Assembly: GCF_003013815.1 (NCBI RefSeq)
Contig: NZ_PRLH01000190.1
Span: forward strand, 1-52,585
Source of the DNA: Cyanothece sp. BG0011
Lineage (GTDB): Bacteria > Cyanobacteriota > Cyanobacteriia > Cyanobacteriales > Microcystaceae
Direction of reading: 5' to 3'
Length of the DNA: 52,585 nucleotides
Shown here piece after piece: positions 1 through 52,585 of the stretch (the stretch's first letter is position 1; the number at the start of each line of letters is the position of its first letter). Position numbers and translations under genes: made by a program. Under the pieces are notes generated by a model that saw only the letters and a program-made list of their open reading frames with translations, was not told the origin of the DNA and did no database searches.

Positions 1-582
1 ATCATAACCAATAAAACTAGCAAATAAATCCAAATCTAGATTAGGTAACAACTGACTTTGCTTAACTTTTGTATATTCTCCATTATTTAAGCTATAAACT
101 GTTAATTTTTCCTTTTCCCAAAACCAAACTTCCTTAACACCTATACCTTTGTAAATCTCTAAAGAATTAAGACCACCGCTAGTAACAATAACTTCAATTG
201 CTAAATCGGGAATATCTTTATTACCATAAAGACAATAACATTCATCTGGCTCAATTCCTCTGTTTATATTTTCTTTTTTTAATGTAGTTGAACCTAAAGG
301 ATAAAACTTAATTTCCTGCTCAAAAAAATAAGTTTCCAATAGCATTGCTATAATTTTTTTATCAAACTCATGACGACGACTCGGTGACATAATCGCTAAA
401 TTTTCCTCACAATATTTCAACCTAATTCCAGCATTATCTTCTAAAGATTGCAGTAAATTTTCATATTGTTGCCAACTAATATTATTAAACAAAAAAATCT
501 GCTCAGATTCACTCTCTTTTAATTTCACCAAATCAACCAGAGTTTTGAGGTATGCTAATTTATCTGTTAGTAATATCATCAT
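1..582 (-). CDS. Uma2-family putative restriction endonuclease, 3' end cut by window edge
   Basis: The minus-strand frame is open from an ATG at 582 to the window edge (194 residues, no stop), so the C-terminus is missing. I chose this start because GAGGAG lies just upstream (plus-strand ctcctc at 591-596). Residues 66-72 (SPSRRHE), 111-116 (EPDECY) and 125-132 (PDLAIEVI) match the order of the Uma2 fold, a PD-(D/E)XK nuclease-like family greatly expanded in cyanobacteria; the Asp in PDLAIEV and the following Glu would be metal ligands. The family's role in cells is not established; many copies sit alone, as this one does. A second, unrelated-looking Uma2 gene lies at 9209. The family assignment is firm, the function is not. 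Confidence 0.82.
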   Translation of the reverse strand, partial: MMILLTDKLAYLKTLVDLVKLKESESEQIFLFNNISWQQYENLLQSLEDNAGIRLKYCEENLAIMSPSRRHEFDKKIIAMLLETYFFEQEIKFYPLGSTTLKKENINRGIEPDECYCLYGNKDIPDLAIEVIVTSGGLNSLEIYKGIGVKEVWFWEKEKLTVYSLNNGEYTKVKQSQLLPNLDLDLFASFIGYD

Positions 583-652
583 TGATTAATCTCCTCTTTT
601 TTTATATTATAATATTAGCTTAATTCATTCTCCTTCTACGTAACGTTAGTTA

Positions 653-1786
653 TCAAAACAAGTTTGTAAGAAATTTCTTCACTTTCTTAGCTCCTTCTAT
701 CACCTTCTTGCCAATTTCTTGACCTACTTGTTTCATTGTATCGACAACTTTGATGACACTTTCCTTAGCAAACTGACCTATTTTTACCACTCCTTTTTTA
801 ATACTTTGAGCGATAGGATTTCCTGCTAACCGACCGAGAACCCCACCTGCAATACCACCCAAAAGGGTTCCCACAGGGCCAAATATCGATCCTAGTATAG
901 CCCCAATTTGCGTTCCCATTAACTGAGTTTGTAACTGTACCACTGCTTGAGTGACAGTACCAATAGCAGCAACAAAGTGATCATAAATGTAGTCCATTGC
1001 TTTATTGACTTGCATCTTACCTTGAGCCAATTTGTAGGCTACTTTAGCAATAGTAATTCCCATATCCACTACAATAGCAATTTGGGGAGCATCCATCCCC
1101 TCAAGTGCTTCCATAGGAACTTCATTATCAGCAACAATAACACCACAAGTGACCAATTTTTTTGCTACTAACTCACTATCATTCCCTAATTCTCCCTCAA
1201 AACAATCCTTAGCAACTTGGCTTACATTTTGATTATTAGTGTCAAGATGTTCAACAACAGATTCAATCTGTTGCACACAAGAAAGGGTAGTGAGTAAAGA
1301 GTTATTTTGAACATTACCCAGTAACCCTTGTACCGCTTCTGTCTCCTCATCAATTCTCGTAATTTCCCCTGGTGATATTTCTGGAAAAAGTTCTACATTT
1401 TCATCTAATAAAGAACTGAGATGCTGATTATTAGAGTTAATTAATTCAGCTTGAATGGATTGAACAATTTCTCCAATTTTTCTGATATCTTTAATATTAG
1501 TAATGGCTTTGAGGTTTGCTTTTAACCAATTGACTTTTGATTTACCTTTCTTTTGAGCATTGGTTAAATCCCGATGATAATTTTCTAGAGAATCAATGGT
1601 ATTTAAACCGAGATTAACCTCATCAATAACAATACTTAGCTCTTGTATTTTATCCCGTTGTTCAACAAAATTAGTGCAGAAAACTTCTACTTCTTTTTTG
1701 TCAACTTGTGCGTCATACTCAAGGAAGATTTCAGAGATGACGTTAGTAAGATATGCTTTTTCTTGAGGGGAGATAAGATCAGACAT
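653..1786 (-). CDS. Hypothetical coiled-coil protein with glycine-zipper segment
   Basis: About 377 residues from the ATG at 1786; an in-frame GTG start at 1810 would add eight residues, and neither has a strong ribosome binding site. The first two thirds are charged and helical and look like coiled coil. Residues about 288-322 form a Gly-rich hydrophobic stretch (GAILGSIFGPVG, LLGGIAGGVLG) typical of glycine-zipper membrane segments. The last 55 residues are Lys-rich and amphipathic (IKKGVVKIGQFAKESV, GAKKVKKFL). Such a layout occurs in proteins that insert into or bend membranes, but I do not recognise the family. It is monocistronic, between the Uma2 gene and an inverted repeat. It could also be a bacteriocin-like or effector protein; that is speculation. 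Confidence 0.6.
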   Translation of the reverse strand: MSDLISPQEKAYLTNVISEIFLEYDAQVDKKEVEVFCTNFVEQRDKIQELSIVIDEVNLGLNTIDSLENYHRDLTNAQKKGKSKVNWLKANLKAITNIKDIRKIGEIVQSIQAELINSNNQHLSSLLDENVELFPEISPGEITRIDEETEAVQGLLGNVQNNSLLTTLSCVQQIESVVEHLDTNNQNVSQVAKDCFEGELGNDSELVAKKLVTCGVIVADNEVPMEALEGMDAPQIAIVVDMGITIAKVAYKLAQGKMQVNKAMDYIYDHFVAAIGTVTQAVVQLQTQLMGTQIGAILGSIFGPVGTLLGGIAGGVLGRLAGNPIAQSIKKGVVKIGQFAKESVIKVVDTMKQVGQEIGKKVIEGAKKVKKFLTNLF

Positions 1787-1938
1787 ACTTAAATGACAAC
1801 CCTGATGCACTATCTATTGAGGATGTCCCTCCTATCTTCAATTTTATTCGATTTTGGAGACCTTGCTCAATCAGAGGGAAAAATTAAATTTTCTTCTTTT
1901 TAAGACAATTTTAAGTAGTGGATTATTTTAACTAAAAT

Positions 1939-2000
1939 GGTGGGTTACGACGGATTATTATATTCTCGTAATAACCTGAATGATAGCCGTCTAACCCACC
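1939..2000. repeat. Imperfect inverted repeat, possible MITE-like or dispersed element
   Basis: GGTGGGTTACGACGG at 1939-1953 faces CCGTCTAACCCACC at 1987-2000, so the arms pair over about 14 bases with one bulge around a 33-nt loop. The GGTGGGTTA core is common in intergenic repeats of cyanobacteria (from memory). It lies in the 290-bp gap between the glycine-zipper gene and the ferredoxin gene, which otherwise shows nothing coding. Confidence 0.5.
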
Positions 2001-2040
2001 CTACTTTAATGCTGTTTAATTTTTATTCTTTTGAACCGTT

Positions 2041-2064
2041 AGGGATAATTGATTAATTATCCCT
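2041..2064. terminator. Perfect 10-bp hairpin downstream of ferredoxin gene
   Basis: AGGGATAATT and AATTATCCCT form a perfect 10-bp stem with a 4-nt loop, 13 bp after the stop of the minus-strand ferredoxin gene. It lacks a good U-tract on either strand, so it may be an mRNA 3' stabiliser rather than a classical intrinsic terminator. Confidence 0.45.
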
Positions 2065-2077
2065 AAAAGCCTATTCC

Positions 2078-2413
2078 TTATTCAGCCGTCCACACTATAT
2101 TATCCCCCTCTCCCCAAAACCCGTCATACTTAGTTAATTTTAAATCGCCATACACTTTAGTTTGACAAGCTAAACGACGATTTTTTTCTAAAGAATGGGG
2201 AGGTAGAGAACGTCTTGCTTGATCTTTCCAGTTAGCTTCAGATACTGAACCTTCTATTTCTAAGGCACAAGTTCCACAGGTTCCAATTCCCCGACAATTA
2301 ATCATTTTGGCTTGACCATTATATAGATCAATATTGTTTTTAAGAAGAACACGGCGTAAATTTTCTCCTTGATCACAAGTAATGGTTTTTCCCTGTGCAG
2401 TAATTTTAATCAT
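2078..2413 (-). CDS. 2Fe-2S ferredoxin-like protein
   Basis: A 111-residue soluble protein with a plant-type [2Fe-2S] pattern: Cys40, Cys46, Cys49 and Cys83 (C-x5-C-x2-C, then a distal Cys), the first three in CRGIGTCGTC. It should bind one 2Fe-2S cluster and carry single electrons; the partner is unknown. The CX5CX2C loop is a variant of the photosynthetic CX4CX2C loop, and the short C-terminal tail (DGFWGEGDNIVW) is not typical of PetF, so this is probably a specialised ferredoxin, not the main PSI acceptor. It is 13 bp downstream of the PEP-CTERM gene on the same strand and may be weakly co-transcribed with it. Confidence 0.85.
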   Translation of the reverse strand: MIKITAQGKTITCDQGENLRRVLLKNNIDLYNGQAKMINCRGIGTCGTCALEIEGSVSEANWKDQARRSLPPHSLEKNRRLACQTKVYGDLKLTKYDGFWGEGDNIVWTAE

Positions 2414-2426
2414 AAGTCTGACTTTT

Positions 2427-2957
2427 TTAAGCTTTTTTCTTCAATTGACTAGCAATTCCTAAAACAGTTACCCCCAGTAAACTAATAATAGAAGTTGGCT
2501 CAGGAGTCGATGTTACATCAGTAAAATTGACTGACTCAATACTAGCTTGGACAAAATCCCCAGTCACTTCATTAGTTAATATCACCAAGTCTAAACCAAA
2601 AAAGTCTAAAGTAAAATCACTGGTGGTGCTGAGAAAACTAAAATTAACGCTTGAATTAACAATTTCTCCATTAACCACTTCAAAAGAATTGAATTGTGCA
2701 TTAGGAACAAAATTGATACCACTGGGAGGCAAAACTTCACTCGGCGCAGAGGTAACGATTACAGAAGTCGCAGCTAAAACGCCATCCCCATCCGGTAACT
2801 CAATCATACCTTCGACTGTACCTGGCACTGAACCCGTTTCATTGCTAAAAGAGAAGTTAAACGTAGCAGCATTAGCTACAGAAGCCGAACCAACAACAGA
2901 GGCAACTGTTACTAAACTAGCAACATAGAGGAAAGGTTTATGTTGTAACTGTTTCAT
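2427..2957 (-). CDS. PEP-CTERM sorting-domain protein
   Basis: 176 residues. An N-terminal signal peptide (KPFLYVASLVTVASVVGSASVANA) is followed by a beta-rich, Asn/Ser/Thr-rich exported domain. The C-terminal 25 residues have the PEP-CTERM layout: PEPTS at about 152-156, a hydrophobic helix (IISLLGVTVLGIAS) and a basic tail (KKKA). The family is sorted by exosortase, usually in bacteria that make exopolysaccharide; the polysaccharide operon directly upstream fits that association. The mature protein is probably a surface or matrix component. No enzymatic motif is visible. Confidence 0.88.
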   Translation of the reverse strand: MKQLQHKPFLYVASLVTVASVVGSASVANAATFNFSFSNETGSVPGTVEGMIELPDGDGVLAATSVIVTSAPSEVLPPSGINFVPNAQFNSFEVVNGEIVNSSVNFSFLSTTSDFTLDFFGLDLVILTNEVTGDFVQASIESVNFTDVTSTPEPTSIISLLGVTVLGIASQLKKKA

Positions 2958-3026
2958 AATTATTGATGGTTTAAGTGAAGTATTGATTGTGAGAATCTAT
3001 ATGAATATTGGTGATCAGGTTAACTT

Positions 3027-4121
3027 TTAGTTAACAACCTTCTTCAAAAGGTCTAGTGTTTGTTGTCCTGTGGTTTGCCAACTAAATTTTTTAGCTTGTT
3101 GTAAACCAAGGGTTTTTAACTGCGATCTCATCTCGTCATCTTGGGCAATTTTTTCCATTGCTATTGTTATTTCTTTTACATTATAAGGGTTAATTAATAA
3201 AGCTGCATCTCCTGCAACTTCGGGTAAAGAAGAGAGGTTTGAAGTAATAACAGGAGTCCCACAACCCATGGCTTCAACTACGGGAAAACCGAACCCTTCC
3301 CATAAAGAAGGAAACACTAATGCTAAGGCTTGATTTAAGATTCTAGGTAATTTTTCGTAGGCTACATAATCAAGGATTTTAAGTTGTTTTTCAATACCTA
3401 ATTCTTTAGCTTGTTCTATTAATTTAGGGGTATAACGTTTATCCGTTGGTCCGACTAACCATAATTGATAATTTTGATAATTTTTTAAGTTAGCAAAAGC
3501 TTTGACAATACGGCTAACATTTTTATGGGGATCATGACGACCTAAATAGAGAAAATAGGGAACCGTTACAGCCTCTTTATTGATTTTTAAAGGTTTAAAA
3601 TGTTGATGATCATACCCCAATAAAATAGGAGTTATTTTGTGAGAAGGTATATTAAAAAAGTCAGAAATATCTTTAGCCGTTGCTTGAGAATTACAGATAA
3701 TATGTTCAGCTTGTTTGAGGACTTGGGGAATATAATATTTAAAATAAGGAGTTAAAGGGGATGTTTTTTTGGGAAAGCGTAAAGGAATCAGATCATGTAC
3801 CATTACCACAGAACGACATTGACTATATAAAGGGGCTTCAGGAACAGGAGAAAATAATAAAGGTGCTTGTAATTTCTGGTAAATTTTCGGTAATTTGAAT
3901 TGTGTCCAAAGTAAGCGGTTTAAGTGTCCTTTTGTTCCTTGTTCTGGAGTTAAATTATCAGGGACTAAATAAGTTTTAAAATCTTGGTATTGGTGTGATG
4001 CTAGTAAAGTCGGTTCTAAAGATTTTAAATAAGGAAAAACATTGTTAGCATAAACAGTGATTCCTGTTGGTTTTGATAATAAGAGAGATAAATTTATCAG
4101 TAAGTTTGATTGATAATTCAT
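3027..4121 (-). CDS. Glycosyltransferase, GT4 (group 1) family
   Basis: About 364 residues from the ATG at 4121, chosen because it starts 2 bp after the stop of the preceding gene; a longer frame to 4175 would overlap that gene by 52 bp. The C-terminal Rossmann half carries the GT4 signature: FPSLWEGFGFPVVEAMGCG with the E-x7-E pair that contacts the nucleotide sugar, preceded by YLGRHDPHKN. Such retaining enzymes transfer a sugar from a nucleotide donor to a growing glycan on the cytoplasmic face. It is the last gene of the 8632-3027 polysaccharide operon. The sugar specificity cannot be read from sequence. Confidence 0.88.
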   Translation of the reverse strand: MNYQSNLLINLSLLLSKPTGITVYANNVFPYLKSLEPTLLASHQYQDFKTYLVPDNLTPEQGTKGHLNRLLWTQFKLPKIYQKLQAPLLFSPVPEAPLYSQCRSVVMVHDLIPLRFPKKTSPLTPYFKYYIPQVLKQAEHIICNSQATAKDISDFFNIPSHKITPILLGYDHQHFKPLKINKEAVTVPYFLYLGRHDPHKNVSRIVKAFANLKNYQNYQLWLVGPTDKRYTPKLIEQAKELGIEKQLKILDYVAYEKLPRILNQALALVFPSLWEGFGFPVVEAMGCGTPVITSNLSSLPEVAGDAALLINPYNVKEITIAMEKIAQDDEMRSQLKTLGLQQAKKFSWQTTGQQTLDLLKKVVN

Positions 4122-4123
4122 TA

Positions 4124-5281
4124 TTAAATAATAGATTGATAGACATCTAGAGTCATTTCTGCTGTTCGTTTCCAAGAAAACTGATTTGCTTGTATTTTAC
4201 CTTTATTAATCATCTCTTTTCTTAAAGTTGAATTATCTACTACTTTTAACATTATTTGTGCTAATTGATAATAGTCAGTTGGATCAATATATAAGGCTGC
4301 ATCTCCTGCAACTTCGGGTAAAGAAGAAGTATGAGACGTAATAACAGGGGAACCGAATGTCATTGCTTCAAGTACAGGTAAGCCAAACCCTTCATAAAAA
4401 GAAGGATAAATAAAAGCTTCTGCTTGACTATAAAATATAGCCACTAATTCATCAGAAATATAGTCTAAATGCTGAATATCTTCTTTGAATTCTGATGTAT
4501 TTATTTTATCTAAAATATCCTGATAATTCCAGCCTTTTTTACCTACTAAGATTAATTGGTGAGGGATTTTATAGTTTTGTTTTAGATATTCAAACGCTTC
4601 TATTAAAGTTAAAATATTTTTTCTAGGTTCTAAGGTACTGACAAACAAAAAATAGGGTTTATATAAATAATAATCAACCACATTGCGATTATCATAGACT
4701 ATTTGACGGGTTAAATAGTCAGGGGAATAACGACTTGCTTGAGGGGTTACATAGATAATATTAGGATCAATATTTAATAATTCGATAATATCTTGTTTGG
4801 TACTTTCTGAAAAGGTGATAATCGCATCTGTCCAACTTAAACAGCGTTTAATTCTTTCTAAATAACTTTTAACAATTTTAGTTGAATATTGAGGAAACTT
4901 GATAAACGTTAAATCATGAATCGTCATGATTTTAGTTGCTTTTCTATAGGGAAAAATATAATGATCAGTTCCTTGAATAATATCCGGTTTATCTAAATGT
5001 TTTTCAAAATAAGGTAAGATAAAAGGGGCATATTTAGCTAATAAATGAGCAACACTAACTGGAATAGGAACAGAAGAAACTTCAAGATATGGAGTTAATA
5101 GTTCTGGTGTTGATAAATTTCGTTTTAACCAATTTTTTACAGAAGGATGAAAATAAATATCTAAAATAAAGTTTTCTTCCTCTTGCAGTCGATATAATGC
5201 TTCAATTAAATTAAGGGTATAAACCCCAATACCAGTTAATTTTCCTCTAACGGGAGTTGCATCAATACAAACTTTAAACAT
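4124..5281 (-). CDS. Glycosyltransferase, GT4 (group 1) family
   Basis: 385 residues starting MFKVCIDATPVRGKLTGIGVY, the usual N-terminus of GT4 enzymes, including the Gly-rich loop. The donor-binding half has STLEPRKN and YPSFYEGFGLPVLEAM with the E-x7-E pair. It is paralogous to the next gene downstream; both contain EVAGDAAL in the same position, suggesting an old duplication. It starts 4 bp after the stop of the upstream glycosyltransferase, so translation is likely coupled. Role: cytoplasmic assembly of the polysaccharide repeat built by this operon. The acceptor is unknown. Confidence 0.88.
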   Translation of the reverse strand: MFKVCIDATPVRGKLTGIGVYTLNLIEALYRLQEEENFILDIYFHPSVKNWLKRNLSTPELLTPYLEVSSVPIPVSVAHLLAKYAPFILPYFEKHLDKPDIIQGTDHYIFPYRKATKIMTIHDLTFIKFPQYSTKIVKSYLERIKRCLSWTDAIITFSESTKQDIIELLNIDPNIIYVTPQASRYSPDYLTRQIVYDNRNVVDYYLYKPYFLFVSTLEPRKNILTLIEAFEYLKQNYKIPHQLILVGKKGWNYQDILDKINTSEFKEDIQHLDYISDELVAIFYSQAEAFIYPSFYEGFGLPVLEAMTFGSPVITSHTSSLPEVAGDAALYIDPTDYYQLAQIMLKVVDNSTLRKEMINKGKIQANQFSWKRTAEMTLDVYQSII

Positions 5282-5285
5282 GATC

Positions 5286-6458
5286 CTAAATAATCATTTC
5301 TTGGTAAACTTTGTTCATAACACAGGCATAATTATCAACACTATGAAATTGCTCATAACTTCGCTGCATTTTTTTTATTTTATCTTGAATCATGTCACTT
5401 TTAACAACTTTTATAATAGTGTCAAAAACTTCTACCGGATCTTGCCAATCAATAATTAATTCTGGTAAATTATGTTTATTTAACTCGTAAGCCATCCATG
5501 TGTCTTTCGTAACTAAAGGCGTTTTTCCAGCCATCACACATTCTGTAAAAATGCCTGATGTTCTTCCTTCATAAGCAGGAAAGCTATAAGGTAATAAAAT
5601 GATTTGACTTAACCCAAACCAATGATAATATTGTTCTCTGTTTAAATGATTATCAATTAATTTCAAATTAACCCCATTTTCTACAGATTTTAATTGCGTC
5701 TTTTCTGCACACACTAAGTTAATATTTTGGGTATTTTCTCCTGAATAATTGACTAAATTTTTGATAATATTCAATCCTTTTTCTTCCCGTGGAAAACCTG
5801 GCCACCAACATAAAATATGAGACGAATCAAGAGAATTTATGTTACAATGACTAATATCAGTGTGAGGAATCGGCATAACCATAAACGATTCTTCAAAGTA
5901 ACTTGATAAAGATTGACCGAGTAAATCACTATCCGTTAAAAGTTTAAATTTTTCGGGTTGTAATTGTTGTTTGATTAAACGATTAAGAAACTTATAAATA
6001 AAGCGAGTTTTATCTTTATGAGTATCCCTTCTATATAACAACCAAACCGATAAATTATCAGTAGGAACCCATAATAAGGCCAGATATAAAGCAAATAATT
6101 GTAAATGAATAAATCTTTCTAAAAAAATAACCGATAATTCCGACTGGTTAATAACTTTATTTTCCAGATAATTCTTAATACTTTGAGCTAATTTCCAAGT
6201 TCCTTTAATTCGTAAAAATTTATCAACAATATTGCCTTCTTTTTCTAAATCATCATTACTCAAACCCTCATCCCACCCCGACGGTAACTTGTTAACGTTA
6301 TTATCAACAGGAACCGCAATTTTATGTTCCCATCCTAACTGATTCACCGCTTTATTAACGGCTTGATGATAAGGAAGAATATGACCTTCACCTTCCATTA
6401 AATTAGGAATTAATGATACAAATATCGGCGATAATCTCTTTCCCTCATCTTGAGTCAT
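5286..6458 (-). CDS. Glycosyltransferase-like protein of the polysaccharide operon
   Basis: 390 residues. The N-terminal half is diverged; the C-terminal half has WWPGFPREEKGL, then ILLPYSFPAYEGRTSGIFTE, which resembles the donor-binding block of group-1 glycosyltransferases, with the Tyr-Glu-Gly of the second Glu region kept. That and the position between gmhB and two GT4 genes support a glycosyltransferase role. The start ATG at 6458 has no clear ribosome binding site. A 55-bp gap with a palindrome separates it from gmhB. Less certain than its neighbours because the first Rossmann domain is not clearly recognisable. Confidence 0.7.
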   Translation of the reverse strand: MTQDEGKRLSPIFVSLIPNLMEGEGHILPYHQAVNKAVNQLGWEHKIAVPVDNNVNKLPSGWDEGLSNDDLEKEGNIVDKFLRIKGTWKLAQSIKNYLENKVINQSELSVIFLERFIHLQLFALYLALLWVPTDNLSVWLLYRRDTHKDKTRFIYKFLNRLIKQQLQPEKFKLLTDSDLLGQSLSSYFEESFMVMPIPHTDISHCNINSLDSSHILCWWPGFPREEKGLNIIKNLVNYSGENTQNINLVCAEKTQLKSVENGVNLKLIDNHLNREQYYHWFGLSQIILLPYSFPAYEGRTSGIFTECVMAGKTPLVTKDTWMAYELNKHNLPELIIDWQDPVEVFDTIIKVVKSDMIQDKIKKMQRSYEQFHSVDNYACVMNKVYQEMII

Positions 6459-6494
6459 GGTTAATTATTTATTAGGGTTTAATACTATGGTAGA

Positions 6495-6512
6495 GGTTTA
6501 ATATATTAAACC
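6495..6512. repeat. Palindrome between gmhB and the glycosyltransferase genes
   Basis: GGTTTAATATATTAAACC is a perfect 18-bp palindrome immediately after the gmhB stop codon. It could attenuate transcription or act as a processing site inside the operon. There is no U-run after it on the minus strand. Confidence 0.4.
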
Positions 6513-6513
6513 C

Positions 6514-7083
6514 CTAGGTTAATTGCATCAATTTAACTGTATCCTGTAAACTATCAAAAATTTCAACTTTTTTAGGATATTCAGTAATTTTTTGTCTGGT
6601 TTCTTGTCCCCTTCCTGTTAAGACTAAAACCGGGTGACATTCAGCATTGATAGCACATTCTATATCACTAGGAGCATCCCCGACAAAAAAAGATTGAGAT
6701 AGGGAAATACCATGTTTTTTAGAAGCATCGATTAACATTTTAGGAGAGGGTTTGCGACACAAACAATTATCTTGAGGATGATGGGGACATACAAAAATAT
6801 CATCGAATATTACCCCAAACTTTCCATATTCATCAATAATATAATTGTGTACCTTTTCTACATCTTCTAAACTATAGTAACCTCTACCTACTCCCGCTTG
6901 ATTAGTAATTAAAATTAATAAATAACCAGCATTTTGCCATTGTTTTAAAGCTTCCCCTGCACCCAGAGGAAGCTTAACTTGTTCCGGTTGACTTAAATAA
7001 GGAACATATTTGATAACAACCCCATCCCTATCCAAAAATAGAGCCTTTTGGAGTTGTGTATAAGGGGTAAGAGTTGTGGTCAT
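6514..7083 (-). CDS. gmhB: D-glycero-D-manno-heptose 1,7-bisphosphate phosphatase
   Basis: 189 residues of the HAD-IIIA (histidinol-phosphatase/GmhB) family. Motif I is FLDRDGV with catalytic Asp18 and Asp20; motif II is in LLILITNQAG; the zinc site typical of GmhB is complete (Cys99, His101, Cys107, Cys109 in CPHHPQDNCLC); Lys111 and the FVGDAPSD block (Asp136, Asp140) provide motifs III and IV. It removes the C7 phosphate of heptose bisphosphate in the nucleotide-heptose pathway. It lies 10 bp downstream of gmhA on the same strand, so both are co-expressed. No hldE or hddA/hddC gene is in the window, so the pathway must be completed elsewhere. Confidence 0.93.
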   Translation of the reverse strand: MTTTLTPYTQLQKALFLDRDGVVIKYVPYLSQPEQVKLPLGAGEALKQWQNAGYLLILITNQAGVGRGYYSLEDVEKVHNYIIDEYGKFGVIFDDIFVCPHHPQDNCLCRKPSPKMLIDASKKHGISLSQSFFVGDAPSDIECAINAECHPVLVLTGRGQETRQKITEYPKKVEIFDSLQDTVKLMQLT

Positions 7084-7093
7084 ATTACACTTA

Positions 7094-7684
7094 TTAAACA
7101 GCGATTTGTGCTTCTAAACCGGCTTTAGCAAATAACTGTGCCTCCACCTGTTCACAAATACGATGATAAGTGATCAAGTGAATTTCTTGAATATAAGGGG
7201 TATGATATTCGGAGACAAATAAAGGAAAATCAGTTAAATCCTTTAACATTCCCCCATTGTTACCCGCCATACCAATGGTGACTAAGCCTAAATCTTTGGC
7301 CATTTCCATTGCACGAATGACATTAGCAGACTTTCCAGAGGTAGAAATACCCCAGAGAATGTCCCCTGGTTGAGCAAATGCTTCGACTTGACGAGCAAAA
7401 ACTGTCTCAAACTCATAATCATTCGACCATGCTGTTAAGGTAGCAGGATTTGTGCCTAATGCGATCGCAGGTAACCCCTTACGATGCAGTTGAAACCTTC
7501 CGACAAACTCCGCCGCAATGTGTTGAGCATCGGCCGCCGAGCCACCGTTACCACAGATTAACAGTTTATTCCCTGCTTCAAACTGTCGGCTAACAACACC
7601 AATAGTATGTTCTAAAGCGCGACAGTATTTAGGGTTAAACGCTTCTTGTAGGCTATTTAGCCTATGTTGAATCCAATAGTTCAC
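7094..7684 (-). CDS. gmhA: Sedoheptulose-7-phosphate isomerase (phosphoheptose isomerase)
   Basis: 196 residues, a single SIS domain of the usual GmhA length. It converts sedoheptulose 7-phosphate to D-glycero-D-manno-heptose 7-phosphate in the cytoplasm, the first step to nucleotide heptoses. Visible signatures are CGNGGSAADAQHIAAE (residues 44-59, with the His/Glu pair of the active site) and the phosphate-binding STSGKS (114-119). Together with gmhB it marks this operon as heptose-specific. It starts 21 bp after the epimerase stop. Small SIS proteins can be related regulators such as DiaA, but the gmhB neighbour decides the call. Confidence 0.92.
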   Translation of the reverse strand: MNYWIQHRLNSLQEAFNPKYCRALEHTIGVVSRQFEAGNKLLICGNGGSAADAQHIAAEFVGRFQLHRKGLPAIALGTNPATLTAWSNDYEFETVFARQVEAFAQPGDILWGISTSGKSANVIRAMEMAKDLGLVTIGMAGNNGGMLKDLTDFPLFVSEYHTPYIQEIHLITYHRICEQVEAQLFAKAGLEAQIAV

Positions 7685-7705
7685 CGTTCCTTCCTCACAT
7701 ATCAG

Positions 7706-8632
7706 TTAATGAGCAGGGACAAGTTTTTCTTGCTCCTGCCAAAACCACTCAATTGTTTTCGTTAATCCTAATTCTAATGGAGTTAAGCTGAAATTGGGTA
7801 AAGATTGCTGAAGTTTGTCCACCACTAAGCATTTAGACTTAGCTCCCACATAACGGGAGGTGTCAAACTGAATTTTATTGAAGTCGTATCCCACATCTTC
7901 ACAAATGAGTTTAGCAAAGTGACGAATGGGAAATTCTTCCCCTGCACCGATGTTAATTAAGTCATTGTCAACGGTTTGGGCTAATTCCATCGCAATCTTA
8001 GCGAAATCTTCCACAAAGACAAGCTCCCGTGATTGGTAGCCATCTCCCCATAGGATAACCGGTTCATCATACAGTTTACCGCGAATAATTTTACGGATCA
8101 GATCGAAGATAAAATGCATCTGGCGACCGTCGGTATGATACCCCGTCCCGTATAAAGTAGAAGGGACTAAACAGAGATATTTTAAGCCATATTGTTTATT
8201 TAAGGCCAAAAGTCCTGCATAGAGCATTCTTTTGGTCATGGCATAAGTAAATAGGCTACTAATGGGCATCCCTGTTAGATAATTTTCTTCTACTAAAGGT
8301 AAGTCGGGATCATAGGCACAACTTGTTCCCATACAAATAAATTTAGCCTGGGGTTGATGTTTTTGCCACCAGGTTAAAACATTAGTATTCATCTGTTGAT
8401 TGATGATCCATTGTTCCCCTGGATGGTACAAACAAAAGTCCCCTGCTTGAGTCCAGGCCGCTAAATGATAAATTTGATCATAGCTAACATTGTTAAAGTT
8501 TAATAACGGGTCTGGTTGTGTCAGATCGCAATTTTTAGAGTTTAATTTGATTAAGTCGTGGCCTTGGGTTTCCAGTTGAGAACATAAGTTAGTCCCCAGA
8601 AACCCCGATGCACCGGTAACTAAGATTTTCAT
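7706..8632 (-). CDS. NAD-dependent epimerase/dehydratase (SDR, nucleotide-sugar enzyme)
   Basis: About 308 residues. The N-terminus has the Rossmann loop TGASGFLGTNL; the catalytic region has a Ser/Thr-rich GTSCAYDP block and Tyr-x3-Lys in YAMTKR. The overall order resembles GDP-fucose synthase and UDP-sugar epimerases. I place the start at the second ATG (8632) because AGGA lies 7 bases before it; at 8638 the AGGA would be only 2 bases away. It heads the minus-strand operon with gmhA and gmhB, so it may reduce or epimerise a nucleotide heptose (inference). The exact substrate cannot be assigned. Confidence 0.85.
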   Translation of the reverse strand: MKILVTGASGFLGTNLCSQLETQGHDLIKLNSKNCDLTQPDPLLNFNNVSYDQIYHLAAWTQAGDFCLYHPGEQWIINQQMNTNVLTWWQKHQPQAKFICMGTSCAYDPDLPLVEENYLTGMPISSLFTYAMTKRMLYAGLLALNKQYGLKYLCLVPSTLYGTGYHTDGRQMHFIFDLIRKIIRGKLYDEPVILWGDGYQSRELVFVEDFAKIAMELAQTVDNDLINIGAGEEFPIRHFAKLICEDVGYDFNKIQFDTSRYVGAKSKCLVVDKLQQSLPNFSLTPLELGLTKTIEWFWQEQEKLVPAH

Positions 8633-8804
8633 AGTCATATCCTATGAACAACATTAACGTCTGATTAACAGAGGTCAAGTAGGCATACTATAACCGTGAC
8701 GTAACGTTTTGTAAAGAGTGCCAAGTCAAAGCATATAAGCAGTATGTTACAACTTAAAGGCGATATACAAAAGAAGTAAAAAACTTTCCCATATGAGGCA
8801 ACTT

Positions 8805-9041
8805 TCAATGAAAAGACAATTGGTTAATAGCGGTTGTTCCATCGATTCCTTCCCCTCCATCTAATTGTTGCGCTGCTGCGTCAATTTTTTGCCCAATTTC
8901 TTCAACCCACTGCTCATATTCATTACGTTTTTCTAATAAATTTAAAGCTTCTTCGAGTACATTATCGATACTGGTATATTTACCAGAAGTAATTTGTTTT
9001 TGAATGATATTTTCTAGTTTAGGATTAAGGATAATATTCAT
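8805..9041 (-). CDS. ParD-like antitoxin, truncated at the C-terminus, no toxin partner
   Basis: 78 residues. The N-terminus (NIILNPKLENIIQKQITSGKY, then SIDNVLEEAL) is a ribbon-helix-helix of the ParD/CC2985 type. The end reads GGEGIDGTTAINQL and then stops after three more residues, whereas in related antitoxins from memory that motif continues for about ten residues and overlaps a ParE/RelE toxin start. Nothing toxin-like follows in the 165 bp to the next gene. This is probably the remnant of a ParDE module; it may still bind DNA. Confidence 0.75.
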   Translation of the reverse strand: MNIILNPKLENIIQKQITSGKYTSIDNVLEEALNLLEKRNEYEQWVEEIGQKIDAAAQQLDGGEGIDGTTAINQLSFH

Positions 9042-9208
9042 TAGTTTTGACTCTCTTGATGATAACGAGAACTTCTTCTATAAATATTTTAACCTTTTTG
9101 CCTAGAAGTTAGTATAATATATATAAATCTGTACATCAGCATCAACTAAAAAATAAGAATATAATAGATTATTTATAAATAGTAGAAACAGAGTTTAGGG
9201 TAAAAAGC

Positions 9209-9895
9209 ATGACACAAAGTATCACAAAATCTACCGTAAATATTCCCCCGTTAGAAAATGGCGATCGCTTAACTCGTCTAGAGTTTGAAACCCGTTATCA
9301 ACAAATGACTCATGTTAAAAAAGCAGAATTAATAGAAGGTATTGTTTATATGGGATCTCCTTTAAGAATTAATAAACATGGTAATCCTCATGGTCGTATT
9401 ATGACTTGGTTAGGAACTTATGAAGCTTATACAAATGGTGTTCAAATAGGAGATAATTGTACAGTAAGATTAGATCCCGAAAATGAACCCCAACCCGATG
9501 CTTTATTAAGAATAGAAAAGGATGGACAATCAATAATTACTGAAGATGGATATGTAGAGGGTGCGCCAGAATTAATCGTGGAAATTGCAGCAAGTACCGT
9601 ATCAATTGATTTACATGATAAACTTAAAGCCTATAGACGTAATCAGGTTCAAGAATATTTAGTGTGGCGAGTAGATGATAATGAAATTGATTGGTTTAGA
9701 TTAAAAGAAGAAAAATATATTAAATTACAAGCAGATGAAAATGGGATTATTAAAAGTGAGATTTATCAGGGTTTGTGGTTAGATACAAATGCCTTATTAA
9801 ATGGAAACTTAGCCAGAGTTTTAGAATGTTTAAAACAAGGAATAGAAACATCTGAGCATATGAAATTTGACAAAAAAATATCTATTGATGATTAG
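9209..9895 (+). CDS. Uma2-family putative restriction endonuclease
   Basis: 228 residues, full length for the family. The core has FETRYQQM, ELIEGIVYMGSP near the N-terminus, then PQPDALLRI and APELIVEIAASTVSIDLHDK, and VQEYLVW; these give the Asp, Glu and Lys pattern of the PD-(D/E)XK fold. It is monocistronic, facing away from the ParD remnant. The biological role of Uma2 proteins is not settled. The start ATG at 9209 is the first in frame; a HIP1 site lies 50 bp into the gene. After the stop, 268 bp to the next gene hold only AT-rich sequence with attctaaattctac-like repeats. Confidence 0.88.
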   Translation: MTQSITKSTVNIPPLENGDRLTRLEFETRYQQMTHVKKAELIEGIVYMGSPLRINKHGNPHGRIMTWLGTYEAYTNGVQIGDNCTVRLDPENEPQPDALLRIEKDGQSIITEDGYVEGAPELIVEIAASTVSIDLHDKLKAYRRNQVQEYLVWRVDDNEIDWFRLKEEKYIKLQADENGIIKSEIYQGLWLDTNALLNGNLARVLECLKQGIETSEHMKFDKKISIDD

Positions 9896-10163
9896 TTTAA
9901 AAACTAATTTAAACTTTAAATTTTAGCTAAAAATATTTCTTTATCTTCCTGATTTTCTATAATAATTCTCAATTCTAAATTTTAGATTCTAAATTCTACA
10001 CTATCTTATAGGTCAGTAATTTGATAAACTAATACAGTATTGTTGCGGTGTTTATCTTCCATTCATTCTCAAGAAATGAAGGGTTTAGGATCACTCGTAC
10101 CTTAGTGGTGTCAAAAAAATCCCAAAAGATCAAGATCAAAAAAAATTGAAAGGAAAGAAAATT

Positions 10164-10550
10164 ATGTTTAATTTTTCAGGAACAAGACCGAATAATTTAG
10201 GAGTTAAAAATGGTAAATTAGCCGCTTGTCCAGGAACCCCCAACTGTGTCAATAGTCAAAGTTCGGATGCACAATCAAAAATTGCTCCCCTTCCCATGAT
10301 TTCTATGGGTGAGTTAAAAAAGATCGTTGAAAGTATGGAGAGAACTACCATTATTGAAGAAACCAATGACTATCTTTATGCTGAATTTCAAACCCCTTTA
10401 ATGGGTTTTGTTGATGATGTAGAATTTTATCTTGATTCAGGTCAAAATGTTATCCATGTTCGCTCTGCCTCTCGTCTCGGAAAATCCGACTTAGGCCTTA
10501 ACCGTAAACGAGTCGAAGAAATTAGAAGTAAAATTGAAGCAAATCACTAA
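10164..10550 (+). CDS. DUF1499 family protein
   Basis: About 128 residues. LAACPGTPNCVNSQ near residue 17 with two Cys, then YAEFQTPLMGFVDDVEFYLD and VIHVRSASRLGKSDLGLNRKRVE match the DUF1499 family throughout. The function is unknown; members are small and soluble or lipoprotein-like. I chose the ATG at 10164 over a TTG at 10146 because AGGAAAG lies 7 bp before the ATG. The gene precedes the esterase by 68 bp on the same strand. Confidence 0.85.
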   Translation: MFNFSGTRPNNLGVKNGKLAACPGTPNCVNSQSSDAQSKIAPLPMISMGELKKIVESMERTTIIEETNDYLYAEFQTPLMGFVDDVEFYLDSGQNVIHVRSASRLGKSDLGLNRKRVEEIRSKIEANH

Positions 10551-10600
10551 AATTCTAGTCTAGAAAACAAAAAAAAACAAAACTTTAATTTTAAAATCTA

Positions 10601-11554
10601 ATGGCTGAACCCTTCACAATAGGCGGACAAAATGGTTGGTATCATGATCAAGGACATTGGGCAGGTTACTTTCACACTTATGATAATTTTAAGCAATCCG
10701 ATATAGATGCTAAACGGAGAATAATTCATGTATTCTTGCCCAGAGATTATGAATATAGCCAGGAAAGCTATCCCGTCATTTATATGAATGATGGAGATAC
10801 CGCCTTTTTTTCTGGGGGTCAGTATTATAAAAGTTGGAACATGGGGCAGATTTTGACACGGTTATATGTAACCAATCAAATTCGGCGCGTGATTGTGGTA
10901 GCTATTTGTCCCATTGACCGTAATTATGAATACACCCATGCCCCGATTAAAGAAGGAAATTGGGGGGGATTAACAGGATATTCTGATTATCTAGCTTTTG
11001 AGATTAAGCCATTTATTGATAATAATTATCGTACCCTTTCTAGCCCCGAAAATTCGATGGTCTTGGGGTCATCTCATGGAGGATTAGCGGCTTTTTATAC
11101 AGCCATAAGACACCCTAAGCAATTCAAATGTGTGGCCGCCTTGTCTCCTTCTTTTTGGGTAGGATTAGACTCAATGATTGACCCTTCTTTCTTAGATTTA
11201 TCAGGAGACTTATTAGGGTCACTAGAATATTCAGCCTTGATGTTTGCTGGCTTAAAAACCTTACAAGATCCCCAATTACAACCGAAAATTTATTTAGATT
11301 GGGGACTCATTCGAGAAGGAGGTTATCATAATTCTTTTATCGAAGCCAGAGCAACCGCAAGAGGCCGGGAAATGCGAGATTTATTAATCAATAAATTTGG
11401 TTATCGCTATAACGAAAATTTATTTGTGGTAGAAGACCCCATCGGTCAACACAGTGAAGAATCTTGGTCAGGACGGATGGAAACTGTGTTACCCAACTTT
11501 TTTGGGTGGCCCGCATTGATGAAACAGTTGTCAGCGCAAAAGGCCATCCCCTAA
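10601..11554 (+). CDS. Putative alpha/beta-hydrolase esterase (PF00756 type)
   Basis: 317 residues without a signal peptide. The fold follows the esterase D/Fes family: RRIIHVFLPRDY and PVIYMNDGDT on early strands, then the nucleophile elbow LGSSHGG (catalytic Ser), and a late GQHSEESW whose His would complete the triad. Family members hydrolyse simple or siderophore esters, or S-formylglutathione; the substrate here is unknown. It ends 79 bp before tRNA-Gly on the same strand. Confidence 0.82.
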   Translation: MAEPFTIGGQNGWYHDQGHWAGYFHTYDNFKQSDIDAKRRIIHVFLPRDYEYSQESYPVIYMNDGDTAFFSGGQYYKSWNMGQILTRLYVTNQIRRVIVVAICPIDRNYEYTHAPIKEGNWGGLTGYSDYLAFEIKPFIDNNYRTLSSPENSMVLGSSHGGLAAFYTAIRHPKQFKCVAALSPSFWVGLDSMIDPSFLDLSGDLLGSLEYSALMFAGLKTLQDPQLQPKIYLDWGLIREGGYHNSFIEARATARGREMRDLLINKFGYRYNENLFVVEDPIGQHSEESWSGRMETVLPNFFGWPALMKQLSAQKAIP

Positions 11555-11576
11555 AGGAAGGTTTGAAAATTGATAG

Positions 11577-11608
11577 TTGTCAATGACACTTGTGTGTGTT
11601 AGTATAAT
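11577..11608 (+). promoter_or_regulatory. Candidate promoter of tRNA-Gly
   Basis: A perfect TATAAT lies at 11603-11608, 25 bp before the tRNA. The best -35 match is TTGTCA at 11577-11582, with a longer than ideal spacer of 20 bp. The -10 is convincing, the -35 is not. Confidence 0.45.
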
Positions 11609-11633
11609 AAAGCTTGAAAAAATACAAAAATTT

Positions 11634-11704
11634 GCGGGTGTAGTTTAGTGGTAAAACCTTAGCCTTCCAAGCTAATGATGGGGGTTCGATTCCCCCCACC
11701 CGCT
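11634..11704 (+). tRNA. trnG-UCC: tRNA-Gly (anticodon UCC), integration target
   Basis: GCGGGTG at 11634-11640 pairs with CACCCGC at the 3' end. The D arm contains AGTTTAGTGGTAAAAC, the anticodon stem-loop is TTAGC-CTTCCAA-GCTAA with anticodon TCC, and the T arm is GGGGG-TTCGATT-CCCCC. The length is 71 nt with T as discriminator; CCA is not encoded. From base 27 of the tRNA onward the sequence is repeated perfectly at 17767, so the 3' part of this functional tRNA comes from the integrated element. Confidence 0.97.
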
Positions 11705-11705
11705 T
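11660..11705 (+). repeat. attachment site, copy inside intact tRNA-Gly
   Basis: 46-bp segment identical to 17767-17812. It starts at the 3' part of the anticodon 5' stem and runs through the T arm and acceptor to one base past the tRNA. Mismatches begin immediately on both sides, as expected for a site-specific recombination duplication. Confidence 0.93.
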
Positions 11706-11790
11706 GTGTCTAAATCCAGATATATCAACGGTTTCAATAGGGTTTGAGCCATCGAAGGGAAATCGCAAAGGGCAGAAATCAAGGGCATTT

Positions 11791-11823
11791 TGACAGTCAG
11801 ATGACAGTCAGCCTTGACTGTCA
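11791..11823. promoter_or_regulatory. TGACAGTCA box cluster, left end of element
   Basis: TGACAGTCA occurs at 11791-11799 and 11802-11810 and its complement TGACTGTCA at 11815-11823, with a half copy (TGACTG) at 11826. The first two starts are 11 bp apart, exactly as in the right-end pair. They lie about 85 bp inside the att repeat. Likely arm-type sites for the integrase or an excision factor. Confidence 0.65.
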
Positions 11824-11837
11824 TTTGACTGCTAGTA

Positions 11838-11901
11838 AAAGTTAAAATGCACCCAATTGTCCGCTCCTAAAGTTAAAATGCGCCCTATATAGTCTGCTCC
11901 T
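11838..11901. repeat. Tandem imperfect 31-33-bp direct repeat
   Basis: Two adjacent copies (11838-11868 and 11869-11901) both begin AAAGTTAAAATGC and end GCTCCT, with differences in the middle (ACCCAATTGTCC against GCCCTATATAGTCT). The pair lies just outside the stop of the small element gene and inside the TGACAGTCA cluster. Confidence 0.7.
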
Positions 11902-11905
11902 AATT

Positions 11906-12271
11906 CTAATCTTCTGAAACCCTTGTATATCCTGGATAGTAATTTTCATCGTATCGGCTAACAATTCTACGACCGCCGTACCAATTAGGCTGATGAAGTT
12001 TTGCTATATATTCATCTATCAGTTCTTGACATTCTTCTCTATTTTTAACCATTATTCTTGACTTTCGAGTTTTAGTTACCATAATCCATTGTTTTTTTGC
12101 CATATAGCGCAAGTTATAACGAGAAATATTGTTTTTTCTGCAATATTCTGTAGCCGAAATGTAACCATTGGTATAATTCCGACGATAGTCACGTTCTTGA
12201 ACACCATAAGCAAAGATTGAATATTTCGTTGCTTGAGGAAATGGCCCCGATGGTTTGAGATAATTGCCCAT
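11906..12271 (-). CDS. Small element protein, possible helix-turn-helix / excisionase-like
   Basis: 121 residues, basic and Tyr/Arg-rich. Residues about 37-61 (GYISATEYCRKNNISRYNLR) look like a winged-helix or MerR/Xis-type helix-turn-helix, with Ala-Thr-Glu opening helix 1 and Ile-Ser-Arg-Tyr opening helix 2, then a Lys/Arg-rich beta turn (KTRKSRIMVK). I do not recognise the family. Its place at the end opposite the integrase and next to TGACAGTCA boxes would suit a recombination directionality factor or repressor (inference). There is no convincing ribosome binding site before the ATG at 12271. Confidence 0.5.
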   Translation of the reverse strand: MGNYLKPSGPFPQATKYSIFAYGVQERDYRRNYTNGYISATEYCRKNNISRYNLRYMAKKQWIMVTKTRKSRIMVKNREECQELIDEYIAKLHQPNWYGGRRIVSRYDENYYPGYTRVSED

Positions 12272-12377
12272 AGTAACAATACAAAAGTCTCTAGGCTGTT
12301 AATTAACGGAAGACCATTATGGTCTTATGTTCAGTACAAAGGTAATAACAGGTGTTAAACAAGTGTTTTAAATGAGT

Positions 12378-12406
12378 TGACAGTCACCCATCAAAGATGA
12401 CTGTCA
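12378..12406. promoter_or_regulatory. Internal inverted pair of TGACAGTCA boxes
   Basis: TGACAGTCA (12378-12386) and TGACTGTCA (12398-12406) form an inverted repeat, extended to TTGACAGTCA/TGACTGTCAA, with an 11-nt spacer. It sits 10 bp after the primase stop and about 105 bp before the small element gene. It could be an operator for that gene or a hairpin between the two genes. Confidence 0.55.
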
Positions 12407-12415
12407 AGGGACAAA

Positions 12416-13459
12416 TTACTCACAAGGTTCTAATTTACCTTGAGGCCAATAAACCAGCCTTCCATCTTCTAATTTGACCGTCGTATAACCATCTTGATCA
12501 GTCAGTTCAATGATCACCCCTTTTTTGTTACCAGGAGCAATCACTTTATCCCCTAGTTTGTAGTATTTGTGTGACTCATTTGATGTTACAAAGTTGTCTT
12601 TACTGGAATTTTTTAATGGCTGATTATCAGTAGGTGATTTTAGGTAAACTGGCTTCGCAGTCTTCTCCTGTAAGGGTTGTAGGCTATTCAATTGGCTATG
12701 CACTTGGCTCGCATGAATAGGCAATTGACTAGGCGTTTGTTTGTACTCCTCATTATTTTCCTGGTTTTGGGCTGTAGTATTATTAGAGCCACAAGTATGT
12801 GACAAATAATTATCATCAGACTGCATAGCCAATTGACTCGCATGAATAGGCAATTGCGAATCAGTTGAATAGCCTGTGATCCTTGTAGGAGAAGGTTGCG
12901 AAGCCAGTTGAGGTAAAAAGCCTATGTTAGTCAAGTAAACTTTATTGTCACGCTTTTTACCGGCTTTGACTTTAGGGAATAACTCAAGGAACCGTGAACG
13001 AATCTGATTAGGGGCTTTAATTACTTTGTCTCCTTTGGGGAGGTCGTGCCAAACTCGTTTAGGTTTATTCCCAGATTCATCAATCTCTAACGTCCCATCC
13101 TCTAAGTACCATTGTTCTAACTTAGTCCAAATGTCATTAACACATATCTCTCCATCGGGAACATAAGTTAAGCCAACATCCTGACAAAATTGATGTAGGT
13201 GATTAGACTCACAACGAATAGCATCTATGACCGCCTCAGTACATTGATAGTCAATCCCTTCTGTCATTAATCGAATTAACCCATCAATGACCTTATTAAG
13301 AAAAGCAGGGACAACCTTTTCAATAATAAATTGAGGGTCATATTTGAACCGAGGCTCAGCCTTTAATTCCCCTTTGGTAAGGTCAGGATTAGTTTTAAAG
13401 ACTTTATTAAAAGAGAGAACAGCATAACGAGACTTAATTGCTTCTAGTTCCCCTCCCAA
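12416..13459 (-). pseudogene. C-terminal part of the SF3 primase-helicase, separated by a frameshift
   Basis: This frame continues the 13444-15528 gene. It starts inside the end of that gene (16-bp overlap) with a weak TTG and immediately reads LEAIKSRYAVLSFNK, the block that follows the sensor motif in phage/plasmid-type SF3 helicases and carries the Arg finger (SRY). About 150 residues of helicase C-terminal domain follow, then a low-complexity linker with two copies of QLPIHASQ, and a final SH3-like module (GDKVIAPGNKKGVIIELT, VKLEDGRLVYWP). One base is missing relative to one continuous frame. If expressed separately, it would lack the ATPase core. Confidence 0.8.
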
Positions 13460-15528
13460 CTTAGGGGTTTATTAACATTAAAAATAAATAAACAAGAGGG
13501 ATTTAATGAGACTCCATCTTGACCTTTTCTTTCAACGTCAATACTATCCCCTGTAATAGCTTGCTTTAAGCTTTGAATATGGTCTAATTTAACAGAATCC
13601 GTATTCTCACTTGACCAATTAATTTTAGGATTAGTCCCCAAAATTGATAATGGAAACTTTCGTCCTGTGTCATATTGTTTGAAATCCATTAAGGTACAGG
13701 ATGTCATACCTGTGTTACCAAACATTGACTTAACGACTTCTCTTAGGGCATCTTTTCCATTACTTCCTTCCCCTAATAATAAGGTTGCTCTGATATTTCT
13801 TCCCTGATATTTTCTCACGGTATTAAGGTCAAGAGAAGCCCCAATCAGTTTAAGGAAGATGTCTCGCTGATCAGGATCTAAAACTTCTAAAAGCTTGTTA
13901 CAATCAGTGTCATCAGCATCGGGTTTATATTTAGCGTCACTACAATAGGTGTAAAGTCGTGATGGTGAATGAGCAACTAAAACGGGTGACGGTTGTTTAC
14001 CTTTCCACTCAATTTCTAATATGCCATTACTTAGATTGATACCAGATGTATTAACCTGATTAGGTAAGACTCCTGTTATCATTTTAGCCCATTTTATCAA
14101 ATTATTAAGATTAGTTGGGGTTGCTTTTTTGGGCATATTTTCTCGTAAGTAATGACTCACTTGAGACTCTAGTAAGACATCTTCGACTGGTTCATAATAC
14201 TTACCATTCCATTTGTGCATAATTCCCGTTACTGTTATCCAGTAATCATCATCAAAGAAGTCTGAAAATGCTTGCTCAACCCAACTAATTTGATCATCAT
14301 TATTAACATTAACCTCAATCCCTCTTATGTTAGATTCCACTTCTAAATTACTCAGTAGATCATCTTGCTCTTTAAGGGCGGTTGAGTAATGTATTTGTTC
14401 CTCTAGTTTACGGATAAAATCATCTTGATTCATAGATTTGTGTTCCCTCAAATAATCGGCTATATCCCCTTTTTTGGGGCATTCTAACCACAATTTATTA
14501 ATGGGAAGGGTGGCACAAGGAATGTCCAGATTACGAGTAACCTGTAACACTTTCTTTGCCTTTTTATCCCCTTCCTCATCATTATCTGTGATAAAAACTA
14601 GGGATTTTATCCCAATGGCTTTTAACAACTCAACACTAGGATGTAAGGTTTTTTCTGTCCAGTTACTCCCTTGCCAAGTTGTAGCTAAAATCCCTAAATC
14701 TCCCAAGGCGTGGACAGTTTCTTCCCCTTCACTGATAATTAATGTTTTCCCTTTACCATATCGATTAATTAGATAAAATTGATAGGGGAGCCAAAAATGA
14801 TTACCTTTCCCGTTAATTACTTCCCTTTGTTCAGAAGTATGCCATTGTCTAAACGTTTTTTGTCTGTTATCTTTGGGGACATTTTGGGTAAGTTCATATA
14901 TGTTTTTATAGGTATTATCATCTATACTATGAGATAATATTTCTTTGACCCAATCATATCGAACTACATACCCATAACCTAACCAGTCTGTTGACTCAAG
15001 AACATCCTCTAAGTTAGGGAGGCATGAGTGATCACACAATCCATAGGGGTAAACGGTTGTAATGGCTTGATTAGGGACTTTAGACGGTTTTTTAATGGCT
15101 TTAGGGATACTGGTTTCTCGTCTCAGTGGTTGGGGTAATGTTGCGATCGCCTTGAAACTGTCCTGAGATAAAGACTTAGATGGGTTAGATAGGTTAGATG
15201 AGTTAGCTTTAGATGACTTCTTAGATGTTATGCGTTTAGATGGTTTATAAGATGATGGCGGCCAATCGGATTGAGGAAAATATTGTCCCCATATTCCGTT
15301 TTCATGGGAGCCTCGGTAAACATATCCTAATTTTTGGGCATCCACATCTACAAATGAATGACAAAAAACAACCTCATCATTAAAGCAACAATCAGCATCT
15401 TTCGTTCTATCACATATTGGACAGGGGTTACTTTTTCCGGAACGGGTGAGGCGTGAAATATGATGTGACAAAGAGGCAACACTTGTGTTACCATAGTAAT
15501 TATGGTGAGAAACACTATTACTCAGCAT
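13444..15528 (-). pseudogene. Primase-helicase (zinc finger, TOPRIM, SF3 ATPase), frameshifted before the Arg finger
   Basis: 694 residues. Cys36, Cys39, Cys47 or Cys48, and Cys56 form a DnaG-like zinc motif (CPICD...FC). A TOPRIM domain lies at about 255-330: ISEGEE with the Glu and FITDNDEEGDKK with the DxD pair. A D5-type N-terminal helicase domain follows, then Walker A GEGSNGKD at 586-593, INWSSEN as Walker B region and FIFNVNKP as sensor. The frame stops nine residues after that sensor start, while homologous sequence continues in the -1 frame at 13459. The intact protein would have about 1040 residues and would prime and unwind at the element origin. Adding one base (for example to the GGGG at about 13449-13452) restores it. 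Confidence 0.85.
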
Positions 15529-15543
15529 ATTTGTTTATTGGTT

Positions 15544-15780
15544 TCTAAAAAATTTAACACTTGGATGTATTATACACCCATTTAAAATTAAGCTACAAAA
15601 ATATAATTAGAGTATCTAAAAAATTTAACACTTATGTAAAGCGAGCCTATAATTAAGCTCGCTATTGTTTTATCTATTTGTGTTTAACAATTTGTCTAAC
15701 AGACTGTTTAACACAAATAAAGAAGCTTCAATTTTCCGTTTAACAAGTTGTTTAACATTGTCTAACAGAGTGTTTAACAC
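15544..15780. other. Iteron-like array, candidate replication origin of the element
   Basis: Seven GTYTAACA boxes start at 15682, 15694, 15706, 15738, 15750, 15760 and 15772; spacings are 12, 12, 32, 12, 10 and 12 bp. The triplets at 15682-15714 and 15750-15780 are diverged copies of each other, in the same TTT/TCT/TTT order. Two further TTTAACAC cores lie in a perfect 19-bp direct repeat (15544-15562 and 15615-15633). The array occupies the whole 300-bp gap between the RHH gene and the primase gene, with AT-rich flanks, as at iteron origins. It could equally be an operator array for the primase gene. Confidence 0.65.
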
Positions 15781-15824
15781 TTTCAATCTAGTAGTCAAAT
15801 TTTAGTATAATTTACCATTATTCC

Positions 15825-16394
15825 TTATACTCTAAATATTTTTGCCAATCGCTGTAAACTATCTTGAATAGGTTGTACTAATTGATATAATTGCGACCAT
15901 AGATTTTGTATCTCCTGTTGAATGGTCATTTGAAAATTGTTAACCATCTGAGAGAGTTCATTTTTAAAGTTAAAAAAATCATTTCTAAAATTCTGAAACT
16001 CATTAGAAAACTGCAAAAAATCAAACCTAAAACTTGTCATTTCTTGACGATAATTTTCCATTGAATCTATGTTTGAGTCTAGCTTATGCAAAATATTTTG
16101 ATGTTGGTCTTTTACGTCTTTCATACTAGCGATAGAATGTCTTAACAAAAACTCAAGGGATTCTAGATCAATGGTTTCCTTTTGAGCTTCTTTGACAACT
16201 TGATCAACGGTAGTTAAATCATCTAAATTAGCTATCCTTTCCTTATCCTTATACATTACCTGTAAAGTCTTAGTAAGTAATAGAGCAATAGCACGACTTT
16301 GACTTAATTTCATTTCCTCAGCATAGGCTAATAATAACTCAAAATCCTTTTCATCAAGGGTAGCACGGACATTAAGCTTAATTCTAGATGGCAT
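15825..16394 (-). CDS. Ribbon-helix-helix plus coiled-coil protein of the element
   Basis: 189 residues from the ATG at 16394 (MPSRIKLNVRATLDEKDFEL). A GTG 12 bases upstream would add four residues. The first 45 residues read as a ribbon-helix-helix: a short basic strand (RIKLNVRAT) and two helices (FELLLAYAEEMK, SQSRAIALLLTKTL). From about 90 to the end it is a coiled coil with Phe at many heptad positions (FRFDFLQFSNEFQNFRNDF). It starts about 30 bp after the integrase stop on the same strand and ends next to the iteron array, so it may bind those repeats as a Rep/partition-like or repressor protein (inference). Family not recognised. Confidence 0.7.
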   Translation of the reverse strand: MPSRIKLNVRATLDEKDFELLLAYAEEMKLSQSRAIALLLTKTLQVMYKDKERIANLDDLTTVDQVVKEAQKETIDLESLEFLLRHSIASMKDVKDQHQNILHKLDSNIDSMENYRQEMTSFRFDFLQFSNEFQNFRNDFFNFKNELSQMVNNFQMTIQQEIQNLWSQLYQLVQPIQDSLQRLAKIFRV

Positions 16395-16424
16395 AAAGCA
16401 ATACACTCTTGTAAAAAAATAAAG

Positions 16425-17630
16425 TTACTGAGGAAGAATATGAGAAATATTAAGAGAGTCAAAATAATGCTTTTCAATTGTTGCTGTAGAACTATCACAC
16501 CATTTAGCAACAATAGCAGGATTAACCCCTTTTGCTATCTGTTCAGTAATAAAAGTATCACGACAACAATAAGGAGTTGTATTCGGTTTTATGGGGTCAA
16601 CAAGCCTCTTCCAAGCATTACTAGAGAAGTTTCCATAATTAATATTTTTACCTTTGGGAGACAGAAAAATTAAGTCATCTTCATTCACTTCTTTGGGTTT
16701 GATAGATGATAAAATTTCTTGAAGTTCTAAGTTACAAGGAAACTCTCTTTTTCGATTATTCTTACTATGTTTAGTTCTAACGGCTTTACCATTGGTTAAT
16801 TGATAGATTCCACCATCAAAAGTTATCTTTTTAAAATCAGTGGAAATGTCTCCCCATCTTAACCCTATGGCTTCATTAGGTCGACATCCTGTAAAGAATA
16901 AAAATTTAACAAAGTTAGCATAATGACGATAAGAATAACCTGTATAACCTCTTTTATTCCAGTTGCCTTTATGATTTAGAAAAGCGTTAATAACTGCTTC
17001 TTTTTCTTTGGGAGTAAAGGCATTAGGTTTAGTTTCAACTTGATAGTTATGGACTAACTCGTTGGCCATACCTTCGTAGGGGTTAAGTCCTTTGACTAAC
17101 TTATGCTTTAGTCCCCATTTAAAAGCAGCATTAATATGAGTTAAAACCCGTTTAGCCATACTTTGAGTCGTGTGAGTAATCAGCCATTCTCGTAACTCTA
17201 ATGCTTCATAGGGAGACTTAATACCTGATTTTTTAAGATAATTTTCTACAGATGTTTTTAGATAATGAATTGTGGTTTCTTTAAGACTCAACCGCTTATA
17301 TTCAAAATACTTTTCCCACAAACTTAATAAACTAATATCGGGGTAAAGATCAGAAACTAATTGAAGATAATCTTTTTGTTTTACCTGGGGTTTGTATTGC
17401 TCTAGGGTAGCATCAAACCGGCCTAAGTCGATGTCATTCTGTATCGCTCGAAGCTTATTAAAGGCGATTGTACGGTTAGCAGGGGTATCAGATAGGTTAA
17501 GGGATAAAGTCTTCTGTTTACCTCCAAAAAGAGTCCTTGAGAACACGATAATAAGCTTTTCTCGTTGAACGCCTAATGTGCATTGACCTTGATAGTCATG
17601 GCCTTCAATTTCGACTTTCTTCCAAGGCAT
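16425..17630 (-). CDS. int: Tyrosine recombinase (integrase) of the element
   Basis: 401 residues. The N-terminal arm-binding region is followed by a core-binding SAM-like domain (about 95-185) and a catalytic domain. Box I is FTGCRPNEAIGLRW with the first catalytic Arg; box II is PYCCRDTFITEQ, keeping the second Arg but with Tyr where HxxR has His; the nucleophile is the Tyr in EKHYFD, 16 residues before the end. The phage-integrase family cuts and rejoins att sites at tRNA genes. The gene starts 137 bp inside the right att repeat and reads away from it; two TGACAGTCA boxes lie in its promoter region and might couple arm binding to autoregulation. Confidence 0.92.
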   Translation of the reverse strand: MPWKKVEIEGHDYQGQCTLGVQREKLIIVFSRTLFGGKQKTLSLNLSDTPANRTIAFNKLRAIQNDIDLGRFDATLEQYKPQVKQKDYLQLVSDLYPDISLLSLWEKYFEYKRLSLKETTIHYLKTSVENYLKKSGIKSPYEALELREWLITHTTQSMAKRVLTHINAAFKWGLKHKLVKGLNPYEGMANELVHNYQVETKPNAFTPKEKEAVINAFLNHKGNWNKRGYTGYSYRHYANFVKFLFFTGCRPNEAIGLRWGDISTDFKKITFDGGIYQLTNGKAVRTKHSKNNRKREFPCNLELQEILSSIKPKEVNEDDLIFLSPKGKNINYGNFSSNAWKRLVDPIKPNTTPYCCRDTFITEQIAKGVNPAIVAKWCDSSTATIEKHYFDSLNISHILPQ

Positions 17631-17676
17631 AAAGCATTAATCCATAAATAAAGATTATGGTTAACCATAGCACGAT

Positions 17677-17696
17677 TGACAGTCAAATGACAGTCA
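17677..17696. promoter_or_regulatory. Paired TGACAGTCA boxes, right end of element
   Basis: TGACAGTCA at 17677-17685 and 17688-17696, starts 11 bp apart, the same phasing as the left-end pair. They lie 47 bp upstream of the integrase start and 70 bp inside the att repeat. Likely integrase arm sites that may also act as integrase operator. Confidence 0.65.
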
Positions 17697-17766
17697 CTTC
17701 AAAAAAACTTTAGACTGTTAGGGGGAAGAGTCTTTATTTTAAAAGGTTTTAGCGTGATTAAACCGA

Positions 17767-17812
17767 TAGCCTTCCAAGCTAATGATGGGGGTTCGATTCC
17801 CCCCACCCGCTT
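17767..17812 (+). repeat. attachment site, 3' fragment of tRNA-Gly left by integration
   Basis: Identical to 11660-11705 over 46 bp: anticodon loop, T arm and acceptor 3' strand of tRNA-Gly, without the 5' half. It cannot form a tRNA. It lies 30 bp upstream of lgt, showing that before integration lgt directly followed the tRNA gene. Confidence 0.93.
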
Positions 17813-17842
17813 TATTAAAAAGGATATGATAAGTATGTTCAG

Positions 17843-18700
17843 ATGTCATGGGAAAAATGGCGATCGCTTATGCTTTTAGGGTTTCAATTTCAGTCTCCGG
17901 GTCCCATCTTATTTGAAGCAGGTCCACTGGTCATCCGTTGGTATGGTTTTTTAATTGCTAGTGCGGTATTAATTGGGGTAACCCTGTCTCAATGGTTAGC
18001 CAAACGTCGTCACGTTAACCCTGAATTAATTGGGGATTTAGCCATTTGGCTGGTCATAGCAGCCATACCTTGTGCCAGACTTTACTATGTAATCTTTCAG
18101 TGGCAAGAATACGCTCAACGCCCTGAAGACATCATCGCCATCTGGAAAGGAGGCATAGCCATTCACGGCGCGATTATTGGTGGCATCATAGCCGCCCTCA
18201 TTTTTGCTCGTATCAACAAAATTTCCGTGTGGCAATTGGGAGATTTAGTAGTTCCCTCTCTGGCATTAGGACAAGCTATCGGCCGATGGGGCAATTTCTT
18301 TAATTCTGAAGCCTTTGGCGCCCCCACTAATTTACCCTGGAAGCTTTATATACCCATTAATAACCGCCCCGTCGAATATCTGAGCGCTGAATACTTTCAT
18401 CCCACCTTTCTCTATGAGTCGGCTTGGAATATTATGGTGTTTATCCTGCTCATATCCTTATTCTTGTGGGGATTAAAACAGTCTAACCGTCTCCCTGTCG
18501 GAACCTTATCCCTAGTGTATTTAATCGCTTATAGTTGTGGCAGAATTTGGATAGAAGGATTAAGGACAGATAGTTTAATGTTAGGACCATTGAGGGTGGC
18601 ACAGGTTATTAGTTTAGTTATGATTAGTGTAGGGATTTTGGGGCTAGTGTGGTTATATCGTTTAAAGAAACCTTTACCAGACGTGGTTTCCCCTCAATAG
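17843..18700 (+). CDS. lgt: Prolipoprotein diacylglyceryl transferase
   Basis: 285 residues from ATG 17843; an ATG at 17870 ([13 protein letters not shown]) is an equally plausible start and matches the usual N-terminus better. Seven hydrophobic segments span the protein. Lgt signatures are present: [22 protein letters not shown] with the conserved His-Gly, [17 protein letters not shown] (the Lgt box) and HPTFLYES. It moves diacylglycerol from phosphatidylglycerol to the lipobox Cys of lipoprotein precursors in the plasma membrane; the lipoprotein at 21379 is a possible substrate. Its original upstream region is displaced by the element, so transcription may now depend on element sequence. 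Confidence 0.95.
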
Positions 18701-18809
18701 TCTCCTGAGACAGGTGCCGATTCTCACTAGATCGTAGCGTCTGGTTTAGGAAATAAACAAGACTATCCAAGAAATCTCGTTTGATGTTTTTACATTGACC
18801 TCACACAAT

Positions 18810-21260
18810 ATGAAAACGCTACAATTGTTAAAAAGAAATCTCGAGAAATTACGACAACAGTATAAAAAGGGTCGTCGTTCCCCTCTGCAAGAAGCTCAAA
18901 GTCTAAGCAAAAAAGTCCCCTCTAAACCCCCTTATCAGTCCGACTGGTTAAACAAATTACATAAGTCAAAGCCCCTCCGTCAACTTCACCCACCTTTGAT
19001 GTGGGGACTAACTGTCATCTCTCTTACCAGTGTCATTGGTTATCGCTTCTATAACCAACCTCAACTATCGGTAGGAACCGTTTCCCCTGTCAAAGTGGTG
19101 GCTCCCAAAGATGGAACCTTTGAAGATGAAAAAACCACCGAAGAAAAGCGCAAAGAAGTTCGCACAGGGATTATTCCCATCTTGCAAAGAGATGCTCAAC
19201 TCACCAGCCAACTCAAAGGGGAATTAACCGAAACGATTATTGAAATTAGACAATTTCGTCAAGAAGTCGGCGCATTTCCTTTTATTAGTGTGTCCTCTAT
19301 TCCTCTTGCAACTCAACAATATTTGCGTAGCATTGATGAAAAAACATCGCAAACCATTCGCTCAACCTTACTGAATGACAACGCCCAAACAGCAGACAAC
19401 CTGACCCCCCAAGGCAAAGAAGCCATAACCCAGTTAAAAAACTATGAAAACACCACATCAACCACAACCCTAAAAGGCCTCTTAGACACTATCGAACAAT
19501 CTCGTAAACGTTACCATGCAGCGAAACGAGAAGTCTTAAACGCTAAAACATCCAATCTAACCCCAGAATTATTAGGGATATTTCTCAACCTGGACGATAA
19601 CACCTGGCAAACCACAGAAAAAACCTTAAACCTGACGTTAAATCGCATTTTATTACAAGGACTCCCCTCCGGAATGCCAGATTATTTGCTCAACGAAATT
19701 ATTAAAAATCAGCTAGAATCTGCGGACTCATCGGTACCTCAAGGTGCCATTACTGATTTATTAATGACAATTTTGCAAAATAAGCATAATTTGACAGTCG
19801 ATAAAGAGGCGACTAAACAAAGGGCCGAACAAGCAGCCCAGGCCGTCGAACCGGTCATTGTCGAAGTCAAAGCAGGAGATGTGATTGTCGAAGCAGGGGA
19901 AAAAATTACCCAAGAAGAATTTGTTCTCTTAGATAGTTTTCAACTCAGTCGTCGGGGGATTAATTGGATCGGTTTAGGCATTGTTGCGGTGATTGTCATG
20001 GGAACAGTCACTATTTTTTGCGTGGTGAGTCACAAAATTCATCGCCCCATGCGTCGCCGAGATCATGTCCTCCTCTGTCTGTTAAGTTTGAGTACCCCCC
20101 TATTAGCGATTTTCAATCTCGGTTACACTAATTTGCCGGCTGTGGGGCTGCTGACCAGTAGTTTTTATGGGCCCACCTTGGCTATCACTCAAGTGGTCTT
20201 ATTGAGTGGATTATCCACCTTTGCCGCCACCACCATTAACTGGAGTTATGTCCTAGCCGGAACTGCCGGGGGACTGTTGGCCGCTTCTGTGGCTTGGAGA
20301 TTGCGATCGCGGGATGAATTGGCCTGTTTAGGGGGTGTGGTGGGACTGGTACAAGGGAGTCTCTATTTTATCGGTTATCTCATTGTTGCCCCTGTGGCCG
20401 GTACCATTTGGTCTGTGGTGTTACCTGAAGCCATCATTTATGGATTATCGGGGATTGCTTGGAGTGTCATGGCGTTAGGGGTTTCTCCCTATTTAGAACG
20501 TCTCTTTGATTTAGTGACCCCTATTCGTTTAGTGGAGTTGGCTAACCCCAATTGTGCCTTACTGAAACGCTTAGCCACCGAAACCCCTGGAACGTTTCAA
20601 CACACTCTCTTTGTGGCTTGTTTGGCTGAAGCCGCCGGCCGTGAATTACACTGTAATGTAGAGTTGATTCGCGCCGGTACTTTATATCATGATATCGGCA
20701 AAATGCACGACCCCATGGGCTTTATTGAAAATCAAATGGGTAACCCCAATAAACACGATATAATTAATGACCCTTGGGTGAGTGTGGAGATTATTAAAAA
20801 GCACGTTTCAGAAGGGTTGGTGATGGCCAATAAATATGGTCTCCCTAGAGTCATTCGTGACTTTATTCCTGAACATCAAGGGACTTTACTCATTTCTTAT
20901 TTTTATTATCAAGCTAAACAAGAAGCGGAACGCAACGGGACAGAAATGATTGCTGAAGAAGCGTTTCGCTATGCTGGCCCCATTCCTCAGTCACGAGAAA
21001 CCGGCATTGTCATGTTAGCTGATGGATGTGAGGCGGCTTTACGTTCTCTAAAAGAAGCAACGCCAGAAACCGCTTTAGCTATGATTCAAAAGATTTTTAA
21101 AGCCCGTTGGCGAGATAATCAATTAAAAGATAGTGGGATTAAATATGAGGAATTACCCATTATTGCTGAGGTGTTTGTGAAGGTTTGGCAACAGTTTCAT
21201 CACCAAAGAATTGTTTATCCGAAAGCAGCCCTAGAACCTCAAAATAATAAGCAAGCTTAA
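18810..21260 (+). CDS. 7TM-HD phosphodiesterase, PgpH type (predicted c-di-AMP hydrolase)
   Basis: 816 residues from the ATG at 18810; a TTG 15 bases upstream is less likely. One TM helix near residue 70 is followed by a large extracytoplasmic 7TMR-HDED domain (about 90-370), a block of seven TM helices (about 385-570) and a cytoplasmic HD domain: HTLFVACLAEAAG with the first His, TLYHDIGKMHDP with the His-Asp pair, then EHQGT. This order is that of PgpH, which hydrolyses cyclic di-AMP to pApA. In cyanobacteria c-di-AMP relates to potassium and osmotic or day-night control (family knowledge). It is transcribed alone, 110 bp after lgt. Confidence 0.9.
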   Translation: MKTLQLLKRNLEKLRQQYKKGRRSPLQEAQSLSKKVPSKPPYQSDWLNKLHKSKPLRQLHPPLMWGLTVISLTSVIGYRFYNQPQLSVGTVSPVKVVAPKDGTFEDEKTTEEKRKEVRTGIIPILQRDAQLTSQLKGELTETIIEIRQFRQEVGAFPFISVSSIPLATQQYLRSIDEKTSQTIRSTLLNDNAQTADNLTPQGKEAITQLKNYENTTSTTTLKGLLDTIEQSRKRYHAAKREVLNAKTSNLTPELLGIFLNLDDNTWQTTEKTLNLTLNRILLQGLPSGMPDYLLNEIIKNQLESADSSVPQGAITDLLMTILQNKHNLTVDKEATKQRAEQAAQAVEPVIVEVKAGDVIVEAGEKITQEEFVLLDSFQLSRRGINWIGLGIVAVIVMGTVTIFCVVSHKIHRPMRRRDHVLLCLLSLSTPLLAIFNLGYTNLPAVGLLTSSFYGPTLAITQVVLLSGLSTFAATTINWSYVLAGTAGGLLAASVAWRLRSRDELACLGGVVGLVQGSLYFIGYLIVAPVAGTIWSVVLPEAIIYGLSGIAWSVMALGVSPYLERLFDLVTPIRLVELANPNCALLKRLATETPGTFQHTLFVACLAEAAGRELHCNVELIRAGTLYHDIGKMHDPMGFIENQMGNPNKHDIINDPWVSVEIIKKHVSEGLVMANKYGLPRVIRDFIPEHQGTLLISYFYYQAKQEAERNGTEMIAEEAFRYAGPIPQSRETGIVMLADGCEAALRSLKEATPETALAMIQKIFKARWRDNQLKDSGIKYEELPIIAEVFVKVWQQFHHQRIVYPKAALEPQNNKQA

Positions 21261-21337
21261 TTGTTACATGACATTTCATGATTGAAAAAAGTTGACCTAA
21301 AAAAATGCTTTCAACCCTGTAACTTCAGGGGTGGGTA

Positions 21338-21365
21338 ATTCTAAATTCTACATTCTAAATTCTAC
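21338..21365. repeat. Tandem 14-bp repeat attctaaattctac
   Basis: Two perfect adjacent copies of ATTCTAAATTCTAC (21338-21351, 21352-21365) plus a partial third, just before the SLH lipoprotein gene. The same words recur near 9970-10000, so this is a dispersed simple repeat of this genome. Confidence 0.7.
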
Positions 21366-21378
21366 ATTCTGATTGACT

Positions 21379-22539
21379 ATGTATCGTTATCTCATTCTTA
21401 GCTTACTTTTTCCTGTTGTTACCGCTTGTAGTAATATTAGTGACTTAGAAAATCGCTTTTCTCCTAATCCTGAACTCGCTGAACAACAAGAGGATGTTAC
21501 ACAATCTCCCCTAGAAATTCCTAATAGTTTTCCTGATACCATTCCTCAATATTCTAACTCAGAAGTACAAGAAGTTTCTGAGAATTTAACCAATGAAAAA
21601 GGGTTAATTCGCTGGTCATCTTCTGATTCTATTGGTCAAATTAGTGAGTTTTATCAAGAACAATTCAACCGTAATAACTGGGAAATCAGTCAACCGTTTA
21701 ATGAAGAAAATAATACCTTAATTGCTCAAAAAGATGGATTAGAAGTACAATTATCTTTTCTTTCTGCTAGTAATGGGAATACAGATTATTCTCTTCGTTA
21801 TCAAACCTTAAATGGTTCAACTGCATCAAACACAGAAGAAAAACCTACCTCTTCTCAAACAAAAAATGATAATAATACCAATTTAGAAAACGTACCTCAA
21901 TCTTTAAAATCATACGTCGCAGATGTTCGTCAGTTAGGGACAGTTAACTTGAATAATACTGATAATAAAACCGTTAAAGAAAGCGGTATTATTAACCGTC
22001 GAACCTATGCACGATGGTTAGTGGAAACTTATAATAAATTTTATGACAATAACCCTGCTAAACAAATTAGATTAGGGGTTGAAACTGCTAAACCTGCTTT
22101 TTCTGATGTGTCGAGTAATGACCCCGACTTTGCGGTTATTCAAGGGTTAGCGGAAGCTGGAATTATTCCCTCTCCCTTAACAGGAAATAGTAGTGCTTCT
22201 TTATTCCGTCCCGATAACCCTTTAACCAGAGAAGATTTAGTTACCTGGAAAGTGCCTTTAGACATGGGCAAAGGATTACCACAAGCTTCTATTGATAATA
22301 TCAAAGAAACCTGGGGGTTTCAAGATACAACGAAAATAGATACAAAAGCCATACAAGCATTATATGCAGATTTTCAAAATGGCGAACAATCAAATGTAAG
22401 GCGTGTCTTCGGATATACCACACTATTTCAACCCAATAAAGGGGTAACTTTACCTGAAGCTGCTGCTAGTTTATGGTATTTTGGCTATCAAGGGGATGGA
22501 CTTTCGGCTGAAGATGTATTATCTATAAATAATGAATAA
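21379..22539 (+). CDS. SLH-domain lipoprotein
   Basis: 386 residues from ATG 21379; an upstream TTG is dismissed. A 16-residue signal peptide ends in a lipobox (VVTAC, Cys17), so the mature protein should be lipid-anchored. Residues about 40-140 form an unknown domain that resembles a small alpha/beta lipoprotein module (FYQEQFNRNNWEIS). From about 185 on, S-layer-homology-like repeats appear: NRRTYARWLVETYN, AFSDVSSNDPDFAVIQGLAEAGII, LFRPDNPLTREDLVTW. SLH repeats bind cell-wall polymers. Cyanobacterial proteins of this layout are common but of unknown function. Confidence 0.82.
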   Translation: MYRYLILSLLFPVVTACSNISDLENRFSPNPELAEQQEDVTQSPLEIPNSFPDTIPQYSNSEVQEVSENLTNEKGLIRWSSSDSIGQISEFYQEQFNRNNWEISQPFNEENNTLIAQKDGLEVQLSFLSASNGNTDYSLRYQTLNGSTASNTEEKPTSSQTKNDNNTNLENVPQSLKSYVADVRQLGTVNLNNTDNKTVKESGIINRRTYARWLVETYNKFYDNNPAKQIRLGVETAKPAFSDVSSNDPDFAVIQGLAEAGIIPSPLTGNSSASLFRPDNPLTREDLVTWKVPLDMGKGLPQASIDNIKETWGFQDTTKIDTKAIQALYADFQNGEQSNVRRVFGYTTLFQPNKGVTLPEAAASLWYFGYQGDGLSAEDVLSINNE

Positions 22540-22666
22540 TTAATCTGTTTTTTTATTATCCTACAACAAGAAAAAATGATTGATGAGATATTGTTTACTA
22601 TCCATTGCCTCTTGCCTCTTGCCTTCGACTCAGACTTTATTCTCATAATTAATTATTGATTGCTAT

Positions 22667-24007
22667 ATGTCTGATATTCGAGAATCATTTATTCCTTTTC
22701 GTCGTACAGATATCATTAATCTTTGTCTTGAAGACGGTAAACTTCAAGACAAAGATATTAAATTATTTCAAGAATTCTGTGATATTTTAACTGCTTTTTT
22801 TCATTTTCGCTTTCATTATACTTTGGAAAAAATCAAAGATAATTATACTGTTTTTAACCCTAATTCTGATGTAAAAACGTTACAAGAACCAAGTTTAGAA
22901 CAGTATGAAGAGATGGAAAATAATGTACTTCAAGGGTTTAAATATGTTTTAGAAAGAGCTAATTATATTCAACTTCCTGATGAAATTATCCAGAAATCTT
23001 TGCAAGCAAAATCTTTAATTAATTTACAAACAGATGTCGACTTTGATGATTTTGAACATTTATATTGTTATTATCGGGGAGATATTAATAAAACAATTAC
23101 CCTCAAAAAATTTAAGTTTTTTGAGCAAGAAAAAATTATTGATATTTTAGAAAGAGTTGTTTTATTAATTAAGTTTAAAGGTTCAGGATATTTTCAAGCA
23201 AAAGCCAAAAAAGATAAGAAATATCAAGACCTTAACTTTACACCAGGCAAAATGTATCTTTATTTCTATAAAAATATACCAAAACTTGATCTTGATCTTC
23301 TTTTTCCTAATATTAAAACTAGCATGACTTGGAAAGATAAATTAATGTTTGGTGTTCCTGCTATTGGTGCAGCCGTTCCTTTAATATTGCGAGCCGTTCC
23401 TAATATTTTACTGATTATTGTTGCTATTTTTATCTTACTTAGAGCAGATTCTGTTGTACAATCTATTGAGGTTGACAAGGAAAAAGTTCGTGATATTATG
23501 CCTATTTTAGTGGCAACTTTATCCTTAGCTGTGACATTAGGAGGATTTGCTGTTAAACAATATACTAAATATAAAAGCAAAGAAATTAAATTTCAAAAAG
23601 AAGTTAGTGATACTTTATTTTTTAAGAATTTAGCGAATAATGCTAGTGTTTTTCAAGCATTGACCGATATTGCAGAAGAAGAAGAATGTAAAGAAATTAT
23701 TTTAGTCTATTATAATCTCTTAACCAGTCAAGAACAATTAACCCCTGAACAGTTGGATAGAAAAATTGAACAATGGATGATGGAAAAATTAGGTATTGCC
23801 ATTGATTTTGATATACATGGACCCCTGAATAACTTAGAAAAAATTAGAGGAAAAATTGTTTATGAAGATAACAATGAAAATAAAATAAAAGAAGTTTCTT
23901 TATTATCTTATGATCAGCAAGAAAATATCAATATTTTATCTCTAGAACAATCAAAAATGATTTTAGACTATGTTTGGGATAATGCCTTTCAATACAATGG
24001 ATGTTAA
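22667..24007 (+). CDS. DUF3754-like membrane protein
   Basis: 446 residues. The N-terminal half is soluble and charged, with FEQEKIIDILERVVLLIKF and LYFYKNIPKLDLDLLFPN. Three hydrophobic segments follow at about 225-300 (VPAIGAAVPLIL, IVAIFILL, LVATLSLAVTLGGFAV), then VKQYTKYKSKEIKFQKEVSDTL and a helical C-terminus. This pattern resembles DUF3754, found in cyanobacteria, plants and the mitochondrial TMEM143 (from memory). The role is unknown; a membrane anchor with cytosolic domains on both sides is likely. It is single, with 7-bp ttgcctc repeats in the gap before it (about 22614-22625). Confidence 0.65.
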   Translation: MSDIRESFIPFRRTDIINLCLEDGKLQDKDIKLFQEFCDILTAFFHFRFHYTLEKIKDNYTVFNPNSDVKTLQEPSLEQYEEMENNVLQGFKYVLERANYIQLPDEIIQKSLQAKSLINLQTDVDFDDFEHLYCYYRGDINKTITLKKFKFFEQEKIIDILERVVLLIKFKGSGYFQAKAKKDKKYQDLNFTPGKMYLYFYKNIPKLDLDLLFPNIKTSMTWKDKLMFGVPAIGAAVPLILRAVPNILLIIVAIFILLRADSVVQSIEVDKEKVRDIMPILVATLSLAVTLGGFAVKQYTKYKSKEIKFQKEVSDTLFFKNLANNASVFQALTDIAEEEECKEIILVYYNLLTSQEQLTPEQLDRKIEQWMMEKLGIAIDFDIHGPLNNLEKIRGKIVYEDNNENKIKEVSLLSYDQQENINILSLEQSKMILDYVWDNAFQYNGC

Positions 24008-24164
24008 AAAGATTTCTTGTTTTCTCGCAATAAAAATCTTGGATTTTCCTCAGTATATATGATAATCACTAATATTGATTGGTAGGATCAGCCTTAAAAT
24101 AAAAATAGTCCCCTGGCACTTACCAAGGAGACATCTACAAACTTACTAATATGATGGTAACACG

Positions 24165-24452
24165 ATGACAGAAGACAGATTAACCCGAATAGAAAAGATT
24201 GTCGAATCTAATGCTAAATCCATTGAAGCGTTAAGTGATGCCGTAGCACAAGATCGAAAAGAAAGAGCGCAGGAGCGAAAAGAATGGGCGCAGGATCGTC
24301 GCCGTATTTTTGAGTGGATGGCTAGATTATCAGCCGCACAAAGGGACTTTTACGAGGTTCAAGCTGATTATATTCGTCACATTGAGGAGATAGAGGATCG
24401 CTTAGCGCAAATCCTTGATCGCTTAACTCCCCAAAACGAGGATCAACCGTAA
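24165..24452 (+). CDS. Small coiled-coil protein
   Basis: 95 residues, almost wholly helical and charged: TRIEKIVESNAKSIEALSDA, then an Arg/Glu-rich repeat (RKERAQERKEWAQDRR) and IRHIEEIEDRLAQILDRL. No TM segment, no catalytic motif. Such short coiled coils are frequent in cyanobacterial accessory regions. It precedes the BrnT/BrnA genes by 104 bp on the same strand, with no visible link. Confidence 0.6.
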   Translation: MTEDRLTRIEKIVESNAKSIEALSDAVAQDRKERAQERKEWAQDRRRIFEWMARLSAAQRDFYEVQADYIRHIEEIEDRLAQILDRLTPQNEDQP

Positions 24453-24556
24453 CCATTTTTGGGATGGCCACCATGCTATTTTTATAAGCAAAACTTATCA
24501 CTTTTAGGAAACGGGGAATAAACTGCCTTGATTTATGATAGAAAGAACGATCATAG

Positions 24557-24871
24557 ATGAATATTCCCCAAGTTTTTGAGTGGGACGAAAACAAACGTCA
24601 AGCTAATATAGAAAAACATGGGATAGACTTTGCTGACATCAGACCAATCTTAAGTAATCCCATTATTGAGTTCATAGACAACCGTAAAGACTATGGAGAA
24701 ATCAGAACTATCTTACTGGGACAAATCGAGGGACGGGTTCTTTATGTCGTTTATACCCAACGGGGTTCTATCAAAAGAATAATCAGTGCTAGGAAGGCCA
24801 ACAAACGTGAACAAAGAAAATATTACGAGAGTAACTCTCCAAGAATGGGCAGCAATGAAGGGTCAAACTGA
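24557..24871 (+). CDS. brnT: BrnT-family type II toxin
   Basis: 104 residues. The N-terminus FEWDENKRQANIEKHGIDFAD is the BrnT hallmark; GQIEGRVLYVVYTQRGSIKRIISARKANKREQRKYY gives the RelE-like core with the basic active-site region. Related toxins cleave mRNA and are neutralised by BrnA. The C-terminal extension after KYY comes from the overlap with the antitoxin gene, which starts 65 bp before this stop. Normal order (toxin first) for the brnTA module. The pair likely represses its own promoter. Confidence 0.9.
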   Translation: MNIPQVFEWDENKRQANIEKHGIDFADIRPILSNPIIEFIDNRKDYGEIRTILLGQIEGRVLYVVYTQRGSIKRIISARKANKREQRKYYESNSPRMGSNEGSN

Positions 24872-25013
24872 TTGGGATCGGGTTGATGCTATGACGGATG
24901 AGGAAATAGAACAAAACGCCCTAGATGATCCCGATGCTCAACCTATTTCTGATGAGATGTGGGAAAATGCTAAGGTGATTTTACCTGAACAAGATACCGT
25001 AGCAAAAGGTTAA
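24807..25013 (+). CDS. brnA: BrnA-family antitoxin
   Basis: About 68 residues from a GTG at 24807 (VNKENITRVTLQEWAAMKGQ). I chose this start because AGGAAGG lies 9 bp before it; an upstream GTG at 24786 adds seven residues. The middle carries TDWDRVDAMTDEEIE and the end DPDAQPISDEMWENAKVI, both diagnostic of BrnA antitoxins. The family usually has a C-terminal ribbon-helix-helix; here the sequence ends about 15 residues after that block, so the DNA-binding part may be short or absent. Confidence 0.85.
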   Translation: MNKENITRVTLQEWAAMKGQTDWDRVDAMTDEEIEQNALDDPDAQPISDEMWENAKVILPEQDTVAKG

Positions 25014-25074
25014 CTATAGTTAGTGCCATAAGATGGTTGTAAAAAAAAGTGTCTATTAACCAACTGGTTATTAG

Positions 25075-25302
25075 ACGAACAATGGAACTGGTATTTCATT
25101 AGGAACTTTTCAAGCACCTCCATTAAACTTTCAACAAAATAATATTTTGTTTATGGGAATTGTTAGTACAGATGAAGACATATTATCTGTAAGATTAAAT
25201 AGGGATTTAGTCCCTGATGGAATAGGTTTAGATAATCTACGCTTTGTAGAACCTATAGAAGCTATACCAGAACGTCTAGAACCTCAAACTAGCCAAAGCT
25301 AA
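25075..25302 (+). pseudogene. 3' remnant of an exported (PEP-CTERM/anchor-type) gene
   Basis: A 75-codon open stretch without a start codon, preceded in frame by TAG. It reads GTGISLGTFQAPPLNFQQNN, then VSTDEDILSVRLNRDLVPD and IGLDNLRFVEPIEAIPER, like the end of secreted beta-sandwich proteins just before a PEP-CTERM anchor, but no anchor helix follows. It is followed by a terminator. I read it as a decayed gene fragment; it fills most of the 430-bp gap between brnA and the next gene. Confidence 0.55.
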
Positions 25303-25335
25303 GAAGAAATAGAATTTAATACCAAACTTGTTTAT

Positions 25336-25363
25336 AAACCCTACTGTAGATAGGGGTTTTTTT
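25336..25363 (+). terminator. Rho-independent terminator after the gene remnant
   Basis: AAACCCTA and TAGGGGTTT pair around a short loop, with one bulged G, and are followed by a run of T. It serves the plus strand, downstream of brnTA and the remnant at 25302. Confidence 0.65.
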
Positions 25364-25446
25364 ATGTTTTCAAAGACCACATAACTGTTCTGAGGTATTA
25401 AGCTAAAATAATCAATAAATGTACTATATGCGATCGCCTAAAACCT

Positions 25447-25656
25447 ATGACTGAACTTCTCGAAAAAGTCATCACAGAACTAAAAAAACTTCCTCCCCAT
25501 CAACAAGATGCGATCGCTTCTCGTTTGATGGATGAACTTAAACCAATTGTAAATAATCAGCAATTACGGCCATTTGGTTTATGTGCTGGAGAATTTACTG
25601 TTCCAGAGAATTTTGATGATCCGTTACCAGAGGATATTCTAAACGCATTTAAATGA
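25447..25656 (+). CDS. Orphan antitoxin-like protein (partner of PIN toxins)
   Basis: 69 residues. Helical N-terminus (ELLEKVITELKKLPPHQQDA) and the characteristic C-terminal RPFGLCAGEFTVPENFDDPLPEDIL, which in cyanobacteria usually sits directly upstream of a PIN-domain VapC toxin. Here the next gene is 15 bp away on the opposite strand, so the toxin is missing. A HIP1 site lies in the coding region and a second just upstream. Probably a solitary antitoxin. Confidence 0.75.
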   Translation: MTELLEKVITELKKLPPHQQDAIASRLMDELKPIVNNQQLRPFGLCAGEFTVPENFDDPLPEDILNAFK

Positions 25657-25671
25657 TATAAACCAATATTA

Positions 25672-26658
25672 TCAACTAATATAAAAGTTAAGAACTAAAC
25701 CCAAAACTAAAATTAACTGTGCTGTCAAAATAAATATATAACTAGCAAACTTAATGCGTATTATTCCGAGCAATAAAATTAAACTAGAAATGTTAAACAG
25801 AGAATTTAATAGTAAGAAAACTAAAGCAGAACCATATAACACAGAAGATAAAATAGGAACTAAAAAATAAGCTGAACCCAGGGAATTAAGAGAGATTACT
25901 AAACCAAATAATATCATAATCAATATTTGATTTAAAGGGTTTTCTCCCCATTGAAACAGTTGTGCTTGAGGGATAAAAAACTGAAAAACAGTAGAGATAG
26001 CGATTCCAACTGTAAGAATACTTCCTAATTCAATAAACTCTTTAATTATATTCTCAAAAAACCATAAAAATTGTTGCCAAATTCCTACAGAAGTCCTAAT
26101 ATTACCTTGATATTCATAAATTAAATTACCAGCACGATGAAACGGTTGAAAATCCTCTGAAGGTGTTAAAATAGTCCCTGAATTAACCAAACTAGAACGA
26201 CTTTTAAGAACAGAAGATGACTCATCTATCATGACAGATTTTTCTGGATAGGCACTAAAAACTAAACCTACCATAATAGCAATTAACCACGCCCCCAAAA
26301 TTCTTAAAAATACCAATCTAGGATGATCTCCTAAAACTTCCCAACTATTATTAATAACAAAAGGGTTAACGGTAGGGGAAGCAATAAGAAAGCTAATACA
26401 TAAAGGAATGGGTAAACCTTGCAATAACAATCGTCTTACAATGGGAATATTGCCATATTGTCCCACAGGAAGCAAAAACCCCAAACTACTACCAATAATG
26501 ACGGCTAAAATACGAGTCCGGGGTAATTTATTAACCAATTGATGTTCATCAACAAAGACTAATAACCCACTAGACACAACAATACCCAAGAGAAGAAAGG
26601 GTAAAGCAATTAGCAGGTTACTGACAAATAAAGTATAAATATAATTCAGTTGGGACAT
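25672..26658 (-). CDS. Permease of the ArsP/PF03773 family
   Basis: 328 residues with about eight TM segments in two halves joined by a soluble loop (about 145-200). LLPVGQYGNIPIVRRLLLQGLP and FLIASPTVNPFVI are the conserved first-half signature; ILFGLVISLNSLGSAYF is the second-half counterpart. The family is called predicted permease; some members export methylated arsenicals, others relate to small organic or metal substrates. The Cys of the CP motif typical of ArsP is not seen here. Tandem 7-bp repeats lie directly upstream. Confidence 0.8.
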   Translation of the reverse strand: MSQLNYIYTLFVSNLLIALPFLLLGIVVSSGLLVFVDEHQLVNKLPRTRILAVIIGSSLGFLLPVGQYGNIPIVRRLLLQGLPIPLCISFLIASPTVNPFVINNSWEVLGDHPRLVFLRILGAWLIAIMVGLVFSAYPEKSVMIDESSSVLKSRSSLVNSGTILTPSEDFQPFHRAGNLIYEYQGNIRTSVGIWQQFLWFFENIIKEFIELGSILTVGIAISTVFQFFIPQAQLFQWGENPLNQILIMILFGLVISLNSLGSAYFLVPILSSVLYGSALVFLLLNSLFNISSLILLLGIIRIKFASYIFILTAQLILVLGLVLNFYIS

Positions 26659-26666
26659 ATTTAAAA

Positions 26667-26699
26667 GAAGTCAGGAGTCAGAAGTCAGAAGTCAGAAGT
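26667..26699. repeat. Tandem heptamer repeat gaagtca
   Basis: About 4.7 copies of G(A/G)AGTCA in a row (26667-26699), 9 bp upstream of the permease start. It could affect translation or mark slipped-strand variation, as it lies in the 5' leader of that gene. Confidence 0.75.
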
Positions 26700-26778
26700 G
26701 TAATTTATAGTTGAGGACTCTAACTATCAGCTAAAATTAATAGTAAGAAATAATACCATACACTTTCTAGCGGAAACG

Positions 26779-28236
26779 TCAAGACATTTTTTTTGCATTG
26801 GCTGCTTCTCCACAGGTTCGAGGAGTGGGAAAAAGTTTACCAGGGTTGGCTAAATTATCGGGGTTAAACACTTGTCTTACCCATTGCATGGTTTCTATGT
26901 CGATATCATTAAACATATAGGTCATATATTCATTTTTATCCGAACCAATACCATGTTCTCCTGATAGACTGCCTCCTAATTCTACACAAAGTTTAAGAAT
27001 TTCTCCCCCTAATTTTTCTACTTCTTCCCATTGTCCAGGAATGGAATTATCATACAAAATTAAAGGATGTAAGTTACCGTCACCAGCGTGAAAAACATTG
27101 GCAATTCGATAACCATGTTTTGCCCCTAATTGGTCAATTTTTTCGAGAACATTCGCCAGTTGGGTACGGGGTACTACTCCGTCTTGAACAAAATAGTCAG
27201 GACTAATATTACCCGCAGCAGCAAAGGCCGCTTTTCTGCCTTTCCACAGTTTTAAACGGGTTTCTAAATCATTGGCTGCGGTAATTTCTCTTGAGCCATT
27301 TTGACGACAAATTTGAGCAACTTTTTCTTTATAAGCTGCCACTTCAACCCCTAATCCATCTAACTCGACTAATAAAATGGCGGCAGCATCTCGTGGATAA
27401 CAATTTGTTTTCACTGTATCTTCTACCGCATTAATAGAGAAATTATCCATAATTTCCATACCAGCAGGAATGATACCCGAACTAATAATATCAGCCACCG
27501 CTTGTCCGGCAGATTCAACATCCGTAAAATCAGCTAAAACAACGCAGATTGTTTCAGGGGTTTTGAGAATCTTTAACGTGATTTCTGTTGCTATCCCTAA
27601 CGTTCCTTCCGACCCCACAAATAAGCCGGTTAAGTCATAACCTGGCATTTCAGGAATACTACCCCCAACTTCGATAATTGACCCATCAGGAATAACTAAT
27701 TTTAAGCCTAAAACATGATTGGTTGTCACCCCATATTTTAAACAGTGAACGCCTCCGGAATTTTCGGCTACATTACCCCCAATCGAACAGATAATTTGAC
27801 TCGAAGGGTCCGGCGCGTAATAAAAACCGGCACCACTGACTGCTTGAGTGACCCAATTATTAATGACCCCTGGTTGCACCGTCACCCGTTGATTTTCTAA
27901 ATCAATGTCGAGTATTTGTTTCATGCGAGCGGTGACAATTAAAACACAATCTTCGACCGGTAACGCGCCGCCGGATAGACCGGTTCCGGCTCCTCTGGCC
28001 ACCCAAGGAATTTGATAATCATGGCAAATTTTAACGGCCGCGGCCACCTCTTCTGTGGTACGAGGTAACACGACGACTGCTGGCCGTTGACGGTAAGCGG
28101 TTAAGCCATCGCATTCGTAGGTTAATAGTTCTTCTTTGCGACGAACAACTCCGTCTTTACCAATAGCTGCTTCTAAGGCTTTGATAACCGGTCGCCATTT
28201 TTTATCGGTGTCGTTAAAAATTCGATTTAATAACAT
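26779..28236 (-). CDS. glcD: Glycolate dehydrogenase/oxidase subunit GlcD
   Basis: 485 residues. FAD-binding type 4 (PCMH) domain in the N-terminal half: VVLPRTTEEVAAAVKI, RGAGTGLSGGALPVED (dinucleotide loop) and CSIGGNVAENSGGVHCLKYG; then the FAD-oxidase C domain ending GGSLSGEHGIGSDKNEYM. It oxidises glycolate to glyoxylate in photorespiration. No glcE or glcF is beside it, which is usual in cyanobacteria where the Fe-S partners lie elsewhere. The start ATG at 28236 gives the usual length. Confidence 0.92.
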   Translation of the reverse strand: MLLNRIFNDTDKKWRPVIKALEAAIGKDGVVRRKEELLTYECDGLTAYRQRPAVVVLPRTTEEVAAAVKICHDYQIPWVARGAGTGLSGGALPVEDCVLIVTARMKQILDIDLENQRVTVQPGVINNWVTQAVSGAGFYYAPDPSSQIICSIGGNVAENSGGVHCLKYGVTTNHVLGLKLVIPDGSIIEVGGSIPEMPGYDLTGLFVGSEGTLGIATEITLKILKTPETICVVLADFTDVESAGQAVADIISSGIIPAGMEIMDNFSINAVEDTVKTNCYPRDAAAILLVELDGLGVEVAAYKEKVAQICRQNGSREITAANDLETRLKLWKGRKAAFAAAGNISPDYFVQDGVVPRTQLANVLEKIDQLGAKHGYRIANVFHAGDGNLHPLILYDNSIPGQWEEVEKLGGEILKLCVELGGSLSGEHGIGSDKNEYMTYMFNDIDIETMQWVRQVFNPDNLANPGKLFPTPRTCGEAANAKKMS

Positions 28237-28327
28237 GGGGTTATGATTGATTCTTGTGTTTTATTGTAGCTGATTTCTTCGATCTCAGGGAATAAATAGC
28301 TTACTAATTAATAATTTAAAAATTAGG

Positions 28328-28777
28328 TTAATTCTCTTCTGCAAACATTGCCTGGCGTTTATTAGCAATTGGCCAATCTTCATTTTCTCCGCCAACAATT
28401 AACTTTTTAATAACAATTAATTCTTGACTTAATTGAGTCAAAGCATTGATCAAAATATCAAGGGCAATTAAATCACTGGTGCCGAGATCAAACCAACAAC
28501 GACCCCATACCCCTTCGTATTCAAATTCTGCCATATTGTGCATGGGGGCCATCATCATGTCATCGGATACTTTGGTATCGTAATCCATATAACTGATTTC
28601 AACCCCCATGTCTTGCACTTGCAGATTTTCAGCATTAAACCCGCCCAATTTACCTAAATAAAACCAGGAATTAAAGACCTCTTCTACATACTGTCTTTCC
28701 ATAGGAGAAGGGACAGTTTCAAACTCTAACCAAATCCAGAGATCAAAAGGATTAAACTCTCTAAATTGAACTTCCAT
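28328..28777 (-). CDS. DUF3531 family protein
   Basis: 149 residues, acidic. MEVQFREFNPFDLWIWLEF at the N-terminus, then EVFNSWFYLGKLGGFNAENLQ and FEYEGVWGRCWFDLGTSD are the conserved blocks of DUF3531, a family of cyanobacteria and plastids (from memory). Soluble, no known activity. It starts 30 bp after the CPBP protease stop on the same strand and may be co-transcribed with it. Confidence 0.85.
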   Translation of the reverse strand: MEVQFREFNPFDLWIWLEFETVPSPMERQYVEEVFNSWFYLGKLGGFNAENLQVQDMGVEISYMDYDTKVSDDMMMAPMHNMAEFEYEGVWGRCWFDLGTSDLIALDILINALTQLSQELIVIKKLIVGGENEDWPIANKRQAMFAEEN

Positions 28778-28807
28778 ACAACCGTAAATATTAACTGAAA
28801 CAACTCA

Positions 28808-29377
28808 TTAAGAAGACGCATCACTGGTTCTATTATTAAACTTCCAGAGCGCGCTGGATAGCCAATTCGTAATAATATGAGCGGTAATGGGAACTAATAG
28901 ATTATCAGTCATGATCGCACTATAACCCAAAGCAAATCCCACTAGGGTGGCCCAAACGACATAAGGCCATTGTTGGGAACCACTTAAATGTAATACCCCA
29001 AACACTAAACTCGATAAAATAACCGCTAGTAAATCGTATCCTAGAGCCGGTAACATGACCCCACGAAACAATAATTCTTCACTAAGGCCAGGTAATAAAC
29101 CTAACCAAATTAAATCGGGCCAAACTAAAGGTTTTAACACCAATTCTAGGTAAGCATCGGCACTTTGACGATAGGCTGGCCACAGCCGATAAACGATACT
29201 ACTCGTAGCAATGATCACACCAGCTAAAGCAGCCCCATAGAGTAGCCCATCAGTGGACAATTGAATTTTGATTAAAGCAATGGAGCCAAAGTATTGCCAG
29301 ACTTTAGCAATAATCAACAAAATAATGGCCGTTACTCCCATCACCACTAAAATTTGGGTACGGGTTAACGGTTCCAT
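28808..29377 (-). CDS. CPBP (CAAX/Abi-type) intramembrane metalloprotease
   Basis: About 189 residues with six TM segments. Catalytic motifs: PGLSEELLFRG (EExxxR, glutamate base and Arg), SSLVFGVLHLSG with FxxxH, and NLLVPITAHIITNW with the final HxxxN. This set defines the CPBP family, which cleaves prenylated or other membrane substrates. I prefer the ATG at 29377 (MEPLTRTQ), 16 bp after the upstream gene; a longer frame from 29443 would overlap DUF3326 by 50 bp. The substrate is unknown. Confidence 0.88.
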   Translation of the reverse strand: MEPLTRTQILVVMGVTAIILLIIAKVWQYFGSIALIKIQLSTDGLLYGAALAGVIIATSSIVYRLWPAYRQSADAYLELVLKPLVWPDLIWLGLLPGLSEELLFRGVMLPALGYDLLAVILSSLVFGVLHLSGSQQWPYVVWATLVGFALGYSAIMTDNLLVPITAHIITNWLSSALWKFNNRTSDASS

Positions 29378-29393
29378 ATCAGAGGAATTTGGA

Positions 29394-30446
29394 TTAGTCA
29401 CAGGCTTGAGAAATAGAGCGAACAACAGGACGTAAGGCATCAATGCTTATGCCGGCTTTATGAGCGGACAAAACACCCAACGCCTCTAAATACGAGTTTA
29501 CCGTAATTGCCTCCATTCCCAAGTCTTTAGGGGTAACATTCAAGGCCGTTGTATTATCCGTAACGGTGATGATACGGGTGTTACTTTGACTCAAACTGAG
29601 TATGGCACTACCACCACAAGCCGTCTCAGGAATGACCAGTGCATCCACTTGATCAGACCAGATACTATAGGGATGAGGTTGAGTAACCAATTGAGGCGCA
29701 CGACTTAACCCCACTAACACACAGGGTAAAAACGTATAGCCTAACTCTTCGGCTGCAGCCCGAGGGGAGATGGTCTCATCTACCGGTAACGGTTCTAGGG
29801 CGGGCGCATGGGCGCAGGGAAGACGAAATTCACGGACAATGAGGTGAGAAATCACCGCTTCTGCACCGGCTAAGGGATCAACCCCTTGGCCATGACGATA
29901 ATTATCTAAGACTAAACTATCAATATCATCAGGAAATCGAGCCACAACGGCGATCGCCTCGGCTTTACTTTGAGTGATCAATTTTTCGGCAGCCCTCAGT
30001 AAACTATCGGGGTGGCCAATGGTTCCCCAACTCGCCCCAGAATGGGCTGTACGCAATTCTACTTGTAAGGGGCTATCTGTGACCACATAGTCGGTTAAGG
30101 TCAGTCCTAGGGTGGCTCTAGTGGCATCTGCTGCTTGAAGATGACGGGTTCTTAACTCCGGTTCGATGCCTCGATCCAAAATGAGTCCCACTCGGTTTTG
30201 ATGAACAGGGTTTAAACCCCAGTCTCCTTGAGCAAAGCGATCTAAGCTGTACCCTTCGACATAAAAAATATTGTCGAGGGGCCAATAGAGTTGCGCCCCG
30301 TTGAGAACATTGGGATGGGTGATCAGGCGATCGCAGACTTTGGCCATGGCTTTGGCTACGGGTAAAGCATCCCCTGCATAACCGCCAATGGCCGCCCCAA
30401 TGCCAGTGGGAACGATGAGTACAGCCGTATAAGGACGATGATTCAA
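29394..30446 (-). CDS. DUF3326 family protein
   Basis: 350 residues. VLIVPTGIGAAIGGYAGDA opens the protein, with YWPLDNIFYVEGYSLDRF, the His-containing SGASWGTIGHPDSLLRA and PETACGGSAIL further on; this is DUF3326, restricted mainly to cyanobacteria and plants. The function is unknown. The start is TTG at 30446, directly after the TAA of the 58-aa gene, with AAGGAT 8 bp before it, so translation is likely coupled. It ends 16 bp before the CPBP protease start. Confidence 0.85.
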   Translation of the reverse strand: MNHRPYTAVLIVPTGIGAAIGGYAGDALPVAKAMAKVCDRLITHPNVLNGAQLYWPLDNIFYVEGYSLDRFAQGDWGLNPVHQNRVGLILDRGIEPELRTRHLQAADATRATLGLTLTDYVVTDSPLQVELRTAHSGASWGTIGHPDSLLRAAEKLITQSKAEAIAVVARFPDDIDSLVLDNYRHGQGVDPLAGAEAVISHLIVREFRLPCAHAPALEPLPVDETISPRAAAEELGYTFLPCVLVGLSRAPQLVTQPHPYSIWSDQVDALVIPETACGGSAILSLSQSNTRIITVTDNTTALNVTPKDLGMEAITVNSYLEALGVLSAHKAGISIDALRPVVRSISQACD

Positions 30447-30623
30447 TTAATTATCCTTAGTAACAATGGCTTCGACTTGGGCCGTTTGTTTGTCTTTATC
30501 TACCTTGGTTATCGCCCAGCGCAGAGGTTCCCCTTCTTCTTGTAAGGCCGCTTCTACGGCTTCTTTGGTGGTTAAGGGGGTTTGTTGAAGATCGATTTCG
30601 GCTTCAATAAAGTGGGTTGTCAT
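30447..30623 (-). CDS. Small conserved-looking 58-aa protein upstream of DUF3326
   Basis: ATG at 30623, TAA at 30449-30447, 58 residues, MTTHFIEAEIDLQQTPLTTK at the N-terminus, then EAVEAALQEEGEPLRW and KQTAQVEAIVTKDN. It is acidic and has the codon pattern of a real gene, with a beta-alpha-beta flavour. The stop abuts the TTG start of DUF3326 with no spacing, so both form a coupled unit. I do not recognise a family. Confidence 0.75.
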   Translation of the reverse strand: MTTHFIEAEIDLQQTPLTTKEAVEAALQEEGEPLRWAITKVDKDKQTAQVEAIVTKDN

Positions 30624-30788
30624 AATTGGTTTGATCTCATAACTTACAGATAATGATCAGTTTATCAGTCTTCTTAACCTAAATTTATCGACAAAGTTAT
30701 ACAAAAAATAACATGAACGCTAACACGAAAACTAACATCCTTCCTTTATTCTGGTAATCAAGAGAGCAAAGACCGATTTAGTAAACCC

Positions 30789-31472
30789 ATGACAGCATAT
30801 AGTTTTTTAGAGCAAAAATCCCATTCTTTAGCTGTGACACAAACAACTTACCCCTTTAACACCTTTCATCCTTCGATTAATAGTAAACTTAAGCGAGGCA
30901 TCGATATTATTGGGGCATTAGTCGGATTAATGATAACCCTTATGATTGCTATTCCTATTCTGGTAATCATGGCCATTTCTGACCCTGGCCCCTTACTTTA
31001 CAGCCAAGTTCGTTGCGGTTTACATGGCCGTCCCTTCCGCATTTGGAAATTCCGTTCTATGGTGGTTGATGCCGATAAAATGAAACATTTAGTCAAAAAT
31101 GAAGCCGAGGGACACATTTTTAAGAATACTAAAGATCCTCGTATTACCTGTTTAGGGGCTTTTTTGAGAAAAACCAGTCTCGATGAATTTCCCCAATTTT
31201 GGAATGTTTTAATGGGAGATATGAGTTTAGTGGGAACTCGTCCTCCTACCGTAGATGAAGTGGAAAAATATGACCCTCATCATTGGCAACGCCTTAATGT
31301 CAAACCTGGGATAACCGGCGAATGGCAAGTCAATGGGCGCTCTAGCGTTAAAAATTTTGAAGATATTGTCAAACTAGACCTTAGCTATCAACATAAATGG
31401 TCTTTATGGTATGACCTCCATTTGATTGTTAAAACTGTCCTAGTTGTCTTCAATAAAACAGGTGCTTACTAA
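30789..31472 (+). CDS. Undecaprenyl-phosphate sugar-1-phosphate transferase (polyprenyl glycosylphosphotransferase)
   Basis: 227 residues, the short (WbaP/WcaJ C-terminal) form without the N-terminal TM and CoA-like domains. One TM helix at about 37-63 follows KRGIDI. Catalytic blocks: SDPGPLLYSQVRCGLHGRPF, WKFRSM, then LRKTSLDEFPQFWNVLMGDM and GTRPP, followed by VKPGITGEWQVNGRS. It loads the first sugar phosphate on undecaprenyl phosphate to start a polysaccharide repeat. It faces a glycosyltransferase gene (31555), suggesting a small glycan locus. Confidence 0.92.
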   Translation: MTAYSFLEQKSHSLAVTQTTYPFNTFHPSINSKLKRGIDIIGALVGLMITLMIAIPILVIMAISDPGPLLYSQVRCGLHGRPFRIWKFRSMVVDADKMKHLVKNEAEGHIFKNTKDPRITCLGAFLRKTSLDEFPQFWNVLMGDMSLVGTRPPTVDEVEKYDPHHWQRLNVKPGITGEWQVNGRSSVKNFEDIVKLDLSYQHKWSLWYDLHLIVKTVLVVFNKTGAY

Positions 31473-31554
31473 TTTTCTTTCTCTTTGGTAACTGGCCTCA
31501 CACAACACAATCTTATCCAATTTAACCGAACACCTATTCATTCATTAATAATTA

Positions 31555-32718
31555 TCAACAAAACGGTTCTAGAATTTGAGATAAAATTGTGGCCATTGAC
31601 TGTAAACTGTATGCTTGAATGCACCTTTCTCTTGCTTTTTGACCTTTGCTTTGTGCTTCTTCTAAATGATTGAAAATCCAGTCAATCTGATGGGCCAACT
31701 GTTCAGGGGAACTGGGATCAACTAAGTAACCGGTATCCCCTAAAATTTCAGGAATATCCCCGACTTTAGTGGCTAAAATTGGTTTTCCCATGGCCATCCC
31801 ATCGGTTAACTTGATGGGAAATTGCGCTTCAGACGTACTGGTTAGTTTTTGAGGAACCACAACTACATGGGCGGCTGCGACAATTTCGGGCATCTTTTCG
31901 GGAGGTTGTTGGGGTAATTTAATAATCCAATGTTGCCATTTATTGAGTAAGTTATTGACATAACCATCTTCAATCACTCTTCCACCCACTAATACTAATT
32001 TTAAATCTGCCCAATTGAGTAAATCCATAGCTTTTAGTACATCTTCAATCCCTTTGTGGGGTCTAACTGTTCCAGGAAACATTAAAATTTTATAGTCAGA
32101 CAGTCCATACTGTTTTCTACTTTTTTGGGGGGAAAAGTGATCAGGATTGAAGCGAGTTATATCTTTCCCGTGAGGTAAATAAGTTCCTCCATATTTATTG
32201 CTTAAAAATTTAGTATTAATAGTAATAGCATCTGCATATTTAATTAGTTTTTGAGTCCATTTTAAATACCATTGATATTGGGGATTTCTAAATACACCAT
32301 CAGGTTTAATGATATCTCTTAACAGTTGTTTGGGTTTAACATAATATTTCCAGTTATCTCCCCCAAACCAACTCATTTCCCAATCATCAATATCTAAAAT
32401 AACAGGTTTACGACTCTGTAGCTTTTTTAATATAGCAATTCCTAAGCTAGTGGGTCTAGGTTTCACCGCATAAATAATATCCCCATCAATTTTTTGCAAT
32501 AATTGCCAAATCTTTAAAATAAATTGAGGATAATCACTACCTGGTATCCATTCAACCTTTAAATAAGAAGGTGGTGGTGGATAAAGGGGTTGACGGAAAG
32601 CAAACCCCAAAACTGTTACATCATAGTCGAGTTTTTGCAAAACTTCCGCTAATAAATAAACCCGAGTCCCCCCTCCTCCCGATAAATCTGGTGCCAGCAC
32701 AGAAATTTTCTTTTTCAT
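31555..32718 (-). CDS. Glycosyltransferase, GT4 (group 1) family
   Basis: 387 residues. N-terminal KKKISVLAPDLSGGGGTRVYLLAE with the Gly-rich acceptor loop, then FPGTVRPHKGIEDVLKAM and FPIKLTDGMAMGKPILATKV in the donor half. The usual first Glu of E-x7-E is replaced by a KLTDGMA block seen in some GT4 enzymes. It is convergent with the sugar transferase at 30789. Likely extends the lipid-linked glycan started there (inference). The donor sugar is unknown. Confidence 0.85.
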   Translation of the reverse strand: MKKKISVLAPDLSGGGGTRVYLLAEVLQKLDYDVTVLGFAFRQPLYPPPPSYLKVEWIPGSDYPQFILKIWQLLQKIDGDIIYAVKPRPTSLGIAILKKLQSRKPVILDIDDWEMSWFGGDNWKYYVKPKQLLRDIIKPDGVFRNPQYQWYLKWTQKLIKYADAITINTKFLSNKYGGTYLPHGKDITRFNPDHFSPQKSRKQYGLSDYKILMFPGTVRPHKGIEDVLKAMDLLNWADLKLVLVGGRVIEDGYVNNLLNKWQHWIIKLPQQPPEKMPEIVAAAHVVVVPQKLTSTSEAQFPIKLTDGMAMGKPILATKVGDIPEILGDTGYLVDPSSPEQLAHQIDWIFNHLEEAQSKGQKARERCIQAYSLQSMATILSQILEPFC

Positions 32719-32880
32719 TGACTTTAACAGATAATTTTAAGAATTAACATCATTTTCTTTGAGTTTTGTATGATAAAGACTACAACCCTTAATGTCAATA
32801 AAGATCAATCAGAATTGAGTTAAAGAATTTGTAAAAGTCATAACAGAAAATATTATCTAAAAGATGCTTAATGATTCATA

Positions 32881-33201
32881 TTATTTAAGTTGCTGATTTA
32901 ACCAACTTAGATACCCTTGACTTCCTTCTACAATCGGTAAACTAATAATTTCAGGAACATCATAAGGATGAATTTCAGTGATGGTATTTTCTAGGGTTTG
33001 ATAATTGTTTTGGCTACTTTTGATTAAACAAATCCATTCTTCATCGAGACAGAGTTCATTTTTCCAATAATAATGACTACTCATAGGGCCTAGAATTTGA
33101 ATACAACCTGCTAGTTTTTTTTCTAACAAAGTTTTAGCGATTTGATGGGCATCTTCTTTATTTGATGTTGTTGTAATCACAACAATAAAGGGTGAATCCA
33201 T
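32881..33201 (-). CDS. cutA: Divalent-cation tolerance protein CutA
   Basis: 106 residues, the normal size of the trimeric CutA1 fold. FIVVITTTSNKEDAHQIAKTL, KLAGCIQILGPMSSHYYWKN and EIHPYDVPEIISLPI are all conserved. Related proteins bind Cu(II) but their cellular role is debated. Monocistronic; the 160 bp on each side show no gene. Confidence 0.93.
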   Translation of the reverse strand: MDSPFIVVITTTSNKEDAHQIAKTLLEKKLAGCIQILGPMSSHYYWKNELCLDEEWICLIKSSQNNYQTLENTITEIHPYDVPEIISLPIVEGSQGYLSWLNQQLK

Positions 33202-33359
33202 AAACGATTTTTATATCTCACTTACAGTTAACTTTGAATATTGAACAACTAACAATCTAGATTATACCAGAATAAAATCAAGTGACCATATAATGGTTCT
33301 GCATTTTGTCATAATGAGTTACAATTTTCTCGAATCTATTTATTTTAAAAGATTAGCTT

Positions 33360-34232
33360 ATGGTGACATCAAAATCTACAGTGGGGCGTTTTTCCCGTTT
33401 GAGTCTTGCTCAAAAATTAATGTATCTTGGTGGATTAATTACATTATTTTGGTTATTTATCGCCTTATTTGCGCCTATTTTACAAGCAATTGGCTTTCTG
33501 CAAGATCCCACGGATTTATTAAGTAATATTCCTGGAGAATCTCCGAGTTTCCGTCATTGGTTCGGCACAAATGTTAGAGGATATGATGTATTTTCTCGGA
33601 CGCTTTTAGGTTCACAAGCAGCTTTAAAGGTGGTTTTTTTAGCCACCTTTTTATCCATGTTAATCGGTGTACCTCTTGGCTTGATTAGTGGATATTTAGG
33701 GGGAAAAACTGATAAAATATTATTGTTTTTCATGGATACTATTTATACTATTCCTGGTCTATTATTGTCCGTAACTTTGGCTTTTATTTTGGGACGGGGA
33801 ATTTTGAATGTAGCCATTGCCGTTAGTATTGCATACATTCCTCAATATTATCGAATCGTTCGTAATCATACCACCAGTGTTAAAAATGAGTTATTTATCG
33901 AAGCAGCAAAAGCCATGGGAGCAACCCCTACCCGTGTTTTATCTCGCTATTTATTTTTAAATGTTATTCAAAGTGTTCCAGTAGTCTTTACCTTAAACGC
34001 TGCTGATGCTATTTTAGTATTAGGGGGTTTAGGCTTTTTGGGGTTAGGATTACCCGAAGAAGTTCCAGAATGGGGTCATGATCTCAAAGAAGCCTTACCG
34101 GACTTATCAACCGGTATTTGGTGGACAACTTTATTCCCTGGAATGGCCATGACATCGATGGTTGTGGGATTATCTTTTATCGGGGAAGGGATTAGTGAAA
34201 TGTTTAACCCGACTTTACGCAATAAACGATGA
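33360..34232 (+). CDS. ABC transporter permease, DppC/OppC type
   Basis: 290 residues. An N-terminal TM segment at about 20-45 is followed by HWFGTNVRGYDVFSRTLLGSQ, the OppC-type pre-domain signature, then five TM helices with the EAA loop (EAAKAMGATPTRVLSRYLFLN). Such permeases pair with a DppB subunit, two ATPases and a peptide-binding protein; none is adjacent here. The stop overlaps the thiL start by 4 bp (ATGA), an unexpected functional pairing but tight co-translation. Confidence 0.9.
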   Translation: MVTSKSTVGRFSRLSLAQKLMYLGGLITLFWLFIALFAPILQAIGFLQDPTDLLSNIPGESPSFRHWFGTNVRGYDVFSRTLLGSQAALKVVFLATFLSMLIGVPLGLISGYLGGKTDKILLFFMDTIYTIPGLLLSVTLAFILGRGILNVAIAVSIAYIPQYYRIVRNHTTSVKNELFIEAAKAMGATPTRVLSRYLFLNVIQSVPVVFTLNAADAILVLGGLGFLGLGLPEEVPEWGHDLKEALPDLSTGIWWTTLFPGMAMTSMVVGLSFIGEGISEMFNPTLRNKR

Positions 34233-35209
34233 AAATTAAGGATATTGGGGAACAAGGACTGCTCAAAAAGTTAAAGTCTTTTTGTCCCCATGATATAATT
34301 GGGGATGATGGGGCAGTATTATCTATCGATCCTCAACAACAATTAGTGGTTACCACTGATGTTTTAGTCGATGGGATACACTTTAGCCAAACCACAACCC
34401 CCCCTGACTCGGTGGGTTGGCGTGCGATCGCTGCTAATTTATCTGATCTCGCCGCCATGGGAGCTACTCCTGTGGGAATTACTGTGGGGTTAAGTTTACC
34501 TGGAAATCTTGCGGTTGACTGGGTAGAACAATTGTACGAAGGCATGAGCCATCTGTTAGAAGAATATAACACACCCATTGTGGGGGGCGATATTTGTCGC
34601 TCTGAAGTGACAACGGTTAGTATTACTGCTTTAGGTCAAGTTTACCCCCATCACATTATTAAACGCTCAACTGCTCAACCGGGAGATGTTATTATCACCA
34701 CGGGATATCATGGTATGTCACGAGGAGGGTTAGAATTATTGCTCAACCCTAGTTTAGCCAACCATCTCGGCCAAGACATTCAGGATAGACTGATTAAGGC
34801 GCATCAATACCCTAAACCCCGTTTAGACTTGCTTCCCCATCTTTGGGAGATTATGGATACTCATACCATTACCGGGATGGATAGTAGCGACGGGTTAGGA
34901 GATGCCGTTGTACAGATGTGTGCCATGAGTGGGGTGGGCGCACAGATACAGTTATCCTCTTTACCATGCGTATCTATATTATCACAGTGGTTTAGTTCAG
35001 AGCAAGCCTTAAATTGGGTGTTATATGGGGGAGAAGATTTTGAATTAGTCTTATGTTTAGCCGAAGAAAAAGCACAGAAACTGGTTGAGATCATAGGAAA
35101 AGAAGTCAAAATTATTGGCAAAATTGTCGAAGACAAATCGGTAAAATTAATAGATGGAAAACAACAGCAGTCTCTAAATTTAACTGAAAGTTTTCAGCAC
35201 TTTTCTTAA
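34229..35209 (+). CDS. thiL: Thiamine-monophosphate kinase
   Basis: 326 residues of the AIR-synthase-like superfamily. DIGEQGLLKKLKSF, IGDDGAVL and TTDVLVDGIHF hold the metal-binding Asp residues; NLSDLAAMGATPVG, IVGGDICRS and ITGMDSSDGLGDAV are further conserved blocks. It phosphorylates thiamine monophosphate to the active diphosphate cofactor with ATP. The start overlaps the upstream ABC permease by 4 bp. Confidence 0.95.
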   Translation: MKIKDIGEQGLLKKLKSFCPHDIIGDDGAVLSIDPQQQLVVTTDVLVDGIHFSQTTTPPDSVGWRAIAANLSDLAAMGATPVGITVGLSLPGNLAVDWVEQLYEGMSHLLEEYNTPIVGGDICRSEVTTVSITALGQVYPHHIIKRSTAQPGDVIITTGYHGMSRGGLELLLNPSLANHLGQDIQDRLIKAHQYPKPRLDLLPHLWEIMDTHTITGMDSSDGLGDAVVQMCAMSGVGAQIQLSSLPCVSILSQWFSSEQALNWVLYGGEDFELVLCLAEEKAQKLVEIIGKEVKIIGKIVEDKSVKLIDGKQQQSLNLTESFQHFS

Positions 35210-35250
35210 GAGTCATTATCTCTTAGCCATCTAAAGTATTAGGTAAAAGA

Positions 35251-36789
35251 ATGAATTTATTTGTTTCAATTCCTCCCACATCGGTCATTTTATTACGAAC
35301 AGGAGAACATATAACATTAGTCTTAATTGCCATGATAGTGTCCACTGGAATAGGTATTCCTTTGGGAATTATAATGAGTCGCTATCCCAAACTAGCCAAT
35401 CCTATTTTATTAGTAACCAATGCAGTGCAAACCATTCCGAGTTTAGCCTTGTTTGGCTTTTTAATTACCGTCCCTTTTTTAGGAGGAATTGGAAAAAGAC
35501 CTGCAATTATTGCTTTGATTTTATACGCTTTGTTACCGATTATCAAAAATACTTATATTGGTATTACTCAAATTAAAAAAGGAGTCAAAGAAGCCGGCAA
35601 ATCCCTAGGATTAGATCCGCTGAAAATTTTGTTTTTAATTGAATTACCTTTAGCCTTAAAAGTTATTTTAGGAGGGGTAAGAATTGCTGCAGTTATTTGT
35701 GTTGGAATTGCTACGATTGCAGCAGCTATAGGAGGAGGAGGGTTAGGGGTTTTTATTTTTAGAGGACTGTCTACCGTCGATAATACTATGATTTTAGCTG
35801 GTGCTATTCCTTCAGCTATTATTGCTCTATTAGTAGATTGGGGACTGGGTTGGTTAGAAAATAATTTGACACAAACGGATACAAAAAAGAAAAAAAATAA
35901 ACAAAAGTTTTTAGCTATTTTTCTTTTAATTGTCTCATCTATATTTATGGTTTTCAGTTTTATTAATCAATCACAAGGACAGATTATTATCGGTTCAAAA
36001 AATTTTACTGAGCAAATTATTTTAGGAGAACTATTAGCTCAACAAATTGAAAATAATAGTGATTTAAAAGTAGATCGTCGCTTTAATTTGGGGGGAACCT
36101 TTATCTGTCATGAAGCAGTTAAAGCACAAGAAATAGATGGCTATGTCGAATATACAGGAACCGCTTTTACTGCTATTTTAGAACGAAAACCCATCAGTGA
36201 TCCTAATCTTGTTTATCAAGAAGTCAAGGAAGTTTATGATCAAGAATTTCAATTAGAAGTAATGCCATCTCTCGGATTTGAAAATACCTATGCTATTTTA
36301 ATTAGAGAAGAAGATGCCACAAAATATAACATTGAAACGATTTCCGATGTTGCTAAATATACCCCTGAATGGACAGCAGGATTTAGTTATGAATTTTTAG
36401 CCAGAGAAGACGGTTATCCTGGACTTTCTAAGACCTACAATTTGCAATTTGCCCGACAACCTAAGACCATGGAATTAGGCTTAATGTATCGTGCATTAGC
36501 AGAGAATAATGTTGATTTAGTAGCCGGAAATTCTACCGATGGACTAATTAGTGTTCTTAAGTTAGAGATGTTAGAAGATAATAAAAATTATTTTCCTCCC
36601 TACGAAGCCGTTCCCGTTTTTAACCAAGAAACATTAGAAGAATATCCCAATTTAAACAATATTATACAACAATTATCAGGACAAATTTCTTCAGAAGAAA
36701 TGCAACAACTTAACTATCTGGTTGATCAAGAAAGACAGTCAGTTAATAAAGTAGTTGAGGATTTCTTAAATGAGAAAAATTTAACCTAA
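35251..36789 (+). CDS. OpuC-type glycine betaine/choline ABC transporter: fused permease and substrate-binding protein
   Basis: 512 residues. Residues 1-205 are a BPD-type permease with several TM helices and an EAA loop (EAGKSLGLDPLKILFLIELP). After a Lys-rich linker and one TM helix (about 223-240), residues 245-505 are an OpuAC-like receptor starting QIIIGSKNFTEQIILGELLAQ, with VEYTGTAFTAIL and AGNSTDGLI. The receptor thus stays tethered outside the membrane. Family members take up compatible solutes such as glycine betaine or choline. The ATPase is not in this window. It follows thiL by 41 bp on the same strand. Confidence 0.9.
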   Translation: MNLFVSIPPTSVILLRTGEHITLVLIAMIVSTGIGIPLGIIMSRYPKLANPILLVTNAVQTIPSLALFGFLITVPFLGGIGKRPAIIALILYALLPIIKNTYIGITQIKKGVKEAGKSLGLDPLKILFLIELPLALKVILGGVRIAAVICVGIATIAAAIGGGGLGVFIFRGLSTVDNTMILAGAIPSAIIALLVDWGLGWLENNLTQTDTKKKKNKQKFLAIFLLIVSSIFMVFSFINQSQGQIIIGSKNFTEQIILGELLAQQIENNSDLKVDRRFNLGGTFICHEAVKAQEIDGYVEYTGTAFTAILERKPISDPNLVYQEVKEVYDQEFQLEVMPSLGFENTYAILIREEDATKYNIETISDVAKYTPEWTAGFSYEFLAREDGYPGLSKTYNLQFARQPKTMELGLMYRALAENNVDLVAGNSTDGLISVLKLEMLEDNKNYFPPYEAVPVFNQETLEEYPNLNNIIQQLSGQISSEEMQQLNYLVDQERQSVNKVVEDFLNEKNLT

Positions 36790-36900
36790 TCTAACTTGTT
36801 TACCTTAGTTAACAATTGGGGGTCAGCAAAGGTCTAAAAAATTGTTATAATAATGAAGACTGAAAGCCATTGAATTAATTGATAAGGTTTTAAGTAAAAA

Positions 36901-38164
36901 ATGATTAATCAGTATGCACTAAAAAAAATAATTCAAGGAGTAATGATCTTATCATTTTCCCTAATTTTCTTAGACTCATTTAAAAGTGCGATCGCCAATG
37001 AAAACCCATCGAACTTGAGTCAAAATCAAGAAGAAAATCAAAAGAAAAACCCCTTAATAGGAACAGAATGGCAATTAATGGATTGGACTGAAAATCAAGC
37101 CTTAACTAAAGAAAACTCTACCATTGCCTTTCAAAAAGATGCCCTTTCAGGCAGTGGAAGTTGTAACCGTTATACCGCAGGATATGGGGTTCAAGAAAAT
37201 GCGATGAAAGTCGGTTTAATTGCTGCAACTCGTAAAGCTTGTACTGAAGAAATAATGAATCAAGAAATGTTATTTTTAGGAGCTTTAGAAGGGGCAAAAA
37301 TTTATAGTATTAATGCACAAGGACAATTACAAATTGCTTATATTAAACAAAAAGAGATCGGTATCTTAAAATTCAAAAAATAAATAATAATGATAGTAAA
37401 ATTATAGAAAAAAACGTTTATATTAGTCCTGAAACCATAGATTGTATAGGTGTTTCCCGTCAACAATGTTTAAAAATCAAAGAAAATTTAGAAGATGACT
37501 GGACATTATTCTATGGTTCCATTGAAGGATTTGACTACGAACCTGGCTATTTTTATGAGTTAAAAATTGTTCAAAAAAAAAATTAAATCCCCCGGCTGAT
37601 AGTAGTAGTATTCAGTGGTCACTGATTGAAATTATTAGCAAAAAAGAAACGAAAGAAAGAACAAAAATATGGTTAGATGAGCAACTCAGTAATTGGAATG
37701 ATATAGGAAAAAAGATTCCTAATGCACCAAAAATAGATGCTGAACTCCCCAGTATCGATAGGTGTAAAGACCAACTAAGAGAAGCCAAAACCCCCGCAGA
37801 AAAGGCTATTATTAAAGCCGGTTGGGAGTTATTTGGTCCGAGACAAACCTACGATGACACCACAGTCATAACCGCCATGAGTGGAGTGGATGGAATGTGT
37901 CGTCCATTGGGTTATCAAGGGTTTGTTTTTGTCGGAGAACAATTTGCCGGAACCCTATCCCCTCAACCGATGAACTCTCGAACCGATGGGGATATGGCGC
38001 GGATTTTTTTAACCAGTCCTTCTCGTTTATGGGTAGAATATAAACGCTATGATAACGATGATCCCTTATGTTGTCCTTCTGAGATGAATCAGGTATGGTT
38101 TAACATTGAAGCCAAAAATGCTAAACCCCTTTTAATTCCCACCGAAGTCATGACAGAAGCATAA
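36901..38164 (+). pseudogene. META - DUF4377 - LppP/LprE-like exported protein, broken by two single-base frameshifts
   Basis: Three consecutive frames make one protein of about 421 residues. Frame 1 (36901-37383): signal peptide, then a META (HslJ) domain with GTEWQLMDW and GSGSCNRYTAGY. It stops in TTCAAAAAATAA. Frame 2 (about 37377-37585): DUF4377 with VYISPETIDCIGVSRQQC and WTLFYGSIEGFDYEPGYFYELK, ending at a run of ten A. Frame 3 (37583-38164): NPPADSSSIQWSLIEI completes DUF4377, then an LppP/LprE-like domain with FVGEQFAGTLSPQPMNSRTDG and DDPLCCPSEMNQVW. Each junction is repaired by adding one A (6 to 7, 10 to 11). META-DUF4377 fusions are known in cyanobacteria (from memory). Either sequence errors, recent decay, or slippage. 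Confidence 0.8.
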
Positions 38165-38343
38165 TCCATTATTTGTTAAATAAGTCTTAAAAATAAATGA
38201 TGGTTTTAAGAGAAAATTTAACCTTATTAAAGAAGACACTGTTGGTAATTAGCCGTTAACAAATTCTCTTTAAATTTAAGTTATGCCTCAGAAAAGCTGT
38301 ATTAACATTGAGGTAAGAAAAATAATTTGAATGAGGATAGCTC

Positions 38344-38553
38344 ATGCGTTATGCAGTAATTATTGAAAAGGGAAGATTTCATTACGGTGCTTATGTTCCT
38401 GATATACCCGAATGTTCTGCCGTTGGAAACACAGTAGAAGAGGTAAAAAAATCCATTTATGCTTCTATTTCTAATCATCTTAACGGTTTACAAGCAGAAG
38501 GTAATGAGTTTCCTAATGCTAAAACCCTATGTGAATATGTAGAAGTGAGTTAA
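38344..38553 (+). CDS. Solitary HicB-family antitoxin-like protein
   Basis: 69 residues: RYAVIIEKGRFHYGAYVPDI, PECSAVGNTVEEVKKSI, ASISNHLNGLQAEGNEFP form the partial RNase-H-like HicB fold. The C-terminal DNA-binding domain of full HicB is absent, as in many short members. No HicA lies on either side (180 bp upstream and 84 bp downstream empty), so it is solitary. Start ATG 38344 with GAGGAT 5 bp upstream. Confidence 0.85.
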   Translation: MRYAVIIEKGRFHYGAYVPDIPECSAVGNTVEEVKKSIYASISNHLNGLQAEGNEFPNAKTLCEYVEVS

Positions 38554-38561
38554 ATCAATTT

Positions 38562-38604
38562 AAGGAGCGATCGCTATTATTTGATTATTGTTCGATTGCT
38601 CCTT
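38562..38604. terminator. Bidirectional hairpin between hicB and purM
   Basis: AAGGAGCGATCG (38562-38573) pairs with CGATTGCTCCTT (38593-38604) with a single mismatch, 12-bp stem, 19-nt loop. It lies between two convergent genes. A HIP1 sequence forms part of the left arm. T-runs after the stem are poor. Confidence 0.55.
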
Positions 38605-38637
38605 ATCCTTCAAAGATCACTTAATTTGATAAAACCA

Positions 38638-39660
38638 TTATAATCCTATGATTTCTTGATTTCCTTCTATCACTTCTCCAATTTCATAAGCATCAATTTC
38701 TTGACTTTGAAACCATTTTATGATGTTATTTGATTCACTTTTGGGAACAATAATCACAAAGCCAATCCCCATATTAAAAGTATCAAACATGGCAGAAGTT
38801 TTGACGTTTCCCATATTAGCAATCCATTGAAAAATGGGTAAAATCGGCCAAGTTTCGGGATTAATTTGTATAGATTTATTTTCTCCTAAACAACGGGGTA
38901 AATTTTCAGGTAACCCCCCTCCTGTAATGTGGGCCATTCCCTTAATTTCTATCCCTGAGTTTAACGCTTCGAGAATGGGTTTAACATAGATTTGGGTAGG
39001 CGTTAGCAGCATTTCTCCTAACGTTTGATCCCCTAAACTATCGAAGCGATCGCCCCAATTAAAACCATTCACTTCAACAATTTTCCGCACTAAACTAAAG
39101 CCATTACTATGAACCCCACTACTCCTTAAACCGATAGCCACATCACCAGTATTAATTTGCGATCCATCGAGGAGTTTACTTTTTTCGACCACTCCCACAC
39201 AAAACCCTGCCACATCGTATTCACCCACCCCATAAAACCCAGGCATTTCTGCGGTTTCCCCTCCTAATAAAGCACAACCACTGAGATGACATCCTTCGAC
39301 TATTCCTGTTACCACATCACTTAATTGTTGAGGGTTTAATTTTCCTGTGGCCAAATAATCTAAAAAGAATAAGGGTTTGGCCCCAGAGGTTAAAATATCA
39401 TTGACACACATGGCCACTAAATCAATACCAATGGTGTGATGACGATTTAAAGCATGAGCAATTTTTAACTTAGTCCCCACGCCATCAGTTCCCGAGACCA
39501 ACACAGGATTTTCATAACCTGTAGGTAACTCAAAATAACCGCCGAAACCCCCTAATCCCCCTAATACTTGAGGATTATAGGTGCTTTCTACAGAACGACG
39601 AATTTTATCGACAAAGGAACGACCGGCCTCAATATTAACCCCTGCGTCTTGATAGTCCAT
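38638..39660 (-). CDS. purM: Phosphoribosylformylglycinamidine cyclo-ligase (AIR synthetase)
   Basis: 340 residues from ATG 39660 ([13 protein letters not shown]), the conserved PurM N-terminus; a frame up to 39723 would add 21 residues that do not look like the family. [39 protein letters not shown] and [12 protein letters not shown] are the metal/ATP and substrate blocks of the PurM superfamily. It closes the imidazole ring in step five of purine synthesis. Single gene, convergent with hicB. Confidence 0.95.
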
Positions 39661-39827
39661 ACAACACTTAAGAAACTTGGATAAGTTGCACTCAGTCATT
39701 GTAACTGATATCGTCTCAATCATCTGAGGAAAATGCTACACAGACCCTTAAAAAACAACATTAAAGCAAAGGTGTCATAATTAAATAATTTATATCTGTA
39801 TCCTCTGTTAAAGCACCTGATAACCTT

Positions 39828-40808
39828 ATGTCTTTTAATCTTAATCAAGTGGAAATATCAATTATTGTGCCTTGTTATAATGAGGAGGAAGGTCTTGATC
39901 TGCTCTTTAAAAGACTCTTTACAGTATTAAACCAGCTCGATTTATCTTATGAGATTGTCTGTATAGATGATGGGAGTCAAGATCGAACCCTAGAACGTTT
40001 AATTGACTATCATCGTCGTTATCAGGCCGTCAAAGTTATTAGTCTTTCTCGTAATTTTGGAAAGGACATTGCTTTAACCGCAGGGTTAGAAAATGCTCAA
40101 GGACAGGCGATTATTCCTATTGATGCTGATTTACAAGATCCCCCTGAGTTAATTGAACAGTTGATTGAGAAATGGCGACAGGGCTATGATGTTGTTTACG
40201 GAAAACGTCGCTCACGACAAGGGGAAAGTTGGCTTAAAAAAACAACCGCTAACGCCTTTTATCGGATTATTAGTCGTATCAGTAGTGTTCCCATTCCCCG
40301 TGATACGGGAGATTTTCGTTTATTAGATAGACGGGTGGTAGACGCGATCAAAACCATGCCGGAACGAACTCGTTTTATGAAAGGGTTATTTGCTTGGGTT
40401 GGATTTAAACAGACTTACATCGTATACGATCGCCCTAACCGACTCCAAGGAACCACCAAATGGAATTACTGGAAGTTATGGAATTTTGCCTTAGATGGCA
40501 TTACTTCGTTTAGTTTAGTGCCTTTAAAAGTTTGGAGTTATTTAGGGTTATTTTTATCCTTGTTAGCTTTCACCTATGGCAGTTTTCTGATTATTAGAAC
40601 GATTATTTTAGGGATTGATGTACCTGGATATGCGTCTTTAATGGTGACTATACTCTTTATTGGAGGGGTACAGTTAATTACCTTAGGAATTCTCGGAGAA
40701 TATTTAGGTCGTATTTACGAAGAAACCAAACAACGCCCCCTTTATTTAGTTCGAGAACGTTATGGGTTTAATAATCATGGGTTATCTGAAGTAGTCAAAC
40801 ACAAATAA
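39828..40808 (+). CDS. Glycosyltransferase family 2, DPM1/GtrB-like
   Basis: 326 residues. GT2 domain: ISIIVPCYNEEEGLDLLF, CIDDGSQDRT, SRNFGKDIALTAGLENAQGQ, then IDADLQDPPELI (the DxD metal site) and GDFRLLDRRVVDAI; two TM helices follow at about 235-290. This is the GtrB/ArnC type that makes polyprenyl-phosphate sugars. The PTPS-related membrane protein 200 bp downstream might use such a donor (inference). Confidence 0.92.
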   Translation: MSFNLNQVEISIIVPCYNEEEGLDLLFKRLFTVLNQLDLSYEIVCIDDGSQDRTLERLIDYHRRYQAVKVISLSRNFGKDIALTAGLENAQGQAIIPIDADLQDPPELIEQLIEKWRQGYDVVYGKRRSRQGESWLKKTTANAFYRIISRISSVPIPRDTGDFRLLDRRVVDAIKTMPERTRFMKGLFAWVGFKQTYIVYDRPNRLQGTTKWNYWKLWNFALDGITSFSLVPLKVWSYLGLFLSLLAFTYGSFLIIRTIILGIDVPGYASLMVTILFIGGVQLITLGILGEYLGRIYEETKQRPLYLVRERYGFNNHGLSEVVKHK

Positions 40809-41005
40809 GCAACACTACATTAATCCTTGTTAATCTTTATTCGGGGTTTATCTGTAATTCCGTAGATTCCTCTCTTAGAGATGTACTAAAAAAGTCCCGA
40901 AAGTAATGTAATTTCACAGAGTTAGTTAACTTTGACCTAAGTCGTGTAAAATAGCTAGGTGTCGTTTAATATAATAGCAAAAAATAGTTTAAACCAATTT
41001 TTACA

Positions 41006-42859
41006 ATGAAGAGAAAAGGTTATTTTGGGTCAATAGATATAGTGATTACTGTCCTTCTTTCTTTGATATCATTAGTGGTAATCATTAACTATAATGTGTT
41101 AGAAACCCATGATGGTTATGCACACCTTGTTTGGGGATATTATTGGAATCAACAGTTTGCTCAAGGGCAGTTAATGCCTAAATGGTTTGAATCAGCCTTT
41201 GATAGTTTAGGTTCTTGTTCTTTCATTTTTTATCCTCCCTTATTTCGCTCTTTAAGCCTTCCTTTTTCTGGGTTTTATTCACTTCCTAGTCAATTATTAA
41301 AAGGTAGTTATGTCCTTGTTATTCTTTTTAACGCTTTAGGCATTTTTTTATTAGCTCGCACTCTCTTTAAAAAAAATTCCTTAGCTAGTTCTTTAAGCAT
41401 ATTTTTAGGAATTTTTAATCCTTATTTGATTATCTCTTTGTTAAAGCGAGGGGCGGCTGCTGAAATTATGGCTATGGCTCTTCTTCCTTGGCTCATGCTT
41501 GTCCTCTATAGAGCTTTGAATAAAAATAGTCTTCTGACTTATCTTCCCGTTAGTCTAGTTTTTAGTGCTTTATTCGTCAGTCATATTCCTTCCTGTGTCA
41601 CAATACTCTCCTCTTATCTGATTGGTACTTTAAGTTTAGTTATTTTTCGTAAAATGAAGCTAAAAATAGCATTATTTTACTTAATTATTCCCCTTGGAAT
41701 TGGCTTATTAACTTCCGCTTTTTATGTGATGCCTGTGATTGCTGACATGGATCTCGTTTCAGCAGGGGGACTTCAACCCTATCATAATCGATTGTTAGTT
41801 CAGGGTTTTCTTGACTTTAAGTTACGTCTTTCCCCTAATCCTTGGGAACAAACTCTTGTTAAAGCTTTTGCCTTGAATGGATTAATTTTGTTAGCAACCT
41901 TGATTATTGGTCGTCCCTGGCAAAAAAATACCACTAAAAATCAAATATTGACCTTGCAAATGGTAATGGTTGCTTTTGCTTTATTTATGATGACTGATTT
42001 ATCTTTATGGGTTAGTGAAACTATATCCGTTTTTCAGAAAATTCAGTTTCCTTGGCGTTTCTTAGCGGTCAGTTCTTCCCTTTGTCCTTATTTGTTTGGT
42101 TATACGGTTGAAACGGCTACCGAAAAATTTCCTATCTTAAAAAAGAAAGTAATTATCCTCGCTTTTTGCACGGCTCTTTTTATAGTTGTTTATAAAAGTG
42201 CTAATCTTTACTTACTAAAATTTGATTTAACCAGTTTAAACAATGTGGATAATTTAATCGTAAATAGGACAGAAATTTCTCAGGAATTATTAGCTAAAAA
42301 AGAGTATGATCAAGAGGTTAATTATTATTTTATAAGTCTGGACAGAAGAAAATTTTATCTTAATAACGATTTTCAATATATTCAAACTGATGTCGGAGAA
42401 TACCTACCAAAAACTGTATCTCAAGATAATTGGGTTGATCCAGGAGAAAAAGGTAGAGGTCGGAAACTTCCACCAATTTATGATAAAAAGGTTAAATTAA
42501 TGGAAGGAAAGGGTCAAGTTTCTGTACAATCTTGGACTCCGGGAAAAAGAGAAGTTAGTATTAGTAACTCTACCAACATTATTGTGAATCTCAAAACATT
42601 TTATTATCCAGGATGGTCTATTCAGGTGACACCACCCCTCAAAGATATAGAACAAAGAGATTTTTTCTTACCCTCTGAAAATGGTTTAATGCAACTACAA
42701 CTTCCCCCAGGAAACTATCAAGTTAAAATTTGGTATCAAGGCACGATGGCAGAACGTTTAGGGATAATTGTCAGCCTTATTAGTATAGTGTCTTTGCTAT
42801 TTTTACTGAGCAAAGGATTCCGAGAATCTAATACTAATATATTTAAAAAATTTACTTAA
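41006..42859 (+). CDS. PTPS-related (GT-C-like) integral membrane protein
   Basis: 617 residues, about 11 TM helices. The first loop after TM1 has the signature of the 6-pyruvoyl-tetrahydropterin-synthase-related family: ETHDGYAHLVWGYYWNQQF, LMPKWFESAFDSLGSCSFIF, YPPLF. The Asp-Gly-His of this loop resembles GT-C active sites, and a C-terminal non-membrane domain follows (about 440-580). Such proteins are predicted lipid-linked glycosyltransferases; the name is historical. It follows the DPM1-like enzyme on the same strand. Confidence 0.8.
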   Translation: MKRKGYFGSIDIVITVLLSLISLVVIINYNVLETHDGYAHLVWGYYWNQQFAQGQLMPKWFESAFDSLGSCSFIFYPPLFRSLSLPFSGFYSLPSQLLKGSYVLVILFNALGIFLLARTLFKKNSLASSLSIFLGIFNPYLIISLLKRGAAAEIMAMALLPWLMLVLYRALNKNSLLTYLPVSLVFSALFVSHIPSCVTILSSYLIGTLSLVIFRKMKLKIALFYLIIPLGIGLLTSAFYVMPVIADMDLVSAGGLQPYHNRLLVQGFLDFKLRLSPNPWEQTLVKAFALNGLILLATLIIGRPWQKNTTKNQILTLQMVMVAFALFMMTDLSLWVSETISVFQKIQFPWRFLAVSSSLCPYLFGYTVETATEKFPILKKKVIILAFCTALFIVVYKSANLYLLKFDLTSLNNVDNLIVNRTEISQELLAKKEYDQEVNYYFISLDRRKFYLNNDFQYIQTDVGEYLPKTVSQDNWVDPGEKGRGRKLPPIYDKKVKLMEGKGQVSVQSWTPGKREVSISNSTNIIVNLKTFYYPGWSIQVTPPLKDIEQRDFFLPSENGLMQLQLPPGNYQVKIWYQGTMAERLGIIVSLISIVSLLFLLSKGFRESNTNIFKKFT

Positions 42860-42860
42860 T

Positions 42861-42901
42861 ATTTCTAATCCTATAGCCATGTCTACTATAGGATTAGAAA
42901 T
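42861..42901. terminator. Strong bidirectional terminator hairpin
   Basis: ATTTCTAATCCTATAG (42861-42876) and CTATAGGATTAGAAAT (42886-42901) form a perfect 16-bp stem with a 9-nt loop, located exactly between the convergent membrane protein and creatininase-family genes. Confidence 0.8.
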
Positions 42902-43648
42902 TTAATCAGCTTGCAGAAATTTTAAATAACTTTCACTCAACTCTTTAACCGCTAACTCATACAATTGTTGACCGTGTTCAGGGGTGGCTAAAGCAGGATT
43001 AGACCCCATTCTGCCATCAGGATAATGGGCGCGGAAATCTTTGGCTCCATAGATAGGATAACCGGAATTAACATCGGGAGATAAATCTGCTTTTTTAATG
43101 GAGTCAGGATAAACAAATTGAGTCACCGCTACTTCTGAGGGGGTGGCGTGAGATCCTTCTTGATCGCCATAGAGTTCTTTGGCTTTTTGATAGACAGATC
43201 GACACATAAACCAATTGCCTACTGTAGCGCGAACTTGCTCAGCTTGGGGAATATTGAGACTCGATAAATGGTAATAGGTTTCCGAAAAAGCAGCTTTTAA
43301 AGGAGAAATATTACCCCCATGACCATTAATAAAAAAGTAGCGAGTAAATCCGGCTTGAGTCAAATGGGTTAGATAATCAAGGATCACTTGAATGAGGGTA
43401 CTGGGCCGCAGACTCATGCTGCCAGGAAAAGCAGTATGGTGTAAGGCCATTCCGACGTTGATGGTCGGACCAACAATGGTTTGGGTTTGTTCTCCCACTC
43501 CTTTGGCGATCGCCTCAGCACAAATCGCGTCGGTGCCAATCAATCCAGTGGGTCCGTGTTGTTCAGTGGAACCAATGGGAAGAATGATCCCAGTATTGGT
43601 TTGTAAATAGTCTTCGACTTCGGGCCAGGTCATTAAATGTAGCAACAT
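42902..43648 (-). CDS. Creatininase-family amidohydrolase
   Basis: 248 residues. PIGSTEQHGPTGLIGTDAI holds the Glu/His/Asp metal ligands; FINGHGGNISPL holds another His; EGSHATPSEVAVTQF the final Glu. The family includes creatininase and enzymes of riboflavin or F420 pathways and mycofactocin (MftE); no neighbour here indicates which. In cyanobacteria the role is unknown. Confidence 0.9.
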   Translation of the reverse strand: MLLHLMTWPEVEDYLQTNTGIILPIGSTEQHGPTGLIGTDAICAEAIAKGVGEQTQTIVGPTINVGMALHHTAFPGSMSLRPSTLIQVILDYLTHLTQAGFTRYFFINGHGGNISPLKAAFSETYYHLSSLNIPQAEQVRATVGNWFMCRSVYQKAKELYGDQEGSHATPSEVAVTQFVYPDSIKKADLSPDVNSGYPIYGAKDFRAHYPDGRMGSNPALATPEHGQQLYELAVKELSESYLKFLQAD

Positions 43649-43744
43649 GGAGATTCAATGGTATAACAATGATGAGGATATTTTTAATCCTAGCGGTTTC
43701 GTTGTGTTGTCTATCTTGGCATAGAATCAAAAATCAGATTAATT

Positions 43745-44503
43745 ATGTTGTCTTTCGATACCCCTCAAATTCCCTCTAACCCCTCTGTTGTTAATACTCA
43801 CCGCATCCTTGTGGTAGAAGATGAAGATGTCATTCGCGATATGATCGTTTTGGCTTTAGAAGATGAAGGCTACGAGATCACCGCCGTGAGTGATGGACGC
43901 AGTGCCTTAAATTTATTACAAGAAGAAAACAAAAATTCCAAGACAACGGAAACAGAATTTGATCTATTAATTCTAGATTTGATGTTACCCCAAGTCAACG
44001 GGTTAGATATCTGCCGTTTATTGCGTTATCGGGGCAATATTATCCCCATTTTGATCCTCAGTGCCAAAGCCAGTGAAACGGACCGTGTCTTAGGCTTAGA
44101 AGTGGGGGCTGATGACTATTTAACCAAACCTTTCAGTATGCGAGAATTAGTGGCTCGTTGTCGGGCTTTGATTCGCCGTCAAAACTTAACCAATTCTTCT
44201 GCTAGTTCGGTAAAACAATTTCGCGATATTACCCTTTATACCCAAGAATGTCGGGTCACCGTGGGAGAGCAAGAAATTAGCCTTTCTCCTAAAGAATATC
44301 GCTTACTCGAACTGTTTATGAGTTATCCCCGTCGGGTTTGGTCACGAGAACAATTAATTGAAGAGATTTGGGGACCTGATTTTTTAGGGGATACTAAAAC
44401 CGTTGATGTTCATATTCGTTGGTTACGGGAAAAATTAGAAAAAGATCCCAGTCAACCAGAATATTTAATTACCGTTCGGGGGTTTGGTTATCGGTTTGGT
44501 TAG
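43745..44503 (+). CDS. OmpR/PhoB-family response regulator
   Basis: 252 residues. Receiver domain at about 20-140: acidic pocket VVEDED, phospho-acceptor Asp78 in LLILDLMLP, Ser106 in ILSAKA and Lys128 in LTKPF. The winged-helix output domain follows (about 155-250): LSPKEYRLLELFMSYPRRVW, SREQLIEEIWG, TVDVHIRWLREKLE, TVRGFGYRFG. It binds DNA as a phosphorylated dimer. No histidine kinase is adjacent, so the signal is unknown. I cannot assign it to a named cyanobacterial regulator. Confidence 0.92.
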   Translation: MLSFDTPQIPSNPSVVNTHRILVVEDEDVIRDMIVLALEDEGYEITAVSDGRSALNLLQEENKNSKTTETEFDLLILDLMLPQVNGLDICRLLRYRGNIIPILILSAKASETDRVLGLEVGADDYLTKPFSMRELVARCRALIRRQNLTNSSASSVKQFRDITLYTQECRVTVGEQEISLSPKEYRLLELFMSYPRRVWSREQLIEEIWGPDFLGDTKTVDVHIRWLREKLEKDPSQPEYLITVRGFGYRFG

Positions 44504-44507
44504 TTGA

Positions 44508-44753
44508 TTATTGCTCCCTTGATAAAATAGCTTCCATTTCCTGAAATTCTGCCAGACTTTTTTCCGCTGCTTCTTGGTCTAAAATACTTAGGGCAAATCC
44601 GACATGAACAATGACATAGTCATCGATTTTCACCTCAGGAACATAAGCTAAACTGACTTCTTTAATCACTCCCCCAAAGCTTACTTTTCCCTTTCTTAAT
44701 AAAGGCTCATCTTCGCTAATACTAACTACTTTTCCAGGAACAGCTAAACACAT
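44508..44753 (-). CDS. hypC: Hydrogenase maturation factor HypC
   Basis: 81 residues starting MCLAVPGKVVSISEDEP; Cys2 is the essential Fe(CN)2CO carrier and the MC-A-P-G-K-V start is diagnostic of HypC/HupF. It hands the active-site iron to the large subunit of [NiFe]-hydrogenase together with HypD. The other hyp genes are not in the window. It lies convergent to the response regulator (4 bp between stops). Confidence 0.95.
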   Translation of the reverse strand: MCLAVPGKVVSISEDEPLLRKGKVSFGGVIKEVSLAYVPEVKIDDYVIVHVGFALSILDQEAAEKSLAEFQEMEAILSREQ

Positions 44754-44868
44754 TTTTTTGTCTCGTTCAATTGAACATTAAACCTTAACACTTTTCTTGT
44801 AACACAGGTTTTCAAAAAAAACTGTAATTAAAGGCTCTAATATCTTATTCTTAATAAGTTTTTAAACA

Positions 44869-44901
44869 AGAAGGCTCTACTTATTTTTAGTAGAGCCTTC
44901 T
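44869..44901 (-). terminator. Terminator of the psaL-psaI operon
   Basis: AGAAGGCTCTACT (44869-44881) and AGTAGAGCCTTCT (44889-44901): perfect 13-bp stem, 7-nt loop, 62 bp after the psaI stop. On the minus strand a T-rich run (TTGTTT) follows. Confidence 0.8.
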
Positions 44902-44962
44902 AGAAAATGGAAAAAACTATTTTAAAGGATCAAAAATGCCTTATTCTCCATTTTCTCTCAAG

Positions 44963-45079
44963 TTAACCCTCTTGTTCAATATAGATAAATAAAAGTCCCA
45001 TGACCACGATTGGCATGAGCCAAGTGACAACGGGAATTAAAATCCAGGGCAAGTAAGAAGCTGCGTAAGCACCATTCAT
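44963..45079 (-). CDS. psaI: Photosystem I subunit VIII
   Basis: 38 residues: [38 protein letters not shown]. One TM helix and the length are exactly those of PsaI, which sits next to PsaL at the trimer interface of PSI. AGGAG lies 9 bp before the ATG (plus-strand ctcct about 45089-45093). It is the second gene of the psaL-psaI operon, 98 bp after psaL. Confidence 0.95.
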
Positions 45080-45176
45080 GTGATTTTTCTCCTGTCAGTT
45101 GTTTTGTGAATTGAGTCAAGCACTTTTGCGAAAATTTGAAATTCTGAAAATCGAATTAAACCGTTTTCAGCGATGG

Positions 45177-45668
45177 TTAGTTAACTAAGCCACGGAAAAT
45201 TGCATCAATACTAGAAAACTTATCCAGCAAGAAATAAGCCATAAAAGCACTGCCTGTGCCACCTAAGAAAAAGCCACTCGCAAAGAGACTCCAACCTTCA
45301 GAGGTTTGCATGGCATCGGTTCCAGGGGCACATTCATTGGCACTCTTGAGAGAAACTAAACCATGAGCATTGAGTCCGATGGTTCCGATAATAACGATGG
45401 CAACTGCTGTTAAGAAGGCAGCTAAATAGGGATCGGCCGGAAAATCACGGTTAGTCCCGAAAACCACTTCAGGCCCAACTAAGAAATAACCATGAGCCAG
45501 GCCAACTTCTAAACCCCGTGCAAGAGGAGAAAGTCCTTTACGATAAATGGGTAGATTGTTGATGAAAGCTCTTGTAAAGCCAGAGTCAGAGATAGGGGTT
45601 GACAAATGACCAACAAAGGGGTCATCTTTGTAGGCTTTAACCATCTGGGTGTATCCAGTTTCTGCCAT
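45177..45668 (-). CDS. psaL: Photosystem I subunit XI, psaI-linked copy with atypical loop
   Basis: 163 residues. KDDPFVGHLSTPISDSGFTR, FINNLPIYRKGLSPLARGLE, VGLAHGYFLVGP and the C-terminal IDAIFRGLVN are typical PsaL. Three TM helices. The segment after the first helix is unusual: it reads GPEVVFGTNRDFPADPYL where ordinary cyanobacterial PsaL has a GPWTLLGPLR-like loop, and a Cys-containing stretch (SANECAPGTDAMQTSEGW) follows the second helix. PsaL links PSI monomers into trimers or tetramers. Transcribed with psaI; a second psaL lies divergently 227 bp away. Confidence 0.93.
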   Translation of the reverse strand: MAETGYTQMVKAYKDDPFVGHLSTPISDSGFTRAFINNLPIYRKGLSPLARGLEVGLAHGYFLVGPEVVFGTNRDFPADPYLAAFLTAVAIVIIGTIGLNAHGLVSLKSANECAPGTDAMQTSEGWSLFASGFFLGGTGSAFMAYFLLDKFSSIDAIFRGLVN

Positions 45669-45895
45669 TGTTCTTGAGTCCTCCTAATTTGGGTGAATAA
45701 GATAGCTTGACTTGTAAGATTACATTTTAGGCAAGTAAGGGACAAGGGAAGGTTAATTTTGCCTTTAACGTAAAAAAAATTCATTAATTTTTGTATCTAA
45801 GTAAAGATTCTTTACATTTTGACCTGAAAAGGAACAAGAAAAGCGGTAAAGTTAAGAACTGGTAAGCAATCATCACAATCAAACAATTGATCATA
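45669..45895. promoter_or_regulatory. Divergent promoter region between the two psaL genes
   Basis: A 227-bp AT-rich region serves both psaL genes. TTTACATT at 45811-45818 and ATTACATT near 45719 resemble half-sites of the HLR1 element (RpaB, high-light control), each without a convincing second half. The region also contains the short dyad GTAAAGATTCTTTAC. Confidence 0.35.
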
Positions 45896-46345
45896 ATGGA
45901 TATTATTAAACCGGGTGGAGATCCTCAAATCGGCAATTTAGCCACTCCCGTTAATTCTTCGAGGTTGTCTCTGGCGTTTATCAGAAATTTACCAGCTTAT
46001 CGCCAAGGATTATCCCCTCATCGTCGTGGGTTAGAAGTGGGGATGGCTCACGGTTACTTTCTCTATGGACCGTTTGCTCTTCTCGGTCCTTTGCGTAACA
46101 CTGACTACGCAAGCACGGCGGGTTTATTATCGGCCGTTGCGCTCATCTCTATTTTAACGATTGCTTTATCTTTATATGCTTCGGTGGACGTAAGCAAACC
46201 AGTAGAAACCTTAACCACTCCGGAGGTTCCTGAAGAGTTCGCCACCTCTGTGGGTTGGGGGGAATTTGCTAATGGTTTCTTTATTGGTGGTTTAGGGGGA
46301 GTGGTTTTTGCCTATCTTCTCGTTAAACTCCCATTTTTGACCTAG
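45896..46345 (+). CDS. Second PsaL-like protein, short C-terminus
   Basis: 149 residues from the ATG at 45896; a TTG 9 bp earlier is less likely. LATPVNSSRLSLAFIRNLPA, YRQGLSPHRRGLEVGMAHGY, FLYGPFALLGPLRNTDYAS and FANGFFIGGLGGVVFAYLL are clear PsaL, and its first loop (LLGPLR) is closer to standard PsaL than that of the neighbour. It ends YLLVKLPFLT, lacking the IFRGL(F/V)N tail that reaches the trimer centre. Possibly a PSI variant under particular light or nutrient conditions. Followed by tandem hairpins. Confidence 0.9.
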   Translation: MDIIKPGGDPQIGNLATPVNSSRLSLAFIRNLPAYRQGLSPHRRGLEVGMAHGYFLYGPFALLGPLRNTDYASTAGLLSAVALISILTIALSLYASVDVSKPVETLTTPEVPEEFATSVGWGEFANGFFIGGLGGVVFAYLLVKLPFLT

Positions 46346-46367
46346 TGCAAAAATCTTAGGTTTCACG

Positions 46368-46427
46368 TTTTGTTTAGGGGTGAATCCCTAAACAAAAATC
46401 AACAGTTCGGACAACACTGTTGATTTT
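46368..46427 (+). terminator. Two overlapping hairpins after the second psaL
   Basis: TTTTGTTTAGGG (46368-46379) pairs with CCCTAAACAAAA (46386-46397), 12 bp. AAAATCAACAG (46395-46405) pairs with CTGTTGATTTT (46417-46427), 11 bp, followed by T-rich sequence. They share three A, so only one can fully form. Probably the terminator of the second psaL. Confidence 0.65.
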
Positions 46428-46483
46428 AAGCAAGGATATGGGGATGTTTTGTTGAATGGTAAGGTTAACTGTATTCGCAACAT

Positions 46484-46849
46484 TTAAGCCATATTTTGAA
46501 GTTCTTGTGAGGATAAGCTATCAATGATGCTTGAAGGTTCATTTTGGTCTTGATATTTGATCAAGTTCGCTAATTCCTGTAATTGACTGATGGCTTCTGC
46601 TCCTTCTAATTTCATTAATTCGCGATCGTCTCGCATTTCAGTCCAGGTAATCCCATAGTCAGATACTAGAAATCGGATCAAGTGATCTTTGCCTAAACTT
46701 ACCATAAATGAGGCACTGTTCATTTCCCCACCACAGGTATAGCAAGAAGCTAAATAACCGCGATTTTCTAGGACAATAGCTAATGCTTGTAGGTTCATTA
46801 CTAAATCCTTAACAAAATCACGATGCTGTTGAGCTAATCGAGTAAACAC
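46484..46849 (-). CDS. DUF1815 family protein
   Basis: 121 residues from a GTG at 46849, preceded at 7 bp by a perfect AGGAGG, which decides the start over an upstream in-frame GTG. TRLAQQHRDFVKDLVMNLQA, ASCYTCGGEMNSASFMVSLG, DYGITWTEMRDDRELM are the conserved blocks of this cyanobacterial family; the CxxC might bind metal. The function is unknown. Monocistronic. Confidence 0.88.
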   Translation of the reverse strand: MFTRLAQQHRDFVKDLVMNLQALAIVLENRGYLASCYTCGGEMNSASFMVSLGKDHLIRFLVSDYGITWTEMRDDRELMKLEGAEAISQLQELANLIKYQDQNEPSSIIDSLSSQELQNMA

Positions 46850-47296
46850 GTCTTTTCCTCCTGATAACACTCCTCATTATAAAACTTTAATACTTTTTTA
46901 AGATTGTAATTTAGCGATTAAAGATGCAATTTAATATAAGGAAGAACAATTGATAAGCTGGACTCATCATCAACTAGGCTAACCTAGTTTTTCTTAATTG
47001 CCTAGTATCAAGAGTTACACTATGAAAATTGTCCTAATCTCTTTAGATTTGAAGTAATAGCAATTTTTTTCTCTAAGTCGCTTCATACCTAAGTTTTCAA
47101 AAAATTTAACAAGAATTTTTATCGTAACATCTCCGCCAAAAAGTTTACATTTATTATTCTTATAATTAAGATTGATGAAGATAATTGTTCAATTAACCTT
47201 TCCTTAATCACTTGGCAAATTTAGCGTCTCTTGCTAAGCTCTATCGGTAATTAGTCAAAAATATAACAGAATCCTTTGTGTGGTGTGGAGGCGTTC
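46850..47296. other. 447-bp gap without gene; contains one hairpin
   Basis: No open frame of note. AACTAGG-CTAA-CCTAGTT at 46972-46989 is a hairpin followed by TTTTT on the plus strand, yet no plus-strand gene lies before it. It could end a small RNA starting after 46850, or be fortuitous. Confidence 0.35.
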
Positions 47297-47500
47297 ATGA
47301 AAGTATCTAATTCTCGTCCTTGGTTATTTATCCTAGAGTTTCTCTTGCTCACCAATGCGATCGCCATAGCGGCCGGTGTGGGGTTTGGTGCAGCATTACG
47401 TTTAAACAAACCAGAAGAACCGGGAGCAACGATATTCCATTCTGAACAATCGTTTCCTCCCCGTCAAGATTGGCCCGTGGGGAAGTCTTCTCAACCTTAA
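47297..47500 (+). CDS. Small single-TM conserved-type protein
   Basis: 67 residues from ATG 47297 (MKVSNSRPWLFILEFLLLTN), chosen because GGAGG lies 5 bp upstream; a start further up is not needed. One TM helix (about 8-32), then ALRLNKPEEPGATIFHSEQSFPPRQDWP on the other side of the membrane. The layout is that of small thylakoid or plasma-membrane proteins of cyanobacteria; I do not recognise the family. It precedes ycf51 by 60 bp and may share its transcript. Confidence 0.7.
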   Translation: MKVSNSRPWLFILEFLLLTNAIAIAAGVGFGAALRLNKPEEPGATIFHSEQSFPPRQDWPVGKSSQP

Positions 47501-47560
47501 AACAGAATAAGCCCTTAATTTGAGCTAAAATATGGGGATGTAATCAATCATTTATTACTG

Positions 47561-48097
47561 ATGGAAACATTAACATCCCTTGGTTTTTCAACCTATACAC
47601 AATGGTCTATTATTGCCACTGTTGTCTTTTTCTTATTAGCTATTGTTGGTTTTATCTTTAAGTGGGGAATTCGGTTTCGATTAGTAGGAATTACTGGTTT
47701 TATGATCGTCCTAACCGTAGGATTATTTGGCTTGGGATTAGGTTTATTTGAACGCACAGAAATTCCTGGAGCGGTTCGTTTTTCTCGTGTCTATGATAAT
47801 GGAGGGAATCAAGTTGTCATTGTGGTTAAACCTTCTATTACAGAAACCGAATTAGAAGCGACGTTAAAACAAGCGGCTAATGATTATTTTTCCTATGGAA
47901 GAACAGCAGGAGCAGATAATCAATTAACCATTCGGGCCCGGACATTAGTCCATCCAGAATCGGGTAAAAGTTTACCTTTATATATCGGCCAAGTCAAGCG
48001 ATCGCTATCCATGAGAGAGGATGAAAATATGGACATTGATATTGATAAAAAGCAAATGCAAGAGTTATCTAAATATCAAGACACTGTTAAGGGTTAA
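47561..48097 (+). CDS. ycf51: Ycf51 family protein
   Basis: 178 residues. Two TM helices near the N-terminus (WSIIATVVFFLLAIVGFIF, RLVGITGFMIVLTVGLFGL), then RFSRVYDNGGNQVVIVVKPS and the tail NMDIDIDKKQMQELSKYQ. This is Ycf51 (DUF2518), present in cyanobacteria and some algal plastids; role unknown. The gene overlaps the convergent secreted-protein gene by 11 bp at the 3' ends. Confidence 0.88.
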   Translation: METLTSLGFSTYTQWSIIATVVFFLLAIVGFIFKWGIRFRLVGITGFMIVLTVGLFGLGLGLFERTEIPGAVRFSRVYDNGGNQVVIVVKPSITETELEATLKQAANDYFSYGRTAGADNQLTIRARTLVHPESGKSLPLYIGQVKRSLSMREDENMDIDIDKKQMQELSKYQDTVKG

Positions 48098-50390
48098 TGG
48101 TAGATAAGCGAATTCTATCTTGATCAAAAGTAATCTTTTGTTCTCCGATTTCAACCTTGGCTGTCATCCCCGATCCTGTAATGTTTAACGAGGGTGGGGA
48201 TTTTTTTTGCACTGTCATAATAACAAAAAATTCTTCTCCTCCTCTGGCGATAATTTTAGTGCCTTCTTCAGTTTTTTCTGTCGTAATATTGACCGATTTG
48301 GGGACAATAAAGGTTCCTTTCAGGGTTGCTTGAGTTTCACCTTGGATCAGAAAACTATTATTATCAACGGTTACCTTTCCTGGGGTGTGCATTATCCATA
48401 CTTTTTCTTTAAACTCTTCAGCTTGATTGTTACCAATAAAACGATCAACTAACACAAATAAACCAGGAACTCCTGAAGCATTACTATAATCTACAGCAAA
48501 AGAACGTAAACCAGCAATTCCGACGGGGGGTTTGCTATTTTTGCGCCAATTGGTATTAGTTTGTAGGGTAACAATTCCTGATCCATCAGGATTAGAAACA
48601 AAAAAGAGGGGTTTAGCGGTTTTCCACGGGGAACTTTTAGGTAAAATAACTACATTTTCTTCTTGCCATTTTGTGGTAGATTCACCCGCTTTTGCCCAAG
48701 TTTCTCCTAATCCAGAAATGCGAAAACTTCCCACATCAGGGAAATGCCAAGTCCCTCCGATTTGTTCTTTTTTTAAGTAAATATTAGCGACAAAATCATC
48801 TTCATTTTTCCATTGATTTCTAAAATTATAGAAACCTTTTTTCTGATCAACAAAATTATAGTTAAAGAGTTTAATAGGATTTTGAGGATTATTATCCTTA
48901 TTTTTACTATAAAAAGTCAAGATAAAAGGAGCATAATGAGGTAGAGTAATCCCGAAAGTTTGATCACCTTTTAATCCTGAATATTGTTCAAAAATTGGAA
49001 CAATTCCTGGCAGAAATTCTTGAGGAAGAGTAACTAAACCTGCGGCAAAAATAGCCGATCCTGCATAGTGACGATGTCTTCCATAAGCAGTAATCTTTAA
49101 CTTATTATTATCAGGGATCATTCGCATTAAATAATGGGGTAAAATCCATTGAGCCGGTGAACCTTTAACTAAGTCTTTTCCCATTATATTCTTATAAGCT
49201 TGTAAAAAAGGAAATACTGTTAAAATTAAGGGTTCTGTTGTGTAGTGATCCCCTTCACTTCCGAAACCATAATTACCCAAAGCAGTGGTAAAATATCGTT
49301 TAATATTACGTTCGGCAGTCCTCATATAATGATATATTTCATCATTAGATAGATTGGGTTCATTTAAAATAGCTAAAGCAGCTAATCCGGCGGCACTTCT
49401 TGCTCTTGCATTCCAGTTACTGCCGGCATTACTATTCCAACCATTATTAGGAGAATCTCCTTTAACTAATTGTTCCGTTTGGGCTGCTAACCAACGGGTT
49501 ACAGTGGTTATTTTTTCTTGATCCCAGAGAGGATAACAAAAGTCATAAGCTAAAGCAACACCTGTTACAATAGGAGACTGTTCTAATAATCTTTTGCCAG
49601 GATTTTCTATCGATTTTTTTACTATTTTCCATCCCTTTTCAGCGAGTTCTTGATCATTATTAATTAAAGCTAAAAAACAGTATCCAGAACCATGATAACC
49701 ACCAGTTGGCACATATCCATTATAATAAATAGGCTTTTCTAAATTATCTTTTAGTTGTTTGATAATAGCTTGTCCTTCTGGGGTTTTAACGGCTTCTTTT
49801 ACCGATGGTAATTGATGCTTACGAAAGACAAGACGCGGATGTTCTTGAACCGTTACAGGTTGATGATTATTAATAGGAACTGGCCAAAAGGGTTGAATGT
49901 TACCAGTGACACTACCTTGTAAAAATTTTTGATTATATTTTCCTTGATAACTGCCAATAATTTTGTCTTTATGAGGAACTAAATCAATCTGATAAACTGC
50001 TGGTGATATTTTTGTATCCCAAGGATGAGAGCGAATATTCATGGTGATTTTTAATTGCCATGCTTCCTGAGAGGTTTTAGTTTTAATCTCCTTAATTGTT
50101 AATTGTTCTAAGTTATTTTTTTCTATGCTTCCTTGATGATCAACATCTTGATTAAATTTTTTTGCATATCCCCAAACTTCAGGTTCACATTTACCTTGAT
50201 TACAGACTAAATCCAGGGTAATATTTTGATAAACAGGTTTTTCTTCCCATAATTTCCAAACCCCATGTTTTAAAGTTAAATGAATATTACCAGAAAGTTT
50301 TTTAATGTCAAAAGAATGTAAAATAGGAGCGTTAGAACCTTTCAATAAGAAAAGGATAAACGGTAATAGGATTAAATAACGTTGTTTCAT
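48087..50390 (-). CDS. Secreted heparinase II/III- or alginate-lyase-like protein
   Basis: About 767 residues from ATG 50390 (signal peptide KQRYLILLPFILFLLKGSNA). Residues about 25-185 form an unknown beta domain. From HPRLVFRKHQLPSVKEAV on, the sequence has the start of heparinase/alginate-lyase superfamily proteins, followed by an alpha/alpha-toroid: GWNSNAGSNWNARARSAAGL, FGSEGDHYTTEPLI, ITAYGRHRHYAGS, and a beta-sandwich C-terminal half (NIYLKKEQIGGTWHFPDVGS). The Asn/His/Tyr in these blocks would be the lyase residues. A role in trimming extracellular polysaccharide is likely but the substrate is unknown. Confidence 0.72.
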   Translation of the reverse strand: MKQRYLILLPFILFLLKGSNAPILHSFDIKKLSGNIHLTLKHGVWKLWEEKPVYQNITLDLVCNQGKCEPEVWGYAKKFNQDVDHQGSIEKNNLEQLTIKEIKTKTSQEAWQLKITMNIRSHPWDTKISPAVYQIDLVPHKDKIIGSYQGKYNQKFLQGSVTGNIQPFWPVPINNHQPVTVQEHPRLVFRKHQLPSVKEAVKTPEGQAIIKQLKDNLEKPIYYNGYVPTGGYHGSGYCFLALINNDQELAEKGWKIVKKSIENPGKRLLEQSPIVTGVALAYDFCYPLWDQEKITTVTRWLAAQTEQLVKGDSPNNGWNSNAGSNWNARARSAAGLAALAILNEPNLSNDEIYHYMRTAERNIKRYFTTALGNYGFGSEGDHYTTEPLILTVFPFLQAYKNIMGKDLVKGSPAQWILPHYLMRMIPDNNKLKITAYGRHRHYAGSAIFAAGLVTLPQEFLPGIVPIFEQYSGLKGDQTFGITLPHYAPFILTFYSKNKDNNPQNPIKLFNYNFVDQKKGFYNFRNQWKNEDDFVANIYLKKEQIGGTWHFPDVGSFRISGLGETWAKAGESTTKWQEENVVILPKSSPWKTAKPLFFVSNPDGSGIVTLQTNTNWRKNSKPPVGIAGLRSFAVDYSNASGVPGLFVLVDRFIGNNQAEEFKEKVWIMHTPGKVTVDNNSFLIQGETQATLKGTFIVPKSVNITTEKTEEGTKIIARGGEEFFVIMTVQKKSPPSLNITGSGMTAKVEIGEQKITFDQDRIRLSTINP

Positions 50391-50563
50391 TGAATTTGGG
50401 AAGGGCAAGAAAAAGTTGGAAAACAATAAAATAGATAGTAGAGGGTGTACAAAAACGGTACAATAGATTATAGTTATCTATACCCTAAGTATAGAGAATT
50501 TTGATCATATTATAGAGCAGATTGATAGTTGTTCTGAGCAGCTTAGATATTATTAGGTCATTT

Positions 50564-51193
50564 ATGAATCAACAATCATCATTAAATCATCCTATTGTTG
50601 AAGAAAGTTTTAAAATTATTGATCGAGAAATTGGTCAACATAATCTGAATTTATTAGAATATCAAATTGCTCGGAGAGTTATCCATTCAACGGCGGATTT
50701 TGAGTTTATTAAGCTACTTAAATTTAGTCCTAATTCCATTAATATTGCCGTTGATGCTTTGAGACATCAAACCCCTATTATTACAGACGTAACAATGGTA
50801 AAACAGGGGATTGTTAATTTAGTCGGTAAAACTTTCAAAAATCCTCTGATTACAGCTATAGAAAAAGCCACTTATCCCCTTCCTGGAAAAACCCGAACCG
50901 AAACCGGTTTATTAGAATGTTATCAACAATATCCCCACGGAATTTATGTCATTGGTAATGCTCCCACTGCCTTACTTGCTTTGTGTCAACAAATTAAAGA
51001 AAAAAAGCTTAAACCCAGTTTAATTATTGGTGTACCTGTTGGCTTTGTTTCTGTATTAGAATCAAAAAAGACCTTAGAACAAATTGATGTGCCTCAAATT
51101 CGTGTAGAAGGTAGAAAAGGAGGTTCATCCGTTGCTGCTGCTATTATTAATGCTTTGCTCGTTTTAGCTTGGGAAAATGACGTTAAACCTTAA
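50564..51193 (+). CDS. cobH: Precorrin-8X methylmutase
   Basis: 209 residues from ATG 50564; an upstream frame to 50522 is not family-like. VEESFKIIDREIG, RRVIHSTADFEF (catalytic His41), ITDVTMVKQGI and IGNAPTALLAL match CobH/CbiC, and GRKGGSSVAAAIINALL is the conserved C-terminal loop. It moves the C11 methyl to C12 to give hydrogenobyrinic or cobyrinic acid in cobalamin (pseudocobalamin) synthesis. No other cob genes are adjacent. Confidence 0.95.
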   Translation: MNQQSSLNHPIVEESFKIIDREIGQHNLNLLEYQIARRVIHSTADFEFIKLLKFSPNSINIAVDALRHQTPIITDVTMVKQGIVNLVGKTFKNPLITAIEKATYPLPGKTRTETGLLECYQQYPHGIYVIGNAPTALLALCQQIKEKKLKPSLIIGVPVGFVSVLESKKTLEQIDVPQIRVEGRKGGSSVAAAIINALLVLAWENDVKP

Positions 51194-51325
51194 AATAATT
51201 TAAAATAAATGAATAATTTTTGAAAACTTGATTATTATTACTAGCAAGTATTTTAGATTTTTCAAGAATAATAAATACACTTAAGAGAGTGATGCTTTAG
51301 AGCAAAAAATGGTGAAAATAAAACA

Positions 51326-52585
51326 ATGCTTATTCTTCCTTTGGTGTTAGATATTGCAATTGGTTTAGTTTTTATTTATATTAGTCTTAGCTTAATTGCT
51401 TCAGAAATTCAAGAAATTATTAGCACACTATTAGAATTTAGAGCCAAACATCTAAAGACTTCTATTCAGTATCTTTTAATGGGAAGTGATATAGATAGTG
51501 TCAATGAAATCAAACAAACGAAACAATTAATAGATGAATTATATGATAATCCTTTGATTAAAAACTTAAACCATCAAAGTCAGGGAAACCTATCATATTG
51601 GGTAAAAACAACCAATCCATGGAGAGTTGATACACCAACTAAGGTTAAAAATCAATTACTTAAACGACTCAATCAAGTCAAAGATATCGATTTAACAGAG
51701 TTTAAAAATGAGATGGAAGAAATTCTTAACAATAAGAAAATTCAGGAAAATTCTCTGGATGTAATTCAACTCAAGTTTAAACAAAAATTTAATCAATTAT
51801 TACTTAAACAAAGTAATCAAACCAATAGACAAAAATTAGTTAAAATAAGAACAGAACTATTAGAAAATAAAACCTTACCCTCTTATATTCCTAGTGAGAC
51901 ATTTGCGACGACTTTATTAGAAAGCTTACAAATTCCTCAACTGACTCATTGTTACAGTTCTGATAAATTCAAAGGTGTGATAAAGAGACTGATTAAAAAG
52001 CTCAGTGAATTAGAGAATCTCGACTCAAGAAATCTTGAGAAGTTCATCAAAGAAACAAAAGAAATATATGATGATTTTTCTGATCAAAAATATAAATTAG
52101 AGGTTAGTCTTTTAAGAGTAAAAGCTAGATTAAATGAATTAATTCTAGATAATGATAATGACGAGACAACTCGCCAAAATTTGAAGAGTATAAAAAACAC
52201 ATTTTTTGAAGGAAAAAACTTTGAAATTCTTTGTCACGAACTGAAGCTAAATCTAATTTATATTGCTCAATTTTTAGAGCTAGATGGTTCAGAAATAAAA
52301 AGAGGAGAATTTGAAAAAAACTAATCATAATAAGCAGAAAACAAATAATGAAGAAGAATGGGAAAACACTGTTATTTTTAATAAATTTAGAGAACAGTTT
52401 AATAATGAGGAGGAAAAAAAGAAAAATGAACAAGTCCAAAAACAAATAAAATATGTTGTCGAGAAACTTCCTAAAAGTTTACAAAATAGTATGATTACCC
52501 TTGCTCACCGCGCGCAAACAAAAGTAAAAACAAGCGAACAAGATATTGAACAACTTTCTCAAGAAGTTGAAACTTGGTTTAATAA
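51326..52585 (+). pseudogene. Membrane/coiled-coil protein of unknown function, frameshifted at a poly-A run, runs off window
   Basis: Frame 1 (51326-52324, 332 residues) starts with one TM helix and ASEIQEIISTLLEFRAKHLK, the N-terminus of a widespread family with a large helical middle and C-terminal TM helices (from memory). It stops in GAAAAAAACTAA. From about 52316 the +2 frame continues open to the window edge: EEEWENTVIFNKFREQF, KYVVEKLPKSLQNSMITLAH, QDIEQLSQEVETWF, the expected next part of that family. Adding one A (7 to 8) joins them. No function is known. Either a sequencing under-call, or true decay or slippage. Confidence 0.7.

Follow-up and report, generated by a model that had tools for sequence, protein, structure and literature searches.

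The tRNA-Gly gene before lgt in Cyanothece sp. BG0011 is occupied by a small insert, which raises the question of what kind of element this is and how it would be replicated. In the window (the whole 52,585-nt stretch of DNA analysed here), the element covers 6,107 bp (11660-17766) and is bounded on either side by a 46-bp copy of the tRNA-Gly(TCC) 3′ part. The two copies are identical and are nested in a 54-bp pair with 94% identity; the five ORFs of the element all lie on the minus strand (Table 1). The core repeats at the tRNA 3′ end, the integrase inside them and the empty site of relatives are those of a tRNA-integrated tyrosine recombinase element. An intact tRNA-Gly(TCC) stands before lgt in 8/8 other species of the genus (all congeners examined), and this empty site points to a recent arrival of the BG0011 element.

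The sequence-only reading had described a compact integrative replicon, with perfect repeats at tRNA-Gly and a one-strand gene set within 6.1 kb, that lacks capsid, conjugation and cargo genes. This description holds, as searches of the five ORFs against Pfam, PHROGs, PADLOC and NCBIfam returned none of these and no other extra gene class, the best PADLOC hit (E 0.015) being taken as noise. The arrangement is not fixed among relatives, since the congener sites are empty, and comparable elements were found elsewhere; the BG0011 genome itself holds neither a second copy of the element nor another plasmid of its Rep family. Base composition was uninformative about a foreign origin, as the GC content of the element (0.357) does not set it apart from its flanks (0.342 and 0.369); GC3 is 0.26-0.33 in its ORFs versus 0.35-0.42 in three neighbour genes. 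No RNA family besides the tRNA was found in 11500-18000. Promoter-like sites numbered 32 versus 22.7 in shuffles and terminator-like sites 4 versus 4.2, counts to which we give no weight.

Table 1. Coordinates of the BG0011 element and its parts within the window
Feature	Position	Strand	Remark
tRNA-Gly(TCC), target gene	11634..11704	+	Restored by left core copy
Left core repeat, 46 bp	11660..11705	+	
Left arm-type sites	11790..11831		Two direct TGACAGTCA 11 bp apart and one inverted
121-aa basic protein	11906..12271	-	Without Pfam match
Inverted TGACAGTCA pair	12378..12406		Between 121-aa ORF and rep end
rep, second fragment	12416..13459	-	SF3 region end, predicted winged helix, linker, C terminus
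In-gene inverted repeat	12638..12918		Six GSCTATKCA at 12682-12874; proposed origin
rep, frame-change place	13444..13459	-	Overlap of two ORFs; one ORF in 8/8 aligned relatives
rep, first fragment	13444..15528	-	Toprim-like (below cut-off), D5_N, DUF5906/SF3
Seven GTYTAACA	15682..15779	+	Upstream of rep; putative operator or accessory origin site
193-aa coiled-coil protein	15825..16406	-	Ribbon-helix-helix by eye only
Tyrosine integrase with arm-binding domain, 401 aa	16425..17630	-	Intact
Right arm-type sites	17676..17696		Two direct TGACAGTCA 11 bp apart
Right core repeat, 46 bp	17767..17812	+	

The predicted tyrosine recombinase was borne out by matches to PF00589 (E 6.3e-12) and to the arm-binding domain PF12167 (E 4.5e-9). 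As expected for an integrase that binds arm sites, repeated 9-mers are present on either side at 70-125 bp from the core. If word length is the sole measure, the direct 10-mers lie within chance (95% of shuffles reach up to 11), and only the inverted 17-mer beats all 300 shuffles; arm-site pairs were seen in only two of five different elements with core repeats.

The replication gene required a correction of the earlier interpretation. The primase-helicase domains that it had named are indeed present (DUF5906, E 2.5e-9; D5_N, E 4.3e-6), but the gene is not a single ORF: its two rep ORFs overlap by 16 bp in different frames. The D5_N and DUF5906 domains with a GxGxNGKD loop indicate that this Toprim-like/D5_N/DUF5906 initiator is a member of a Rep family of cyanobacterial plasmids, a kinship that stands even though the BG0011 gene lacks the single frame running through the helicase and C-terminal parts. 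Among solved primases, the nearest by sequence is 7ola, which we take to be the SaPI5 enzyme. The structure model of Rep had a mean pLDDT of 58 and gave zero Foldseek matches at E<=0.001, and the winged helix predicted in the second fragment was called from a second look with VIA-align and the local confidence of the model.

Since neither fragment is otherwise damaged, the 16-bp overlap might be read as programmed frameshifting that joins the two fragments as one gene; we hold this to be very improbable, as 8/8 aligned relatives keep a single frame across the break region. The function of the BG0011 rep copy is therefore doubtful, and the element as sequenced is probably a stranded copy: unless a sequencing error has caused the break, it would be unable, with rep out of frame, to replicate alone and would stay with the chromosome. 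The broken replication gene also supports the suggestion, made from the sequence alone, that the element is decayed. Taken further, the element would be a dead remnant of one integration, having lost rep and being carried passively with no current function. The degenerate iterons of this copy, described below, and the fragmented rep of two sister elements, L290 and L292, agree with such a history, whereas the intact integrase ORF, core repeats and arm sites, together with the recent arrival suggested by the empty congener sites, speak against it. We regard a dead remnant as possible rather than probable, and for the single BG0011 copy it is compatible with our main reading, according to which the element is an integrative plasmid-type element with its origin inside the rep gene.

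That main reading, which we consider likely, draws on the Rep family as a whole. In 66 of 75 Rep genes, lineage-specific 8-bp repeats in both orientations occupy the linker-coding DNA after the predicted winged helix; an exact array is missing from the other 9/75. The motif is present in up to 14 copies at a fixed place, in plasmids and integrated elements alike, and the relatives of the element, largely plasmids, seem to hold their replication origin inside rep itself. The BG0011 array is degenerate, with six copies of GSCTATKCA and a best exact 8-mer of only 2 copies, below the exact 8-mer criterion; 1/100 shuffles also reaches six copies of the pattern, which was picked after the array was seen. 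Motif similarity tracks winged-helix similarity (Mantel, 2 of 1000 permutations, 35 clusters), a correlation that shared descent alone would yield, since motif and winged helix lie within one gene.

The array forms strong hairpins in both RNA and DNA folds. In 210-nt windows the BG0011 linker scored only z -2.2 and an upstream stretch z -4.9, and the hairpin of the in-gene repeat reached z -8.2 and -8.3 when about 300 nt were folded. These hairpins would suit a regulatory or RNA structure, or a site used in partition or packaging, rather than an origin, and the arrays could serve in copy control, partition or packaging. We find such a role rather unlikely, as a mere stem needs no motif repeated up to 14 times, and the short lineage-specific motif, in both orientations, keeps a constant position behind a predicted DNA-binding domain, whether the replicon is a plasmid or an integrated element. 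The in-gene inverted repeat was also considered as a mobile repeat and rejected, as the genome holds no other copy. In the literature searched, mostly open-access papers, we found no description of the in-gene array or of such elements.

The iteron-like array that had been noted upstream of rep is present, with its seven same-strand GTYTAACA copies at steps of 12, 12, 32, 12, 10 and 12 bp; the window as a whole has 13 copies versus 4.95 expected. The in-gene array, absent from the sequence-only reading, is the stronger of the two. For the protein described as RHH/coiled-coil, the coiled coil was retained, and the ribbon-helix-helix label found no support in Pfam; its N-terminal 60 aa alone matched 0 Pfam families at E<=10. 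The small basic protein was found as the 121-aa ORF, which, as a guess, is excisionase-like or otherwise DNA-binding. It has matches in 5/388 genomes of the class at E<=0.01, one being the BG0011 genome, with the gene itself and a weak second one, and stops occur in three of the other four genome matches. A PDB sequence search gave five matches (E 0.69-3.4), and the AlphaFold model made without an alignment had a pLDDT of 36, too low for use.

In addition to the array, we have also compared the plasmid and viral links of the element, which bear on the possible mobilisation by a helper that had been suggested from the sequence alone. The Rep relatives sit on 47 plasmid records versus only 2 phage records. 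The alignment search of viral contigs with Rep gave 111 relatives (80 kept), and the BG0011 integrase family was on 0/80 of these contigs; scans of viral contigs in which the integrase, the first Rep fragment or the 193-aa protein served as single query, and which reach close relatives only, returned none, and a 24-mer across the left junction had 0 exact matches there. With weak support (62), the BG0011 Rep falls on the plasmid-type side, away from the viral clade; it has no supported position in the tree. Going by the sequences compared, integrases have been joined to replicons of this Rep family several times. A sister element in a Tychonema genome lies at tRNA-Arg as two tandem copies of 7,112 bp. 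A DNA search for CRISPR spacers in 50 family genomes gave seven matches (25-50 nt, 41.9-46.4 bits), which may be spacers.

These comparisons bear on whether the element is a PICMI-kind phage satellite that excises and replicates on cyanophage infection and has its DNA, perhaps as a concatemer, packaged by the phage. The Tychonema tandem could derive from such a concatemer, the nearest integrase relative (63%) sits beside phage-like genes including an endolysin, and 7ola is, as stated, the nearest solved primase. PICMI satellites of Vibrionaceae measure 6,110 bp and carry int, a regulator and a DUF5906-type primase (PMC10803314), so that size class and gene kinds match. On the other side stand the plasmid-dominated records of Rep, the viral contigs lacking the integrase family and close relatives of the 193-aa protein, an insertion site other than fis, and the five proteins, none of which matches AlpA (PF05930, PF12728) at E<=1. 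We therefore judge a satellite to be improbable.

Taken together, the integrative plasmid-type reading suggests the following cycle. By binding core and arm sites, the integrase would join the circle to the tRNA gene, and it would also excise the element, the 121-aa protein perhaps acting as its directionality factor. Rep would copy the free circle: its winged helix would bind the iterons of its own gene, within the DNA for the disordered linker, and its helicase and primase parts would then start replication. The GTYTAACA array, together with the 193-aa protein, would control rep. The BG0011 copy, its rep being out of frame, would persist with the chromosome.

To our knowledge, few cyanobacterial plasmid origins have been mapped. 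We lean, somewhat less firmly than for the BG0011 element itself, towards a class of cyanobacterial replicons in which primase-helicase initiators have an in-gene origin, with two-way lineage-specific iterons in the disordered-linker DNA beside the winged helix. Initiator, origin and specificity would then travel as one gene, in plasmids and, after repeated integrase capture, in minimal tRNA-integrating elements. The array would predict, per gene, the origin position and the 8-bp motif that sets specificity and incompatibility, and suggests how a replicon stays minimal while repeatedly gaining integrases. Compact tRNA elements would place cyanobacteria among the groups with PICMI- or pSSVi-like minimal elements.

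The closest known systems are cyanobacterial plasmids with DUF5906/D5-type Reps, namely pAL20115e (a small plasmid of 4.6 kb), Nostoc p057_O and a Nostoc UHCC 0302 plasmid, which share the Rep architecture and the in-gene array. None of the three was found with the BG0011 integrase family, the latter two have ParM, and the BG0011 Rep is divergent and broken in comparison. A relaxase or conjugation gene, as in an ICE or mobilizable element, is missing from the five ORFs. Among more distant systems, lambda O is an unrelated protein without helicase or primase, and the pSSVi/pRN-type comparison concerns gene content and an integrase split by integration.

Phage lambda has its iterons mid-gene in the initiator's own gene, as four 19-bp repeats (PMC3985674) rather than the two-way 8-mer array of the Rep family. 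SaPI5 Rep and SCCmec Cch2 are similar in their D5_N/primase-C-terminal helicase and in binding iterons by their C-terminal part, but they have the origin immediately downstream of the helicase gene (PMC7581432), whereas the BG0011-family array is inside it. Tycheposons share the tRNA border and tyrosine recombinase but are cargo carriers of 4-200 kb (PMC10872708), unlike the cargo-free BG0011 element. PICMI resembles it in size (about 6.1 kb), integrase, small regulator, DUF5906-type primase and the lack of capsid-remodelling genes (PMC10803314), and the combination of an integrase with a DUF3987/DUF5906 primase is found in BG0011. PICMI, however, sits at fis in Vibrionaceae and has a virulent helper phage, and the word 'iteron' is absent from that text (PMC10803314); the BG0011 element is cyanobacterial, lies at tRNA-Gly before lgt and is not known to have a helper. 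The Sulfolobus pSSVi and pRN-type plasmids are likewise small and integrating, with copies of pSSVi rising on virus infection, but they are archaeal and their integrase is split by integration (PMC8371274), whereas the 401-aa integrase ORF of BG0011 is whole inside the element. On our best reading, the BG0011 element thus functionally resembles both the PICMI satellites and archaeal pSSVi, and would be a member of neither.

The insertion of the element at tRNA-Gly(TCC) is real. The sequence-only reading had placed it between perfect 46-bp repeats, and the two core copies, derived from the 3′ part of the tRNA gene, are indeed identical; the unit measures 6,107 bp, and its five ORFs are all minus-strand genes that run antisense to the tRNA. 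The accompanying proposal of a one-strand gene kit holds, with an integrase, a 193-aa coiled-coil protein and a 121-aa basic protein, except that the primase-helicase (Rep) is split over two frames. The window is one of the 227 contigs of a 5.6-Mb draft genome. An island elsewhere in this genome encodes coiled-coil and structural-looking ORFs, together with an 81-aa gene weakly akin to that of the 121-aa protein.

An empty tRNA-Gly-lgt site in relatives, suggested earlier as a check, was found. Using one genome per species, Lgt was located in 48 of the 50 family genomes (own genome counted), and the upstream regions of 12 were compared, namely all eight congeners (other genomes of the host genus) and four genomes from three other genera. 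Every congener has an intact tRNA-Gly directly 5′ of lgt with a single core copy (8/8), and in six the left flank gene keeps to the side that it occupies in the window; the G011 contig stops about 0.4 kb past the tRNA, and G012 has 2.7 kb of further sequence without a match to that gene. The site of G010, the nearest congener (left flank gene 94% identical), aligns to the left end of the window until 11705 and to the right end starting at 17767. In all four genomes of other genera the fetched stretch is free of tRNA genes. Among the congeners, the integrase was matched (E ≤ 1e-8) only distantly in G017 (33%) and in none of the other seven, and Rep (E ≤ 1e-10) in G012 only.

Coordinates of the element and of the compared loci
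Feature	Location	Remark
tRNA-Gly(TCC)	window 11634-11704	
Left core	window 11660-11705	46 bp
Right core	window 17767-17812	46 bp
Tandem repeat	window 11838-11903	31 bp, two copies, adjoins left arm sites
Inverted motif pair	window 12378-12406	TGACAGTCA
rep frame change	window 13444-13459	located within
Own-genome island	L365 (G000:C121:60000-72379)	
Second tyrosine recombinase	L288:4128-5561	450-500 aa; relatives L289, L290, L291, L195, L187; tRNA-Arg and tRNA-Ser elements
Two adjoining small genes	L288:7025-7824	hydrophobic stretches
Element with divided rep	L290:3806-13980	Microcoleus vaginatus HSN003 chromosome, tRNA-Ser; rep pieces flank a 446-aa ORF
Protein without Pfam match	L094:1162-1998	278 aa
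Protein without Pfam match	L025:6867-9644	925 aa

The integrase combines a catalytic with an arm-binding domain, and candidate arm sites are present: all seven copies of TGACAGTCA in the 52.6 kb fall within the element (0.24 expected). Near each end two of them stand in direct orientation with a spacing of 11 bp, the left end has an additional inverted copy, and the remaining two form an inverted pair. Between the 250-bp ends, the longest shared direct words (10-mers) are within chance, and an inverted 17-mer exceeds all 300 shuffles. The same layout with a different motif recurs in the Tychonema element L287, where 28 bp are shared at left +67 and right −54, with an inverted copy at the left.

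Integrase matches at E ≤ 1e-60 occur in 44 of 388 class genomes, own genome included. At the 20 loci fetched from these, the adjoining tRNA is tRNA-Val in ten, tRNA-Gly in seven (TCC 4, CCC 3) and tRNA-Thr in one, with no tRNA nearby in two. In three of the four tRNA-Gly(TCC) loci the integrase is followed by a large gene from another family that resembles ATPases or primases: in L347 one with Prim-Pol and AAA_25, accompanied by an excisionase-like gene, and in L348 and L349 one with weak AAA matches. In the fourth the integrase sits at a contig end. Members of this integrase family thus come with different replication modules. The integrases of L347-L349, from other cyanobacteria, are about 50% identical, adjoin and read away from the tRNA, and lie on the opposite side of the core compared with the window. 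The nearest integrase (63%) is carried by L094, which also has an endolysin; L094, L095 and L024-L027, elements of related cyanobacteria with DUF3987- or DUF5906-type helicases and large proteins without Pfam match, are possibly an undescribed virus group.

Near Rep, an integrase of the window's family was found at 4 of 79 genome loci (from the best 80 of 87 relatives) versus 0 of 80 viral loci (80 kept of 111), and a second tyrosine recombinase, its catalytic motif identified by eye, at six of the same 79, plus two weaker relatives; the recombinase of L194 gave no Pfam match (E ≤ 0.1), and those of L194 and L195 no PHROG match (E ≤ 0.01). The comparison covered seven elements that carry Rep together with an integrase next to a tRNA: the one in the window, L287-L291 and L293. 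Core repeats occur in five (window 46 bp, L287 49, L288 23, L290 20, L291 60), with none of ≥12 bp in L289 or L293, and in all except L293 the integrase lies at the tRNA-distal end, pointing toward the tRNA (6/7). In L287 (Tychonema sp. LEGE 06208, draft) two 7,112-bp copies, 99.94% identical, stand in tandem at tRNA-Arg(TCT). Since L287-L291 have small gene families in common, and L287 carries the window's integrase type and L288-L291 the second recombinase, integrase swapping is indicated. No arm-site pair above chance was found in L288, L290 or L291. The small genes with hydrophobic stretches in L288, with homologues in L290 and L291, are absent from the window and gave no convincing NCBIfam match.

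The N terminus of the first rep fragment looks zinc-finger-like by eye; D5_N, DUF5906 and a Toprim-like region that scores under the Pfam cut-off are also present. The fragment stops ahead of three features: the conserved SRY motif (arginine finger), a predicted winged helix and the C terminus. An assembly error may account for the frame change; rep is fragmented in sister elements L290 and L292 as well. A 210-nt stretch of the coding strand, some 1,260 nt ahead of where the helicase part ends, folds more strongly than shuffled sequence (z roughly −4.9). Rep relatives include 47 plasmid and two satellite-phage records, and the viral ones match mostly the helicase part. In a quick-method tree of this part with long branches (103 rows, duplicates removed, 16 of 80 viral rows retained), a 16-row clade with support 100 holds 15 of the 16 viral rows, and the window is a lone branch on the plasmid-type side (support 62). 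Linkage to an integrase (16 rows) requires 12 changes, at least seven of them forced by well-supported branches.

The repeated motifs inside rep, in DNA coding the linker after the predicted winged helix, are most likely the replication origin or part of it, and this domain would bind them. With the origin probably there, the likelier role of the GTYTAACA array, which lies upstream of rep, is that of an operator or accessory site. Lambda has its iterons inside the initiator's own gene (PMC3985674), and for the D5-type Reps of SaPI5 and SCCmec they lie immediately 3′ of the gene (PMC7581432); in position, the in-gene array of this Rep family resembles the lambda arrangement and differs from that of SaPI5 and SCCmec.
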